From assembly GCF_002549775.1 (NCBI RefSeq), contig NZ_NMTR01000009.1, positions 1 to 64,000 of the forward strand: a stretch of 64,000 nucleotides of DNA, read 5' to 3'. Numbering within the stretch: position 1 is the first letter of the stretch; each line of letters opens with the position of its first letter. Positions 1 through 64,000 of the stretch are shown here, one piece after another. The notes under the pieces are model-generated. The model was not told the origin of the DNA and searched no databases. It was given only the letters and a program-made list of their open reading frames with translations. Made by a program: the position numbers and the translations under genes. The DNA comes from Faecalibacterium langellae (GTDB lineage: Bacteria; Bacillota; Clostridia; Oscillospirales; Ruminococcaceae).

Positions 1-192
1 GCCGGGTCGTGGGCTTATGCGGTATTAGCAGTCGTTTCCAACTGTTGTCCCCCTCTTTGAGGCAGGTTCCTCACGCGTTACTCACCCGTTCGCCACTCGC
101 TCGAGAAAGCAAGCTCTCTCTTGCTCGTTCGACTTGCATGTGTTAGGCGCGCCGCCAGCGTTCGTCCTGAGCCAGGATCAAACTCTTTATAA
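1..192 (-). rRNA. 16S ribosomal RNA, 5' end only
   Basis: The complement contains the universal 16S start AGAGTTTGATCCTGGCTCAG (175-186 and onward on the minus strand), followed by a GCGGCGCGCC block and a CGAGCGAGTGGCGAACGGG block that I recognise from Faecalibacterium. Only about 190 bases of the gene lie in the window; it continues to the left. The exact 5' end is estimated from the usual distance to AGAGTTTG. Confidence 0.97.
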
Positions 193-386
193 ATGATATT
201 TATCACTTAAAAGTGTTAAATCTTGTTTCGCTCAGCACGCAATCGCTTGCGTCCTGTGTGAATTACTTTGTTTGGAATTGTTTAACGTGTTTTTCCAACA
301 CGAAAATAGGTTCCGTTACAAGTTTTTCGATATTGTTCAATTTTCAAGGTCCTGTGCGCCTCAGCCTTTCGGCTGACGACCTGTTT

Positions 387-415
387 ATTTTACCACCGAA
401 GTGGTTTTTTGTCAA
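387..415 (-). promoter_or_regulatory. rRNA promoter, proximal
   Basis: On the minus strand TTGACA (410-415) and TAAAAT (387-392) are separated by 17 bp, pointing at the 16S gene. It is the nearer of two tandem promoters, the usual layout of rRNA operons. Confidence 0.7.
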
Positions 416-570
416 GTCTTTTTTTCGAAGCTTTTGAACTTTCTGAACTTGAATCATCTTGAAGTTTCTCGGCGCTAACCGGCCTTTCTTGACGTTCATT
501 GGTTCTTTTCAAGGGCTTCGTGCTGAACTTGAAGAAGTCGTTCTTTTCGCTCAGCGCTTGGCGCTCAAGT

Positions 571-599
571 ATAATACCACACCCCGCCCCTCCTGTCAA
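571..599 (-). promoter_or_regulatory. rRNA promoter, distal
   Basis: Minus-strand TTGACA (594-599), 17-bp spacer, TATTAT (571-576). The 190-780 stretch otherwise holds the untranslated rRNA leader and the short region before coaX. I see no gene in it. Confidence 0.75.
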
Positions 600-788
600 C
601 ACTTTTTGACAACTTTTTTCTAAGTTTTTCGTTTTCTTCTTTTTGTGAGCCAAAACCGGCAGAAGCCCACTGCGCCAGCACCGCCTGCGGCGGCGCTGGC
701 GCGCCCCGGTTCCTCTCTTGCAGATTGCCGCCGGGTGCGCTATTATATAATATATACATTATATGCACCGTCAGGAGGAGCTTTGGTT

Positions 789-1565
789 ATGATCCTTACC
801 GTCAACATCGGCAACACACACATCACAGTGGGCGGCTATGAACAGGACACTCTCCGGTTCTGCGGACGGCTCCACACCGACCCTGCCGCCACCATCGACG
901 AATACGCCATCCGGCTGGTGAACCTGCTTTCTCTGCATGGTGCGTCTCCGGCACAGATCGAAGGCGGCATTCTGGGCAGCGTGGTCCCGGCCATGAGCGG
1001 CCGTGTGCTGGCCGCGCTGCGCATCCTGTGCAACACCCGCATCCTGACCGTCGGGCCCGGGCTGAAAAGCGGCATCAAGCTGCGGCTGGACAACCCCGCC
1101 CAGCTGGGCGCAGAGCTGCTCTGCGGTGCCGTGGCAGCGCTGGCCGAGTGCAGCGGGCCGCTGGTGGTCATCTCGGCCGATACGGCCATCTCGATGATGG
1201 CCGTCAATGATAAACAGGAACTGGTGGGCGGCGTGATCCTGCCCGGGCCGCAGCTGTCGCTGAATGCACTGGTGAAGAACACCGCCCAGCTGCCGCAGAT
1301 CGACCTGGCCGCCAAGGCACCGGAGTCCATCCTGGGCAAGAGCACCTCGGCCTGCCTGCAGAATGGCTTCGTGCTGGGCACGGCCAGCCAGCTGGATGGT
1401 CTGGCTGCGCGCTTTTGCGCCGAGCTGGGGCCGCAGACAGCCTTCTATGCCACCGGCAATCTGCCGCTGGCCATCCGGGACGCCTGCCGCACGCCCATCC
1501 GCTACCGGGAGACGCTGATCACGGACGGGTTGTACCGCATCTGGCTGAAAAACAAAAAAGGATGA
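789..1565 (+). CDS. coaX: CoaX-like protein (type III pantothenate kinase family), possibly inactive
   Basis: 258 aa, starting at the ATG eight bases after AGGAGGAG. The fold is recognisable: IGNTH phosphate loop at the N-terminus, GPGLKSGI, DNPAQLGAELL, GGVILPG, LGKST and a TDGLYRIW end, the order seen in type III pantothenate kinases, which phosphorylate pantothenate in the first step of CoA synthesis. Three acidic residues I expect from the family are changed: DxGNT reads NIGNT (Asn6), GADR reads GAEL, and the DFGTATT segment reads ISADTAIS. It may therefore be a divergent or catalytically dead paralogue. It is a single gene ending at a strong hairpin, transcribed away from the rRNA operon. 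Family placement is secure; activity is not. Confidence 0.8.
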   Translation: MILTVNIGNTHITVGGYEQDTLRFCGRLHTDPAATIDEYAIRLVNLLSLHGASPAQIEGGILGSVVPAMSGRVLAALRILCNTRILTVGPGLKSGIKLRLDNPAQLGAELLCGAVAALAECSGPLVVISADTAISMMAVNDKQELVGGVILPGPQLSLNALVKNTAQLPQIDLAAKAPESILGKSTSACLQNGFVLGTASQLDGLAARFCAELGPQTAFYATGNLPLAIRDACRTPIRYRETLITDGLYRIWLKNKKG

Positions 1566-1585
1566 CTCCCCTCCTGGGAGTATAA

Positions 1586-1623
1586 AAGAACCCCCGGCAC
1601 ACTTTCGTGTGCCGGGGGTTCTT
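1586..1623. terminator. Bidirectional terminator between coaX and tRNA-Arg
   Basis: A 17-bp perfect stem (1586-1602 with 1607-1623) around a TTTC loop, A-rich on one side and T-rich on the other. It separates two convergent units. Confidence 0.85.
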
Positions 1624-1699
1624 GGTGCGACCGGGAGGATTCGAACCTCTGGCCTTCCGGGTCGGAGCCGAACGCTCTATCCAGCTGAGCTACGATCGC
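1623..1699 (-). tRNA. tRNA-Arg (anticodon CCG)
   Basis: The minus strand folds as a cloverleaf: 7-bp acceptor stem starting GCGATCG, D arm, anticodon loop CTCCGAC with anticodon CCG, T loop TTCGAAT, and an encoded CCA (1623-1625). The first T-stem pair looks like an A-C mismatch. It reads CGG codons. Confidence 0.93.
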
Positions 1700-1838
1700 A
1701 CATCTTCTGATTCCATCAGTGTAAAGTAGTATAGCACAGCCGCAGAAAAAATGCAAACCCAATTCATCGCCCTGTTTTTCTGCAGTTCCTTTTGTTATAA
1801 TAAAACCAGAGTATTCCCGACAAAAGGAGGAGCGTTTC

Positions 1839-2579
1839 ATGGAACTGTTCACCGCACAGCAGATCCAGAGCCTGAACGAGCTGGAACTGCTGGTCTACCG
1901 CTATATCAACGAGCACCCCAACACGGTGCCCTTCATGCGCATCCGCGAGCTGGCTGCCGAGGCCCACGTTTCCACCACCACGGTGCTGCACTTCTGCAAG
2001 AAGATGGGCTGCGACGGCTACGCGCAGTTCAAATGGAAGCTCAAAGAGCAGGCGGGCACCAACCAGGAGACTCATCTGCCCGACACCCTGAACGAGCTGC
2101 AGAACTTTTTGTGGCGGGTGGGCACGCCGGAGTACGACGCCGCGCTGGACGAAGCCGCCGGGCTCATCGCCCGGGCCGAGCGGGTGTTTCTGGTGGGCAT
2201 CGGCAACTCCGGCAGCATGGCGGAGTATGGCGCACGGTATCTGTCCAATCTGGGCAAGTTTGCCCTCAGCGTCACCGACCCCTTCTACCCGGTGACGGTC
2301 ACGCCCAATGTGACCATGACCGCCGTGCTGCTGTCCGTCTCCGGCGAGACGGCGCAGATTTTGCATCTGGCCCAGCAGTTCAAGGCCCGGGGCTGCAGCC
2401 TGATCGCTATCACCAGCTCGCCCCAGAGCACGCTGGCCAAAATGGCCGACATGACCCTGCCGTATTACACCACTGCCCGCCGGGTGGGCAGCGAGAAATA
2501 CGACCTGACCAGCCAGATGCCCGCACTCTACCTGCTGGAAGCGCTGGCCCACCGGGTGTACAACCGTCTGCTGGAGTGA
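1839..2579 (+). CDS. MurR/RpiR family transcriptional regulator
   Basis: 246 aa, after AGGAGG with good spacing. The N-terminal ~75 residues form an RpiR-type helix-turn-helix (MRIRELAAEAHVSTTTVLHFCKKMGCDGYAQFK). Residues ~110-240 form a SIS sugar-isomerase domain (VFLVGIGNSGSMAEYGARY, then LLSVSGETAQILHLAQQFKARG), which binds phosphosugars. A -10 TATAAT lies at 1796-1801. It stands just upstream of, and in line with, a beta-glucoside PTS permease and a GH1 phospho-glucosidase with their own promoter, so it most likely controls them in response to the phosphorylated sugar. Whether it activates or represses cannot be read from the sequence. Confidence 0.9.
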   Translation: MELFTAQQIQSLNELELLVYRYINEHPNTVPFMRIRELAAEAHVSTTTVLHFCKKMGCDGYAQFKWKLKEQAGTNQETHLPDTLNELQNFLWRVGTPEYDAALDEAAGLIARAERVFLVGIGNSGSMAEYGARYLSNLGKFALSVTDPFYPVTVTPNVTMTAVLLSVSGETAQILHLAQQFKARGCSLIAITSSPQSTLAKMADMTLPYYTTARRVGSEKYDLTSQMPALYLLEALAHRVYNRLLE

Positions 2580-2670
2580 TGCCGGCAGATTGTACAGTTG
2601 TTTGTATCCATCTGGCAAAAAAACAAGCTGTTTTTTCTCCGTATCCTTTGTTTTTTGCGACAGAAAAGCC

Positions 2671-2700
2671 CTGACAAAGCGCGGTCCTCTCCGGTATAAT
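2671..2700 (+). promoter_or_regulatory. Promoter of the beta-glucoside PTS operon
   Basis: CTGACA (2671-2676), 18-bp spacer, perfect TATAAT (2695-2700), 46 bp before the EIIBC start. It separates the regulator gene from the transport operon. Confidence 0.75.
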
Positions 2701-2746
2701 GAAGCCACAAGGAACCCCCTGTATACGATGAAAAGGAGAGAACATC

Positions 2747-4135
2747 ATGGCAACCACGATCCGCGATTACCCCAAGCTTGCCGCCGACATTTGCGACGCC
2801 GTCGGCAAGGACAACATCATCAGTGCGGCCCACTGTGCCACCCGCCTGCGCCTGGTGCTGAAGGAGACTCCCTCTGCCGAAGTGACCCAGCGCATCTCTG
2901 AGATGCCCGCCGTCATCAAGGTGATGGAGAGCGGCGGCCAGTATCAGGTGGTCATCGGCACCCACGCCAAGGACGTTTACGAAGCCCTGGCCCAGCTGCT
3001 GGACCTGGACGAGAACGCCGCCGACGCCCCGCAGACCAAACAGGGCATCGGCAGCCGCATCATTGCCACCATGTCCGCCGTGTTTGCCCCCTTCGTGTAC
3101 ATTCTGGCGGCGGCAGGTCTGGTGCAGGGCGCGCTGATCATCATCACCCACTTTGCGCCCGCCTTTGCCGAGACCGGTACATACTCGGTGCTCAGCTTCA
3201 TCAGCTGGACGCCCTTCACCTTCCTGCCGGTGATGATCGCCGTCACCGCCTCCAAGCACTTCAAGTGCAACACCTTCATCGCCATGTGGTGCTGTCTGGC
3301 ACTGGTCAACTCCGACTGGGGTGCCATCGCGGCCCGCATCGCTTCCGGTGAGACGGTCAAGTTCCTGGCCTTCCCCATGAGCCAGACCACCTACACCTCC
3401 ACCGTTCTGCCCCCGCTGTTCCTCGTGCTGGTGCTGAGCTATCTGGAGCGCTGGCTGAACAAGCACCTGCCCGACATCATCAAGGCTCTGGCTGTGCCCT
3501 TCATCTGCACCGTCATCATGGTGCCCCTGACCATTCTGGTCATCGGACCGGTCTCTGACATGCTGGCCACCGGCATCGCCAACGCCTACAACTTCCTCGT
3601 CAACACCGTCCCCGCACTGGCTGCCATTCTGGTGGGCGGCATCTGGCAGGTGTTCGTCATCTTCGGCGTGCACTGGGGCGTCACCCCGATGTGCCTGGCC
3701 AACTTCGCAAACTACGGCTGCGATTCCTTCCAGGCCTTCCAGACCTGCGCCGTCATTGCACAGGCCGCTGCCTGCTTCGGCGTGTTCCTCAAGACCAGGA
3801 AGGCTGACATCAAGAACGTGTCTCTGTCCGCTGGCCTGACCGGCATCTTCGGCATCACCGAGCCCGCCATCTACGGCGTGACCCTGCGCCTGAAGAAACC
3901 CTTTGTCTGCGGCTGCGTGGGCGGCGCCATCGGTGCCCTCATCATCAGCTTCTTCAACACCAAGTACTACGTCTACGCCGGTCTGCCCGGCCTGCTGACC
4001 ACCGTCAATGCCATGAGCGACGCAAACCCGTCCTCCTTCACCGGCATGATGATCGGTGTGCTGGCGACCATCATCGTCACCATCATTCTGGTGCAGATCG
4101 TGGGCTGCGACGAAAAGGGACCCAAAAACAACTGA
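2747..4135 (+). CDS. PTS beta-glucoside-type EIIBC permease
   Basis: 462 aa. Residues 1-~85 form an EIIB domain with the phosphorylated cysteine in SAAHCATRLRLVL (Cys30). Residues ~105-455 form a multi-spanning EIIC channel (IYGVTLRLKKPFV, GITEPAIYG motif). It would import and phosphorylate a beta-glucoside. No EIIA domain is attached or encoded nearby, so phosphate must come from an EIIA elsewhere. The GH1 phospho-glucosidase follows after 25 bp, making a two-gene operon. Exact sugar unknown; cellobiose or aryl-beta-glucosides are typical for this subfamily. Confidence 0.93.
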   Translation: MATTIRDYPKLAADICDAVGKDNIISAAHCATRLRLVLKETPSAEVTQRISEMPAVIKVMESGGQYQVVIGTHAKDVYEALAQLLDLDENAADAPQTKQGIGSRIIATMSAVFAPFVYILAAAGLVQGALIIITHFAPAFAETGTYSVLSFISWTPFTFLPVMIAVTASKHFKCNTFIAMWCCLALVNSDWGAIAARIASGETVKFLAFPMSQTTYTSTVLPPLFLVLVLSYLERWLNKHLPDIIKALAVPFICTVIMVPLTILVIGPVSDMLATGIANAYNFLVNTVPALAAILVGGIWQVFVIFGVHWGVTPMCLANFANYGCDSFQAFQTCAVIAQAAACFGVFLKTRKADIKNVSLSAGLTGIFGITEPAIYGVTLRLKKPFVCGCVGGAIGALIISFFNTKYYVYAGLPGLLTTVNAMSDANPSSFTGMMIGVLATIIVTIILVQIVGCDEKGPKNN

Positions 4136-4142
4136 TCCCTGA

Positions 4143-5591
<1,449 letters not shown>

Positions 5592-5610
5592 GTCCATATT
5601 CCGTGAAAAG

Positions 5611-5645
5611 AGCTGCTGCGTTTTGAAAGCGCGGCGGCTTTTTTC
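5611..5645 (+). terminator. Terminator of the beta-glucoside operon
   Basis: A 10-bp GC-rich stem (5611-5620 with 5630-5639, some G-T pairs) followed by a run of T. Confidence 0.75.
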
Positions 5646-5655
5646 GTTTTGCATC

Positions 5656-5683
5656 TTGCAAAAGTTCTGCCGCCCTCTATAAT
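5656..5683 (+). promoter_or_regulatory. Promoter of the MATE gene at 5746
   Basis: TTGCAA (5656-5661), 16-bp spacer, perfect TATAAT (5678-5683). Confidence 0.65.
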
Positions 5684-5745
5684 AGAGCTGTGCCCCGGTG
5701 TGCGCGGGCACGGTCTGGATTTGACTAAAGGATAAGAAAGAGAAT

Positions 5746-7110
5746 ATGAGTTCATCTACCAAAACACTGACCGAAGGCCCGCTGGCAAAGCAGATCTTTC
5801 TGGTCAGCCTGCCGCTGGCCCTCTCCAACCTGCTGCAGGTGCTGTTCAACATGTCGGACGTGGCCGTGGTGGGTCGGTTTGCAGGTTCCACGGCGCTGGG
5901 TGCGGTGGGTTCCACCAGCATCCTCGTCACCTTGTTCACCGGCTTTCTCATCGGGTTGAGCAACGGCATCAATGTGCTGGTGGCCCGCTTTTACGGTGCA
6001 CGGCACGCCCGCGACGTGGAAAAGACGGTGCACTCGGCGGCCATCGTCAGCCTGATCGCAGGCGTGGTGCTGCTGGCCATCGGCCTGCTGGGTTCGCCCT
6101 TCATGCTGCGGCTGCTGAACACGAAAGACGACCTGCTGCCCGGTGCCATCCTCTACCTGCGGGTGTACTTCCTGGGTATGCCGGCGCTGGCGCTCTACAA
6201 CTTCGGCAACGCGGTGTTCAGCGCCATCGGCGACACCAAAAAGCCGCTGCTGTATCTGTCCATCGCGGGTGCGCTGAACATCGCGCTGAACCTGTTCTTC
6301 GTCATCGTGTGCCAGCTGAGCGTGATGGGCGTGGCGCTGGCCAGCGCCATTTCCCAGTGCGTCTCGGCCGGGCTCATCCTGCGGGCGCTGACGAAGGTGC
6401 AGGACTGCTACCGGCTGGACCGCAAAAAGCTGCACCTTGATGCCGCCACCACCAAAAGCATTCTGGGTCTGGGCGTGCCCGCCGGGTTCCAGAACGCCAT
6501 CTTCGCCATTGCGAATCTGTTCATTCAGGCGGGCGTCAACTCCTTCGACTCCCTCATGGTCAAGGGCAACAGTGCCGCCGCCAACGCCGACGCCATGATC
6601 TACGACTGCATGGCGGCCTTCTATATGGCCTGCGCCAGCTTTATGAGCCAGAACTACGGTGCGGGCAAGCCCGACCGTGTGAAGAAAAGCTACTTCATCA
6701 GCCTTGCCTATTCCTTCGGCGTGGGGCTGCTCTTAGGCGGCGGGCTGTTCTTCTTTGGCCGCACCTTCCTTGCCCTGTTCACCACCGAGAGCGCCGTCAT
6801 CGACGCGGGCATGAAGCGCGTGGGCGTCATGGGCTTTGCCTACTGCATCTCGGCCTTCATGGACTGCACCATCGCGGCGTCCCGCGGGCTGGGCAAAACG
6901 GTGGTGCCCACCATCATCGTGATCCTGGGTTCCTGTGTGTTCCGGGTGATCTGGGTGTACACTATCTTCGCCCACTTCCACACCATCCCCTCGCTGTATG
7001 CGCTGTACCCCTGCAGCTGGGCACTGACGGCTCTGGCCGAAATTGCATACTTCGCCCACTGCTACAAAGAGTCCATGAAGATCTTTGAAAAACCGAAGGC
7101 CGCCGTATGA
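5746..7110 (+). CDS. MATE family efflux transporter
   Basis: 454 aa, about twelve hydrophobic segments in two homologous halves, beginning with the typical LAKQIFLVSLPLALSNLLQVLFNMSDVAVVGRFAG. MATE proteins export drugs, metabolites or flavins using a Na+ or H+ gradient. Monocistronic, with its own promoter and a convergent terminator toward the aldo/keto reductase. It is one of three MATE genes in this window (others at 21083 and 34938). Substrate unknown. Confidence 0.9.
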   Translation: MSSSTKTLTEGPLAKQIFLVSLPLALSNLLQVLFNMSDVAVVGRFAGSTALGAVGSTSILVTLFTGFLIGLSNGINVLVARFYGARHARDVEKTVHSAAIVSLIAGVVLLAIGLLGSPFMLRLLNTKDDLLPGAILYLRVYFLGMPALALYNFGNAVFSAIGDTKKPLLYLSIAGALNIALNLFFVIVCQLSVMGVALASAISQCVSAGLILRALTKVQDCYRLDRKKLHLDAATTKSILGLGVPAGFQNAIFAIANLFIQAGVNSFDSLMVKGNSAAANADAMIYDCMAAFYMACASFMSQNYGAGKPDRVKKSYFISLAYSFGVGLLLGGGLFFFGRTFLALFTTESAVIDAGMKRVGVMGFAYCISAFMDCTIAASRGLGKTVVPTIIVILGSCVFRVIWVYTIFAHFHTIPSLYALYPCSWALTALAEIAYFAHCYKESMKIFEKPKAAV

Positions 7111-7202
7111 TTTGAAATAGCCGCCGCGTGCGCTTTGGCTATCTTAGCGGAAATTTTATTTTTTATCTCACGTTTGTCGCGGCCTGCGGGCCGCGACAAA
7201 CA
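7111..7202 (+). repeat. Dispersed AGCGGAAA-box repeat, copy 1
   Basis: Starts right after the MATE stop with GATTTGAAATAGCC. The stem ATAGCC / GGCTAT is followed by TTAGCGGAAA, a T-rich stretch and a hairpin GTTTGTCGCGGCC-TGCG-GGCCGCGACAAAC. It belongs to the family described in the findings. Confidence 0.75.
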
Positions 7203-7224
7203 AATTTTTACAAACAGCGATAAC

Positions 7225-7258
7225 AAAAAGCTCCTGTCCGAACGGACAGGAGCTTTTT
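7225..7258. terminator. Bidirectional terminator
   Basis: A 15-bp perfect stem (7225-7239 with 7244-7258) with A and T runs on both sides, between convergent genes. Confidence 0.88.
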
Positions 7259-7267
7259 GCTTTATCC

Positions 7268-8293
7268 TTAAACTTTCACTTCGCCCGCCAGCACCCGCTT
7301 GTAGTCCTCGTAGTTGCGGGCCAGCAGGGCGGGCGTATCCAGTCCATAGGGGCACTTGGCTTTGCACTGGTTGCAGTGCAGGCAGCTCTCGATCTTTTTC
7401 ATCTTGGCCTGCCCTGCGGGGCTGAGGTGCTCGGCCGAGGGCGAACGCCGCAGCAGCAGGCTCATGCGGGCACAGTTGTTGATCTCGATGCCCGCCGGGC
7501 AGGGCATGCAGTAGCCGCAGCCCCGGCAGAACTCGCCGCACAGCTCGGCGCGGTCGTGGTCGATGACGGCGCGGATGGCGTCGGTCATGCGGGGCGGGTT
7601 GTCAATGTAAGAGAGGAACTCGTCCAGCTCTTTTTCGCGCTGCACGCCCCAGATGGGCAGCACGCCGTCGTACTGGGCTTCAAAGGCGTAGGCGGCGGCG
7701 CTGTTGGTGATGAGTCCGCCGGAAAGGCCCTTCATGGCGATAAAGCCCATGTTGGCGGCCTTGCACTTATTCACCAGTTCCAGCTCCTGCTCGCCGGAGA
7801 TATAGCTAAAGGGGAACTGCAGCGTCTCGTACAGGCCGCTGTCAATGGCCTCGTGGGCCACCGCCAGACGGTGGTTCGTGATGCCGATGTGCCGGATCAT
7901 GCCTTTGGCTTTGGCCTCCTGTGCGGCCTCGTAGAGGCCGGAGCCGTCGCCGGGCTTCGGGCAGAAGGCCGGGTTGTGGAACTGGTAAAGGTCGATGTAG
8001 TCGGTGCGCAGGTTGGCAAGCGAAGTGTGCAGGTCTTTCCAGAAGTCCTCAGCGTTCTGCGCCGCCGTCTTGGTGGCGATGTACACCTCCGTGCGGATGC
8101 CGTCAAAGGCTTCGCCCAGCTTCACCTCACTGTCGGTGTAGGCGCGGGCGGTGTCGAAAAAGCGGATGCCTGCCTTGTAGGCCTTGCGGGCCAGATAGAC
8201 GGCGTTCTCCTGCGAGATGCGCTGGATGGGCAGTGCGCCGAAGCCGTTTTTGTTCACCGTGATGCCGGTGCTTCCAAGGGTGACCATATCCAT
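7268..8293 (-). CDS. Aldo/keto reductase with C-terminal 4Fe-4S ferredoxin domain
   Basis: 341 aa from the ATG preceded by GGAGG (8293); longer upstream reading lacks a ribosome site. The AKR barrel shows the tetrad Asp47, Tyr52 (FFDTARAYTDSE), Lys75 (IATKTA) and His106 (QFHNP). The C-terminal ~90 residues carry two cysteine clusters, CRGCGYCMPCP and CLHCNQCKAKCP, typical of two [4Fe-4S] clusters. Such proteins are common in anaerobes and presumably couple NAD(P)H and ferredoxin-type electrons. Substrate unknown. Confidence 0.92.
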   Translation of the reverse strand: MDMVTLGSTGITVNKNGFGALPIQRISQENAVYLARKAYKAGIRFFDTARAYTDSEVKLGEAFDGIRTEVYIATKTAAQNAEDFWKDLHTSLANLRTDYIDLYQFHNPAFCPKPGDGSGLYEAAQEAKAKGMIRHIGITNHRLAVAHEAIDSGLYETLQFPFSYISGEQELELVNKCKAANMGFIAMKGLSGGLITNSAAAYAFEAQYDGVLPIWGVQREKELDEFLSYIDNPPRMTDAIRAVIDHDRAELCGEFCRGCGYCMPCPAGIEINNCARMSLLLRRSPSAEHLSPAGQAKMKKIESCLHCNQCKAKCPYGLDTPALLARNYEDYKRVLAGEVKV

Positions 8294-8489
8294 AGCTGTT
8301 TCCTCCACTCGTGGGTGCAAAATACTCTCTTTTTTCATTATAAAACGAACCTTTTCGCCGCGCAAGGCATTAGCTGCCGCAAACCCTCTCAGTCGCAGCG
8401 TTCGCTGCGCCTGCTCTCTCAAAGGGCGAGCTTTTCAAGCGGCGACGGGCGGCACATCATTTCCCGGTTTGAGCCCTTCTCGTGAAAAA

Positions 8490-8588
8490 ACAACACCGGA
8501 AAATCCGCAGATTTTCCGGTGTTGTAAAAATAAAAATAATTTTTCCGCTGATATTGCCAAAGCGCACGCGTCGGCAATTCTAAATCAT
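8490..8588 (-). repeat. Dispersed AGCGGAAA-box repeat, copy 2
   Basis: On the minus strand, directly after the stop of the 8589-9611 gene: stem ATTGCC / GGCAAT, ATCAGCGGAAA, TTATTTTTATTTTT, then a terminator hairpin AACACCGGAAAATC-TGCG-GATTTTCCGGTGTT with T tail. The rest of the 8294-8490 gap (before the reductase) shows no gene. Confidence 0.78.
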
Positions 8589-9611
8589 TTACTGATAATC
8601 ATGGTTGAGGAACATGGCCTTGATGACCACCACTTCGTCGTACTCCTCCTGCTCCACCTGCACATCGGCGTTCAGGGACTGCAGGCGCTTTTCCACGGCG
8701 GCAAGGGCTTCCGGCACGGTGGCGGCACGGCCCTCCTCAATGGCGTCGGTCATCTGCTTGAGCACGATGGGGTGGGCGTAATAACTTGCCACCGGGAAGG
8801 CACCGCCCGGGTAGTGCTTGACATACTCGGCCATGGCGGCTTCGGCCTTGTCGGCCCGCTTCATGATGGCGCTGTGGTTGTTGCGGGCCGTGGGCAGCAT
8901 GTTGTAGCTGGAGAACAGGAAGATGGCCGCAAAGCCGAACAGCGCAAAGTAGATGCCATAACTGCCGGTGTGGCTGGTGATGGCATACAGGCCATAGGCT
9001 GCTGACAAAATACCGAAGATGAAGATGGCCAGTGCCACATAGCGGTACACCGGCTTGCTCTGCAGCTGGGCGCGCTTGCGGCGCTCGGCGGCGCTGAGCT
9101 CGTCGGAAAGTTCGGGCTTTGCCTCCAGATACTCCTTCGCCTTGCGCAGCTGGGTGATGCTGTGGCGGGCTTCGTCGGTCAGCTCACTTTCCGGCAGCTT
9201 GCGGGCCGCCTTTTCGGCTGCCTTTTTCTCCAGGGCCTGCGCACCGGCCTCGCTCAGCAGCGGGATCTGCGGCTGTTCCTTTGCCAGCACTTCCAGCAGC
9301 TTGTCCACATCGCGCTCATCCTTGAAGTTGCACTGCTTCTGCTTGCCGCCGTCGTACTCTACCACCAGGTAGGCCATGGAGGCGAACATGCCTTTGCCGC
9401 TGAAGCCGCCGGAGCTCATGGCCACCCGCTTGAACACGCGGGAAATGCTGCCGTAGGGCAGGTAATATCGGCGGTCAATGTAAAAGCTGTTGAGGTACAG
9501 TGCCTTTTTGCCGACGCCACAGGGGCCGATCTTGCGGCAGGACTTTTTGTCCTCCACCAGCTCCTGTTTGTCCAGTTTTGCCATGCCCAGCTGTGCAGGT
9601 TTGAAAATCAT
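8589..9611 (-). CDS. Unknown membrane-anchored protein
   Basis: 340 aa; I do not recognise the family. Residues 1-~120 are soluble with a basic, aromatic-rich start (ALYLNSFYIDRRYYLPYGSISRVFKR) that resembles small beta-rich PH-like folds. Residues ~125-185 are charged and helical (EKKAAEKAARKLPESEL). Two membrane spans follow at ~190-232 (YVALAIFIFGILSAAYGLYAI and IYFALFGFAAIFLFSSY). The last ~100 residues are a charged helical tail. AAGGGA ribosome site. It stands alone upstream of the reductase with a repeat-borne terminator after it. Function unknown. Confidence 0.7.
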   Translation of the reverse strand: MIFKPAQLGMAKLDKQELVEDKKSCRKIGPCGVGKKALYLNSFYIDRRYYLPYGSISRVFKRVAMSSGGFSGKGMFASMAYLVVEYDGGKQKQCNFKDERDVDKLLEVLAKEQPQIPLLSEAGAQALEKKAAEKAARKLPESELTDEARHSITQLRKAKEYLEAKPELSDELSAAERRKRAQLQSKPVYRYVALAIFIFGILSAAYGLYAITSHTGSYGIYFALFGFAAIFLFSSYNMLPTARNNHSAIMKRADKAEAAMAEYVKHYPGGAFPVASYYAHPIVLKQMTDAIEEGRAATVPEALAAVEKRLQSLNADVQVEQEEYDEVVVIKAMFLNHDYQ

Positions 9612-9805
9612 GGAAGTTCCCTTCTTTACTGTTATTTCTGCTGTGCCGCACCGGCTGCCAAGGCAGCTGCAGCGGCGGGCCTGCGGGCGGTATTACCGCC
9701 GCCAGCCCTATAAAAATTGCCAGTTCTATTTTCGCACTGCCGGCACTGAAATGCAACCCCTTCTGCTGCTAAGATTTGCACAAAAGGTTTGTTGGTTATG
9801 CCAAA

Positions 9806-9842
9806 ACACCCCCGTCACTGCGGGGTGCAGCGGCGGGGGTGT
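9806..9842 (-). terminator. Hairpin after cstA copy 1
   Basis: ACACCCCCG (9806-9814) pairs with CGGGGGTGT (9834-9842); the minus-strand tail has only a short T run. Probable terminator. Confidence 0.5.
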
Positions 9843-9877
9843 CAGAATTCAAGGCTTATGCGGTGCGGCAGACATCC

Positions 9878-11383
9878 TTATGCCTTCTGAGAAGCGGTGT
9901 GCTTCTTGGTGGCATAGATGAAGATGGCCAGCATTGCAATTGCGAAGATGATGCCAACGGGGTATGCAACGGCGGTGTTGTAAGCAACCAGCTTGCCGTC
10001 TGCATAAGTATTGATCATCTTGCCCAGGCACTCAGGTGCCAGCACGAAGTAGGTGCAGGACACAGCGCTCATAAAGGTTGCAGGCACGGCGGTGATCCAG
10101 TAGTTCTTCTTCTCCTTGAACAGGTACATGGAAGCAGCCCACAGGACGATCATGGCCAGAGTCTGGTTGGTCCAGCTGAAGTAACGCCAGATCACGGTGT
10201 AGTCGATCAGCTTCAGCGCATTGCCGATGCCCAGGAAAGCGCCCACGCCCAGAACGGGGATGCAGAGCTTCAGGCGGTTGACCCAGCTGTCCTGATCAAT
10301 GTGGAGCCAGTCAGCCAGAGTCAGACGAGCGGAACGGAAGGCGGTATCACCCGAGGTGATGGGGCAGATGACGACGCCGATCATTGCCAGTGCAATGCCG
10401 ATACCGCCCATGGTGTTCTTGCAGACATCGTAGATAGCAGCAGACTGGCCGCCCTTCAGGACTTCTGCCAGACCGGTCATCTTGCCGTCGGTGATGTTGT
10501 ACAGTGCGCAGCCGGCAGCGGCCCAGATCAGAGCGATGACGCCCTCGCAGACCATGGCGCCGTAGAACACGAAGTGACCCTGCTTCTCACTCTTCATGCA
10601 GCGCGCCATCAGGGGCGACTGGGTGGAGTGGAAGCCGGAAATAGCGCCGCAGGCGACGGTGATGAACATGAAGCTCCAGATCGGGGTGCCCGACGGATGC
10701 ATGCTGTGGAAGTTATTCCACAGTTCGGGGATGGTGTAGTTGGGGTTGGTGAAGATACCAAAGATAACGCCAACAGCCATAATGATCAGGCAGATGCCGA
10801 ACACGGGGTAGATCTTGCCGATGATGGCATCAATGGAGATAAAGGTTGCAATGAAGTAGTACACCAGGATGATGATCAGCCAGAACAGCGTCTGGGTCAT
10901 CACGCCGTCCAGACCGTTCTCGCTGCACAGGGTAACGATCAGGCCGGCAGGGCCGACTGCGAACACGGTACCGACCATGATCAGCAGCACGACCGAGAAC
11001 ACACGCATGATGTTCTGCATCACAGGGCCCAGGTAACGGCCGGTGACCTCAGCGATGGATGCGCCATCGTTGCGCTCGCTCATCATACCGGAGAAGTAGT
11101 CATGCACGCCACCTGCAAAGATGGTGCCGAAGGTGATCCACAGGAACACCACGGGGCCCCACAGAGCACCCTGCAGTGCACCGAAGATGGGACCCAGACC
11201 TGCAATGTTCAGCAGCTGGACCAGGAACAGCTTCCACTGGGGCATCACGACGTAGTCAACGCCGTCGTTGATGCGCACAGCAGGAGTTTCGCGGTCGTCC
11301 GGGCCGAACGTGTTGTCAACGATCTTGCCATAGACAAAGTAGCCGATGATCAAGAGCGCCAGACAGAGTAAGAAACTAATCAT
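9878..11383 (-). CDS. cstA: Carbon starvation CstA-family transporter, copy 1
   Basis: 501 aa from the ATG after AAAGGAGG. Many membrane spans; starts MISFLLCLALLIIGYFVYGKIVDNTFGPDDRETPA, which is the CstA signature region. Family members (CstA, BtsT) import pyruvate or peptides. Nearly the same protein is encoded by the gene immediately upstream (11811-13310), with conserved runs such as FAGGVHDYFSGMMSERNDGASIAE. A 427-bp gap separates them, holding a terminator for the upstream copy and a palindrome before this one, so each copy is its own unit. Substrate here unproven. Confidence 0.92.
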   Translation of the reverse strand: MISFLLCLALLIIGYFVYGKIVDNTFGPDDRETPAVRINDGVDYVVMPQWKLFLVQLLNIAGLGPIFGALQGALWGPVVFLWITFGTIFAGGVHDYFSGMMSERNDGASIAEVTGRYLGPVMQNIMRVFSVVLLIMVGTVFAVGPAGLIVTLCSENGLDGVMTQTLFWLIIILVYYFIATFISIDAIIGKIYPVFGICLIIMAVGVIFGIFTNPNYTIPELWNNFHSMHPSGTPIWSFMFITVACGAISGFHSTQSPLMARCMKSEKQGHFVFYGAMVCEGVIALIWAAAGCALYNITDGKMTGLAEVLKGGQSAAIYDVCKNTMGGIGIALAMIGVVICPITSGDTAFRSARLTLADWLHIDQDSWVNRLKLCIPVLGVGAFLGIGNALKLIDYTVIWRYFSWTNQTLAMIVLWAASMYLFKEKKNYWITAVPATFMSAVSCTYFVLAPECLGKMINTYADGKLVAYNTAVAYPVGIIFAIAMLAIFIYATKKHTASQKA

Positions 11384-11502
11384 ACCAGAAACCTCCTTTT
11401 TGATTTTCAGCCGCAGCCAGCATTTTGCGTGCCTGGCCGCCGCTTTGACCAATCTCTGGCTTCATGTTAACACTTTTTTCATAAGTGTGTTAATATTTTT
11501 CT

Positions 11503-11519
11503 GGTATGGTTCCCATATC
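11503..11519. promoter_or_regulatory. Operator-like palindrome before cstA copy 1
   Basis: GGTATGG-TTC-CCATATC, a near-perfect inverted repeat. A related palindrome stands at the same place before copy 2 (13436-13451). A TATGAAAAA..TGTTAACATGAAG stretch between palindrome and gene is also shared. Confidence 0.5.
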
Positions 11520-11734
11520 AAAAAATATATAGCCTCATTCAGTTTTGGAATGGCAGCAAATATTTTTTGGCGTCCTTTCGGCAAATTTCTTTAGTCGGCG
11601 GGCAAAGGACCTTTTCCGGGAACCGTCAAAGTTGCCGTTGCCAAACTTTTTGGTCCGTTTTTGTGCAATTTGTTCAAAGGTTTTTGAATTTCTCCTGCAA
11701 TCGTGGATTCTCTGCCCGAAATGCCGCAAAACGC

Positions 11735-11774
11735 AAGGCGCCCTCCGCCAAGCTGTTTTTGCGGAGAGCGCCTT
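11735..11774 (-). terminator. Terminator after cstA copy 2
   Basis: A 14-bp stem (11735-11748 with 11761-11774, one G-T pair). On the minus strand it follows the stop of copy 2 by about 40 bp. Confidence 0.75.
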
Positions 11775-11810
11775 GTTCAGGAGATTATTGTATATATGTT
11801 TGTATATATC

Positions 11811-13310
11811 TTAGGCTTTCTGTGCCGCCTTCTTCGTGGCGTGGATGAAGATGGCCAGCATTGCAATGGCAAAGATGATGCCAACGGGGTATGCCACTGC
11901 GGTGTTGTAGATGGTGGCGCCCTCGGCGGTCTTGCTGTTCAGCATGCCGCCCAGGCACTCGGGTGCCAGCACGAAGTAGGTGCAGGACACTGCGCTCATG
12001 AAGGTGGCGGGCACAGCGGTGATCCAGTAGTTCTTCTTTTCCTTAAAGAGATACATGGAAGCCGCCCACAGAACGATCATGGCCAGGGTCTGGTTGGTCC
12101 AGCTGAAGTAGCGCCAGATCACGGTGTAGTTGATGAAGCCCAGTGCGTTGCCGATGCCGAGGAATGCACCCACGCCCAGAACGGGGATGCAGAGCTTCAG
12201 GCGGTTCGCGTAGCTGTCCTGATCGATCTTGAACCAGTCGGCCAGAGTCAGACGTGCGGAGCGGAACGCGGTATCGCCGGAGGTGATGGGGCACACCACA
12301 ACGCCGATCATTGCCAGCGCGATGCCCACACCGCCCATGGTCTTGGAGCAGACATCATAAATGGCCTTGGACTGGCCCATGGCCAGCGCTTCAGCCAGAC
12401 CGGTATTCAATCCGCCGGTGACTTCGTACAGGCTGCAGCCTGCAGCGGCCCAGATCAGAGCGATAACGCCCTCGCAGACCATTGCGCCGTAGAACACGAA
12501 GTGGCCCTGCTTCTCACTCTTCATGCAGCGTGCCATCAGGGGCGACTGGGTGGAGTGGAAGCCGGAGATCGCACCGCAGGCCACCGTGATGAACATGAAG
12601 CTCCAGATGGGAGTGCCCGACGGATGCATGCTGCCAAAGTGATCCCAGATCTCCGGGATGGTGTAGTCGGGGTTGGTGAAGATGCCGAAGATGACACCGA
12701 TGGCCATGATGATCAGGCAGATGCCAAAGATGGGGTAGATCTTGCCAATGACCGCGTCGATGGAGATAAAGGTCGCGATAAAGTAGTACACCAGAATGAT
12801 GATGAGCCAGAACAGCAGCGAGGTGAGCACGCCGGAAGCACCGCTCTGATGGCACAGCTCCACGATCAGGCCTGCGGGGCCCACCGCGAACACGGTGCCC
12901 ACCATGATGAGCAGCACAACGGAGAACACGCGCATGACGTTCTGCATCACGGGGCCTAAGTACTTGCCGGTGATCTCGGCGATGGATGCGCCGTCGTTGC
13001 GCTCACTCATCATGCCGGAGAAGTAGTCGTGCACGCCGCCCGCAAAGATGGTGCCGAAGGTGATCCACAAAAAGACCACCGGGCCCCACAATGCGCCCTG
13101 CATGGCACCAAAAATGGGGCCAAGGCCGGCGATGTTCAGCAGCTGAACGAGGAACAGCTTCCACTGGGGCATCACAACGTAATCCACACCGTCATTGATG
13201 CGCACAGCAGGCGTTTCGCGGTCGTCCGGGCCGAAGGTATTGTCCACGATCTTACCATAGACAAAGTAGCCCACGATCAGGATCGCCAGACAGAGTAAGA
13301 AACTGATCAT
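11811..13310 (-). CDS. cstA: Carbon starvation CstA-family transporter, copy 2
   Basis: 499 aa, start by AAAGGAGGTTTCTGGT-ATG exactly as in copy 1. Same topology; the first ~120 residues are almost identical to copy 1, with differences clustered in the middle (KLCHQ/ASGVLTSLL segment) and before the C-terminus (GGMLNSKTAEGATI). This indicates a tandem duplication with divergence limited to a few loops, possibly with gene conversion. A LysR-type regulator lies upstream on the same strand, separated by a terminator. Likely role is uptake of pyruvate or small peptides. Confidence 0.92.
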   Translation of the reverse strand: MISFLLCLAILIVGYFVYGKIVDNTFGPDDRETPAVRINDGVDYVVMPQWKLFLVQLLNIAGLGPIFGAMQGALWGPVVFLWITFGTIFAGGVHDYFSGMMSERNDGASIAEITGKYLGPVMQNVMRVFSVVLLIMVGTVFAVGPAGLIVELCHQSGASGVLTSLLFWLIIILVYYFIATFISIDAVIGKIYPIFGICLIIMAIGVIFGIFTNPDYTIPEIWDHFGSMHPSGTPIWSFMFITVACGAISGFHSTQSPLMARCMKSEKQGHFVFYGAMVCEGVIALIWAAAGCSLYEVTGGLNTGLAEALAMGQSKAIYDVCSKTMGGVGIALAMIGVVVCPITSGDTAFRSARLTLADWFKIDQDSYANRLKLCIPVLGVGAFLGIGNALGFINYTVIWRYFSWTNQTLAMIVLWAASMYLFKEKKNYWITAVPATFMSAVSCTYFVLAPECLGGMLNSKTAEGATIYNTAVAYPVGIIFAIAMLAIFIHATKKAAQKA

Positions 13311-13435
13311 ACCAGAAACCTCCTTTTTCTCTTTGCCGGAGTCAAATGGAAACAATCTCCAGAATTTCCATTTATCCCAGCCAACTTTCTGCCTTCATGT
13401 TAACATATTTTTCATAAAAGTGATAATATGGTTCT

Positions 13436-13451
13436 GATATGGGGGCATATC
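13436..13451. promoter_or_regulatory. Operator-like palindrome before cstA copy 2
   Basis: GATATG-GGGG-CATATC, a perfect 6-bp inverted repeat with 4-bp centre, counterpart of the one before copy 1. The 13311-13645 gap otherwise holds the LysR terminator and no gene. Confidence 0.5.
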
Positions 13452-13514
13452 AAAAAGCATCTGGCCGCAAAGATTTTTAGCCGCTTCTGCGTGTATTTTT
13501 CAGTCGAACGTGCG

Positions 13515-13554
13515 CAAAAAAGCAGACCCGCGTGTCAAAGGCGCACGGGTCTGC
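13515..13554 (-). terminator. Terminator after the LysR gene
   Basis: GCAGACCC (13522 onward) pairs with GGGTCTGC (to 13554); the minus-strand tail is TTTTTTGCGC. Confidence 0.75.
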
Positions 13555-13645
13555 GGTGAAGTTTCTTTGCTTTTTCCGTTTTTTCGCAGGCGAATGTTTT
13601 GCCAGTTCTTTGCCAGTGCAGAGCCCCGAAGGGCCGCTTTTCCGC

Positions 13646-14563
13646 TCACTTCACGGTGAGGGCGGCCTGCTTATGCAGCAGCTGCACAAAGGTCTGTTCC
13701 TCCGGGCGCAGGGTCCCCCTGTCCGGATAGACCAGAACATCCTTCATGCGCTGGCGCTGGGCGGGGCATTTTTTGAGCACCAGATGGTATTGTTCCAGCG
13801 CACGCTTTGGCATGGGCGAAGCCCACATATAGGCGCTGGGCAGATTCTGCAGAATGGAGAACTGGCTGCACCGCTCGTAGACATGGATGCGGCGGTTCGG
13901 GTTCGTGTGCCAGCGCAGGCCGCTGTCCTCGCCGCCGGGCAGCTGGAAATCACCGTGCAGGACCTCCATATAGCTGTTCAGCTGGGTGATGTCGGTCACT
14001 TCGCACTTTGCCAGCGGGCCTTCGCGGTTGGTCAGCAGCCGGTATTCAAATTCCATCACCGGCTCCCGGTGCAGGCCGTGACGGTCGCAGTAGCGGTGGT
14101 AGTAATCCTCGTCCTCCTCCGCGTAGCGCAGCAGGGCCAGATGGTAGCCCCGCCGCAGCACGAAGTCCAGCGCTTCCATGGCACCGGTCTCCCGGATGTG
14201 CACCCGCAGCTGTTCGCTTTCCGCCGCCTGCTGCAGGAAATCCACTGTCGCGTAGGAAGCATAGGTGGCGTGGGGCAGCACCACCCGCAGCTCCGCACAG
14301 CTGCTCTGCCGACTGCGGGCATCCAGATCCAACCGGTCCACCTCGTCCAGCACCCGCTCTGCCTGCCGGATAAAATGCCGTCCCTGTTCGGTGGGGATCA
14401 TGCCGGTGGAGGAGCGCTCAAAGATACGGATGCCGTATTCTTCCTCCAGATTTTTCAGTGCCTTGCTGACGTTGGGCTGCGCCGCATACAGCTGCTTTGC
14501 CGCCGCGCTCACCGAGCCCCACTTGCGGATGGCCACCAGATAACGCAGTTCCGTGATATTCAT
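13646..14563 (-). CDS. LysR family transcriptional regulator
   Basis: 305 aa. The second ATG (14563) is chosen because GGAGG lies six bases before it; it touches the first ATG. N-terminal winged helix NITELRYLVAIRKWGSVSAAAKQLYAAQPNVSKALKNLEEEYGIRIFER, then an effector-binding domain to the end. LysR proteins usually act on neighbouring genes; candidates are the cstA genes downstream on the same strand or the ketopantoate reductase operon on the opposite strand, across a hairpin array. Effector unknown. Confidence 0.92.
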   Translation of the reverse strand: MNITELRYLVAIRKWGSVSAAAKQLYAAQPNVSKALKNLEEEYGIRIFERSSTGMIPTEQGRHFIRQAERVLDEVDRLDLDARSRQSSCAELRVVLPHATYASYATVDFLQQAAESEQLRVHIRETGAMEALDFVLRRGYHLALLRYAEEDEDYYHRYCDRHGLHREPVMEFEYRLLTNREGPLAKCEVTDITQLNSYMEVLHGDFQLPGGEDSGLRWHTNPNRRIHVYERCSQFSILQNLPSAYMWASPMPKRALEQYHLVLKKCPAQRQRMKDVLVYPDRGTLRPEEQTFVQLLHKQAALTVK

Positions 14564-14666
14564 GTGCATCCTCCGTTTTCCAAATTACAACCATTTTATC
14601 AATTTCGTCGGCCGGCTGTCAAGCCGAATGCGGTTGACGCGCCCAGCGGCGGGCTTTATAATAAAA

Positions 14667-14883
14667 ATGATGTATTTGCTGCGCAAACATGATGTTGTCC
14701 TTCGGACAAATGATGATTGCCGCTTTGCGGCAAAATGATGTGTGCCTGCGGGCACATGAAAAATTGCGAGGGGCCCGCCCCGAGCGCATCATGGCCGCCG
14801 CAGGCGGCTGCATCATTTCCGCGCAAGCGGAAACATCATGCCCGAAGGGTGTCTCATGTTTGCCCAAAGGGCAAATACATCAT
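14667..14883. repeat. Hairpin array A (ATGATG / CATCAT spacers), gene-less
   Basis: Nine short hairpins with different stems. The first four are separated by ATGATG (14667, 14689, 14710, 14735) with stems TTTGC, TTGTCC, TTGCCGC, TGTGCC. A central GGGGC..GCCCC hairpin follows, then units ending in CATCAT (14787, 14811, 14834, 14878; one spacer is degraded) with stems GCCGCC, TTCCGC, CCC, TTTGCCC. Loops are TGC, TTC or TTT on the left and GCA, GAA or AAA on the right. It ends CATCATTCC just before the ribosome site of the next gene. No gene in this 340-bp gap. Confidence 0.9.
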
Positions 14884-14903
14884 TCCAAAAGGAGTTTTGC
14901 CGC

Positions 14904-15119
14904 ATGGAAACTGTTTACCGCGTTGTGCGCATCGACGAGCAGATGTATGGCTGCGAAGAACTGCCCGCCGGGCAGCCGGTGCTGTGTGACGTCACACTGG
15001 CCGATGCCGCCGGGAACACCCACATCCTGCCTTACCCGGACAAAGAGCTCACCCGCCTTGGCATCGACGAGGGCGACACCGTTGCCCTTGCCGCAGACGG
15101 CACGCTGAAAAAAGCATAA
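14904..15119 (+). CDS. Small conserved-looking protein, function unknown
   Basis: 71 aa, starting at the ATG after AAAAGGAG; the longer reading upstream runs through hairpin array A and is rejected. Sequence METVYRVVRIDEQMYGCEELP... with an LTRLGIDEGDTVALAADGTL end that looks like a small beta-barrel fold, such as the C-terminal strand pair of SpoVT/MazE-type or S1-like proteins. That likeness is weak. It leads an operon with ketopantoate reductase (14-bp gap) and a histidine phosphatase. Confidence 0.7.
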   Translation: METVYRVVRIDEQMYGCEELPAGQPVLCDVTLADAAGNTHILPYPDKELTRLGIDEGDTVALAADGTLKKA

Positions 15120-15133
15120 ATCAGGAGGAACAC

Positions 15134-16036
15134 ATGAAAAAGATCGAAACTTCTGCCCTGATCGGGCTGGGCGCCCTGGGCATCCTGTTCGGGCGCAAAA
15201 TGCCCGGCGTGCAGGTCATTGCCGACGAAGGCCGCATTGTCCGCTACGCCGCCGAGCCGGTGGTGTGCAACGGCGAGGAATGCAAATTTTCCTACGTCAC
15301 CCCCGCCGAGGGCAAACCGGTGGACCTGCTTCTCGTCGCCGTCAAGGCCACCGTGCTGGAGCAGGCCATCCAGGATATGGCAAACTTCGTGGGCCCGGAT
15401 ACGGTCATCCTCAGCGTGCTGAACGGCATCACCAGCGAGGAGCACATTGAAGCCGCCTACCCCGGCCACACCCTGTGGAGCGTGGCCATCGGCATGGATG
15501 CCACCCGCACCGGGCGCACGCTGGTGTTCAATCAGGCGGGCAAAATTCAGTTTGGCGAGCGCAGCGGCGAAATGACGCCCCGCGTGCAGGCCGTAGCCGC
15601 CTATCTGGACGCCTGCGGCATTTCCAACGAGCCCTGCAGTGATATCCTTTATAAGCAGTGGAACAAGCTGATGGTGAACGACGGCCTGAATCAGGCCGCT
15701 GCTGCCTTCGACCTGCCTTACGGCGGCCTGCGCCAGAGCGGCGAAGCACAGGACATGATGCGCAAAGCCATGCAGGAAGTGATAAAACTTGCCAACCTCG
15801 AGGGCGTGCCCCTGCCGCCGGACAATGACGTGAAGTTCCTCGACGCCATGATGCCCACCTTTAACCCCGAGGGAATGCCCAGTATGCGGCAGGATGTGCT
15901 GGCAAAGCGTCTGACCGAAGTGGACGAGTTCGCAGGCGTAGTGCGCCAGCGGGCTAAGAAATACGGCCTGCCCACCCCTGCCAACGACTTTTTCTACACC
16001 CGCATCCGGGAGATCGAAGCAGGCTACAGCAAGTAA
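15134..16036 (+). CDS. panE: Ketopantoate reductase family protein (ApbA/PanE)
   Basis: 300 aa; AGGAGG ribosome site. N-terminal Rossmann fold with GLGALG for NADPH, then LLLVAVKATVLEQAI, LNGITSEE, and a C-terminal helical domain with KQWNKLMVNDGLN, which carries the catalytic lysine of the family. Reduces 2-dehydropantoate to pantoate in vitamin B5/CoA synthesis, or a related ketoacid. Second gene of the 14904-16585 operon. Several ApbA paralogues act on other substrates, so the exact reaction is likely but not certain. Confidence 0.85.
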   Translation: MKKIETSALIGLGALGILFGRKMPGVQVIADEGRIVRYAAEPVVCNGEECKFSYVTPAEGKPVDLLLVAVKATVLEQAIQDMANFVGPDTVILSVLNGITSEEHIEAAYPGHTLWSVAIGMDATRTGRTLVFNQAGKIQFGERSGEMTPRVQAVAAYLDACGISNEPCSDILYKQWNKLMVNDGLNQAAAAFDLPYGGLRQSGEAQDMMRKAMQEVIKLANLEGVPLPPDNDVKFLDAMMPTFNPEGMPSMRQDVLAKRLTEVDEFAGVVRQRAKKYGLPTPANDFFYTRIREIEAGYSK

Positions 16037-16045
16037 GGAGTGCCC

Positions 16046-16585
16046 ATGCATAAAATTTATTTCACCCGCCACGGCGAGACCGTGTGGAACGTGGAGAACA
16101 AGATCTGCGGCATGACCGACAGCCCCCTCACCGAGCGGGGCCGCCAGCAGGCGCGCCAACTGGGCGAGAGAGTGAAAACCAGCGGGGTGCACATCGACGA
16201 AATTTTGTACTCTCCCCTGTCCCGCGCCGCCGACACCGCCAAGGCCATTGCGGACGCCACCGGCCTGCCCGCCCGGTGTGAGCCACGCCTGCGGGAGCAG
16301 TGCTTTGGCAAATACGAGGGCACGCCCCGCAACGGCGGAGAGTTCCGCGTTTCCAAGACCCACTTTGCCGACCGGTACGACGGCGGCGAGAGCATGATGC
16401 AGCTGGCCCAGCGCATCTATAACCTGCTGGACGAACTGAAGGCCGACACCGATAAAACTTATCTGCTGGTGGCCCACAACGGCATCGCCCGGGTGGTGCA
16501 GTCCTATTTCTACGACATGACGAATGAAGAATACGCCATGGCAGGCATCAAGAATTGTGAGCTGGTGGAATATCATTTTGAATAA
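16046..16585 (+). CDS. Histidine phosphatase (phosphoglycerate mutase-like)
   Basis: 179 aa from the ATG; an upstream GTG overlaps the ribosome site and is rejected. The RHGETVWN motif at the N-terminus holds the phosphorylated histidine; SPLSRAADTA and VAHNGIARVV complete the active site. Belongs to the broad-specificity branch that dephosphorylates small molecules. Nine bases after panE, last gene of the operon, followed by a strong terminator. Confidence 0.9.
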   Translation: MHKIYFTRHGETVWNVENKICGMTDSPLTERGRQQARQLGERVKTSGVHIDEILYSPLSRAADTAKAIADATGLPARCEPRLREQCFGKYEGTPRNGGEFRVSKTHFADRYDGGESMMQLAQRIYNLLDELKADTDKTYLLVAHNGIARVVQSYFYDMTNEEYAMAGIKNCELVEYHFE

Positions 16586-16590
16586 CAAAA

Positions 16591-16618
16591 GAAGCCGTGC
16601 AGTGCACGGCTTCTTTTT
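16591..16618. terminator. Bidirectional terminator
   Basis: A 10-bp perfect stem GAAGCCGTGC / GCACGGCTTC (16591-16600, 16604-16613) followed by TTTTT, between convergent operons. Confidence 0.88.
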
Positions 16619-16623
16619 GCTTA

Positions 16624-18330
16624 TTATCCCTTATACAGTCCAAACAACTTGAGCAGCTTCTGCCAGAAGTTCAGCACCACAGGCTCCGCTTCCGGCTCGG
16701 CGGCCGGTTCCGGGGCGGTGATGGCAACAGTCTGCAGCGCAAACTGCACCGCGCTCACGTCGGTGTTCTCCGCCGAAGTGAAGCTCACTGCTTCCCCGCT
16801 GCCGGAAAGGCTTGCCAGCAGGCTGTCCAGCTCATCGCCCATGTCGATGCTGGAGACGTTGTCCCGCAGCTCGCCGGTGCCGCCGGTCAGCTGTGTAGCG
16901 CCTTCGGCCAGCTGCGCCACGCCCGCTTTCAACTGGGCCACGCCGCCGGTGTAGGCGTTCAGGCCGTCGTCAAGCTTCGCGTACTGGCTGGCAAGCTGGT
17001 TCACGCCGTCGGTGAGAACCGAGAGATTGCCCAGCATCCCGGTGAGCACACCGGCCAGCTGCTGCACGCCCGCGTCAAATTCGCCGTAGCTGCTGTTCAG
17101 GGTGCTGCTGCCCTCGTGCAGCTGGGCAATGCCTCCGTTGACCGTGTCGAGGTAGGTCTGCATCGCGTCGATGTTGGCCGTGGAGCCCTGCAGCAGCAGA
17201 ATGACATCTTTCAGCTGCGGCATCAGCTTGGAGAGCTGTTCCAGCTGGGCGATGGCTTTGGCATTGCCGTCCTTCACCACGTCAAGGTCGAGGCCGTTCT
17301 CCTTGAGGATGGCTTTGTAAGCGTCAAAGCTCACCTGCTGTTCCAGCTGAGCCGCGCCCTCGTCCAATTGTGCAATGCCGTTTTTGATCTGGGTGGATGC
17401 GTCCAGCAGGGTGTTCAGCTCGTCGGTGGAAGCCGAGATGCCGTTCAGCGCGGTCTGCATCTGGGTGAGGGCGGCGCGCACCTGCGCGGAACCGCCGGTC
17501 AAGGCACCGGAATTGCCGTTCAGGGTATCAATGCCCGCCTGCACCTGTGCAATACCGTCGGCCAGTGCGTTGGCACCGTCGTCCAGCTGCACCGAGCCGT
17601 TCTGCAGCTGGTCCAGCATGCCGGTCAGGTCCACGTCCCCGAGGTCGAGGTTCAGGTTCAGCCGCACGCCGTTCAGCGAAACGGCATCCATGACAAAATC
17701 GGTCACGTCGGCGGTGACGGTCACATCGCTGTCCGCGCCCGGCAGCAGGATGTAGGACAGCTGCTTTTTGCTGCCCACGTTCGCCACGGTGGCCCCCGGG
17801 GCTTCAATGTTCCGGGCAAGGTCGGTGTCCAGACTCATGGTCACCTGCAGGGCGTATTTGTCAAAAAAATCTCCGGTGCAGTCCGGGTCACGGCTCACCT
17901 GCAGGCGGATGGCAAGGGCACCGCTTTTGCCGCCCAGCTCGTCGGGCGAAATTTCCTGCCCGTCCAGCGTATAGGTCAGCTTGACGACCCAGGGCAGCGC
18001 CGTGGCGGCGTCCATGGTGCCCTCATAATAGAGCTTGCCGTCCTCGGTCACGTTCACCGTGACGGTGTCACCGCTCTGGCTGACGGCGTCACTGGTGGTC
18101 ATGTTGCGCACGGCGGTGTAGCTGCCGTGGTCGGTGACGGTGTCCCCCGCCTGCACCGCAAAGCTGTTGACGGCGTACACGCCGGTCACCTCACCGGAGG
18201 CCGTCAGGTTTGCATAGATCACTTCTTCTTTCGCGGTGGATGCCGCGGCAAAGGCCGGCAGGCTGCTGCCCACCAGCAGGCACCCGGCCAGCGCCAGCGC
18301 CGACACCCGGCGCACAAAATGCTGTTTCAT
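16624..18330 (-). CDS. Secreted coiled-coil protein (YhgE/Pip-like) partnered with MMPL exporter
   Basis: 568 aa from the ATG ten bases after GGAGG. Signal peptide at residues 1-~30 (ALAGCLLVGSSLPAFAAA). A beta-rich domain (~35-230) is followed by ~270 residues of repeating QLDxGxxQL..GxAQLxxG units, characteristic of the YhgE/Pip extracellular coiled coil. A Pro/Glu segment and FWQKLLKLFGLYKG close it. It starts five bases after the MMPL stop, so the two are translated together. I infer an envelope assembly in which this protein works outside the cell with the exporter. Confidence 0.75.
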   Translation of the reverse strand: MKQHFVRRVSALALAGCLLVGSSLPAFAAASTAKEEVIYANLTASGEVTGVYAVNSFAVQAGDTVTDHGSYTAVRNMTTSDAVSQSGDTVTVNVTEDGKLYYEGTMDAATALPWVVKLTYTLDGQEISPDELGGKSGALAIRLQVSRDPDCTGDFFDKYALQVTMSLDTDLARNIEAPGATVANVGSKKQLSYILLPGADSDVTVTADVTDFVMDAVSLNGVRLNLNLDLGDVDLTGMLDQLQNGSVQLDDGANALADGIAQVQAGIDTLNGNSGALTGGSAQVRAALTQMQTALNGISASTDELNTLLDASTQIKNGIAQLDEGAAQLEQQVSFDAYKAILKENGLDLDVVKDGNAKAIAQLEQLSKLMPQLKDVILLLQGSTANIDAMQTYLDTVNGGIAQLHEGSSTLNSSYGEFDAGVQQLAGVLTGMLGNLSVLTDGVNQLASQYAKLDDGLNAYTGGVAQLKAGVAQLAEGATQLTGGTGELRDNVSSIDMGDELDSLLASLSGSGEAVSFTSAENTDVSAVQFALQTVAITAPEPAAEPEAEPVVLNFWQKLLKLFGLYKG

Positions 18331-18335
18331 ATGGT

Positions 18336-20396
18336 TCAAGCCTCCTTCGGCTGTTTTTTCTTCTTGATAATGAGCGGGTCGGCCAGGTACAAAAAGCCCG
18401 GCAGGGCCAGCAGCACGATAGCCAGCGAGACCAGGCTGCCCACGCCCAGAAAGTTGCCCAGCTGGCCAAGCAGCTGGTTCGTGGAGATGGCCCCCATCAA
18501 AAAGCCCACCACGGCCATGGCGCTGCCGGTGGTGCTCACCGAGGTGGTCACGGCCGACACGGTGGCCGCAACGGCTTCTTTGCGGCCCAAGATCTCCCGG
18601 AACTCCTGATAGCGGTCCGAGAACAAAATTGCGTAGTCCACCGTCGCGCCCAGCTGCACCGAACTGATGATGAGGTACGCAATATAGAACACATACTGGC
18701 CTCGGAAATACGGGATAGCCAGATTGATCCAGATGGCCGTCTCGATGCTCAGCACCAGAATGATGGGCAGAAGCAGCTGCCGCTTCATGAGCAGCAGGAT
18801 GAGGAACACCGCACCGATGGCCAGCAGATTCACCTTGACCATGTCGGCGGTGATGGTGTCCATCAGGTCGTAGGTGCTCACGCCCTGCCCGGCCAGATAA
18901 TAATTGTCCGGGTAATACTGCTGCACCGTGGCACGCACGGTCTCCACCAGCGCAAAGGCCGCGTCACCCTCGGTGTCGGCGTCCACGGTAAGCACCAGGC
19001 GGGTGTAGCCGCCGGAGACCAGCAGCTTGAGGGCATCGGCGGGCACGAACTCCGGCGGGATGGAAGCGCCCGCGTTGTCCACATAAGAAAGCACGCCGGT
19101 CACCTCCGGAATGGCGTGCAGCGCATCTGAAAGCTCGGCCTGCGTGGCAGTGTCGCCCTCCGGCACGAGGACTACATAGGTGTCGCTCTTGCCGAAAATT
19201 TCCTCGATGGCGGCGGTGTCCGCGCCCAGACGGGTGTTGGTGCCGAACATATGGGCCGCGCCGTAGTGGTACTGGTTCGAGTTGGAAGCCAGATAGCTGG
19301 GCACCATCAGGATCGCCAGCACCAGCGCCATGGGCAGCATCACCCGGGAGACGAAACGGCCGAACTTATCAAAGCTGGGCAGCAGCGGCTTGTGCTGGGT
19401 CTTATCCATCCACTTGTAGCACGCCAGCGTCAGCGCAGGCATGAAGGTGAACACGGTGACAAGGCTCAGCACCACGCCCTTTGCCAGCGCAAGGCCGAGG
19501 TCCGGGCCGATCTGGAACTGCATGAGCACCAGCGCCAGAAAGCCGATGACCGTGGTCAGGCCGCTGGACAGGATGGAGCCGGTGGATCTGCACAGGGCAT
19601 CCACCATACAGTCCTCGGGGCTGGCATTCGGGTCTGCCGCCCGGCACTCGGCAAAGCGGTGGATGAGGAACACCGAGTAATCCAGCGACACCGCCAGCTG
19701 CAAAATGCTGCCTGCCGCATTGGTGACGAAGGAGATGGTGCCGAAGATGAGGTTTGTGCCGTTGTTGAGCAGGATGGCCGTCCCAAGGCCCGCCAGCACC
19801 AGAACGGGTTCGGCCCAGGAGTCGGTGGTCAGGATCAGGATGAACAGCACGTACACCACCGCGATGGCCGCGATCTTCGCCACCTCCGTCACGGTGGAGT
19901 TGGTGGCAACGGCGGTGGACACGGCCGTGCCTGCCAGCGCATTGTCCTCGCCGATGAGCTCACGCACTGCATCCACAGCTTCCAGACGCTTGGCGTCCTC
20001 CACCGTCACGGTGAACAGGGCGCAGCTGTCTTTGTAATAGGTCTCCACGGTGTCGGTGTCCTGCATCTGCAGGGGCACCGTCACGTCCAGACTGTCGTCC
20101 AGCCAGGTGACGGACGCCACGCCGTCGATGGCGGCGATCTTTTCCTTGTACGCCAGCGCCTCAGGGATGGTCACATCCCGCACCATGACGCGCATGTTGG
20201 GGATGCCGCCGGTGAAGGCACTATTCATCACCTCGATGGCGGTGGTGGAGGGGGAATCCGGCGGCAGGTAGTCGTTGATGTCGTAGTCCACCTGCACCGC
20301 GCGGGAGGCAAACACGCACAGCACAGCCGCCAGCGCGAACAGCGCCAGCACCAGCCTGCGCCGGCGCACGATGGCGGTATAGAATCGTTTCAGCAA
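18336..20396 (-). CDS. MMPL/RND family exporter
   Basis: 686 aa from a TTG at 20396, chosen because AAGGAG precedes it by about ten bases and family members begin near KRFYTAIVR. The ATG at 20429 has no ribosome site and overlaps an operator-like palindrome. Two halves of one plus five membrane spans with large outer loops (VDYDINDYLPPDSPSTTAIEVMN). MMPL proteins export lipids or drugs with proton motive force. Divergent from a MarR gene with matching palindromes, so it is probably drug- or lipid-inducible. Confidence 0.88.
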   Translation of the reverse strand: MLKRFYTAIVRRRRLVLALFALAAVLCVFASRAVQVDYDINDYLPPDSPSTTAIEVMNSAFTGGIPNMRVMVRDVTIPEALAYKEKIAAIDGVASVTWLDDSLDVTVPLQMQDTDTVETYYKDSCALFTVTVEDAKRLEAVDAVRELIGEDNALAGTAVSTAVATNSTVTEVAKIAAIAVVYVLFILILTTDSWAEPVLVLAGLGTAILLNNGTNLIFGTISFVTNAAGSILQLAVSLDYSVFLIHRFAECRAADPNASPEDCMVDALCRSTGSILSSGLTTVIGFLALVLMQFQIGPDLGLALAKGVVLSLVTVFTFMPALTLACYKWMDKTQHKPLLPSFDKFGRFVSRVMLPMALVLAILMVPSYLASNSNQYHYGAAHMFGTNTRLGADTAAIEEIFGKSDTYVVLVPEGDTATQAELSDALHAIPEVTGVLSYVDNAGASIPPEFVPADALKLLVSGGYTRLVLTVDADTEGDAAFALVETVRATVQQYYPDNYYLAGQGVSTYDLMDTITADMVKVNLLAIGAVFLILLLMKRQLLLPIILVLSIETAIWINLAIPYFRGQYVFYIAYLIISSVQLGATVDYAILFSDRYQEFREILGRKEAVAATVSAVTTSVSTTGSAMAVVGFLMGAISTNQLLGQLGNFLGVGSLVSLAIVLLALPGFLYLADPLIIKKKKQPKEA

Positions 20397-20414
20397 AACA
20401 GGAAAGCTCCTTCC

Positions 20415-20426
20415 TTCAAATTTGAA
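20415..20426. promoter_or_regulatory. Putative MarR operator at the MMPL start
   Basis: Perfect palindrome TTCAAATTTGAA, fitting TYCAANNTTGRA shared with the two sites at 20527 and 20563. Confidence 0.55.
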
Positions 20427-20517
20427 CATTTATCATTTTATCAGGTTTGATGCATTTAGAAAATAGACAAATCTTAAACTTTGGCCCAATAACTTTATTT
20501 TTTGCCGCAGATCAGCC

Positions 20518-20546
20518 TTGACAAAGTCCAATTTTGGATTTATACT
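20518..20546 (+). promoter_or_regulatory. Promoter of the MarR-MATE operon
   Basis: Perfect TTGACA (20518-20523), 17-bp spacer, TATACT (20541-20546). A palindrome sits inside the spacer, so a bound repressor would block polymerase. Confidence 0.85.
20527..20538. promoter_or_regulatory. Putative MarR operator 1
   Basis: Palindrome TCCAATTTTGGA between the -35 and -10 boxes. Confidence 0.7.
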
Positions 20547-20562
20547 GTCCCAGCTGGCAAAA

Positions 20563-20574
20563 TCCAATCTTGGA
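20563..20574. promoter_or_regulatory. Putative MarR operator 2
   Basis: TCCAATCTTGGA, the same arms as operator 1, 36 bp downstream and just before the ribosome site. Confidence 0.7.
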
Positions 20575-20594
20575 CTATAGGAAGGAGTGAGGGA

Positions 20595-21056
20595 ATGGAC
20601 TCTGAAGTAAAGGCGCAGAATATCGCGCTGAACCAGTTCTGCAAGCGCATGAACGAGCAATACCACGCCTATGCTGTGCACTGCGGTCTGTCCGACCCGG
20701 CGCTGTGGGTACTCTACTCCCTGTGGGAGGCCGACACCATTCTCACGCAGAACGATATCTGCTCGCTGTGGATGTACCCCAAGCAGACCATCAATTTTAC
20801 CATCTCCGGTCTTGTGAAAAAGGGCCTTGTGCAGCTGGAGCAGCGGCCCGGAGCCCGCAGCGGCAAAGCTGTGCGGCTGACGGCAGCGGGCGAGGCCTTC
20901 TGCCACAAGGCGATCACCTCGCTGCTGATGGCAGAGGAGCGCAGCCTTTTGCAGCTGGCCGATTTCGACCGCAGGACGCTGGTTGCTCTGAGCGAAAAAC
21001 AGTGCATCTTTTTTGAACGGGAGCTGCAAGGCCTTTTGCAGTGCCCCGAAGAATGA
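20595..21056 (+). CDS. MarR family transcriptional regulator
   Basis: 153 aa from the ATG after GAAGGAG. Winged helix with ILTQNDICSLWMYPKQTINFTISGLVKKGLVQLEQRPGARSGKAVRLTAAGEAF, the MarR DNA-binding helix and wing. MarR proteins are usually repressors released by small ligands. Two matching palindromes overlap its own promoter and a third lies at the start of the divergent MMPL gene, so it probably represses both sides. A MATE exporter follows after 26 bp. Confidence 0.92.
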   Translation: MDSEVKAQNIALNQFCKRMNEQYHAYAVHCGLSDPALWVLYSLWEADTILTQNDICSLWMYPKQTINFTISGLVKKGLVQLEQRPGARSGKAVRLTAAGEAFCHKAITSLLMAEERSLLQLADFDRRTLVALSEKQCIFFERELQGLLQCPEE

Positions 21057-21082
21057 CCAAAGTTTTATTGAAAGGACTTTTC

Positions 21083-22432
21083 ATGGCAAAGCAAAGAATC
21101 CAATTATCTGACCATTTCACCTACTCCCGCCTGCTGCGGTTCGTGCTGCCCTGCATCGGCACCATGCTGTTCACCTCCATCTACGGCATCGTGGATGGGT
21201 TGTGCGTGTCGAACTTTGTGGGCAAAACGGCCTTTGCGGCGGTCAACCTCATCATGCCGCTGCCCATGCTGCTGGGCACCATCGGCTTCATGCTGGGCAC
21301 CGGCGGCAGCGCCATCGTGGGCATCACCCTGGGCGAGGGCGACCAGAAAAAGGCCGACCGATATTTTACCATGTTCATGCTGGCAGCCCTTGTCTCGGTC
21401 AGCGTGCTGGCCGTTTTGGGCATCGTGTTCCTGCGGCCCATCGCCGTGCTGCTGGGTGCCAAAGGAGAACTGCTGGATTACGCCCTGCGCTATGGCCGCA
21501 TTTTGATGGTGTCGCTGCCCACCTTCGCGCTGCAGAACATGTTCCAGAGCTTTTTCGTCACCGCCGAAAAGCCGCATCTCGGCTTCTACTTCACTGTGGG
21601 CGCGGGCTGCACCAACATGGTGCTGGACGTGCTGATGGTAGGCGTCTGGGGCTGGGGCGTCGAGGGTGCTGCCATCGCCACCTTTATCAGCCAGCTGGTG
21701 GGCGGCGTGCTGCCGGTGTTCTACTTCATCGACCACAGCAACACCAGCCGCCTGCACCTGTGCAAAACCAAAGTTTACGGCAGTGTGCTGCGGGACGCCT
21801 GCATCAACGGTTCTTCCGAGCTGATGACCAACCTTTCCATGTCGCTGGTGAACATCCTTTATAATTACCAGCTGCTGCGTCTGGGCGGCGAGGACGGCGT
21901 GGCCGCTTACGGCGTCATCATGTACGCTGCCTTCCTGTTTGTGGCCGTGTTCGTGGGCTACGCCGTGGGCAGTGCGCCCATCGTCAGCTTCCACTACGGT
22001 GCCCGCAACCACGCCGAGGTGCATAACCTTTACTCCAAGAGCCTGCGGCTCATCGGCGTGGTGGCTGTGGTCATGACCGGCATTTCCATGGTGTTCATCC
22101 CCTATGTTTCCCGCATCTTCGTGGGCTACGACGCCAGCCTTCTGGCGCTGACCAACAGGGCCTTCCGGCTGTATGCGCTGAGCTTCCTCATCATGGGCTT
22201 CAACGTGTACGCGTCCTCCTTCTTCACGGCGCTGGGCGACGGCGTGACCAGTGCGCTGATCTCCTTCCTGCGCACGATGCTGTTCCAGGTGATCGCCATC
22301 ATCGTCCTGCCGATGCTCCTTGACATCGACGGCATCTGGCTGGCCATTACCGCCGCTGAGCTGGCGGCTCTGGCCGTGAGCGTGACCATGTTTATCACGA
22401 AGGATAAGGTGTTCCATTACCGCAAGGCATAA
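21083..22432 (+). CDS. MATE family efflux transporter
   Basis: 449 aa from the ATG after AAAGGA; an upstream ATG overlapping marR is less likely. About twelve membrane spans (YSRLLRFVLPCIGTMLFTSIYGIVDGLCVSNFVGKTAFAAVNLI). Co-transcribed with MarR, hence presumably induced by the ligand MarR senses, together with the divergent MMPL exporter. Substrate unknown. Ends at a clear terminator. Confidence 0.9.
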   Translation: MAKQRIQLSDHFTYSRLLRFVLPCIGTMLFTSIYGIVDGLCVSNFVGKTAFAAVNLIMPLPMLLGTIGFMLGTGGSAIVGITLGEGDQKKADRYFTMFMLAALVSVSVLAVLGIVFLRPIAVLLGAKGELLDYALRYGRILMVSLPTFALQNMFQSFFVTAEKPHLGFYFTVGAGCTNMVLDVLMVGVWGWGVEGAAIATFISQLVGGVLPVFYFIDHSNTSRLHLCKTKVYGSVLRDACINGSSELMTNLSMSLVNILYNYQLLRLGGEDGVAAYGVIMYAAFLFVAVFVGYAVGSAPIVSFHYGARNHAEVHNLYSKSLRLIGVVAVVMTGISMVFIPYVSRIFVGYDASLLALTNRAFRLYALSFLIMGFNVYASSFFTALGDGVTSALISFLRTMLFQVIAIIVLPMLLDIDGIWLAITAAELAALAVSVTMFITKDKVFHYRKA

Positions 22433-22437
22433 GTTTC

Positions 22438-22480
22438 TCCCCTGCTTTTTGCGAAACGGCGAAAAGCGGGGGATTTTTTT
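22438..22480 (+). terminator. Terminator of the MarR-MATE operon
   Basis: CCCC-T-GCTTTT pairs with AAAAGC-GGGGG, then seven T. Confidence 0.82.
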
Positions 22481-22562
22481 GGTGATTCTGGCTCTGCCGC
22501 TGGACGGCAAATCGTGCTAGAATGGACACAGCTTTGATGCACACCATTTATGAGGAACCATT

Positions 22563-23300
22563 ATGACATTGTTTTTGACCAGCAGCCCCAGCGGCTGCCC
22601 CTTTGAGCCGGGGCCGGACATCCCGGTGCTGGATACCCGCAACCACCTTGTGGCAAACCTGCGGGCCGTCTGGCCGGACCACGCGGTGCTGGGCCTTGCC
22701 ATTGCGGCAGACCCCCACGCCTATGAAGAAAACGACGAAATGTGCCGGGTGTTTTTGCAGAGCTTCGCAGACGCTCACCTGCCGCTGACCGACCTTATCC
22801 CCTGCGACGCCCGCAATCAGGACGAGATTGGCACCCTTTTGCCCCAGAGCGGCTTTGTGATGCTGTGCGGCGGGCATGTGCCCACCCAGAACCACTTCTT
22901 TGCCCGCATCGGGCTGGCCGGGCTGTTCCACAGCTACCACGGCATCGTGATGGGCGTGAGCGCCGGCAGCATGAATGCGGCCCGCATCGTCTATGCCGCA
23001 CCGGAAGAACCGGGCGAAGCCGCCGACCCGCACTATTCCCGCTGGCTGAACGGCCTGGGCCTGACCGAGACCCGCATCCTGCCGCACTACCAGTTCATCC
23101 GGGAGCATGTGCTCGACGGGCAGAAGGTGGAGGATATTGCCCTTGCCGACAGCAAAAAGCGGCACTTCCTCGCCCTGCCGGACGGCTCCTACATTCTGTG
23201 CGCCGACGGCAGCGAGGCGCTGTACGGCAAAGCATGGTACTTCGCGGACGGCACCATGGAGGAGATCAATGAAGATGAAGATGTGCTGCCGCTGAGATAA
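22563..23300 (+). CDS. Peptidase S51 / peptidase E-like protein
   Basis: 245 aa. Type-1 glutamine-amidotransferase-like fold with the nucleophile elbow GVSAGSMN (serine), preceded by VMLCGGHVPTQN, as in dipeptidase E, which cleaves Asp-X dipeptides. LPHYQFIREH may supply the catalytic histidine. Monocistronic with a weak -10 TAGAAT at 22518 and a strong terminator. Peptidase E is the best match; cyanophycinase-type activity is an alternative. Confidence 0.82.
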   Translation: MTLFLTSSPSGCPFEPGPDIPVLDTRNHLVANLRAVWPDHAVLGLAIAADPHAYEENDEMCRVFLQSFADAHLPLTDLIPCDARNQDEIGTLLPQSGFVMLCGGHVPTQNHFFARIGLAGLFHSYHGIVMGVSAGSMNAARIVYAAPEEPGEAADPHYSRWLNGLGLTETRILPHYQFIREHVLDGQKVEDIALADSKKRHFLALPDGSYILCADGSEALYGKAWYFADGTMEEINEDEDVLPLR

Positions 23301-23302
23301 CA

Positions 23303-23335
23303 AAAAAGAAGCACGCTTTTGCGTGCTTCTTTTTT
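23303..23335. terminator. Bidirectional terminator
   Basis: AAGAAGCACGC-TTTT-GCGTGCTTCTT with A and T runs on each side. Confidence 0.88.
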
Positions 23336-23340
23336 GTTAC

Positions 23341-23421
23341 ATGATGTTTCTGCTGCGCAGAAATGAGGTTGCTGCGCAATGATGTTTGCGCTGCGCGCAA
23401 AATGATGTGTGCTGGCGCACA
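23341..23421. repeat. Hairpin half-array B1 (ATGATG spacers)
   Basis: Four hairpins: TTTCTGC-TGC-GCAGAAA, TTGC-TGC-GCAA, TTTGCGC-TGC-GCGCAAA, TGTGC-TGGC-GCACA, separated by ATGATG (23341, 23379, 23402) and one ATGAGG. It lies immediately downstream of the four-helix-bundle gene and mirrors half-array B2 on its other side. Confidence 0.9.
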
Positions 23422-23433
23422 TTCAAAGTACGG

Positions 23434-23790
23434 TCAACTATGCGGCTTCTGTTTGGCGGTTCTGCAGGATGCAATCAGCAGCACTCGCAGCTCCGCGCAC
23501 TGTGCCCGCAGCTGCCGGAACTGCTGGTCAGGCAGATAGCCGGTACGAAATAACAGCTCCAGCCAATAATCTGTTTCATTTGCTTCTTTCAGTGCGATCT
23601 CCAGTTTGGAAACAAAATCGTCGCGGCTTTGCGCATAATGTACCTCACGGATATTTGCACCGATGGATGTACCGGAACGTCCGATCTGGTTTGCCATGAT
23701 AAATTCTTTTCTCATGCGCAGCGTCTTTGTCAATTCAATGATCTGTACCGCAAACTCCATGGAGCGTTCTGCCAGTTTATCTTCCCGCAT
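23434..23790 (-). CDS. Four-helix-bundle protein (23S intervening-sequence / bAvd-like family)
   Basis: 118 aa from the ATG five bases after AAGGAG; the longer reading runs into hairpins. The motif NQIGRSGTSIGANIREVHYAQSRDDFVSKLEIALKEANETDYWLELLFRTGYL is the hallmark of the small four-helix-bundle family first known from intervening sequences in 23S rRNA and related to Avd of diversity-generating retroelements. C-terminal end basic (RTAKQKPHS), fitting nucleic-acid contact. No rRNA, reverse transcriptase or variable repeat is nearby. It is enclosed by inverted hairpin half-arrays (23341-23421 and 23808-23888) and stands right after jetC. I infer it belongs to the hairpin element, not to the jet operon. 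Confidence 0.9.
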   Translation of the reverse strand: MREDKLAERSMEFAVQIIELTKTLRMRKEFIMANQIGRSGTSIGANIREVHYAQSRDDFVSKLEIALKEANETDYWLELLFRTGYLPDQQFRQLRAQCAELRVLLIASCRTAKQKPHS

Positions 23791-23807
23791 CGGTACTCCT
23801 TTTCTAT

Positions 23808-23888
23808 ACCCCGCAGGGCACATCATTTCCGGCGCAGCCGGAACATCATTGCGCATACAATGCGCACATCATTCCGCCGCAAGGCGAA
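23808..23888. repeat. Hairpin half-array B2 (CATCAT spacers)
   Basis: A partial CCC-CGCA-GGG unit, then TTCCGGC-GCA-GCCGGAA, TGCGCAT-ACA-ATGCGCA and an imperfect CGCC-GCAA-GGCG unit, separated by CATCAT (23821, 23844, 23867). The last spacer contains the jetC stop codon and the last hairpin is inside jetC coding sequence. Confidence 0.88.
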
Positions 23889-26800
23889 TAAAGGGCGCTA
23901 TTGCGTTGGTGTCGCCGTGGCGGACGATGGAGTAGGTGATGTCGCAGTAGGGCTGGATGGCGGTACTCTTTTCCACGGTGGAGATGAGCAGCACCTGCAG
24001 CTGCAGGCGGCGGAACAGCTCCATCATGGGGCGGATGCGGTCGCTGGTCATCTTGCTGAAGGCCTCGTCCAGCAGCACCAGACGGATGCTGTTCTCGCTC
24101 TTTTCGTAAATCTGCAGCAGAGACGCGCAGATGGCCACATAGAAGGGGGCCTGATTCTCGCCGCCGGAGGAGTCGCGGCTGACGCGGGAGAGGTATGCCT
24201 GCTGGCCGGTGACGCGGTTGGTCACTTTGATGTCGTAATCCAGATAGGTGCGGTAATCCACGTAATCCGAGAGGGTGGCACCGCCGGTGCGGCCCTCCTG
24301 CCGGGCGCGGGTGTTCTCGTCCACATCGGCCATGATCTTTTCCATCAGCGCGTCCACCTGCCGCTCGTAGGCCGGGTCGGCGGTGGCGGCAAGGTTGTCC
24401 AGCGAGTCGCCCTCCGTCATCTGCTGGTTGCCCTTATCCACGATGACCTGATAGAACGCGGCCAGCTGCGGGTCGCGGCTGGGCTCCAGCTCAAAGCGGT
24501 AGACCTCCTCGCCGTAGGTCAGCTGTTCCATCACCTTGTTCAGCTCCCGGAACTGCCGCCGGGCGTTGAAGATATCATCCTTCATGCGGAACAGAATGTC
24601 CTTGCGGAAACGGTCTTTGCAGTCGCGCTGGGCCTGCTCCAGACGGGCGGCGTAGCGTTCCAGGTCAATGCGCACAAGGCTCTCGTGCTGGGCGCGGTAC
24701 TGGTCCAGCCCCGCCAGACCCAGCGGGTAATCACAGACGTAGTGCTCGTTGTAGGCCTTCTGGGCGGGTTCCAGCGTGCCGGTCAGGTAGACGGCCAGCG
24801 CATCGTCCAGCTTGGCCTGTGCCTTTTCGGCGGCCTGCGCGGCGGCGCGGGGCTTGTCTGCCGGGGCAAGGGCAAGCATCCGGGAGCGGGCCAGCGGCTC
24901 CACCAGCGGGTGCGCGGCAAAGAAGCTCTTTGCGGCATCGGCGCTCTGCTGTGCCGTCTCCCCTGCCTTGGCCTGCTCCGCTTCGCAGGAAGCGATCTGC
25001 TTTTCGCACACGCGGATGTCGCCACCGGCCTGCTCCACGGCGGCACGGGCGGCCTCCCACGCGGCTTCGCGGGCTTCTTCCTCTTTGTAAAGCTGCTGCA
25101 GCAGCGGGTTCTCGCGGCACTCGGTGAGCTTTGCTTCCTGCTGGGCCACAGCCTTCTGTGCGGCAGTCAATGCGGCACGGGCATCCCACAGGGCGGCCAG
25201 TTCGTCCAGCGCGGTGCCGCGCAAAAGGGTCTGGTACTGGTTGTAGGCAGCTTTCAGGTTCTGCTCGGTTTGGGCGGCAGTGCGGGCCGTCTCGCCGAGG
25301 GCTTCCAGCTCCGCCGCCAGTGCACCGGCCCGGGCGCGGCGGGCGTCCAGACCAATATACCGCTGCGGTGTGCGCAGGCGTTCCAGACGGAAGGGGTGGT
25401 GGCGCAGAAGGTCCCGGGTGGCGCTGTCCGGGTACTGTTCCAGCGTATCGGGGGTGTCGCAGCAGACGATGCGGCCTAAGATCGTCTTGGCGTACTGCGC
25501 GGCCAGCGGGTTTTCGCTGGACACCTGCGCGGCAAGGCTGTCCGGGCCGTATTTATCCGCGCGGCGGTTGGCCTTGCGGATGCCCGGGGTGTCCAGCAGG
25601 CTGATGGGGCCTACCTTGTCCTTCAGAGCCACAAAGGCGCTCTTGGCGGCTTCGTAGTGGGCGGGCGGCACAAGGATATCAAAGCGGCGGTCGCCAAGGC
25701 AGGCTTCCACGCAGTCCTGCCAGCTCTCGTCCTCCACGTTCAGCAGTTCGCAGAAAATTTTCGCGTCCGGCTGCATGCCGCGGCTCTTGAGTTCGGCATT
25801 CACGGCGTCCCGCACGCGGGTGGCGGCGTCGCCGTGGGGGTAGACCCACTTGCCGCCGGAGACGGCGTCCAGCTCAGCACGCTTCGCGGCCTGCTCCTTC
25901 TGCAGGGCGGCAGTGTTCTGGCGGGCGGCAAAGTAGGCTTCTTCCAGCGGCTTTTCCTGCGCGGTGAGCCACTCGGTCAGCTGCGGCAGGGTGTCGGCGG
26001 TGAGTTCTTCGGCCTTGACGCCAGATGCAAAGCCGCTGCGGCGCAGCACGGCCAGCAGGCTGCCGGTGCGGGCAAGGGCGCTCTCGGCCTTTTCGGCCCT
26101 GCGGGCGGCGGCGTCCAGCGCCGTTTTGCGGCGGGAAAGCTCCTCGCTCAGGGCATCCAGTGCCCGGCCCTCGCCGCTGTCCCCGGCGGCGCTGTGGGCG
26201 GAAAGATAAGCCCGGCGGGCTTCGGCTTCGGCGTTTTTGGCATCGGCATAGCGGGCATTCAGGGTTTCCAGCTGACGGCGGCCCGCGTCCAGGCGCTCCT
26301 GCCAGACGTCCTGTTCCCCGGCATCGGCAGCGGCCCGTGCCAGCAGCGCCGCGCCCCGGTTCACAAGGGCCTGGGTCTGCTTTTCGGCGGCTTCGCGTCC
26401 AAAGGTCACGATCTGGTCCAGCGCATTGGCGCGGGTCTGGGCTTCGGCAAGCACGGCGTGCAGGTTTTCCAGCTCCAGCCGGTCGCCCTGTAGCGCGTCC
26501 AGATCCAGCTCCGGCTGGGGCAGGATGTACTGGTACAAAAACTCCCGGAAGTTGGGGATCTCGTCCATGCTGGTGCCCATCTGGAACACCTCATTGAACT
26601 TTTTGCCCAGCGGGCTGGACGCCCGCCCGATGCCCAGCGCGCGGCAGATGCGGTCCCGCGCTTCGCTGGGGCTGCGGGTGTAGGAAAGGCGTCCGGTCTC
26701 GGGCTTGAAGTCCTCCTTGGCGCTGGGCGCGCCGGTGTGCGGGTCGATAAAGGGCAGCTGTTCCAGCGTGATGCCGTCCTCCGAGAGATACCATGTCTGG

Positions 26801-27162
26801 TCGCCGGGATGCAGTTCCTGCATGGGGCCCTCAGACTCCACCCGCACCGCAATGACAAAGGTGGTGCGTTTGACGCTGTCGCTGAACTCTGCGCCGATGT
26901 AGGCCACCGTGTGGCCGGGGCGGCGGTAGGCATTCTCGCCGCGCTGCTTGGCGTGCACCGAGCCCTGCAGGGTGCGTCCGCTTTTCTTATTGCCCAGCGC
27001 ATTGAAGTTGCGGTTGGTGGTCAGGCAGTAGCGGATGGCATCCAGAATGGTGGTCTTGCCCACGGCGTTGACGCCGATCATATAGGTCAGCCGGGCACAG
27101 TCGAAGGTGACGTTTTCAAAGTTGTGCCAGTTGATGAGTTTCAGCCGCTTGAGTTCGATCAT
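23869..27162 (-). CDS. jetC: Wadjet-type SMC ATPase JetC
   Basis: 1097 aa. ABC/SMC head at the N-terminus with Walker A GVNAVGKT (30-37), long alternating coiled coils (~230-480 and ~600-900, many Ala/Glu/Arg), a hinge-like region in between, and a C-terminal head half with SSGGENQAPFYVAI and Walker B LVLLDEAF. The set matches JetC/MksB-type condensins of Wadjet plasmid-defence systems, which extrude DNA loops. Start overlaps the jetB stop (ATGA). The stop codon lies in a CATCAT spacer of the neighbouring hairpin array. No jetD nuclease follows. Confidence 0.92.
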   Translation of the reverse strand: MIELKRLKLINWHNFENVTFDCARLTYMIGVNAVGKTTILDAIRYCLTTNRNFNALGNKKSGRTLQGSVHAKQRGENAYRRPGHTVAYIGAEFSDSVKRTTFVIAVRVESEGPMQELHPGDQTWYLSEDGITLEQLPFIDPHTGAPSAKEDFKPETGRLSYTRSPSEARDRICRALGIGRASSPLGKKFNEVFQMGTSMDEIPNFREFLYQYILPQPELDLDALQGDRLELENLHAVLAEAQTRANALDQIVTFGREAAEKQTQALVNRGAALLARAAADAGEQDVWQERLDAGRRQLETLNARYADAKNAEAEARRAYLSAHSAAGDSGEGRALDALSEELSRRKTALDAAARRAEKAESALARTGSLLAVLRRSGFASGVKAEELTADTLPQLTEWLTAQEKPLEEAYFAARQNTAALQKEQAAKRAELDAVSGGKWVYPHGDAATRVRDAVNAELKSRGMQPDAKIFCELLNVEDESWQDCVEACLGDRRFDILVPPAHYEAAKSAFVALKDKVGPISLLDTPGIRKANRRADKYGPDSLAAQVSSENPLAAQYAKTILGRIVCCDTPDTLEQYPDSATRDLLRHHPFRLERLRTPQRYIGLDARRARAGALAAELEALGETARTAAQTEQNLKAAYNQYQTLLRGTALDELAALWDARAALTAAQKAVAQQEAKLTECRENPLLQQLYKEEEAREAAWEAARAAVEQAGGDIRVCEKQIASCEAEQAKAGETAQQSADAAKSFFAAHPLVEPLARSRMLALAPADKPRAAAQAAEKAQAKLDDALAVYLTGTLEPAQKAYNEHYVCDYPLGLAGLDQYRAQHESLVRIDLERYAARLEQAQRDCKDRFRKDILFRMKDDIFNARRQFRELNKVMEQLTYGEEVYRFELEPSRDPQLAAFYQVIVDKGNQQMTEGDSLDNLAATADPAYERQVDALMEKIMADVDENTRARQEGRTGGATLSDYVDYRTYLDYDIKVTNRVTGQQAYLSRVSRDSSGGENQAPFYVAICASLLQIYEKSENSIRLVLLDEAFSKMTSDRIRPMMELFRRLQLQVLLISTVEKSTAIQPYCDITYSIVRHGDTNAIAPFIRLAAE

Positions 27163-34937: not shown

Positions 34938-36305
34938 ATGACAGCAACCAAACCATCCCAGTTCAACAAACCGCCGCTGTTCACCCGCCAGCAGCTGGTG
35001 GCCCTGCTGCTGCCGCTCATCGCAGAGCAGGCTTTGAGCGTGTCCATCGGCCTGGCCGACACCCTGATGGTGTCGTCGGTGGGCGAAGCCGCCGTCTCGG
35101 GCGTGAGCCTGGTGGACAGCTTCAACACCCTGATGATCCAGATCATGAGCGCACTGGCCACCGGCGGCGCGGTGGTCACCAGCCAGTACATCGGCCGCGG
35201 GGAGCCCAAGGACGCCAAGCACGCTGCAGCGCAGATCTTGTTCATCCTGTCCAGCTTCAGCTGCCTTGTGGCGGCGGTGGTCATCGTGGGCCGCCACGCC
35301 ATCCTGCGGGGCATCTTCGGCTCCATCGACGCGGACGTGATGCGCTACGCCGAGACCTACTTCCTGCTCTCGGCCCTGAGCTACCCCTTCATCGGCCTGT
35401 ACAACGCCGGGGCCGCGCTGTTCCGCGCCCAGGGCAACAGCAAGGTGAGCATGATGTCCAGCCTTGTGATGAACGTGGTGAACATCGGCGGCAATGCGGT
35501 GCTGATCTACGGCTTCCGCATGGGGGTCATGGGCGCGGCACTGGCAAGCCTTGTGTCCCGCGCCATCGCCTGCTTTGCGGTGCTGTACCTGCTGCAGCGC
35601 CCCGCCTGCCCGCTGCGGGTGGATGGCTTGCAGGCGCTGGCCCCGCAGGGGCGGCTCATCCGGCAGATCTTACGGGTGGGCATCCCGGCCGGCATCGAGA
35701 ACGGCATGTTCCAGATCGGCAAGCTGTCGGTGTCCAGCCTGACTTCCACCCTGGGCACCGCCGCCATCGCGGCCAATGCCGTGGCGAACACCACCACCAC
35801 CTTTTTGAACATCCCGGCCAACGCCGTGGGCATGGCCGCCCTTACGGTCGTGGGCCAGTGCCTTGGCGCGGGCGAAAAGGACCAGGCCGTGTACTACTCC
35901 CGCCGCCTGATGCTGTTTGCCTACTGCGGTGCATGGTTCATGAACATCTCGGCCTTCCTGTTCGCCAACAAGTTCGCGCTGGGGCTGTTCAACCTCTCGC
36001 CGGAGGCCTACGCCATGGCGCTGGAAGTGATGGTGTGGTTCAACATCATCTCGCTGTTCATCTGGCCTTCCAGCTTTACCCTGCCCAACATCCTGCGCGC
36101 CGCCGGCGACGCCCGCTTCACCATGACCGTGAGCATCGTGTCCATGTGGGCCTTCCGGGTGGGCTTCTGCTACCTGTGCGTGCTGGCCTTCCACGGCGGG
36201 CTGCTCTCCATCTGGATGGGCATGTATCTGGACTGGGCCTTCCGCTCCCTGTGCTTCTTTGTCCGCTTCGTGCGCGGCAAGTGGCTGGAGCAGCATGTCA
36301 TCTGA
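34938..36305 (+). CDS. MATE family efflux transporter
   Basis: 455 aa, start after GGAGG. Twelve-span MATE topology (ALLLPLIAEQALSVSIGLADTLMVSSVGEAAVSGVSLVDSFNTLMIQI), of the branch often seen in Clostridia and distinct in sequence from the two other MATE proteins of the window. Monocistronic. Substrate unknown. Confidence 0.9.
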   Translation: MTATKPSQFNKPPLFTRQQLVALLLPLIAEQALSVSIGLADTLMVSSVGEAAVSGVSLVDSFNTLMIQIMSALATGGAVVTSQYIGRGEPKDAKHAAAQILFILSSFSCLVAAVVIVGRHAILRGIFGSIDADVMRYAETYFLLSALSYPFIGLYNAGAALFRAQGNSKVSMMSSLVMNVVNIGGNAVLIYGFRMGVMGAALASLVSRAIACFAVLYLLQRPACPLRVDGLQALAPQGRLIRQILRVGIPAGIENGMFQIGKLSVSSLTSTLGTAAIAANAVANTTTTFLNIPANAVGMAALTVVGQCLGAGEKDQAVYYSRRLMLFAYCGAWFMNISAFLFANKFALGLFNLSPEAYAMALEVMVWFNIISLFIWPSSFTLPNILRAAGDARFTMTVSIVSMWAFRVGFCYLCVLAFHGGLLSIWMGMYLDWAFRSLCFFVRFVRGKWLEQHVI

Positions 36306-36320
36306 GCATCGTTGTTTTTC

Positions 36321-36350
36321 AAAGAGCCTGCCCTTGGGCAGGCTCTTTTT
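36321..36350 (+). terminator. Terminator of the 34938 MATE gene
   Basis: AAAGAGCCTGCCC-TTG-GGCAGGCTCTTTTT. Confidence 0.87.
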
Positions 36351-36479
36351 CTGCGCCTTGTGCAGGAAACCGGCCTTCTGGTTCGTATTACAGGCAGAAG
36401 CGGATTTCATCCCCCGGATTTTTACGCATTCCGCACAAATAATTCGCGTGAATTTTAACAATGTTGTCCGCTTTCGTTC

Positions 36480-36508
36480 TTGTTTTTGTCACACGCCGGG
36501 CGTATAAT
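36480..36508 (+). promoter_or_regulatory. Promoter of the PAP2 gene
   Basis: TTGTTT (36480-36485), 17-bp spacer, perfect TATAAT (36503-36508). Confidence 0.68.
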
Positions 36509-36555
36509 TTCTTATCGCTAAGAGTTTGCCCAACCGCAAAAAGGAGGCTTTTTCA

Positions 36556-37215
36556 ATGAAACGCAATTGGTTTTCGCGCCATCCCATCGCTTTCATGGCG
36601 CTGTATTTACTGTTATATCTCTCTGCATTCAATTTTCTGAACACCCAGATCCACATGCCCCATGTGCTGGTGCACTGCCGCCTGGACGATCTGATCCCCT
36701 TCTGCAAATATGCCGTCATCCCCTACTTTGCATGGTTCCCGTGGATCCCCTTCACCCTGTTCTTCCTGCTGTGGAAGGCGCCCCGTGAAGACTTCTGGCG
36801 GCTGTGCCTGCCGCTGTTCGGCGGCATGACCCTGGCGCTGGCGTGCTACGTCATCCTGCCCACCGGGCTGAACCTGCGCCCGTACTATGTGCCGGGCAGC
36901 GACATCTTTGCCCGTGCGGTGCGCTTTTTGTACCGCACCGATACGCCCATCAATGTCTGCCCGTCCATCCACGTCTTCAACTCGGTGACGCTGCTGCTGG
37001 CCTACTACCGCAGCCGCCTCTTTGAGCGGCCCCGCCTGCGCTGGATGCGCCCGGCCGCTGCCGTGCTGTGCGGTTCCATCGTGTGCTCCACCGTGCTGCT
37101 CAAGCAGCACAGCTGCATCGACGTGGTGCTGGGCATCCTGCTGGCACTGGCACTGGACGCCGCCTTCACGGCCGCTTCCGAGTACAGCGAACTGCTGCAG
37201 ACCCGCCGCGTATGA
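36556..37215 (+). CDS. PAP2-family membrane phosphatase
   Basis: 219 aa from the ATG after AAGGAGG. About six membrane spans. CPSIHVFNS matches the PSGH motif and LKQHSCIDVVLG the final HxxxD motif of PAP2 enzymes; the first KxxxxxxRP motif is not obvious. Likely acts on lipid or prenyl phosphates, or as an inositol phosphotransferase-like enzyme, at the outer face of the membrane. Monocistronic with its own promoter and a terminator at 37246. Confidence 0.8.
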   Translation: MKRNWFSRHPIAFMALYLLLYLSAFNFLNTQIHMPHVLVHCRLDDLIPFCKYAVIPYFAWFPWIPFTLFFLLWKAPREDFWRLCLPLFGGMTLALACYVILPTGLNLRPYYVPGSDIFARAVRFLYRTDTPINVCPSIHVFNSVTLLLAYYRSRLFERPRLRWMRPAAAVLCGSIVCSTVLLKQHSCIDVVLGILLALALDAAFTAASEYSELLQTRRV

Positions 37216-37245
37216 CCCTCTCCGTCAAGATCTTCGATTTTGTCC

Positions 37246-37270
37246 GCTCTCCCTTTGGGAGAGCTTTTTT
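37246..37270 (+). terminator. Terminator of the PAP2 gene
   Basis: GCTCTCCC-TTT-GGGAGAGC followed by TTTTTT. Confidence 0.87.
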
Positions 37271-37309
37271 GTTTCAAAACGCACGGCTGTTTTCCTTAAC
37301 CGCCGTTTC

Positions 37310-37407
37310 GTGAAAAAGAGCTCCAGAAAAATCCACGGATTTTTCTGGAGCTCAAATCATCAAAAACACTTCCGCTGAATATGGCCAAATGGAACGCGGC
37401 GGCCATC
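37310..37407 (-). repeat. Dispersed AGCGGAAA-box repeat, copy 4
   Basis: Minus strand: ATGGCC / GGCCAT stem overlapping the gluQ stop codon, ATTCAGCGGAAG, then terminator hairpin GAGCTCCAGAAAAATC-CGTG-GATTTTTCTGGAGCTC and TTTTTCACG. It probably ends gluQ transcription. Confidence 0.77.
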
Positions 37408-38383
37408 AAAACAATCCCTCCGGCAGGCAGACATCCTCTTTTGGCACCTTTGCCCAGGAAAACTCCGGGATGAGGCTTTCCGGCGTGCGTGGCGCAGGCT
37501 CCGGCTGCAAGCCGTAGGCATAGGCCAGCTTGCCCACGATCTCCTCGGCGGTGTACTTTGCCCGCAGGTTTTCCAGGCTCTGGTCGCCGTCGCGCTTCGA
37601 CAGCCGCCGCCCGTCCGCAGCCAGCAGCAGCGGACAGTGGGCAAACTGCGGTGCCTGCAGGCCCAGCAGACGGTACAGGTAGAGCTGCCGTGCCGTGGAG
37701 GACAGCAGGTCCGACCCGCGCACCACCTCGGTGACACCCATGCGGGCGTCGTCCACCACCACCGCCAGCTGATAGGCAAACACACCATCGGCGCGGCGCA
37801 GGTAGAAGTCGCCGCAGTCCTGCAGAAGATTCTCGGTGTGTTTGCCCATGCAGCCGTCCGTGAAGGTGATATCTTCATCCGGCACCATCAGGCGGTAGGC
37901 CGGGGCCTTCTTTTTGCGCTTTTCGGCGATCTCGGCAGGCGTCAGGCCCCGGCAGGTGCCCGGATAGATGACGTTGCCGTCCGAGGTGTGGGGTGCACTG
38001 GCCGCGTGCAGCTGTGCGCGGGAGCAGAAGCACGGGTACACAAGGCCCATGGCATCCAGTTTCTGGTAGCTTGCGGTGTAGATCTCCGCGCACTCGCTCT
38101 GATAATAGGGGCCATGCGGGCCGCCGGTGCTGCCGCCTTCATCCCAGCCAAGGCCCAGCCAGTCGAGGTCCTGCTCCAACAAATCGGCATAGATGCGCGG
38201 GCAGCGTTCGGCGTCGAGGTCCTCGATGCGCAGCACGATGCGCCCGCCCCGGCTTTTGGCGCTGAGCCACGCCAGCAGGCTGCAGGCCAGGTTGCCCAGG
38301 TGCAGCCGCCCGCTGGGGCTGGGCGCGAAGCGCCCGGTGACGGTTTCGTTTTTATTTGTCATGGGAAGGGTTTCGTTTTGCAT
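37406..38383 (-). CDS. gluQ: Glutamyl-Q tRNA(Asp) synthetase
   Basis: 325 aa, start after AAAGGATC. Truncated class I GluRS-like enzyme: HIGH-type motif SPSGRLHLGN, zinc site CFC...Y...C (PCFCSRAQLHAA... VIYPGTC) and KMSKS-type LSKRDGDQ. It lacks the anticodon-binding domain, as expected for GluQ, which attaches glutamate to queuosine at position 34 of tRNA-Asp. The length and zinc site separate it from full GltX. Confidence 0.92.
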   Translation of the reverse strand: MQNETLPMTNKNETVTGRFAPSPSGRLHLGNLACSLLAWLSAKSRGGRIVLRIEDLDAERCPRIYADLLEQDLDWLGLGWDEGGSTGGPHGPYYQSECAEIYTASYQKLDAMGLVYPCFCSRAQLHAASAPHTSDGNVIYPGTCRGLTPAEIAEKRKKKAPAYRLMVPDEDITFTDGCMGKHTENLLQDCGDFYLRRADGVFAYQLAVVVDDARMGVTEVVRGSDLLSSTARQLYLYRLLGLQAPQFAHCPLLLAADGRRLSKRDGDQSLENLRAKYTAEEIVGKLAYAYGLQPEPAPRTPESLIPEFSWAKVPKEDVCLPEGLF

Positions 38384-38407
38384 GGTGATCCTTTCAGCCG
38401 CCGGACG

Positions 38408-38850
38408 ATTTGAAATGCCCTCCGTTTCACTCTGGGCATCTTCAGCGGAAATGTTATTTTTATTTTGAGAATTTGAAAAATCTGCGGATTTTTCAAATTC
38501 TCTTTTTCACGGGAAGGGGTCGTGACGGCAAACGGCAGCTGCAGCCGCTGGCTCCCTGCGGGGAGCTTCCGCCGCAGCGGCTGAGGGGCCTTGAAATGGC
38601 GGAACACAAAAAAGCATTAAGCGAAGCGGCTATCTTTTTTGTATGGAGCCCATCCTCTTTGGGGTTGAAAAGGGCGAGCAGCCCCTTTCTCGTGGGTCCA
38701 GCGCGTCGAAATCGCCGTGCCCTTGCCGCGCTAAACACGCGGCATTTGCTTCGCAAACCGGTCTGCGGCTTAAAAGCCCCACTGGGGCTTTCATGCCTTC
38801 CGGGCACCGCCGTCCTTTCTGGTTCTCTTTTGGTGCCAAAAGAGAACATC
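38408..38850 (+). repeat. Dispersed AGCGGAAA-box repeat, copy 5, plus composite repeat block
   Basis: 38408-38545: GATTTGAAATGCCC / GGGCAT stem, CTTCAGCGGAAA, TTATTTTTATTTT, hairpin GAATTTGAAAAATC-TGCG-GATTTTTCAAATTC, TTTTTCACGGGAAGGGGTCGT. Then GCTCCCTGCGGGGAGC with GCCGC-AGCGGC hairpins, then GGGCGAGCAGCCCC, CCAGCGCGTCGAAATCG, AAAGCCCCACTGGGGCTTT and GGTTCTCTTTTGGTGCC-AAAAGAGAAC segments that recur at 53.2, 55.8, 58.3 and 62.5 kb. No gene in this 470-bp gap. Confidence 0.75.
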
Positions 38851-38853
38851 CTC

Positions 38854-40395
38854 TCAGCAAACCACTCTCCCCAGCTGCTCCTCCACCGCCTGCCGGACCT
38901 GCGCGGCCTGCAGGCCGTAGACCAGCTGCACCTCGCAGCCGTTCAGCACCACGCCGCTACAGGGCAGCTCATGCAGAGCCTGCGCGTCCACAAAGGCCGC
39001 TTCCTGCACCGTGATGCGCAGGCGGGTGAAGCAGTTGTCCACCGTGCGGATGTTCCCCCGCCCGCCGAGGGCGGCAATGAGCTTTTCAAGGTCTGCTGCA
39101 GTCAGCGGCGCTTCCGGCCGGGCGGGCTCCTCCGGGCGGCGTCCCGGGGTGGGCAGGTCCAGCCAGCGGATGAGGGCCGTAAACACCACGAAATAGACCG
39201 CGATTTCCGCAAGGCCCAGCAGGTACAGCACCGGGTAGTTCGTCCGGGCCGTGCCGGCCGAAAGGTTCATCAGCAGCGAACCCAACAGGTTCGAAGTGAA
39301 GGCCGTAACGTGGCACAGGTGCAGCAGCACGATGAAGATGCCCGAGATGACCGCATGGGCCAGCCAGAGCACCGGTGTCGAGAAGCAGAACAGGAAATCC
39401 AGCGGTTCGGTGATGGACGCCAGCGACGCCGTGAAGGCCAGCGGCAGCAGCTGGGCAGCGGTCTTTTTGCGGTTTTCCCGCCGGGCGCAGAAGATGAACG
39501 CCGCCGTGATGCCAAAGTAGCCGAAGGTCTTGGTGAAGCCGGTGTACATCCAGACGATGCCCTCCGAGAAGGGCAGGCCGAGGTTATATTCAGTCATCAT
39601 GACCACATAGGCCCCGACGTAGGTGACGCCGTCCGCCGCCAGCTGCCCGCCCAATCGTGAGAACTGGAACGGCATGTACACCAAGTGGTGCAATCCCGTG
39701 GGGATGAGCAGCCGTTCCAGAAAGCCGTAGAGGAACAGCCCCACATTGCCGGAGGACGCGATGAAGCCGGTAAGCGCCGTGGTACCCTGCTGCACCGGCG
39801 GCCAGACGAAGCAGGCCGCAAAGCCCAGGGCTGCTGCCAGTGCCGCCGCACAGGTGAAGGACCAGCGCGTGCCGGAAAAGATGCCGGGCAGGATGCCTTT
39901 GTGGGTGACATCGCAGGTGCGGTTGAAGATGCCGCCCACCGCAAGGCCCAGCAAAATGCCGCCGAACACGCCGGTGTCCACGGTCTGGATGCCCAGCACG
40001 GTGGTCTGGCCCGAACTGTACAGGCCGGTGAGGGCGTCCGGCTTGGCCAGCTGCCCCAGCGCGGTCAGGGTGACGTTGCCCGCCGTGAGGTAGATCAGAT
40101 AGCACATCAGCGCGATGAGCCCGGCCTGGTGCTTTTCCTGCTTAGCCAGCGCCGCCGCAATGCCGACGCAGAACAGCACGCTGAGGTTCGAGATGACCGC
40201 CGTCAGGCATTTGTAGATGAGCTGGCCCAGCAGCTGCACCAGCGGCCAGCGGAGAAACGGCAGCACTCCGGCCAGCGGCGTACTGGTGAGCAGGGCACCC
40301 GCCACCAGCAGCAGCCCCGCCGCCGAAAGATAGGAAAGCGGGGCCAGCATCGCCTTGGAAAAGCGCTCCAGCGCCTGAGTGAGCCTGTTTTTCAT
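38854..40395 (-). CDS. PTS glucose/N-acetylglucosamine-type EIICB permease
   Basis: 513 aa from the ATG after GGAGAG (40395). N-terminal EIIC (~1-400; AMLAPLSYLSAAGLLLVAGALL, SITEPLDFLFCF contains the family's GITEP-like motif) and C-terminal EIIB (~435-513) with the phosphorylated cysteine in VDNCFTRLRI (Cys455). The domain order is opposite to the permease at 2747. No EIIA, regulator or hydrolase adjoins, so the sugar is unknown; glucose, maltose or GlcNAc are the usual substrates of the family. Confidence 0.9.
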   Translation of the reverse strand: MKNRLTQALERFSKAMLAPLSYLSAAGLLLVAGALLTSTPLAGVLPFLRWPLVQLLGQLIYKCLTAVISNLSVLFCVGIAAALAKQEKHQAGLIALMCYLIYLTAGNVTLTALGQLAKPDALTGLYSSGQTTVLGIQTVDTGVFGGILLGLAVGGIFNRTCDVTHKGILPGIFSGTRWSFTCAAALAAALGFAACFVWPPVQQGTTALTGFIASSGNVGLFLYGFLERLLIPTGLHHLVYMPFQFSRLGGQLAADGVTYVGAYVVMMTEYNLGLPFSEGIVWMYTGFTKTFGYFGITAAFIFCARRENRKKTAAQLLPLAFTASLASITEPLDFLFCFSTPVLWLAHAVISGIFIVLLHLCHVTAFTSNLLGSLLMNLSAGTARTNYPVLYLLGLAEIAVYFVVFTALIRWLDLPTPGRRPEEPARPEAPLTAADLEKLIAALGGRGNIRTVDNCFTRLRITVQEAAFVDAQALHELPCSGVVLNGCEVQLVYGLQAAQVRQAVEEQLGRVVC

Positions 40396-40573
40396 ACGCT
40401 GCGTCTCTCCTTCCCGGTCTCTCCGGCTTTTCCGGCCCGTGCGGCAGACGGGGGACCTATCTGTAGTCAACCGCCAACCGCGAAAAATGTCAAGGCCGCA
40501 AACTGCACAAAAAGCGCTTTCTTCTTTCGGCAAAGCCGCTGCTGCGGGTTGAAATTCGTCCCTCCCGCGCTGA

Positions 40574-40602
40574 TTGACAACCGCCGGTGCAGAACGTATA
40601 CT
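40574..40602 (+). promoter_or_regulatory. Promoter of the 40669 lipoprotein
   Basis: Perfect TTGACA (40574-40579), 17-bp spacer, TATACT (40597-40602). Confidence 0.82.
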
Positions 40603-40668
40603 TAGGGTGTATCGTTTTGAGACGCTGCCGCCGCTTTCCGGCCGCAGTTCTTCAAGGAGGACACCGCT

Positions 40669-41289
40669 ATGAAATTGAAATATACACGCATCCTTTCGCT
40701 GGTGCTGTGCGCGGCCATTGCCTGCAGCGCCCTCGTCGGCTGCGGCAGCTCTGCCGCCAGCTCCGGCTCAGAGCCTTCCAGTTCGGCCACTGCGTCCAGC
40801 AGCGCGGCGGCTTCCGGCGAGGCTTTGCCGGACTCCACCGTGCAGGCCAACACGTCCGGCCTGAACCCCGGCGACTTTGACGAAAACTCCATCTTCTCCA
40901 TCACCGGCACATCCGCTGCCTTTGCGCCCTGCCTGGGCTGGGGGCCGGGCGTGTCCGGCTGCTCGCTGAAATCGGTCATCGCGGCGGCTTCCCTGCTGCA
41001 GTGGGCCGAGGAAGCACGGCTTTCCTCCCGCACGCCGGAAGCCATCCAGGACGCCTTCTATGAATGGTACGATGGCCTGGACGCCGACGAGCAGGAGAGC
41101 TTTGCCGAGGCCTGGACCATGATCGAGCCGGACGCGCTGGCCCTGCTGAGCGATAAAGAGAGCATGAGCGGCCGCATTGAGGACGCCGGCCTGGATGCCA
41201 GCACCCTGCCCGGCTGCACCCTGAAAAACTGGCAGGCCCTGCAGAGCGTGCTGGACGACTGCGTACCCGAAGCCAACGGCGAAGCATAA
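40669..41289 (+). CDS. Lipoprotein, function unknown
   Basis: 206 aa after AAGGAGG. Lipobox SALVGC (Cys25), then a Ser/Ala-rich linker to ~60. The mature domain is helical: FAPCLGWGPGVSGCSLKSVIAAASLLQWAEEARLS, FYEWYDGLDADEQESFAEAW, with four cysteines. I do not recognise a family. Strong promoter and terminator suggest good expression. Monocistronic, divergent from the EIICB gene. Confidence 0.75.
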   Translation: MKLKYTRILSLVLCAAIACSALVGCGSSAASSGSEPSSSATASSSAAASGEALPDSTVQANTSGLNPGDFDENSIFSITGTSAAFAPCLGWGPGVSGCSLKSVIAAASLLQWAEEARLSSRTPEAIQDAFYEWYDGLDADEQESFAEAWTMIEPDALALLSDKESMSGRIEDAGLDASTLPGCTLKNWQALQSVLDDCVPEANGEA

Positions 41290-41304
41290 TTCGTTTTGCC
41301 AAGC

Positions 41305-41338
41305 AAAAGGCGCTGACCGACTGGTCAGCGCCTTTTTT
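41305..41338. terminator. Bidirectional terminator
   Basis: AAAAGGCGCTGACC-GACT-GGTCAGCGCCTTTTTT. Confidence 0.88.
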
Positions 41339-41341
41339 GTT

Positions 41342-42466
41342 TTACACCTTTTTCAGCACATACTGCCGGGTGCCCATGCCGATCTTTTCGGCCTGCTCCA
41401 GCGTGGCCTTCCACTCGATGTTGGGGTTGGAATCCTTGAAGTTGTCGTGGTGGCAGTTCCAGCCGGGCTTTGCAAGGTTCTGGCCCAGCTGGCTGTTCGG
41501 CAGCGGCTGTGCATTCAGGCAGGCATCGGCGCAGGCCTGATCCAGCGCCACCGGATCAAAGGATGCAAAGATGCCGATATCCGGCAGGATGGGAGCATCG
41601 TTCTCGCAGTGGCAGTCGCAGTTGGGGCTGATGTCCTGCACCAGAGAAATATGGAAGCAGGGACGACCGGCGCACACGGCAGCCGCATACTCGGCCATCT
41701 TGCGGTCCAGCAGCTCATTGGCACACTCGTTGGGAGAATAGATGGCGTCAAAGCTGCACGCACCGATGCAGCGGCCGCAGCCCTTGCACTTGGTCTGGTC
41801 AATGACGGCCTTGTTGTTTGCATCATAGGTGATGGCATCGGAGCCGCACTCCTTCGCGCAGCGGTGGCAGCCACGGCACAGGCTCTGCTGCACCTCCGGG
41901 TGTCCGGCGGCGTGCTGTATCATCTTGCCTGCGCGGGAGCCGCAGCCCATGCCGATGTTCTTGAGAGTACCGCCGAAGCCGGTGGATTCGTGGCCCTTGA
42001 AATGGGTCAGGCTGATAAAGATATCCGCATCCATGATGGCGCGGCCGATCTTTGCCGTCTTGCAGTATTCGCCGTTCGGCACCGGCACCTCTGCCTCATC
42101 GGTGCCGCGCAGACCGTCCGCAATGATGACCTGACAGCCGGTGGTCATGGGCCAGAAGCCGTTCAGCTGGGCACAGGTGAGGTGCTCCAGTGCGTTCTTG
42201 CGGCTGCCCGGATACAGGGTGTTGCAGTCGGTCAGGAACGGCAGACCGCCCTGCTCCTTGCACAGGTCAGCCACCACCTTGGCGTAGTTGGGGCGCAGGA
42301 ATGCCAGATTGCCCAGCTCACCAAAGTGCATCTTGATGGCAACGAATTTGCCATCCATATCAATATCCTTGATCCCGGCGGCGATGCACACGCGGCGCAG
42401 CTTGTCCAGCAGGCTGGTGCCCACGGGACAGCGGAAATCTGTATAATAGACCTTGGATGCTTCCAT
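41342..42466 (-). CDS. DUF362 protein with 4Fe-4S clusters
   Basis: 374 aa from the ATG after GGAGG. N-terminal DUF362 domain (FVAIKMHFGELGNLAFLRPNYAKVVADL, LTHFKGHESTGFGGTLKNIGMGCGSRAGK) and two ferredoxin-type clusters, CRGCHRCAKECG and CKGCGRCIGACS. Such proteins occur widely in anaerobes and are assumed to pass electrons; the reaction is unknown. Monocistronic. Confidence 0.88.
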   Translation of the reverse strand: MEASKVYYTDFRCPVGTSLLDKLRRVCIAAGIKDIDMDGKFVAIKMHFGELGNLAFLRPNYAKVVADLCKEQGGLPFLTDCNTLYPGSRKNALEHLTCAQLNGFWPMTTGCQVIIADGLRGTDEAEVPVPNGEYCKTAKIGRAIMDADIFISLTHFKGHESTGFGGTLKNIGMGCGSRAGKMIQHAAGHPEVQQSLCRGCHRCAKECGSDAITYDANNKAVIDQTKCKGCGRCIGACSFDAIYSPNECANELLDRKMAEYAAAVCAGRPCFHISLVQDISPNCDCHCENDAPILPDIGIFASFDPVALDQACADACLNAQPLPNSQLGQNLAKPGWNCHHDNFKDSNPNIEWKATLEQAEKIGMGTRQYVLKKV

Positions 42467-42597
42467 AGCAGTTTCCTCCATTTTGTTGCGCGGCACGCTG
42501 CCGCATACTCTCTTTTTCCAGTATAGCACAACTTTTTCCAAAGAAAAAGAGCAGCGTAAAAGCGGCGGGTATCGTTTTTTGCCGTTTGCCTTTACGG

Positions 42598-42690
42598 CCT
42601 TTTCCCGTGAAAAACAACTCCGAAACGACCGCAGTCGTTTCGGAGTTGCAAACTATAAAAATACTAGAGCAAAGCGGCAAGCATTTAAAA
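42598..42690 (-). repeat. Dispersed AGCGGAAA-box repeat, copy 6 (degraded)
   Basis: Minus strand after uppP: GATTTTAAATGC, GCCGCTTTGCTC, then a terminator hairpin CAACTCCGAAACGAC-TGCG-GTCGTTTCGGAGTTG with TTTTTCACGGGAAA. The AGCGGAAA box itself is lost. Boundaries approximate. Confidence 0.65.
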
Positions 42691-43536
42691 TCAGACGATC
42701 GCGGTAACTGCCGCCACCGCCAGCACGATGATGCCCAGCACGATGCGGTAGGCACCGAAGAACTTGAAGTCGTGGCGCTTGACGTAATCCATCAGGAAGC
42801 GGATGACCGCAAGGCTCACGCCGAAGGCCACCACGCAGCCCACCACCAGCACGGCGATCTCGGTGCCGGTCATGACCGAACCGCCCAGTACGAACTTGAC
42901 CACCTTGAGCAGCGAAGCACCCGCCATGACCGGGATGGCCAGATAGAAGGTGAACTCGGCCACGCAGGCACGGGACAGGCCCAGCAGCAGGCCGCCCACG
43001 ATGGTTGCACCAGAACGGGAAGTGCCGGGGATGATGGCCAGACACTGCCACAGGCCGATGATGAAGGCATCGCGGTAGGTGATCTGGTCAAGGCGCGTCA
43101 CCTTGGGCGCGGCGCGGCGGTTCTCCACCACAAAGAACAGCACACCATAGAGGATGAGCATGGCGGCCACGGTGATGTAATTATAAAAATGGTCTTCCAT
43201 CCAGTTGTCCAGCGGGCTGATGATCAGCACCGGGATGGTGGCGGCCACCACCTTGAACCACAGGTTCCAGACGCTGGGCTTGGAGATGACCCGGCCCTGC
43301 TTCAGGCCAAAGGGCCACAGCTTGCCCCAGAACAGCACCACCACGGCCATGATGGCACCCAGCTGGATGACCACGCGGAACATGGACATGAACTCCTCGC
43401 TGGCGTGGAACTTGACCACCTGCTCCAGCAAAATCATATGGCCGGTGGAAGAAATGGGCAGCCATTCGGTGATGCCCTCCACGATGCCCATCAGGATCGC
43501 TTTGATGATCTCAAAAAACGTAAGTACCCCTCCCAT
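42691..43536 (-). CDS. uppP: Undecaprenyl-diphosphatase
   Basis: 281 aa, eight or so membrane spans. EGITEWLPISSTGHM and IIPGTSRSGATIVGGLLLGL are the two signature motifs of UppP/BacA, which dephosphorylates undecaprenyl pyrophosphate to recycle the peptidoglycan carrier lipid. It can confer bacitracin tolerance. Monocistronic; the terminator is supplied by the repeat that follows. Confidence 0.95.
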   Translation of the reverse strand: MGGVLTFFEIIKAILMGIVEGITEWLPISSTGHMILLEQVVKFHASEEFMSMFRVVIQLGAIMAVVVLFWGKLWPFGLKQGRVISKPSVWNLWFKVVAATIPVLIISPLDNWMEDHFYNYITVAAMLILYGVLFFVVENRRAAPKVTRLDQITYRDAFIIGLWQCLAIIPGTSRSGATIVGGLLLGLSRACVAEFTFYLAIPVMAGASLLKVVKFVLGGSVMTGTEIAVLVVGCVVAFGVSLAVIRFLMDYVKRHDFKFFGAYRIVLGIIVLAVAAVTAIV

Positions 43537-43762
43537 CGCGCAGTGCGCGTGATCACATGTTTTTTCCAGTATACCATACTATGCGGCGGTTCGCACGCAG
43601 AATGCGAAAATTTTGCGGCGGAAAGCTTTCTGCCCCGCAGGCTGTAACTGGGCCGTGAAATGTGTTATACTGATGGCAAAGACCCTTCACCCCTTATTTT
43701 ACGCGAAACGTAAAACAGAGTTTAAACCCGGTTTATCATTTTTTACAATGAGGTGAGCTTTC

Positions 43763-44176
43763 ATGAACATTCTGGTTATCGGCTGCGATCAGGTCGGCGC
43801 ATCCCTCATCCGCGATCTGGAGCACATCGGCCACGACATCTCGCTGGTGGAAAAGGACCCCGAGCAGCTCAAGCGGCTGGACGCCTTCGACGATTACTGC
43901 TTCGGCGGAACCGCCCTGGTGGGCGACCCCACCGACCCCGACGTGCTGCGCCGGGCCGGCGTGGAGAACTGCGACGCCGTGGCCGCCGTGAGCGAGGACG
44001 ACTCGGTGAACCTGATGGCGGCGCAGATCGCCCGCAGTATCTTCCGGAAGGAAAAGGTCATCTGCCGGGTCTCCGACCCGCACCTGCAGGTGCTGTACCA
44101 CAAAGCCTATGAGATCGAGACCATCTGCCCCACCGTGCTCACCGAGCAGTCGGTGTTCCGTGCGCTGGCAAAGTGA
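43763..44176 (+). CDS. TrkA-N/RCK domain protein, short
   Basis: 137 aa. A single Rossmann RCK-N domain: NILVIGCDQVGASLIRDLEHIGHDISLVEKDPEQLKRLD, ending at ALAK without the RCK-C (TrkA-C) domain. Such proteins gate potassium channels in response to nucleotides. A full RCK protein follows after 46 bp. No TrkH/KtrB channel gene is in the window. An extended -10 TATACT lies at 43666-43671. Confidence 0.85.
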   Translation: MNILVIGCDQVGASLIRDLEHIGHDISLVEKDPEQLKRLDAFDDYCFGGTALVGDPTDPDVLRRAGVENCDAVAAVSEDDSVNLMAAQIARSIFRKEKVICRVSDPHLQVLYHKAYEIETICPTVLTEQSVFRALAK

Positions 44177-44222
44177 AAACAGGGCAGTTTTTCCATTCCA
44201 CTCTGTAGAATGAGGTAATGAT

Positions 44223-44888
44223 ATGAAAGTTTGTATTGCAGGCGGCGGCAAAGTGGGCATGTATCTGGCCCAGAGCCTTCTGGCCCACCGCCACAAGGTG
44301 ACCATCATCGAGCCGCAGGAGATGCTCTGCCGCTCGCTGGCGGACTCGCTGGACATCCCGGTGATCTGCGGCGACGCCGTCAGCTTTGACACCATGCGCA
44401 CCGCCGACGTGGCCAGCTGCGACGCTTTTGTGGCCGTGACCGGTGCGGACGAAGACAACCTCGTGGCCTGTCAGATCGCCAAGCGGGAATTCGGCGTGGA
44501 CCGCACCGTGGCCCGGGCCTCCAACCCCAAGAACCGCGAGCTGCTGCACACCCTCGGCGTGGACACCGTGGTGTGCGGCACCGACAACCTGAGCCACATC
44601 CTCGAGCGGGAGATCGAGACGGATACCATCCGTCAGCTGCTCTCGCTGGGCGGCGGCACCGCCAGCCTGAACGAGATCCTGCTGCCCGAGAACTTCCAGT
44701 TTGCCGGGCAGGCCGTGAAGGACATCCCCATGCCGGGCGACGCCATTCTGGTGTGCATCACCCGCGATGCGGAGTTCATCATCCCCCACGGCAACACCAC
44801 CCTGCTGCCCTGGGACCGCATCCTCTGCCTGACCCAGGACGACACCCTGCATCTGCTGATGGATGCATGGGGCCTTTCGGGCAAATGA
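44223..44888 (+). CDS. TrkA/KtrA-type potassium uptake regulator
   Basis: 221 aa. RCK-N (MKVCIAGGGKVGMYLAQSLLAHRHKVTIIEP) plus RCK-C (~140-221, LPENFQFAGQAVKDIPMPGDAILVCITRDAEFIIPHGNTTLLPWDRILCLT), the normal KtrA length. Regulatory subunit of a K+ transporter. Its stop overlaps the start of the PH-domain gene (ATGA), so the operon continues into two membrane proteins. Confidence 0.88.
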   Translation: MKVCIAGGGKVGMYLAQSLLAHRHKVTIIEPQEMLCRSLADSLDIPVICGDAVSFDTMRTADVASCDAFVAVTGADEDNLVACQIAKREFGVDRTVARASNPKNRELLHTLGVDTVVCGTDNLSHILEREIETDTIRQLLSLGGGTASLNEILLPENFQFAGQAVKDIPMPGDAILVCITRDAEFIIPHGNTTLLPWDRILCLTQDDTLHLLMDAWGLSGK

Positions 44889-45316
44889 CCGAGCGGGAAC
44901 TGCTGCGCACCGCGCTGGTCATCCCGCCCCGGGGCCGGGCCGTGCTCTGCGTTTGGGCCGGGGTGCCAGGCCTTGTCTGCGCGCCCTTCGTGTTCTGGCA
45001 GAGCATCGCCGCCGGGTGCGTGTTTTGCGCGGTGTGGACGGCGCTGGTGTTTGAAGTGTGGGTGCGCAGCTGCAGCTTTGCGGCATGGCTCACCCCCAAG
45101 GACCTCGTGATGCAGGCCGGTGTTGCCGTCCCCGCGGCGCGTCAGCTGCCCCGGCAGGCCGTCACCGGCCTGTTTGCGCTGCGCACCCCGCTGCTGTGGC
45201 TGGCGGGCTGCAGCGTGCTGGTGGTGCGCTGCCCGGGCGCACAGCTCATCCTGCCCGGCGTCCCGGCCCCGCAGGCACAGGCGCTGGCCGCCGCCCTGAC
45301 GGAGGATGCACCATGA
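44885..45316 (+). CDS. Small membrane protein, probable bacterial PH domain
   Basis: 143 aa, start overlaps the trkA stop. Two N-terminal membrane spans (~20-55), then a beta-rich part (WVRSCSFAAWLTPKDLVMQAGVAVPAARQLPRQAVTGLFALRTPLLWLAGCSVLVVRCPGAQLILPGVP) like YdbS/bPH2 proteins. Its stop overlaps the next start, and the next protein looks like a YdbT partner. Role unknown; the E. coli/Bacillus pairs act at the membrane in stress resistance. Confidence 0.72.
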   Translation: MTERELLRTALVIPPRGRAVLCVWAGVPGLVCAPFVFWQSIAAGCVFCAVWTALVFEVWVRSCSFAAWLTPKDLVMQAGVAVPAARQLPRQAVTGLFALRTPLLWLAGCSVLVVRCPGAQLILPGVPAPQAQALAAALTEDAP

Positions 45317-46668
45317 CCACCGCCGAACGGGGCTTTCACCCCTTTGCCGTGCTGCATGTTCTGCGCAAGACCATCCTGCTGTACCTCATCCCGCTGGTGC
45401 AGGTGCTGTTCGAACGCAACTGGGAAGCCCTGTGGACCGCCCTTGTGCAGGACGCAGTGCTGTTCACCGTACTGGCACTGGTGAGCGCCGCCGCGCTCCA
45501 CGCCAGCCGCTGGCAGGTGGATGCACAGGGCAATTTGACCATCCGCTGGCGGCTGGGTGTGCGGCTGGACCGCAGCCTGCGGGCCGGCCAGCTGGCAGCG
45601 CTGACCATTGAGCGGCCGCTGCTCTACCGGCTGGCCAATGCCAGCAAGGTGGTGCTGTACCCCGCCGGGCAGAAGCGCAGCCTGACCCTGATGCTGACCC
45701 GGAAGGACGCCCAGTGGCTGGCCGACCGGATGATGCCGGTGGAGGACGCGGTGGCCCACACGCCCCACGGCGGCGAAAAGCTGGCCTTTGCGGTGCTGGG
45801 TGCCAACAGCCTTTCCACGCTGGCGCTGCTGGTGCTGGCCCTGCGCCAGAGTGAACCTTATGCGCCGGACGCCCAGACTGCCGCCTTCGCCCACCTGAAC
45901 CGGCTGGCAGCATGGGCTGCGCGCTGGCTGCCCATGGGCACGGCCTGGCTGCTGGTGCTGGGCGGAGTGCTGTTCTGCGCCAGTCTGGCCCGCAGCGCCG
46001 CGCAGGCGGCCCACTACACCGTGTGGCGCACCGACACCCAGCTGGGCAGCCGGGGCGGCCTTGTGCGCCGGTACGAGCTGCGCATCCGGCTCCGGCATCT
46101 GAGCTTTGCCGATGTGCGCCGCTCCCCGGCCACCTGGGCGCTGCACTACAGCCCCGTATACGTCACGGCCAGCCGCTGCCAGCCGGAAGTGCCGCTGCTG
46201 GTCTGGCGGGAGGACGGGCCGTTTTTGCAGGAGCTTTTGCCTGGCTTTGCCCTGCCGCCGGATGAGCCGGTGAATGCTCATAACCGCAGCAAGCTGTTCT
46301 TTCTGCCGGCGGGCATCCCCTGCGGGCTGTTTTTACTGCTGACGGCAGTGTCCCGCTACACCCTGCCCGGGCTCACCGTGCCGCTGCTGGTGCTGACCGG
46401 CATTGCCGGCGTGTTCCTGCTGGGCGCATGGGCGGGCTACCGCCGCGAGGGCGTGTGGCAGAAGGACGGGCGCATCCTTCTGCGCATCCAGCACGGCTTC
46501 CATCTGCACAACATCTGTGTCTTCTGCCCGACGCCCGCCCTGACGGCCCTGCAGTCGCCCTGGGCGGTGGCGGTGCGCCGCACGAACCTGACCCTCACCT
46601 TCCCGGGCGGCATCCGTCGGAAGGTGCGCAGCGTACGGTGCGAGGACATCTCATTTATGGATCTTTAA
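45313..46668 (+). CDS. YdbT-like membrane protein with PH domains
   Basis: 451 aa. About six membrane spans in three pairs, each followed by a beta-rich PH-like stretch (ASRWQVDAQGNLTIRWRLGVRLDRSLRAGQLAALTIERPLLYRLANASKVVLYPAG; YTVWRTDTQLGSRGGLVRRYELRIRLRHLSFADVRRS; YRREGVWQKDGRILLRIQHGFHLHNICVF). Partner of the preceding small protein, as in YdbS-YdbT. Linked to two RCK proteins by four-base overlaps. Confidence 0.75.
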   Translation: MTTAERGFHPFAVLHVLRKTILLYLIPLVQVLFERNWEALWTALVQDAVLFTVLALVSAAALHASRWQVDAQGNLTIRWRLGVRLDRSLRAGQLAALTIERPLLYRLANASKVVLYPAGQKRSLTLMLTRKDAQWLADRMMPVEDAVAHTPHGGEKLAFAVLGANSLSTLALLVLALRQSEPYAPDAQTAAFAHLNRLAAWAARWLPMGTAWLLVLGGVLFCASLARSAAQAAHYTVWRTDTQLGSRGGLVRRYELRIRLRHLSFADVRRSPATWALHYSPVYVTASRCQPEVPLLVWREDGPFLQELLPGFALPPDEPVNAHNRSKLFFLPAGIPCGLFLLLTAVSRYTLPGLTVPLLVLTGIAGVFLLGAWAGYRREGVWQKDGRILLRIQHGFHLHNICVFCPTPALTALQSPWAVAVRRTNLTLTFPGGIRRKVRSVRCEDISFMDL

Positions 46669-46681
46669 GGAGTCTTTTTCT

Positions 46682-47338
46682 GTGATCAAAACCATCTTAT
46701 TCGATCTGGACGGCACCCTGCTGAACACCATCGACGACCTTGCCGATGCGGGAAACTGGGTGTGTGAACAGCACGGCTGGCCCACCTTTACGGTGGAGCA
46801 GTTCAAGCACATGGTGGGCAACGGCATCCCGAAGCTGGTGGAACGCTTTTCCCCGGAAAATGCGCGTACCCCGGAACAGCTGGCGGCGACGCTGGCCGAG
46901 TTCACGGCCCGGTACGACGCCCACAAAGAGGACAAAACCGCCCCCTACCCGGGCATCCCGGAGCTGCTGGACCAGCTGCAAGCGGCGGGCATCCAGTGCG
47001 CCGTGTTCTCCAACAAGGCGGACCCGCTGTGCGGGAAGATCATCGCGCATTACTTTGGCACCGGACGCTTCGCCGCCGTGCGCGGCAGCCGCCCGGGTGT
47101 ACCCACCAAGCCGGACCCGGCCGGGCTGTATGCGCTGATGGACGAGATCGGTGCTGACCGCTCTGCCACCCTTTTTGTGGGCGACAGCGACGTGGACATC
47201 CTCACCGGGCACAACGCCCGCCTGCCCGCCATGGGGGCCCTGTGGGGCTTCCGGGGCCGCGCAGAGCTGACCGCCGCCGGGGCCGACGCCCTGGCCGCTG
47301 TGCCGGAGGATATTTTTATGTATATCAAAAACAACTGA
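46682..47338 (+). CDS. HAD-superfamily phosphatase (phosphoglycolate phosphatase-like)
   Basis: 218 aa with a GTG start after AAGGAG. HAD motifs: FDLDGTLLNT (I), VFSNKAD (II), KPDP and FVGDSDVDI (III/IV), with a helical cap typical of Gph/PpaX. Hydrolyses a small phosphate ester. Last gene of the trkA-PH operon, 13 bp after it, followed by a terminator. Confidence 0.9.
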   Translation: MIKTILFDLDGTLLNTIDDLADAGNWVCEQHGWPTFTVEQFKHMVGNGIPKLVERFSPENARTPEQLAATLAEFTARYDAHKEDKTAPYPGIPELLDQLQAAGIQCAVFSNKADPLCGKIIAHYFGTGRFAAVRGSRPGVPTKPDPAGLYALMDEIGADRSATLFVGDSDVDILTGHNARLPAMGALWGFRGRAELTAAGADALAAVPEDIFMYIKNN

Positions 47339-47344
47339 AGACAC

Positions 47345-47380
47345 AAAAAGGGAGCTGTCCCGAAGGACAGCTCCCTTTTG
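47345..47380. terminator. Bidirectional terminator
   Basis: AAAAGGGAGCTGTCC-CGAA-GGACAGCTCCCTTTT. Confidence 0.88.
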
Positions 47381-47402
47381 TGTTCTTTGGTGTTCTCCCG
47401 GC

Positions 47403-48310
47403 TTAGCCCAGAGTGACTTCCTGGATCTTGGAGGATGCGAACTCGAAAGGCCAGACGGTCTTCCACTCCTGATCCTGCACCTGTGCGATAGCAACAGAAG
47501 CGTAGGTGTTGTCGCGGTAGTGCTTCACGCCGCCGATCTCGTACTCGGGGGTGAACTCGATCTTGGAGTACGGCAGGACGATCTTGCGGCCGCCCTCGAA
47601 TGCGCCGTCGATGGACAGGCCTGCCAGAGCATCGCGGATCGCTGCGCCGTCGGTGGAGCCAGCCTTCTCGATGGCAGCCTTGAACAGCCACACAACGGTG
47701 TAGGACTCAGCAGAGTGGCCGTTCATGTTGACGTTGTAGACCTTCTTGAAGTCCTCGTTGATCTCGACACCGTTGGTCAGGTCGGGGTTGAACTCGACAA
47801 CAGAAGCCACGCCGTTTGCGGATGCGCCCAGGTTCGGGATGAAGGAAGGATCGGTGAAGCCGTTTGCCTTTGCAACGATCATCTTGGGCTTGTAGTTCTG
47901 CTCCTTCAGGGTCTGGACGAACAGGGTTGCGTCGCCGATGTAGGAGTCGCACAGGATGGCGTCGGGGTCAGCCTGCTTCAGAGCCAGCACCTGAGAGGAC
48001 AGGTCGGTGGCGTTGGAGCTGTAGTCCACTTCAGCCACAACGTCCAGACCGTAGTCGGGTGCAAACAGGTTGACGCAGCGGATCAGCTCCTGACCGATAG
48101 CTGCCTTATCGGTGAAGATGGCGACCTTCTTGATCTCGTTGCCGGTCTGCTCCTTGGAGTCCTGCAGATACTTCAGCATATCTTCGACGTACACGGAGTT
48201 CAGCAGGCACAGACGGAAGAAATAGTCGTAGTCCTTGTGGTCCTCGTCGGTCAGACGGTCCAGGGTGGAGATAGCGGTGGTAGGTTTTGACTGCTTTTCT
48301 GGTATCCACC
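47403..48310 (-). pseudogene. Branched-chain amino acid ABC substrate-binding protein, N-terminal part missing
   Basis: The open frame encodes the C-terminal ~two thirds of a LivJ-type periplasmic-binding protein (FFRLCLLNSVYVEDMLKYLQ, KKVAIFTDKAAIGQELIRCV, ALKQADPDAILCDSYIGDATLFVQTLKEQ, ADGVASVVEFNPDL-like region). The frame stays open upstream into livH, but there is no ATG, ribosome site or signal peptide; the only start is a GTG at 48194 within conserved sequence. The protein could not be exported. It is a deletion remnant next to an internally deleted livH. Confidence 0.8.
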
Positions 48311-48700
48311 TTATCGCCTCCTCAGAATCATGACCTGACGCACGACCAGAATGATGATGAAGGTGACGAACACGATCATATCACTGTAGGACGGGCTGAT
48401 GAACAGCGCGCTCATCTGCTCCAGCAGGCCAAGGAAAATGCCGGCGAAGAATGCGCCGGGGATCGAACCCAGACCGAACATGAGCACTGCGACGATGGGA
48501 AGCGCTACGTAGGGGTCCACACCAAAGTAGGTATACAGAACATAGGTGATGTACATGCCCACCATCAGCATTTCGCCGTGGCAGAAGTTGACAATGTTCA
48601 TAACGCCAAAGATGATGTTCTGTCCCATACCCATCAGGGAGTAGAAACCGCCCAGCAGGATACCGTTGACCAGTGCTTGCAAAAATACTTCCATTGACAT
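48311..48700 (-). pseudogene. livH: Branched-chain amino acid permease LivH, internally deleted
   Basis: 129 aa versus about 290 normally. The N-terminus (FLQALVNGILLGGFYSLMGMGQNIIFGVMNIVNFCHGEMLMVGMYITYV) is followed directly by what is normally the C-terminus (GLGSIPGAFFAGIFLGLLEQMSALFISPSYSDMIVFVTFIIILVVR), so the central ~160 residues are missing, joined near AVLMFGLGSIPGA. The frame is intact, so the loss is recent or the assembly collapsed here. livM, livG and livF are absent. Confidence 0.8.
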
Positions 48701-48789
48701 CCTCCCGTTCTAAGCAGCAGCTGTATCGGGAGAAAGCCTGTTGCCGCTTCTTCCGCAGAAAAGACCGGCGTTACCGTCCCCAAGGAATT

Positions 48790-48826
48790 AAAAAAAAAAA
48801 ACCTGTCTGGAAGGTTCCAGACAGGT
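48790..48826 (-). terminator. Terminator upstream of livH remnant
   Basis: ACCTGTCTGGA-AGGT-TCCAGACAGGT followed on the minus strand by ten T. Confidence 0.85.
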
Positions 48827-48845
48827 GAAAAAATAAATATAAGAA

Positions 48846-48920
48846 GATTCCCGTACGGGTCAAATTAAAAAACGCCTTTGTGCAAAAGCACAAAGGCATT
48901 TTTATGACCCGTACGGGAAT
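48846..48920. repeat. 16-bp inverted repeat spanning the tRNA-Glu 3' end
   Basis: ATTCCCGTACGGGTCA (48846-48861) is the exact reverse complement of 48905-48920, the T-arm and acceptor 3' strand of tRNA-Glu. Between them is a terminator hairpin. Confidence 0.85.
48866..48900 (-). terminator. Terminator after tRNA-Glu
   Basis: GCCTTTGTGC / GCACAAAGGC stem with a TTTTT tail on the minus strand. Confidence 0.82.
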
Positions 48921-48976
48921 CGAACCCATGTTACAGCCGTGAAAGGGCCGTGTCTTAACCGCTTGACCAACGGGCC
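48905..48976 (-). tRNA. tRNA-Glu (anticodon TTC)
   Basis: Minus strand GGCCCGTTGGTCAAGCGG... with anticodon loop CCTTTCA and an acceptor GGCCCGT / ACGGGTC; discriminator A. CCA is not encoded, so it must be added. Confidence 0.93.
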
Positions 48977-48983
48977 TTAGAAA

Positions 48984-49063
48984 TACAGAGCTTCGCTAAA
49001 ACCTCCGACTTTCATCGTCCACTACTGCGGACGACCGTCCCCCATAACCTTAGCGAAACTCTG
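48984..49063. repeat. Long hairpin between the two tRNA genes
   Basis: ACAGAGCTTCGCTAA and TTAGCGAAACTCTGT form a 15-bp stem with one mismatch; a GTCC..GGAC stem lies inside. It fills the whole spacer between tRNA-Met and tRNA-Glu, so it is probably a processing structure. Confidence 0.7.
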
Positions 49064-49069
49064 TAAAAG

Positions 49070-49146
49070 TGGTAGCGGTAACTGGATTTGAACCGGTGAC
49101 ACTTCGGGTATGAACCGAATGCTCTAGCCAACTGAGCTATACCGCC
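49070..49146 (-). tRNA. tRNA-Met (anticodon CAT)
   Basis: Minus strand GGCGGTATAGCTCAGTTGG..., anticodon loop TTCATAC, encoded CCA (49070-49072). Elongator type judged by the GGCGG acceptor; tRNA-Ile2 with modified C34 is the alternative. Confidence 0.9.
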
Positions 49147-49269
49147 ACATATTATTGCCGCACTTGAACGGTGCTTTATTATTATACCCACAGATACCCC
49201 TTTTGTCAACACATATTTTTAAAAAATTCGCATTTTTTCAGCTCGGCCAAAATACAAACGCATCTACGA

Positions 49270-49308
49270 AAAAATCCCGCTCTCTGCGCACACAGAAAGC
49301 GGGATTTT
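49270..49308 (-). terminator. Terminator of serS
   Basis: AAATCCCGCTCTCTG / CAGAAAGCGGGATTT stem (one mismatch) with T tail on the minus strand. Confidence 0.83.
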
Positions 49309-49348
49309 CAACCAGTTATTCAGCCTTTGTGGAAAAGTCGGGCGTCTC

Positions 49349-50680
49349 TCAGCCCTTCTTGTGGGTGGGCACCATGACCTTCAGGCCGCCCATATACGGC
49401 TGCAGCACTTCGGGGATGGTGACGGTGCCGTCGGCCTGCAGATGGTTCTCCAGGAAGGCGATCAGCATACGCGGAGGTGCCACGCAGGTGTTGTTCAGAG
49501 TGTGAGCCAGATAGGTCTTGCCGTCCTTGCCCTTCACGCGGATGTGCAGGCGGCGTGCCTGTGCATCGCCCAGATTGGAGCAGGAGCAGACCTCGAAGTA
49601 CTTCTGCTGGCGGGGGCTCCAGGCCTCAATATCGCAGCTCTTGACCTTCAGGTCGGCCAGGTCGCCGGAGCAGCAGTTCAGCTGGCGCACGGGGATCTCC
49701 ATGCTGCGGAACAGCTCGACGGAGTTCTTCCACAGCTTCTCGTACCAGTCGGCGCTCTCCTCGGGGCGGCAGACCACGATCATCTCCTGCTTCTCGAACT
49801 GGTGGATGCGGTAGATGCCGCGCTCCTCGATGCCGTGGGCACCCTTCTCCTTGCGGAAGCAGGGGCTGTAGGAGGTCAGGGTCAGAGGCAGGGTGGCCTC
49901 GTCCAGAGTCTGGTCGATAAAGCGGCCGATCATGGTGTGCTCACTGGTGCCGATCAGGTACAGGTCTTCCCCCTCGATCTTATACATCATGGCGTCCATC
50001 TCGGGGAAGGACATAACGCCCTTCACCACATCGCCGTGCATCATGAAGGGCGGGATCACGTAGGTGAAGCCCTTGTTGATCATAAAGTCGCGGGCGTAGG
50101 CCAGCACTGCTTCGTGCAGGCGGGCGATGTTGCCCAGCAAGTAGTAGAAGCCGTTGCCGGCCACGCGGCCTGCAGCGTCCATGTCGATGCCGTCAAAGCT
50201 CTCCATGATCTCGGTGTGGTACGGGATGGGGAAATCGGGCACGACCGGCTCGCCGAAGCGCTGTGCTTCCACGTTATAGGTATCGTCCGGACCGATGGGC
50301 ACGCTGGGGTCGATCATCTGGGGGATGGTGTACATGATCTCCTGAATGCGGGCAGCCAGAGCTTCTTCTTCCTTCTCCAGCTCGGCCATCTTGTCGGCGT
50401 CGGCCTTGACGGCGGCGTTGTTGGCGTCGATCTGGGCCTGCAGCTCTGCCTTCTTGGCCTCGTCGTCGCACTTCTTCAGCTGGCCGAACAGCGGGCCGTT
50501 GGCCTTGCTCAGCTTGTTGCGTGCAGCCTTGAGGGACTCCACTTCTTTCAGGCATGCGCGGTACTTGGCATCCTTCTCGATGACCTCGTCCACCAGCGGG
50601 AGCTTCGCATCCTGAAATTTCTTCTTGATGTTTTCCTTGACAGCGTCCGGGTTTTCACGGACAAATTTGATATCAAGCAT
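49349..50680 (-). CDS. serS: Seryl-tRNA synthetase
   Basis: 443 aa from MLDIKFVRENP after AAGGAG; a longer upstream reading has no support. N-terminal coiled-coil arm (~25-110) that grips the tRNA-Ser variable arm, class II catalytic core with TSEHTMIG, PCFRKEKGAHG (motif 2) and NNTCVAPPRMLIAFLENHLQADG (motif 3). Slightly longer than usual at the C-terminus. No T-box leader is visible. Final gene of the origin-side minus-strand series. Confidence 0.96.
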   Translation of the reverse strand: MLDIKFVRENPDAVKENIKKKFQDAKLPLVDEVIEKDAKYRACLKEVESLKAARNKLSKANGPLFGQLKKCDDEAKKAELQAQIDANNAAVKADADKMAELEKEEEALAARIQEIMYTIPQMIDPSVPIGPDDTYNVEAQRFGEPVVPDFPIPYHTEIMESFDGIDMDAAGRVAGNGFYYLLGNIARLHEAVLAYARDFMINKGFTYVIPPFMMHGDVVKGVMSFPEMDAMMYKIEGEDLYLIGTSEHTMIGRFIDQTLDEATLPLTLTSYSPCFRKEKGAHGIEERGIYRIHQFEKQEMIVVCRPEESADWYEKLWKNSVELFRSMEIPVRQLNCCSGDLADLKVKSCDIEAWSPRQQKYFEVCSCSNLGDAQARRLHIRVKGKDGKTYLAHTLNNTCVAPPRMLIAFLENHLQADGTVTIPEVLQPYMGGLKVMVPTHKKG

Positions 50681-50769
50681 GATTGACTCTCCTTGCTCTA
50701 TTTCGGTTCGCACAGAGAAGCGGTCTCCCCTGTGCCGTTCAAAGGCGGTCGCCCGCCTTGGATCGCGTG

Positions 50770-50832
50770 ATTTTGGCTTCCCCTACGGGGGAAGTTGTCA
50801 CCGAAGGTGACTGATGAGGGGAAGTCCCCTCA
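50770..50832 (-). repeat. Double-hairpin repeat before serS
   Basis: CTTCCCCTACGGGGGAAG and GTCACC-GAA-GGTGAC, then GAGGGGAAGTCCCCTC, between parB and serS. Confidence 0.65.
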
Positions 50833-50841
50833 AGAAGCATT

Positions 50842-51711
50842 TTACTGTTCCAGCTGATACTGCCCCAGCAGGTTGGCGAAGGCCCGCAGCTGTTCATCCG
50901 AGTAGAAGTGGACGGTCAGCTTGCCTTTGCCGCCGTGGTAGGCCACGTTCACTTCGCTGCCCAGCGCCTGCTTGAGGCTTTCTTCCACCTCCACCGGCAG
51001 GGTGCCGCGGGGCTCGGGCTCTTTGGGCTCCTTTGCGGGCTTTGCCAGCTTCTTGCACAGGGCTTCGGCCTGCCGGACGTTCAGCTGGTTGTCCGCAATG
51101 ATCTGCGCGGCCTGCTCCTGCAGCTCCGGCGTGGGCAGACCCAGGATCACCTTGGCATGGCCGATGTTGATAAAACCACTTTTTAGCAGTTCCAGCACGT
51201 TTTCCGGCAGATTGAGCAGGCGCAGGCTGTTGGCCAGTGCGCTGCGGCTCTTGCCCAGCTTTTGTGCTGCCTGCTCCTGGGTCAGGCCGCAGCGGGTCAT
51301 CAGCTCCCGGATGCCGGCGGCTTCTTCCACCGGGTCCAGATCTTCGCGCTGCAGGTTCTCCACCAATGCCAGCTCCATGGCCTGCTCGTCGGTGACATCC
51401 TTCACCACCACGGGCACTTCGTTCAGGCCCGCCATGCGGCAGGCACGCCACCGGCGCTCGCCGGCCACGATGCTGTAGCCGCCCCGGGGCTGGGGCCGCA
51501 CCGCGATGGGCTGCAGCAGGCCGTGCTCGGCGATGCTGGCCGCCAGCTCGCCCAGCGCCTGCTGGTCGAAGGTCTTGCGCGGCTGGTCCGGGTCCGGTTC
51601 GATCTCGCGCAGGGGCAGGGTCTCCACCTTTGCGTCGGACTCGAAGATGGGCGAAGCATCTTCAAACAGACTTTCCAGCCCCCGCCCGAGTCCTCCTTTT
51701 CCTCTTGCCAT
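50842..51711 (-). CDS. parB: Chromosome partitioning protein ParB (Spo0J)
   Basis: 289 aa. CTPase/ParB domain with VAGERRWRACRMAG and ALVENLQREDLDPVEEA, then an HTH (GLTQEQAAQKLGKSRSALANSLRLLNLP) that reads parS, and a C-terminal dimer domain. With ParA it segregates origins and loads SMC. Three parS-like sites are nearby. Nineteen bases downstream of parA. Confidence 0.95.
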   Translation of the reverse strand: MARGKGGLGRGLESLFEDASPIFESDAKVETLPLREIEPDPDQPRKTFDQQALGELAASIAEHGLLQPIAVRPQPRGGYSIVAGERRWRACRMAGLNEVPVVVKDVTDEQAMELALVENLQREDLDPVEEAAGIRELMTRCGLTQEQAAQKLGKSRSALANSLRLLNLPENVLELLKSGFINIGHAKVILGLPTPELQEQAAQIIADNQLNVRQAEALCKKLAKPAKEPKEPEPRGTLPVEVEESLKQALGSEVNVAYHGGKGKLTVHFYSDEQLRAFANLLGQYQLEQ

Positions 51712-51729
51712 TTCTGTTCCCCCTGTGCT

Positions 51730-52563
51730 TTAGTCTTCCAGAGCATTTTTCGCCAGCTCTGCGGCGGGCGCACTGCGGCCACGGGTCTTTTTCGGCTCGT
51801 GGGGACGATTGCGCTTGACGAACTCGATCGCCAGATCCATGTACGCTTCGCTGCCCTTGCCCTTCGGCTCATAGAAGTTGATGGGCTGGCCGTAGCTGGG
51901 CGCTTCCGAGATGCGGATGGAGCGCGGGATGGTGGTCTGGTACACCTTGTTCCCGAAGTATTTCTGCACCTGTTCCACCACCTGAATGGTCAGGTTGTAG
52001 CGCAGCGAGAACATGGTGAACACCACGCCCTCGATGTCGAGATAGGGGTTATACTTCTTGCGGATGGTCTTCAGAGTGCTGATGAGCTCCGAAAGACCTT
52101 CCAGCGCGTAATACTCGCACTGCACCGGGATGAGCACACTGTCGCAGGCGGTCAGGCCGTTCAGGGTGAGCAGGTCCAGGCTGGGCGGGCAGTCGATGAA
52201 GATGAAGTCATAATCCTTCTGCACCTCGGCCAGTGCCTTGCGCAGACGGCCTTCGCGGCTGGGCAGGTCGATCATTTCCAGGCTGGCACCGGCCAGACGG
52301 GTGTTGGAGCCGATGACATCGGTGCGGTACTCGGTGTGCCGGATGGCCTGCGCCGCCGACGCCCGGCCGATGAGCACCTCGTAGGTGCCGTACTCCACAC
52401 TGCGCTTCGGGATGCCGTAACCGGTGGTGGTGTTGCCCTGCGGGTCCAGATCGACGATCAGCACTTTTTTGCCCAGTGCCGCCACGCAGGACGAAAGGTT
52501 GACGGCGGTGGTGGTCTTACCAACGCCGCCTTTCTGGTTTGCAACTGCTATGATTTTTGCCAC
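51730..52563 (-). CDS. parA: Chromosome partitioning ATPase ParA (Soj)
   Basis: 277 aa from a GTG at 52563 after AAGGAAG, giving VAKIIAVANQKGGVGKTTTAVNL with the deviant Walker A. The longer frame upstream would run through a parS site. Walker A' VLIVDLDPQGN and ATP-binding FIDCPPSLDLLTLN follow. Dimeric DNA-bound ATPase that moves ParB-parS complexes and, in Bacillus, regulates DnaA. A parS site lies 30 bp before the start; an extended -10 (TGTGCTATACT) lies at 52659-52669. Confidence 0.95.
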   Translation of the reverse strand: MAKIIAVANQKGGVGKTTTAVNLSSCVAALGKKVLIVDLDPQGNTTTGYGIPKRSVEYGTYEVLIGRASAAQAIRHTEYRTDVIGSNTRLAGASLEMIDLPSREGRLRKALAEVQKDYDFIFIDCPPSLDLLTLNGLTACDSVLIPVQCEYYALEGLSELISTLKTIRKKYNPYLDIEGVVFTMFSLRYNLTIQVVEQVQKYFGNKVYQTTIPRSIRISEAPSYGQPINFYEPKGKGSEAYMDLAIEFVKRNRPHEPKKTRGRSAPAAELAKNALED

Positions 52564-52592
52564 GCACGTTTCTTCCTTCCGGGAAAAAGAGT

Positions 52593-52608
52593 TGTTCCAC
52601 ATGGAACA
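52593..52608. promoter_or_regulatory. parS site 1
   Basis: TGTTCCACATGGAACA, one base off the classical TGTTnCACGTGnAACA centre, in the parA leader. Confidence 0.85.
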
Positions 52609-52658
52609 TTCGCAGTCATGCCCGCCGTTTTCCCTGCCGGACGGGCACCTCATTTGTT

Positions 52659-52669
52659 AGTATAGCACA
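52659..52669 (-). promoter_or_regulatory. Extended -10 promoter of parA
   Basis: Minus strand TGTGC-TATACT, with no good -35. About 50 bp upstream of parS site 1. Confidence 0.5.
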
Positions 52670-52739
52670 TCCAGAATCTTTTTTGAACCGCTTTCAAGCG
52701 TTTTTGTGCGGGTTTTTCGGGGTTTTGTGATTTTAAAAC

Positions 52740-53420
52740 CACAAAAACCGGATTTAAAATGCCCTCCGCTTCGCTCCGGGCAATATTTAGCGGAAAAATT
52801 ATTTTTATTTTGCGTCTGTCGCGGCCTGCGGGAGAACGAGCCCTCTCAGGCGCTTCGCGCCAGCTCTCCCGAAGGGAGAGCCAAGACCGTGGAGGGAACG
52901 CTTCTTGCCTCTCCCTTTGAAAGACTTCCCCCGGTCGGGGGAAGATGTCGCGCAGCGACAAAAAGGGGACAAGGTGTCACCGAAGGTGACGGAGAGGGCG
53001 CACCCGCTCCCCTGCGGGGAGCTGCCGCCGCAGCGGCTGAGGGGCCTATCAATCGGAGAAGCGAGAAAAAAGTGCAACGGCGACGACCGCCGCCAGTGGC
53101 GGATACAGGGAGGAGCTGTTGGGGCAGCGGTCAGCAGGACACGAGTGCCGCTCAAGGCACGAAGTGGACGCTGGGCACCGCAACCCATCTGAGCGAAGCG
53201 GCTAGCATTTTTCCGCTTCGACTTCTGCTTTGGGATTATTAAGGGCGCGCAGCCCTTAATTCGTTGTGGGGTGGGTGGAGTCCAGAGGAAGGGAGGGGGG
53301 AGTCGAAACACCCCTCCCTGCCTCTGGCCCAGCGGAGCGTCCCAGAGGCGCTGCCTTTTGTAAAAGCCATAAAACTTGAAACGCTCGCCCGCGCTCTGCC
53401 CGGGAAGCATTCTATCGTCC
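52740..53420 (+). repeat. Repeat block between noc and parA
   Basis: No gene in 876 bp. 52755-52830: AGCGGAAA-box repeat copy 7 (AATGCCC / GGGCAA, ATTTAGCGGAAA, TTATTTTTATTTT, then a truncated GTCTGTCGCGGCC hairpin). 52848-53045: several double-hairpin units (GGCGCTTCGCGCC, CTCTCCCGAAGGGAGAG, GTCACCGAAGGTGAC, CCCTGCGGGG, GCCGC-CGCAG-CGGC). 53072-53186: a reversed copy of the ~120-bp insert found in copies 3 and 9. 53215-53360: composite repeat fragments. Confidence 0.7.
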
Positions 53421-53422
53421 CC

Positions 53423-53438
53423 TGTTCCACATGGAACA
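53423..53438. promoter_or_regulatory. parS site 2
   Basis: TGTTCCACATGGAACA, identical to site 1, immediately after the noc stop codon. Confidence 0.88.
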
Positions 53439-53439
53439 A

Positions 53440-54237
53440 TTACCGCTCGGCCGCAGCGGTGGGGATGCGCACCGTATATTCAATGTACCCGTCCTTCTCC
53501 TCCCGGTGGGCGGTGGCGGGCACGCCGTTGTCGGTCATCAGGCGGATGGCGTGGTCAATGGTGTTCACAAAGATGCGCACATCCTTCACCATGGAGATGC
53601 GGTGCCCGCCCTTGCCGGTGCTGTTCAGCAGCTGCTCGATGTACAGGTCGGTCTGGCGGGCGTTCATGCGGCGCTTGGCAATGTTGATGAGGGCCTCGCT
53701 GCGGCGGTTCTCCGGCAGACGCAGCACCGCCCGGGCGTGGCGCTCGGTGAGATTGTTGTCCAGCACGAACTGCCGCTGGTCGGCGTTCAGCTGCAAAAGC
53801 CGCAGCTTGTTGGCAAAGGTGGGCTGTGCCATGCCCAGCCGCTTGGCTGCTTCGGCCTGGGTGCAGTCCCACAGCACCATCACGTCCTTCAGCCCCTGCG
53901 CCTGCTCGAAGGGGTTCAGGTCGGCACGCTGGAGGTTCTCCAAAAGCCCCAGCGCGGCGGTCTGCTCGTCGGCGTAGGTGCAGAGGATGGCCGGGATGGT
54001 GGTCATCTTGGCCAAACGGCAGGCCCGCAGCCGCCGCTCCCCTGCCACCAACTCGTAGCCGCCGTCCGACATCTTTCGCACCGAGATGGGCTGTAACAGA
54101 CCGTTCTCCCGGATGCTCACGGCCAGCGCGGCCAGCTCCTGCTCGTCGAACTCTTTCCGGGCCTGAAACGGCGAGGGCCGGATCTGGTCGATGGGCAGGG
54201 AATAAATTTTGCCTGCCTGTTTTCTGCGTTCAAACAT
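53440..54237 (-). CDS. noc: Nucleoid occlusion protein Noc (ParB-like)
   Basis: 265 aa after AAAGGGGAG. ParB/CTPase domain (LVAGERRLRACRLAK, LGLLENLQRADLNPFEQAQGL) and HTH (DCTQAEAAKRLGMAQPTFANKLRLLQL). Placed between rsmG and parA, the canonical position of Noc, and distinct from parB. Noc blocks FtsZ assembly over the nucleoid. A perfect TTTCCCGGGAAA palindrome, the Bacillus Noc-binding core, lies 47 bp upstream of its start. The short, hydrophobic N-terminal membrane helix of Bacillus Noc is only partly apparent (MFERRKQAGKIYSLP). Confidence 0.88.
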   Translation of the reverse strand: MFERRKQAGKIYSLPIDQIRPSPFQARKEFDEQELAALAVSIRENGLLQPISVRKMSDGGYELVAGERRLRACRLAKMTTIPAILCTYADEQTAALGLLENLQRADLNPFEQAQGLKDVMVLWDCTQAEAAKRLGMAQPTFANKLRLLQLNADQRQFVLDNNLTERHARAVLRLPENRRSEALINIAKRRMNARQTDLYIEQLLNSTGKGGHRISMVKDVRIFVNTIDHAIRLMTDNGVPATAHREEKDGYIEYTVRIPTAAAER

Positions 54238-54273
54238 GGATACACTCCCCTTTCACACAATGCATGGGTTTTG

Positions 54274-54305
54274 TTTTCCACATTTTCCCGGGAAAGTGTG
54301 GAAAA
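54274..54305. promoter_or_regulatory. Noc-binding-type palindrome (NBS) in the noc leader
   Basis: TTTCCCGGGAAA (54284-54295) flanked symmetrically by TTTTCCACA (54274-54282) and TGTGGAAAA (54297-54305). The core equals the B. subtilis Noc-binding consensus; the flanks resemble DnaA-box variants. Confidence 0.7.
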
Positions 54306-54338
54306 TCTCGCGTTCTGGGCCCAGTGTACCACACAACA

Positions 54339-54376
54339 AAAGACCCTGCCAGACAATTCGTTCGGCAGGGTCTTGC
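54339..54376 (-). terminator. Terminator of rsmG
   Basis: AAGACCCTGCC / GGCAGGGTCTT with a TTTTGTTG tail on the minus strand. Confidence 0.8.
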
Positions 54377-54396
54377 AAATTCTTCGCGTTGCGTCG

Positions 54397-55104
54397 TTAT
54401 TTCAGCGGGCTTTTTGCGATTTTTCCGCCGTTTCTGGGGTAGGCTGTCGGAGTCTGCGAAATCTTTTTGCACAGGATCAGGGTGCGGGTGTCGCCGCCCG
54501 GCAGGTGCAGGGTGCGGGTCTCTTTGTACTCGCCGCCCAGCTTTTTGATGGCACCGCGGGCTGCGGCAAGTTCTTCCTCACCGGAAGCGCCCTTCATGGC
54601 GAGGAAATTGCCGCCCACCTTCACCAGCGGCAGGCAGTATTCGGCCAGCATGGGCAGGGCCGCCACGGCGCGGGCCGACGCCAGATCGAACTGCTCACGC
54701 CACCCTTTGCGGGCAGCTTCTTCGGCGCGCTCCTTGGCGAACTCTACGCCGGTCAGGCCCAGCTGGGCGCAGGCGTACTTCAAAAACTCCACCCGTTTGC
54801 CGGTGGGCTCCATGAGGGTGAGCTGCAGCTCAGGCTTGAAAATTTTGGTCACAATGCCCGGGAAGCCCGCGCCCGCGCCCACGTCCACCATGCGGCCCGC
54901 CACTTCGGGCTGGCTGGCAAAGAGCAGGCTGTCGAGGAAGTGCTTGTCCTCAATGCCCTCGGGGTCGGTGATGGCGGTCAGGTTGACCTTCTGGTTGTAG
55001 TCCACCAGAATTTCCGCAAAGGCGTCCAGCTGATCCAGCTGGGTGCCGGTGAGGGCGATGTTCCATGTGGAACATTTTTCCGCAAGGCGCTGTTTATCGA
55101 TCAT
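54397..55104 (-). CDS. rsmG: 16S rRNA (guanine-N7) methyltransferase RsmG
   Basis: 235 aa. SAM-binding MVDVGAGAGFPGIVTKIFKPELQLTLMEPTGKRVEFL and LASARAVAALPMLAEYCLPLVKVGGNFLAMKG. Methylates G527 of 16S rRNA; loss gives streptomycin resistance in other bacteria. Contains parS site 3 near its start. In its usual place next to noc and mnmG, except that a ProX-type deacylase gene is inserted between rsmG and mnmG. Confidence 0.95.
   Translation of the reverse strand: MIDKQRLAEKCSTWNIALTGTQLDQLDAFAEILVDYNQKVNLTAITDPEGIEDKHFLDSLLFASQPEVAGRMVDVGAGAGFPGIVTKIFKPELQLTLMEPTGKRVEFLKYACAQLGLTGVEFAKERAEEAARKGWREQFDLASARAVAALPMLAEYCLPLVKVGGNFLAMKGASGEEELAAARGAIKKLGGEYKETRTLHLPGGDTRTLILCKKISQTPTAYPRNGGKIAKSPLK
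55059..55074. promoter_or_regulatory. parS site 3
   Basis: TGTTCCATGTGGAACA, the exact reverse complement of sites 1 and 2, inside the rsmG coding region (residues ~11-16). Confidence 0.87.
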
Positions 55105-55123
55105 ACGCAGTTTTTCCTTTCTG

Positions 55124-55681
55124 TTATTCGCCGGTCAGATGCACGAAGATGGGTGCGTGGTGCACGGCAGGCAGAAATTTTTCCAGCACATCGGCCGTGC
55201 GCAGCTTGAGCGACGAAGTGTTGATGCAGGGGTGGCAGCCGAGGTACTCCCCTGCTTTCACGTCCTCATCCATCAGCAGCTGCACCTTGTTTTCGGTGTC
55301 GTTGGCAAGTCCCATGATGGAGGAGGAGCCGGGCGTGCAGTCCAGATACTGCTCCATGTCCTCGGGCGATGCGAAGCTCAGGCGGGCGATGCCCAGCTGG
55401 TGGGAAAGCTCTTTGGTCTTGAAGGGCTTGTCGCCGGGCATCATGAGCAGATAGAAGCTCGTCTTCTGCCGGTTGCACAGGAACAGATTTTTGCAGACTG
55501 TGGCGTTCAGGCAGGCGTCGATGATGTGGCAGTCTTCCATGGTATCGGCCTTCATCCAGCCGTGGTCGGTGCGCCAGAATTGGATGCCCAGCTTGTCCAG
55601 CAGGTCGTAGGTGCGGACCTCTTTTTCCAGCCGCCCGGTGCAGTCGGCGGGACGGCCCTCGTATAATTGAAGTTCTTCCAT
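55124..55681 (-). CDS. YbaK/ProX-type prolyl-tRNA deacylase
   Basis: 185 aa. YbaK/EbsC fold: DCHIIDACLNATVCKNLFLCNRQKTSFYLLMMPGDKPFKTKELSHQLG, LDCTPGSSSIMGLAND, LGCHPCINTSSLKL, matching the ProXp-ala (PrdX) branch that removes alanine from mischarged tRNA-Pro. Nineteen bases upstream of rsmG, so probably co-transcribed. The adjacent upstream gap is repeat DNA. Confidence 0.88.
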   Translation of the reverse strand: MEELQLYEGRPADCTGRLEKEVRTYDLLDKLGIQFWRTDHGWMKADTMEDCHIIDACLNATVCKNLFLCNRQKTSFYLLMMPGDKPFKTKELSHQLGIARLSFASPEDMEQYLDCTPGSSSIMGLANDTENKVQLLMDEDVKAGEYLGCHPCINTSSLKLRTADVLEKFLPAVHHAPIFVHLTGE

Positions 55682-55699
55682 AGGTTGCAGCTTCTTTCT

Positions 55700-56060
55700 A
55701 AGTTTGACGATTTAGAATGCCCTCCGTTTCACTCTGGGCATTTTCAGCGGAAATATTATTTTTATATTCGCGTTTGTCGCGGCCTCGACGCTTGTCAGGG
55801 CAAAGCCCTTCCATCTGCTATCGCAGACCGCTCGCCTGCTTGAAAGCCCCACTGGGGCTTTTCATTGCTGCGCAACCGCAGGGCTGCTCCAAACGCATTT
55901 TCACAAGTGGGGCCGTAGCGGGTTCTTTCGGCAGGACGGCGGGTAGTTTCTCCGAGGACCGTCCGCTGGGGTGGGACCCTGTTGCCGAAGGCAATAGGGC
56001 GGGCGATGGAATGGCCCGAACCGCGTCCGAGGAGAAAGCTACCCGTTGGCCTGCCCTCTC
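55700..56060 (+). repeat. AGCGGAAA-box repeat copy 8 and composite repeat block
   Basis: 55711-55800: GATTTAGAATGCCC / GGGCAT stem, TTTCAGCGGAAA, TATTATTTTTAT, then GTTTGTCGCGGCC cut short by TCGACGCTTGTCAGG. The latter joint is identical at 62.45 kb. 55840-55880: AAAGCCCCACTGGGGCTTT. 55920-56050: GGGTAGTTTCTCC ... inverted relation with GGAGAAAGCTACCC around a hairpin-rich core. No gene. Confidence 0.68.
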
Positions 56061-56062
56061 TT

Positions 56063-57931
56063 TTACTTCCTTGCTGCCAGCGCAATGCTCAGCTGTGCCA
56101 CATCCGACGGCGACACACCGGGGATGCGCCCGGCCTGCCCGAGGTTCTTCGGGCGGATGCGGGCCAGTTTCTCGCGGGCTTCCAGCGTCAGGCCGGTGAG
56201 GTCGGCGTATTCGAAATCCTCCGGGATGAGCGTTTTCTCGTGGCGGGCCACGTCTTTGATCATGCGGTCCTGCCGGGCAATGTAGCCCGCATACTTGATC
56301 TCCGTTTCCAGCCGCTCGGCCAGCATGGGGGTGATCTCCTCTCCCCAGCCGATGACGCCCGCCAGCAGCGGGTAGCTGATCTCCGGGCGGCGCAGCAGTT
56401 CTTCGGCAATGCCGCCCTCGGCTGCAGGCGCAAGGCCCGCCGCTTCCATGGCGGCGCGCAGGTCGGCGGTGCGCAGATGCGCCTCGTGCAGGCGGCGGCG
56501 CTCCGCTTCCAGAATGCTCTGGGTGTGCTGGTACTTGGCCCAGCGGTCATCCTGCACAAGGCCATACTCCCTGCCGATGGGGGTCAGCCGCTGGTCGGCG
56601 TTGTCCTGCCGCAGGGTCAGGCGGTACTCGCTGCGGCTGGTCATCATGCGGTAGGGGTCCATGACGCCCTTGGTGACCAGATCATCCACCAGCGTGCCCA
56701 GATAGCTGGTGTGCCGGGGCAGGATCAGCTGCTCTTTGCCCAGCGCGTTGCGGGCGGCGTTCAGACCCGCCAGCAGGCCCTGCGCGGCGGCTTCCTCGTA
56801 GCCGGAGGTGCCGTTGAACTGCCCTGCCCCGTACAGGCCCCGCACCACCTTGCTTTCCAGCGTGGCTTCCAGGCTGGTGGGGTCTACGCAGTCGTACTCG
56901 ATGGCGTAGGCCGGGCGCATGATCTCAATGTGTTCAAAACCCTTGATGCTGCGGTAGAAGGCGTTCTGCACGTCCTCCGGCAGGCTGCTGGACGCGCCCT
57001 GCAGGTACATCTCCTCAGTGTTCTCGCCGCAGGGCTCCACAAAGATGGGGTGGCGGTCTTTGCCTGCAAAGCGCACCACCTTGTCCTCGATGGACGGGCA
57101 ATAACGCGGGCCCACGCCCTCGATCATGCCGCCGTAGAGCGGGCTGCGCTGGATGTTGTCCAGAATGATCTTGTGCGTTTCCGGATTCGTGTAGGCGATC
57201 CAGCACTCCACCTTGTTGTGCATGGGTGCATCGGTCATGAAGCTGAAGGGCTGCAGCTCGCTGTCCGGGTCGCCGGGCTGGCATTCCAGCTGACTGAAGT
57301 CGATGCTGCGGCGGTGCACGCGGGCCGGGGTGCCGGTCTTGAACCGGCGCAGCGGCAGACCGGCTGCTTTCAGGCTGTCGGTCAGGGCGTTGGCGGCGTG
57401 CATGCCGTCCGGGCCGGACGCATACCACGCATCACCGACGAAAATCTTGCCGCCGAGGTTCGTTCCAGTAGCGATGACCACGCACTTTGCGCTGTACTCA
57501 CCGTTCAGCTGGGTGACGACACCCTTCACATGGCCGTTCTCCACCTCGATGCCCACCACCTCGGCCTGATGGATGGCAAGGCCGGGCGTCAGCTCAAGGG
57601 CGTGCTTCATATATTCGTGGTAGCGCTTGCGATCGGTCTGCACCCGCAGGGCGTGGACGGCCGGTCCCTTGCCCTTGTTCAGCATCCGGCTCTGCAGATA
57701 GGTGGCGTCGGCGGCAAGGCCCATCACGCCGCCGAGAGCATCCAATTCGCGTACCAGCGTACCTTTTGCCGTTCCGCCGATGCTGGGGTTGCAGGGCATA
57801 TTGCCGATAGCATCCAGGCTCATGGTAAAGACGGCGGTCTTTGCGCCCAGCGTCGCGGCGGCGTGGGCCGCTTCGATGCCCGCATGGCCGGCGCCGATGA
57901 CGATCACATCATAATCTCCTAAGTGGTTCAT
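56063..57931 (-). CDS. mnmG: tRNA uridine-5-carboxymethylaminomethyl modification protein MnmG
   Basis: 622 aa. FAD-binding DVIVIGAGHAGIEAAHAAATLG, CNPSIGG(T)AKG, GDAWYASGPDGMHAANAL and CYIAYTNPET-like region, full family length with the C-terminal helical domain. With MnmE it builds cmnm5U34 in tRNAs. Followed on the minus strand by repeat DNA and ProX. Preceded by ~500 bp of repeats that separate it from mnmE. Confidence 0.96.
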   Translation of the reverse strand: MNHLGDYDVIVIGAGHAGIEAAHAAATLGAKTAVFTMSLDAIGNMPCNPSIGGTAKGTLVRELDALGGVMGLAADATYLQSRMLNKGKGPAVHALRVQTDRKRYHEYMKHALELTPGLAIHQAEVVGIEVENGHVKGVVTQLNGEYSAKCVVIATGTNLGGKIFVGDAWYASGPDGMHAANALTDSLKAAGLPLRRFKTGTPARVHRRSIDFSQLECQPGDPDSELQPFSFMTDAPMHNKVECWIAYTNPETHKIILDNIQRSPLYGGMIEGVGPRYCPSIEDKVVRFAGKDRHPIFVEPCGENTEEMYLQGASSSLPEDVQNAFYRSIKGFEHIEIMRPAYAIEYDCVDPTSLEATLESKVVRGLYGAGQFNGTSGYEEAAAQGLLAGLNAARNALGKEQLILPRHTSYLGTLVDDLVTKGVMDPYRMMTSRSEYRLTLRQDNADQRLTPIGREYGLVQDDRWAKYQHTQSILEAERRRLHEAHLRTADLRAAMEAAGLAPAAEGGIAEELLRRPEISYPLLAGVIGWGEEITPMLAERLETEIKYAGYIARQDRMIKDVARHEKTLIPEDFEYADLTGLTLEAREKLARIRPKNLGQAGRIPGVSPSDVAQLSIALAARK

Positions 57932-57939
57932 ATACTTTC

Positions 57940-58445
57940 GGGTTTCCTCTAATAATTGATTTAAAATGCCCTCCGCTGCTTACGGGTTGCGGCACCCAGC
58001 ATCCGCATCGTGCCTTGGGCGGCACTCGCGTCTTGCTGGCCGCTGCCCCAACAACTCCTCCCTGTTTCCGCCACTGGCGGCGGTCGTCGTCGTTGCTGGG
58101 CATATTCAGCGGAAGAATTATTTTTAATTTCGCAAATCTGGAAAATCTGCGGATTTTCCAGATTCGCCTTTTCACAGGAGGGGTCGTAACGGGAAACGGC
58201 AGCTGCTGCGCTTGCTCCCCCGGGGGGAGCTGTCGCGCAGCGACTGAGGGGCTTTAAATCGGCGGAGCCGGAAAAAACGGTTAAAAGATCTTCACGCCGA
58301 ACAGGCGTGAATCTTCAGTTTTTTCCGGTGTAGCCCTCTGCTTTGGGGTTAAAAGGGGCGAGCAGCCCCTTTTTCGTGGCTCCAGCGCGTCGAAATCGCT
58401 GGCACTTTTCTGGTTCTCTTTTGGTGTCAAAAGAGAACATCCCCG
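57940..58445 (+). repeat. AGCGGAAA-box repeat copy 9 with ~120-bp insert, plus composite block
   Basis: 57958-58200: AATGCCC / GGGCAT arms split by the insert 57978-58097, then ATTCAGCGGAAG, ATTATTTTTAATTT, hairpin GCAAATCTGGAAAATC-TGCG-GATTTTCCAGATTCGC, TTTTCACAGGAGGGGTCGT. 58210-58255: double hairpin (CTCCCCCGGGGGGAG, GTCGCGCAGCGAC). 58290-58320: TTCACGCC-GAACA-GGCGTGAA. 58413-58438: GTTCTCTTTT..AAAAGAGAAC, a possible mnmE terminator. No gene. Confidence 0.75.
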
Positions 58446-58448
58446 CCC

Positions 58449-59819
58449 TTATTTCCCCACGCAGAACCGCTCGAACACCTGTTCGATGACGGCTTCCGAA
58501 GCGTTTTCGCCGGTCAGTTCGCACAGGGCGTCCAGCGCGTCGTCTACGCAGACCGACACCGCATCCAGCCCAAAGCCGCCTGCGGCGGCGTCCAGCGCCC
58601 CGGCCACGGCATCTCGTGCCCGCATTGCGGCGGCAAGCTGCCGCTGGCCGGACAGGCTGGCGGCATGGGGGTCGATCTGGCTGGTGCCCAGCAGACGGGC
58701 CACCGCCGCCGCAATGACCTTGCGGCTCCCCTCCTCCCGGCAGCAGACCGGCAGCACCATGGCAAAATACGGCGCGATAAGCTCCGCGTCGAACCGAGTA
58801 GGCTTATCCTCTTTGTTCACCAGCGCGATGGCCGGGCGTCCGGCGCAGCGCCGAGCCAGTTCCAGATCCTCGCGGGTGGGCGGCTCGGAGCCGTCGAACA
58901 CCGCCAGGATCAGGCCCGCTTCCTCCAGCTTCTTCCAGCTGCGGCGGATGCCCTCGGCTTCGATGGCGTCCTCGGTCTCGCGCAGACCGGCGGTGTCGAA
59001 CAGGTTCAGCCGGATATCCCCCAGCTGCACGGCCTGTTCCACCACATCGCGGGTGGTGCCCGCCACCGGGGTCACGATGGCCCGGTCGAACCCGGCCAGC
59101 CGGTTCAGCAGGGTGGATTTGCCCGCGTTGGGGCGACCCAGGATGGCGCAGTCCACACCTTCGCGCAGGACCGTGTCGGCCTGATAGTTCCGAATGAGGG
59201 CGTCCAGTTCGGCGTTCACGCCGCCCAGAACGCTTTGCAGATGGGCGGCATCCAGCTCCGGGACATCTTCCTCGGGGAAGTCCACCCACGCGGCCAGGTG
59301 GGCCTGCAGCCCGGTCAGGGCATCTTTCTGGGCGTTGATCTTCTTCGCCAGTGCACCGTTCAGGGCCGCGTTGGCCAGCGCCGCGCCCTGACGGCCATCG
59401 GCGGAGATCAGGTCCATCACGGCTTCGGCCTGGGTCAGGCCCAGCTTGCCGTTGAGAAAAGCGCGGCGGGTGTACTCACCACGGGCCGCAGGCTGCGCGC
59501 CCGCCGCAAAGCAGGCTTCCACCAGCCGGCGCGCCACCGCATTGCCGCCGTGGCAGGAAAGCTCCACCACGTCCTCGCCGGTGTAGCTGTGGGGTGCGCG
59601 GAAAAACAGGGCCACGCCCTCATCAAAGACGTCGTCCCCTTCCACGAAATGGCCGAACAGGGCGGTGTAGCCCTTGGCCGCTTCCACGCTCTTTTTCGGG
59701 TTGGCCGGGCGGAACACCCGTGCCGCCACCCGGTAGCTCTCGGCACCGGAAAGCCGCACCACGGCAATGCCGCCTGCGCCCGGTGCCGTTGCGATGGCTG
59801 CAATGGTCGTTTCCTGCAT
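58449..59819 (-). CDS. mnmE: tRNA modification GTPase MnmE
   Basis: 456 aa. N-terminal formyl-tetrahydrofolate-binding domain, helical domain, and inserted G domain: GRPNAGKSTLLNRL (G1), GTTRD (G2), DTAGLRE (G3), NKED (G4). Ends CVGK, the catalytic CxGK motif. Partner of MnmG. Gap to jag holds a terminator; gap to mnmG is repeat DNA. Confidence 0.96.
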   Translation of the reverse strand: MQETTIAAIATAPGAGGIAVVRLSGAESYRVAARVFRPANPKKSVEAAKGYTALFGHFVEGDDVFDEGVALFFRAPHSYTGEDVVELSCHGGNAVARRLVEACFAAGAQPAARGEYTRRAFLNGKLGLTQAEAVMDLISADGRQGAALANAALNGALAKKINAQKDALTGLQAHLAAWVDFPEEDVPELDAAHLQSVLGGVNAELDALIRNYQADTVLREGVDCAILGRPNAGKSTLLNRLAGFDRAIVTPVAGTTRDVVEQAVQLGDIRLNLFDTAGLRETEDAIEAEGIRRSWKKLEEAGLILAVFDGSEPPTREDLELARRCAGRPAIALVNKEDKPTRFDAELIAPYFAMVLPVCCREEGSRKVIAAAVARLLGTSQIDPHAASLSGQRQLAAAMRARDAVAGALDAAAGGFGLDAVSVCVDDALDALCELTGENASEAVIEQVFERFCVGK

Positions 59820-59980
59820 GATCTTCCTCCCGTTCCCTTCCCATGTCCGGCCTTGTTCATTTCATTCATTTCAGCCGATACAGTTCCATTTTACCACGAA
59901 TCGCGGCCGAATGATACTGTTTTTCAACGTTTTCCCGGAAAACGGTTGAAAATCCGGCCGTATTTTTTCTCTGTCGCATT

Positions 59981-60012
59981 AAAAAGAGCCCTCCGCAAAA
60001 AGCGGAAGGCTC
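59981..60012 (-). terminator. Terminator of the jag operon
   Basis: GAGCCCTCCGC / GCGGAAGGCTC stem (one G-T) with TTTTT on the minus strand. Confidence 0.83.
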
Positions 60013-60031
60013 TCAGGATCAGTTCAACGCA

Positions 60032-61198
60032 TTACAGCTCGATCTTGCCAAAGCTGAAATCGGCAAAGTCGTCCACGCGCTCGGTGCGCTTGGGTGCCAC
60101 CGGTGCGGCGCTCTCAGCGTCACGGGGGGCATAGGTGCGCTCGGGCACGCTGGAAGGACGCGGGCCGCGGGGTGCACCGCTGCGGTTTCCACGGTAGCCG
60201 CCGTTGCTGCGGCCGCCATGCTCACCGCCACGGCTGCCGCCGCGATAACCGTCCTTGCGGTTTCCACCGGGACGACGGCCGTTGCCGCGGCCGCCGCGGG
60301 GACGGCGCTCGCCGTAGGTGTTCTCGGTCTGGGCATCGGGTGCGGTGGAGTAGATGACCACGCGGCGGTCACGGCCCTCCCCCTTGCTCTCGCTGCGCAC
60401 ACCCTCCATCTTGCTGATGGCCGAGTGGATGATGCGGCGCTCGTAGGGGTTCATGGGCTCCATGGCAAAGCTGCGGCCGGTCTTGCGCACCTTGGTGCCG
60501 ATGCGCTGTGCCAGGGCGGTCAGGTCGCTCTCGCGCTTGTCGCGGTAGCCGGCCACGTCCAGACCCAGCTTGATGTAATCGCCCTCCAGGCGGTTGGCCA
60601 CGAGGCTTGCCAGATAGGACAGACTCTCCATGGTCTCGCCGCGGCGGCCGATGAGGGCACCCAGCTTTTCACCGTCCAGACGGATGATGGTGGCTTCGCC
60701 CTTCTGCACGGCGCTGAAGGTGACGTTCTCCACGCCCATCTTGGTGATGACTTCCTGCAGGTACTCCACAGCGGCCTTCACCTTGGCGTTTTCTGCAATG
60801 TTGATGGGGACTTCGGTCTCCTCCTCTGCGGCGGGCTGCTCGGCAGCTTCTGCGGCAGGGGCAGCAGGCTGTTCTGCCGCTGCTTCCGGCTGTGCGGCCG
60901 GGGCGGGCACCTCCTCCACAGCCGGTGCGGCGGGAGCGGCCTGCTCCTCCTTCACGGGCTGCACGGGGGCCTTTTCTTCGGCGGCAGGCGCAGGAGCAGC
61001 AGCCGGGGCATCCGGCTCCTCCACGCTCACGCACACCTTGGCGGGGGTGAGCTTCAGGCCCAGAAAGCCCGTCTTCTGGGGCATCTCCAGCACTTCATAG
61101 CTCACATTCAGATCATCGGCCTGCACGCCCAGCAGAGCGCAGGCTTTTGCGCGGGCTTCATCGACCGTTTTGCCGGTCGCTTCCTGCTTACGGATCAT
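60032..61198 (-). CDS. jag: RNA-binding protein Jag/KhpB with Arg-Gly-rich tail
   Basis: 388 aa. Jag-N domain 1-60 (GKTVDEARAKACALLGVQADDLNVSYEVLEMPQKTGFLGLKLTPAKVCV), Ala/Pro/Glu linker 61-130, KH domain ~131-215 with GRRG (184-187), R3H domain ~216-285 (NPYERRIIHSAISKMEGVRSESKGEGRDRRVVI). Unusually, residues 296-350 form an RG/RGG-rich tail (GGRGNGRR, GGSRGGEHGGR), then an acidic end. KhpB regulates cell elongation through RNA. Follows yidC closely, as is conserved. Confidence 0.93.
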   Translation of the reverse strand: MIRKQEATGKTVDEARAKACALLGVQADDLNVSYEVLEMPQKTGFLGLKLTPAKVCVSVEEPDAPAAAPAPAAEEKAPVQPVKEEQAAPAAPAVEEVPAPAAQPEAAAEQPAAPAAEAAEQPAAEEETEVPINIAENAKVKAAVEYLQEVITKMGVENVTFSAVQKGEATIIRLDGEKLGALIGRRGETMESLSYLASLVANRLEGDYIKLGLDVAGYRDKRESDLTALAQRIGTKVRKTGRSFAMEPMNPYERRIIHSAISKMEGVRSESKGEGRDRRVVIYSTAPDAQTENTYGERRPRGGRGNGRRPGGNRKDGYRGGSRGGEHGGRSNGGYRGNRSGAPRGPRPSSVPERTYAPRDAESAAPVAPKRTERVDDFADFSFGKIEL

Positions 61199-61215
61199 AA
61201 CCGTTCATCCTCCTC

Positions 61216-62289
61216 TTATTCTTTGTCCTGCTTGTTCAGCTCGCTCAGCGGCACGGTGCGCTCATCCTTGTAGCGCTCGGCGTCCAGCTGGCGGGCATAC
61301 TCCAGACGGCGCTTGTTCATCTCGCTGGCGGAAAGGTTCTTTTCCACGCTCTTGCCGGTCTTGGGGTCGGTCACCGTGATGGTGGTGTTCTTCACGCCGC
61401 GCTTTTCCTGCTTGCGCTTGGCGGCGATCTCCGCTTCCACTTCCTTGCGCATCTTCTCGGGGTCGTAGAACTTGCGCATGACCTGAGTCTGTGCGGTCAT
61501 GACGATGTTGGAAATGACGTAGTACAGAGAGAATGCCAGCGGGTAGGTAAAGCAGAAGAACAGGTACATCAGCGGCATCATATACATGGTCAGCTTCATG
61601 CTGCCCTGCATCTGCTGGCCGGAGGCCTTCATACTGATGTGGGTGGACAGGAACATGGTGATGACCGACAGCAGCGGCAGCACGAGATCCAGAGAAAGAC
61701 CCAGCTTCGGGATGCGGGTCAGGTCGATGCCAAAGAAGTTCATGTGCTGGCTGAACTCGGTGATGGTAGCGATCTGCTGTGCGGTAAAGCAGCCCAGCAC
61801 GCCGCTGTTGCCGGCAACCACCTCGGCGATGATGTTGGTATCGCGGGTGATGGCGGTAAAGGAGATGCCGGCGGCGGTCATAGCCTCGCCTGCGCTGGCA
61901 AGTGCAGCGGCGCTGATGTGGAAAATGCGCTCCAGCGGGTTATACACCACGCCGATAACGCCGAACATGACAAGGAAATTCAGCAGCATGGGCATGCAGC
62001 CGGCCGTGGGCTTATAGCCAAAGTCCTGCTGCAGCTTCATCAGTTCTTCCTGCTGCTTTTCGGGCTTATCCTTGTACTTGGTCTGGATCTCCGCGATCAT
62101 GGGCTGGAAAGCAGACATTTTCGCCATGCTCTTCTGCTGGCTGGTCTGCAGGGGGATCTTGACGATGTTGATGAGCAGGGTGAAGAGGATGATGTCCCAG
62201 CCGTAGTTCGGCAGCAGCTTGTAGATCCACTCCATGACATAGCCGAGAGGACCGCTCAGGATGTAAAAGAAGTTCATACCTTTGTCCAT
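61216..62289 (-). CDS. yidC: Membrane protein insertase YidC
   Basis: 357 aa. Gram-positive-type YidC without a long periplasmic domain: GPLGYVMEWIYKLLPNYGWDIILFTLLINIVKIPLQTSQQKSMAKMSAFQP, helical hairpin KYKDKPEKQQEELMKLQQDFGYKP, and a basic C-terminal tail (KRKQEKRGVKN). There is a longer-than-usual loop between the second and third spans (FHISAAALASAGEAMTAAGISFTAITRDTN...). It inserts membrane proteins with SecYEG. The start has a weak ribosome site. A 310-bp repeat gap separates it from yidD. Confidence 0.94.
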   Translation of the reverse strand: MDKGMNFFYILSGPLGYVMEWIYKLLPNYGWDIILFTLLINIVKIPLQTSQQKSMAKMSAFQPMIAEIQTKYKDKPEKQQEELMKLQQDFGYKPTAGCMPMLLNFLVMFGVIGVVYNPLERIFHISAAALASAGEAMTAAGISFTAITRDTNIIAEVVAGNSGVLGCFTAQQIATITEFSQHMNFFGIDLTRIPKLGLSLDLVLPLLSVITMFLSTHISMKASGQQMQGSMKLTMYMMPLMYLFFCFTYPLAFSLYYVISNIVMTAQTQVMRKFYDPEKMRKEVEAEIAAKRKQEKRGVKNTTITVTDPKTGKSVEKNLSASEMNKRRLEYARQLDAERYKDERTVPLSELNKQDKE

Positions 62290-62374
62290 TCTGCCCCGGC
62301 TGTGGCCCGGGACGCATTATTTTTTATCGTAGGACACGCCGCCCACAGTGCAGCGCGTCACAAGAAGCATAATA

Positions 62375-62595
62375 TCTAAAATGGCCGCCGTTTCACTCTG
62401 GCCATAAATAGCGGAAATTTATTTTTTGATTTCGTGTTTGTCGCGGCCTCGACGCTTGTCAGGGCAAAGCCCTTCCATCTGCTATCGCAGACCGCTCGCC
62501 TGCTTGAAAGCCCCACTGGGGCTTTCACGCCCTCCGGGCACCGCCGTCCTTTCTGGTTCTCTTTTGTGCGGCAAAAGAGAACATATCCAGCACCA
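62375..62595 (+). repeat. AGCGGAAA-box repeat copy 10 and composite block
   Basis: AATGGCC / GGCCAT stem, AAATAGCGGAAA, TTTATTTTTTG, GTTTGTCGCGGCC then the TCGACGCTTGTCAGG joint shared with copy 8, AAAGCCCCACTGGGGCTTT, GGTTCTCTTTTGTGCGGC-AAAAGAGAAC. No gene. Confidence 0.7.
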
Positions 62596-62599
62596 CGTT

Positions 62600-62914
62600 T
62601 TATTTTTCCACATTCCGTCTGTGCCGGGTGGAAAACAGCTTTGCAGGCTGCAGCCTGCGCTTATCGCTGCGCCACCTTCCCTTTTCCGGCACCGGGTCAT
62701 AGCCCCACTTGCCAAAGGGGTTGCACCGCGCGATGCGCCAGGCCCCCAGCAGGACGCCTTTGACGCAGCCATGGGTCAGGATGGCCTGCATGGTGTAGTT
62801 GCTGCAGCTGGGCGTAAACCGGCAGCTGCGGCCGATCCACGGGCTGAGGGTGTACTGATACACCCGGATCAGCGCGCACAGGGCCTTGCGGCAGGCAAGC
62901 TGAACGCGGTTCAC
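62600..62914 (-). CDS. yidD: Membrane protein insertion efficiency factor YidD
   Basis: 104 aa. LIRVYQYTLSPWIGRSCRFTPSCSNYTMQAILTHGCVKGVLLGAWRIARCNPFGKWGYDPVP is the complete YidD signature. Its start overlaps the rnpA stop by four bases. The C-terminal ~25 residues are a basic extension. Confidence 0.94.
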   Translation of the reverse strand: MNRVQLACRKALCALIRVYQYTLSPWIGRSCRFTPSCSNYTMQAILTHGCVKGVLLGAWRIARCNPFGKWGYDPVPEKGRWRSDKRRLQPAKLFSTRHRRNVEK

Positions 62915-63318
62915 GCCTTCGGCTCCGGCTTTGCTCTGCGGGCCGGGGGCACCGTGGCGGGCGGCGGCGCGTCGGGCCGCTTTGCCTTATCCGGCAGCCC
63001 GGCCTGGGCGAACAGCTTTGCCACGATGGCGCTCAGCTGCCAGCTTTTCAGCCGGGGGGTCATGCCCCGGGCCACGAAGACCAGATCGTAGCCGCCGATG
63101 TTGTAATCCAGATGCTCGTCGATGGCCGCCTTCATCACGCGGCGGGCACGGTTGCGCTGCACGGCATGGCCGATCTTCTTGGTGGCGGTCAGGCCCACGC
63201 GGGTGCGCTTGGATCGGGTCTTGAGCACATACAGCACCAGTGCCTGGTTCACATAGGACTTGCCGCGGGCATACACTCTGCCAAACTCGCTGTTGCGGCG
63301 GATGGGACGATAGCGCAT
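62911..63318 (-). CDS. rnpA: Ribonuclease P protein component
   Basis: 135 aa. RIRR..EFGRVYARGKSYVNQALVLYVL and RVGLTATKKIGHAVQRNRARRVMKAA (RNR motif) identify RnpA, which helps RNase P RNA mature tRNA 5' ends. C-terminal Pro/Ala/Arg tail. Conserved position between rpmH and yidD. Confidence 0.94.
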   Translation of the reverse strand: MRYRPIRRNSEFGRVYARGKSYVNQALVLYVLKTRSKRTRVGLTATKKIGHAVQRNRARRVMKAAIDEHLDYNIGGYDLVFVARGMTPRLKSWQLSAIVAKLFAQAGLPDKAKRPDAPPPATVPPARRAKPEPKA

Positions 63319-63444
63319 TTCCGCGCCTCCTTTCTGTGACCGGTACGCCCCTTGAAAAGAGGGTACTCTTAGGTCAGTATATCAAAAATTTTTCGACTTT
63401 GAAAGCCCATGGGGGCATTTTTACGAAAAATCTTTCAATTTTCA

Positions 63445-63480
63445 AAAAAATAAGACCGCCAATCCAATATCAGCGGTCTT
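63445..63480 (-). terminator. Hairpin after rpmH
   Basis: AAGACCGC (63452-63459) / GCGGTCTT (63473-63480) with ATTTTTTTG on the minus strand. It could end or attenuate transcription between rpmH and rnpA. Confidence 0.68.
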
Positions 63481-63528
63481 TTGTGCGCATATTCATTTCT
63501 GCGCCGGATCCCTCGTTCAAGCGAAAGA

Positions 63529-63663
63529 TCAGACAGTCAGGCTCTTGCGGCCCTTTGCACGGCGAGCATTGATGACCTTGCGGCCGTTCTTGGTGCTCAT
63601 GCGGGTCAGAAAGCCATGAACTTCCTTGCGCTGACGCTTCTTGGGCTGAAAAGTTCTTTTCAT
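63529..63663 (-). CDS. rpmH: Ribosomal protein L34
   Basis: 44 aa, [44 protein letters not shown] on reading from 63663; complete and typical for L34, with GGAGG before the start. It marks the origin side of the chromosome; dnaA is expected just beyond the right end. Confidence 0.97.
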
Positions 63664-63743
63664 GGTTTGTATCCTCCGTAAAAACTTATCCCCGGTATGG
63701 GGTCTGATGCGGCCCCAGAGTGGGGACAGGCTTGCAATTCAAC

Positions 63744-63773
63744 AGTATATCGCATAGTATGGCGTTCTGTCAA
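63744..63773 (-). promoter_or_regulatory. rpmH promoter
   Basis: Minus strand perfect TTGACA (63768-63773), 18-bp spacer, TATACT (63744-63749). Confidence 0.82.
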
Positions 63774-63950
63774 GCATTTTTTTCGCTTTCGCGCAAACTT
63801 TTTGCAAACTTTTTTGTGAAAAGATTTTCAACTTTTTCACCATTTTGCCGTGGAAAACTTGTTTGCCACAAGATATTGTGGCCTAGGTTTCACCCCGCCA
63901 CAACGCCCGCAGGCAGTCTTTTTTTATGTATTATAAATTACATTATAGAA
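63774..63950. other. rpmH-dnaA intergenic region (origin-proximal)
   Basis: AT-rich DNA with TTTTTTGTGAAAAG, GTGGAAAAC and the palindrome CCACAA-GATA-TTGTGG (63867-63882). No clear cluster of TTATCCACA DnaA boxes is visible, so the replication origin may lie mainly beyond the window, after dnaA. Confidence 0.45.
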
Positions 63951-63953
63951 ATA

Positions 63954-63982
63954 TGGACTCACAGCGGTTTTTGTGGTATACT
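63954..63982 (+). promoter_or_regulatory. Probable dnaA promoter
   Basis: TGGACT (63954-63959), 17-bp spacer, TATACT (63977-63982), pointing out of the window to where dnaA is expected. Confidence 0.5.
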
Positions 63983-64000
63983 AACCTAGTATCAGCAGCA

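What the first reader, a model, noticed from the sequence alone, without database searches (positions are those of the whole stretch)
23341..23888. Four-helix-bundle gene enclosed by mirrored hairpin half-arrays: candidate new mobile or RNA-structured element
Seen: left of the gene are four perfect hairpins separated by ATGATG with TGC-type loops; right of it are hairpins separated by CATCAT, the reverse complement, with GCA-type loops. Stems differ in sequence and length between units yet always pair, so pairing, not sequence, is kept, while the 6-bp spacer is fixed. Known: four-helix-bundle proteins of this family occur in intervening sequences of 23S rRNA, which also begin and end in hairpins, and Avd relatives bind nucleic acid. 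Inference: gene plus arrays form one element, the protein perhaps recognising the spacer-hairpin repeat in DNA or RNA. Units may be gained or swapped individually.
Basis: partly seen in the sequence, partly recalled or inferred. Interest (0 to 1): 0.92.

Follow-up and report, generated by a model that had tools for sequence, protein, structure and literature searches.

The report
Mirrored-repeat mobile element with helix-bundle gene
A small bacterial gene of unknown function sits between two mirror-image arrays of short repeats that are present, emptied of the gene or absent at the same place in sister species, and similar arrays flank this gene family in distant bacteria, which points to a little-noticed kind of mobile DNA.

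Summary
A PF05635 gene (23S rRNA intervening-sequence protein, IVP) lies between a four-hairpin half-array with ATGATG-type spacers and its mirror with CATCAT spacers, next to jetC. I found 10 further two-sided elements without a gene and 4 solo halves in this genome. At the focal site one sister species has the arrays without the gene, one a half-array remnant, one no array. At another site 19 of 26 orthologues are plainly empty. So it is a mobile, MITE-like element. The spacer is one form of a wider signature: in relatives and in several other phyla IVP genes are flanked by arrays of a 7-nt repeat, and where both sides carry one, the left 7-mer matches the reverse complement of the right in 31 of 35 loci. 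Of 167 loci, 67 lie just downstream of a tRNA or tmRNA on the same strand, none opposite. A published 23S rRNA IVS (Coxiella) has the same 7-mers. Best reading: IVP is the end-binding mobility protein of a minimal element, and the hairpin array an elaborated 7-mer array. Mobility is well supported; IVP's role is inferred; the chemistry is unknown; arrays also occur in genomes without IVP.

The parts
23298..23339 (.). perfect 19-bp terminator-like palindrome abutting the left end (in tRNA-linked relatives a similar palindrome precedes the array)
   Evidence: relatives
23341..23421 (+). left half-array: four hairpins with spacers ATGATG, ATGAGG, ATGATG, ATGATG
23434..23790 (-). IVP gene, 118 aa, PF05635 (four-helix bundle; solved relative 2rld)
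   Evidence: E 3.1e-29; 2rld E 2.5e-33
23807..23888 (-). right half-array, mirror image: one degenerate and three good hairpins, spacers CATCAT on the + strand; outermost hairpin overlaps the end of jetC
14667..14883 (.). gene-free element of the same family (near-identical second copy at G000 C3:78977-79126 and flanks)
31950..32125 (.). gene-free element of the same family, 4+4 spacers; same place and orientation in G017

Best explanation
The focal feature is a small mobile element. Its ends are mirrored arrays of a 7-nt repeat (here AATGATG, each copy separated from the next by a hairpin) and its only gene is an IVP. Such elements settle just downstream of genes (stop codons, tRNA and tmRNA 3' ends). 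Shown by comparison: dispersed copies, orthologous sites without the element, versions without the gene, duplication of a unit with sharp borders, inversion of whole elements. Inferred: the IVP, whose solved relatives have five chains and which resembles the Avd protein of diversity-generating retroelements, binds the 7-mers, brings the two mirrored ends together and promotes copying, with host replication or repair supplying some or all of the chemistry; gene-free copies would move in trans. Also inferred: IVP depends on read-through from the upstream gene, which would explain the strand bias; and the clean, fast-changing hairpins are kept by DNA fold-back copying or correction rather than by selection on RNA.
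For: Dispersed family: 10 two-sided and 4 solo elements besides the focal one. Sites without the element: 19 of 26 orthologues with 45 bp or less between flanks; focal site in three sister species: arrays without gene (G027), remnant (G028), none (G030). Near-identical copies with different flanks, L033/L035. Paralogous tRNA-linked units with sharp borders, L087/L088 and L111/L113. Elements inverted relative to flanks at 2 of 5 orthologous sites. Period-7 signal upstream of IVP; arrays at 69 of 84 and 63 of 78 loci; mirrored 7-mers at 31 of 35 loci. 7-mer distance follows IVP identity, Mantel r -0.33, p 0.0005. Same strand as the upstream tRNA/tmRNA 67 to 0, as the nearest upstream ORF elsewhere 64 to 8. 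No recurrent partner gene. Two Avd-like members lack arrays.
Against: No catalytic activity is known for IVP and none was tested. G017 and G030 have arrays but no PF05635 match, so arrays do not need a resident IVP now. 15 of 84 and 15 of 78 loci failed the array test, and 9 of 17 printed non-clostridial loci are among them. The Mantel signal is partly descent; among pairs under 60% identity it is weaker (r -0.18, p 0.03). The strand bias could come from selection for expression. Empty sites do not show direction: loss cannot be told from gain at a single site. Recombinase or reverse-transcriptase genes elsewhere in the genome were not searched beyond Y1.
Confidence: 0.5

Rival explanations
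1. The arrays are IVP-independent repeats (MITE- or REP-like), moved by an unidentified enzyme or by replication template switching, and IVP is a passenger gene often captured between them.
For: Gene-free elements outnumber the gene-bearing one; G017 and G030 have arrays and no IVP match; arrays also enclose other small genes.
Against: Arrays flank IVP genes in many distant genomes with different 7-mers; 7-mer and IVP co-vary; no recurrent enzyme beside them; only a partial Y1 match in the genome.
Confidence: 0.27
2. Retroelement-like: the element moves through its transcript with a reverse transcriptase acting in trans, IVP playing the part that Avd plays in diversity-generating retroelements.
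For: IVP resembles Avd (PMC10053308, passages read); insertion on the transcribed strand of upstream genes.
Against: Stems show almost no G.T pairs; no reverse transcriptase seen among the focal neighbours; genome-wide search for one was not made.
Confidence: 0.12
3. Regulatory structure: the arrays are RNA or DNA control sites (attenuator, mRNA-stabilising stem, IVP autoregulation) and not transposon ends.
For: Terminator palindromes next to the arrays; the core repeats a terminator or first-hairpin arm in tRNA-linked copies, allowing alternative folds.
Against: Sites without the element, duplicated units, inversions and gene-free copies.
Confidence: 0.08

Closest known systems
23S rRNA intervening sequences (IVS), e.g. 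Coxiella burnetii (PMC4990558, passages read)
   Same: IVP (S23p) ORF; terminal inverted repeats; tandem 7-mers directly before the ORF, variable in number between strains
   Different: Focal element lies between protein genes, not in rRNA; its 7-mers are interrupted by hairpins; gene-free copies are dispersed; many relatives sit behind tRNA genes
REP / REPtron elements with RAYT transposases (PMC3733652, passages read)
   Same: Short palindromes with a fixed tag, dispersed between genes; inverted copies flank a gene
   Different: Tag is ATGATG, not GTAG; enclosed gene is PF05635, not a tyrosine transposase; stems differ between units; conserved 4+4 layout
Bacterial heptamer arrays: TAACTGA (PMC4679880, abstract and passages read) and GGGAATC / GGGGA(C/T)T (PMC4692102, passages read)
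   Same: Intergenic tandem 7-mers; inverted pairs reported in Xanthomonas; mobile origin raised but no mechanism named
   Different: The passages I read do not mention PF05635; their genomes were not tested here
Avd of diversity-generating retroelements
   Same: Same four-helix superfamily (PMC10053308, passages read)
   Different: No RT or template/variable repeat seen beside the focal gene; Avd-like members here (L136, L137) lack arrays and the polar residues shared by 12 aligned IVPs
Integron gene cassettes (recalled, no call)
   Same: Some tRNA-linked loci show structured arrays between small varied genes
   Different: No integrase or attC consensus was looked for

Membership tests
23S rRNA IVS | PF05635 / S23p ORF | tested here: met
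   E 3.1e-29
23S rRNA IVS | terminal inverted repeats | tested here: met
   arms 23373-23414 / 23814-23855, 81% complementary
23S rRNA IVS | located inside an rRNA gene | tested here: not met
   lies between jetC and an S51 peptidase gene
23S rRNA IVS | tandem 7-mers before the ORF | tested here: inconclusive
   AATGATG copies are separated by hairpins in the focal element; plain tandem 7-mers in many relatives
23S rRNA IVS | excision by RNase III | not testable with these tools
   needs RNA
REP/RAYT | GTAG tag on the palindromes | tested here: not met
   spacers ATGATG, ATGAGG, CATCAT
REP/RAYT | RAYT (Y1/HUH) transposase in the element or genome | tested here: not met
   enclosed gene is PF05635; genome has one partial Y1_Tnp match, profile positions 88-121 of 121, in an 88-aa frame
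REP/RAYT | dispersed gene-free palindromic copies | tested here: met
MITE-like element | short, gene-free, inverted-repeat ends, several copies, sites without it in relatives | tested here: met
MITE-like element | target-site duplication | tested here: inconclusive
   none evident by eye at the C2 site or at L033/L035
DGR Avd | neighbouring reverse transcriptase and repeats | tested here: not met
   no such neighbour at the focal locus; genome not searched for RT
Integron cassette array | IntI integrase and attC sites | not tested
   no search made

The most novel reading that the evidence does not exclude
IVP (PF05635) proteins are the dedicated mobility proteins of a phylum-spanning class of minimal mobile elements: one protein of about 115 aa plus mirrored 7-mer arrays, settling on the 3' side of genes and tRNAs. 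Gene-free derivatives of this class would account for many unexplained heptamer and hairpin arrays of bacteria, and 23S rRNA IVSs would be its rRNA-resident members. It would be a transposition system without any known transposase fold.
Probability: 0.38. Interest if true: 0.93.

Novelty: new variant of a known kind. Interest (0 to 1): 0.82.

Why it matters
IVSs with this protein have been known for over 25 years without an agreed function (PMC4990558, passage read), and bacterial heptamer arrays have been described without a mechanism (PMC4679880, abstract). Finding the protein together with mirrored 7-mer arrays in tRNA-linked, operon-internal and gene-bearing settings, plus gene-free copies, gives one testable hypothesis for both. 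It also warns that four-helix-bundle genes seen inside defence operons (here after jetC; on plasmids between hsdS and hsdR, and between a DISARM and a BREX gene) may be insertions rather than defence components.

Tried and rejected
Rfam: no match to any family reached its gathering score around the arrays. RAYT origin: set aside for lack of an intact Y1 gene. Phage origin: 2 of 50,697 phage records hold a relative, both unannotated faecal sequences; plasmids 27 of 72,556. Fixed cargo or partner: 435 neighbouring ORFs gave no cluster above 5 ORFs in 3 loci. An ungapped mirror test (55 of 87 loci beat 20 shuffles) misses hairpin arrays, so a spacer-chain test was added; that one misses degenerate spacers (L084 and L091 look positive by eye). 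Compensatory change at orthologous arrays: 18 pairs changed on both sides, 21 on one, 231 unchanged, 71 broken, 44 gapped over all rows; many broken pairs look replaced or misaligned, and L280 was entered in the orientation of its flanks although its element is inverted, so I do not lean on these counts. A first tRNA scan (13 of 87 and 2 of 80; far control 7 tRNA genes in 118 stretches) under-counted against the ARAGORN tool and was replaced, which has no far control of its own.

Selection: of 94 places listed, 87 were analysed (window included); the 7 dropped were below the family cut-off, while one other sub-threshold place (L083) was kept. The place list was cut short, so the number of elements in the genome is a minimum. 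In one search, 27 of the 28 genomes with a match were used; G018 was split over two contigs and left out, as was a second, weak G011 place.

Literature: the nine searches (open-licence PMC library) listed no paper that I recognised as tying PF05635 to mirrored heptamers outside rRNA; only listings and the passages named were seen, so this is not proof of absence. PMC11270868 (passage read) reports the IVP ORF in 16S and 23S insertions of CPR bacteria and calls it functionally uncharacterised. PMC10910872 (figure legend passage) lists IVP among CRISPR-adaptation associations. PMC8700078 and PMC5524665 (passages) mention four helix bundle genes only as annotation.

Full report
WHAT IS THERE. At 23341-23888 a PF05635 gene (23S rRNA intervening-sequence protein, IVP; minus strand 23434-23790, 118 aa) is enclosed by two mirrored hairpin half-arrays. 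The left half reads spacer-hairpin four times (spacers ATGATG, ATGAGG, ATGATG, ATGATG); the right half is its mirror with CATCAT. The innermost right hairpin is degenerate. The outermost right hairpin is also the end of jetC, whose stop codon lies in the last spacer. A perfect 19-bp terminator-like palindrome abuts the left end.

IT IS ONE OF A FAMILY IN THIS GENOME. ATGATG-N-ATGATG-N-ATGATG occurs 21 times forward and 20 times reverse, against 0 and 0 for the backwards control. Some of those hits are coding, but reading the places listed (a cut list) gave, besides the focal one, 10 two-sided elements (L032-L037, L039-L041, L044) and 4 solo halves (L038, L042, L043, L045). By count of exact spacers seven of the ten are 4+4, two 3+4 and one 5+4 through an overlapping copy; in L039 one of the four left copies lies in the upstream coding sequence. 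Their cores are too short, about 30-130 bp, for an IVP gene. IVP occurs once in the genome. In 31 genomes of the genus a match over the family cut-off was found only in G000 and a weaker one in G003; true arrays, by my reading of the listed hits, only in G000, G017 and G030. So arrays persist in two species without an IVP match.

IT MOVES. (a) Site of a gene-free copy on C2 (L032): 27 orthologous sites were aligned and only G000 has the array. Of the other 26, 19 have 45 bp or less between the flanks (17 bp in G013, G029, G009 and G017, flanks 91-92% identical) and 7 hold other sequence of 96-257 bp without such an array. In G000 the terminal ATGATG supplies the stop codon of the upstream gene. 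(b) Focal site: three sister species have an 88% identical S51 gene beside jetC. G027 has the arrays at the same place without the IVP gene and with fewer hairpins; G028 keeps a right-half remnant beside other sequence; G030 has no array and ends jetC with different codons. (c) Two copies on one contig (L033, L035) are nearly identical inside, apart from a deletion joining two hairpins in L035, and differ outside. (d) At 5 orthologous G000/G017 sites two elements have the same orientation, two are inverted relative to their flanks (L280 against L037; L278 against L035, here over 95 bp) and one does not align while its flanks do. Gain cannot be told from loss at any one site.

THE GENERAL RULE. 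Upstream of IVP the sequence repeats with period 7: mean best self-identity 0.755 at lag 7 against 0.48-0.56 at lags 4-6 and 8-12, 0.482 in shuffles and 0.475 in far controls (86 loci, 77 far controls). A 7-mer array or a mirrored hairpin array was found at 69 of 84 and 63 of 78 loci with enough upstream sequence. Far-upstream controls gave 1 of 76 and 2 of 69 for the 7-mer test, and 0 of 26 and 3 of 68 for the hairpin test. Among the 15 misses of the first set are the Avd-like L136 and L137. At 35 non-tRNA loci with 7-mer arrays on both sides, the left 7-mer is within one mismatch of the reverse complement of the right one in 31, against 11% of pairs between loci. Beyond Clostridia, 17 loci were printed: 8 had passed the array test, among them Bacteroidota, a Verrucomicrobium and Sulfurovum; 9 had not, most of these with degenerate 7-mers by eye and L157 with none. 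Seven plasmid-borne relatives (Treponema, two Nostoc, Dolichospermum, Planktothrix, Monoglobus, Bernardetia) all have 7-mers next to the gene by eye, degenerate in Monoglobus, where the IVP frame is also broken. In several relatives of the window, as here, the repeats are separated by hairpins, and the spacer differs from element to element (ATGATG, TGAAAT, TGATAT, GTGATG) with its reverse complement in the other half.

TARGETS. At 34 of 87 and 33 of 80 loci a tRNA or tmRNA 3' end lies within 400 bp upstream on the same strand; opposite strand 0. At loci without one that have an ORF within 400 bp upstream, this ORF is on the same strand in 64 and opposite in 8. Paralogous units in one genome match from just around the tRNA CCA to just past the IVP stop (L087/L088, 88%; L111/L113, 85%), then diverge. 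Larger stretches show tRNA-array-IVP-gene-array orders and arrays around other small genes in some of the 14 mapped. Neighbouring genes form no recurrent family.

HOW IT MAY WORK. Shown by comparison: mirrored arrays mark the ends; units duplicate, invert and are missing from orthologous sites; the gene can be missing. Inferred: IVP binds the 7-mers. The support is that 7-mer distance follows IVP identity (Mantel r -0.33, p 0.0005, 61 loci; pairs under 60% identity r -0.18, p 0.03), though descent contributes. Solved relatives 2rld and 2gsc have five chains each, and a toroidal pentamer is described for the Xanthomonas protein (PMC4990558, passage read). Twelve aligned IVPs share polar residues that the two Avd-like members lack. 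In 135 hairpin units of 38 arrays the stems hold 2 G.T, 1 A.C and 6 other mismatches (the finder favours clean stems), which suggests that pairing is kept at the DNA level, for example by fold-back synthesis (mechanism recalled, not tested). Folded as single-stranded DNA, the gene-free copy pairs left spacers with right spacers as well as forming hairpins. The chemistry is unknown.

COMPARISON. The Coxiella 23S IVS has the same anatomy: S23p ORF, terminal inverted repeats, tandem 7-mers before the ORF that vary in number (PMC4990558, passages read). By location the focal element is not an rRNA IVS, and by enzyme it is not a REPtron. Published heptamer arrays in Beggiatoaceae, Cyanobacteria, Bacteroidetes and Xanthomonas (PMC4679880, abstract and passages; PMC4692102, passages) could be derivatives; [quoted passage not shown] I did not test their genomes.

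VERDICT. Mobile element: about 0.85. IVP as its end-binding mobility protein: about 0.5. New variant of a known kind (IVS), with a fair chance that the whole class deserves its own name. After the recount the odds of the boldest reading were set at 0.38 instead of 0.40, because 9 of 17 printed non-clostridial loci had failed the automatic array test.

Noticed in passing
window 23869-29217: Wadjet-like genes jetA, a DUF4194 (jetB-like) and an SMC-like (jetC-like) gene lie next to the element; no JetD_C match exists in the genome.
   Followed up: partly
G000 C2 site and orthologues (L218-L244): The intergenic site that holds the gene-free element in G000 holds other repeat-like sequences of 96-257 bp in 7 of 26 sister species, as if it were an insertion hot spot.
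   Followed up: no
L286, L288, L291, L293, L298: tRNA-array-gene-array orders: arrays behind tRNA genes enclose small varied genes as well as IVP, rather like a cassette island.
   Followed up: partly
L060, L068, L102; L075, L104, L105, L161: IVP elements between what look like grpE and dnaK, and behind what looks like argC, in different genera (argC also in Bacteroides): recurrent insertion or long inheritance. Gene names by eye.
   Followed up: no
L305, L306: Four helix bundle genes between a DISARM and a BREX gene (Planktothrix plasmid) and between hsdS and hsdR (Monoglobus plasmid, frame broken).
   Followed up: no
L125-L130, L111, L113: In many tRNA-linked elements the core repeats an arm of the preceding terminator-like palindrome, so two alternative hairpins are possible (by eye).
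   Followed up: no
L037 / L280, L035 / L278: Whole elements inverted in place between sister species.
   Followed up: partly
L047 (G000 C66:75392-75487): A partial Y1 transposase match in an 88-aa frame.
   Followed up: no
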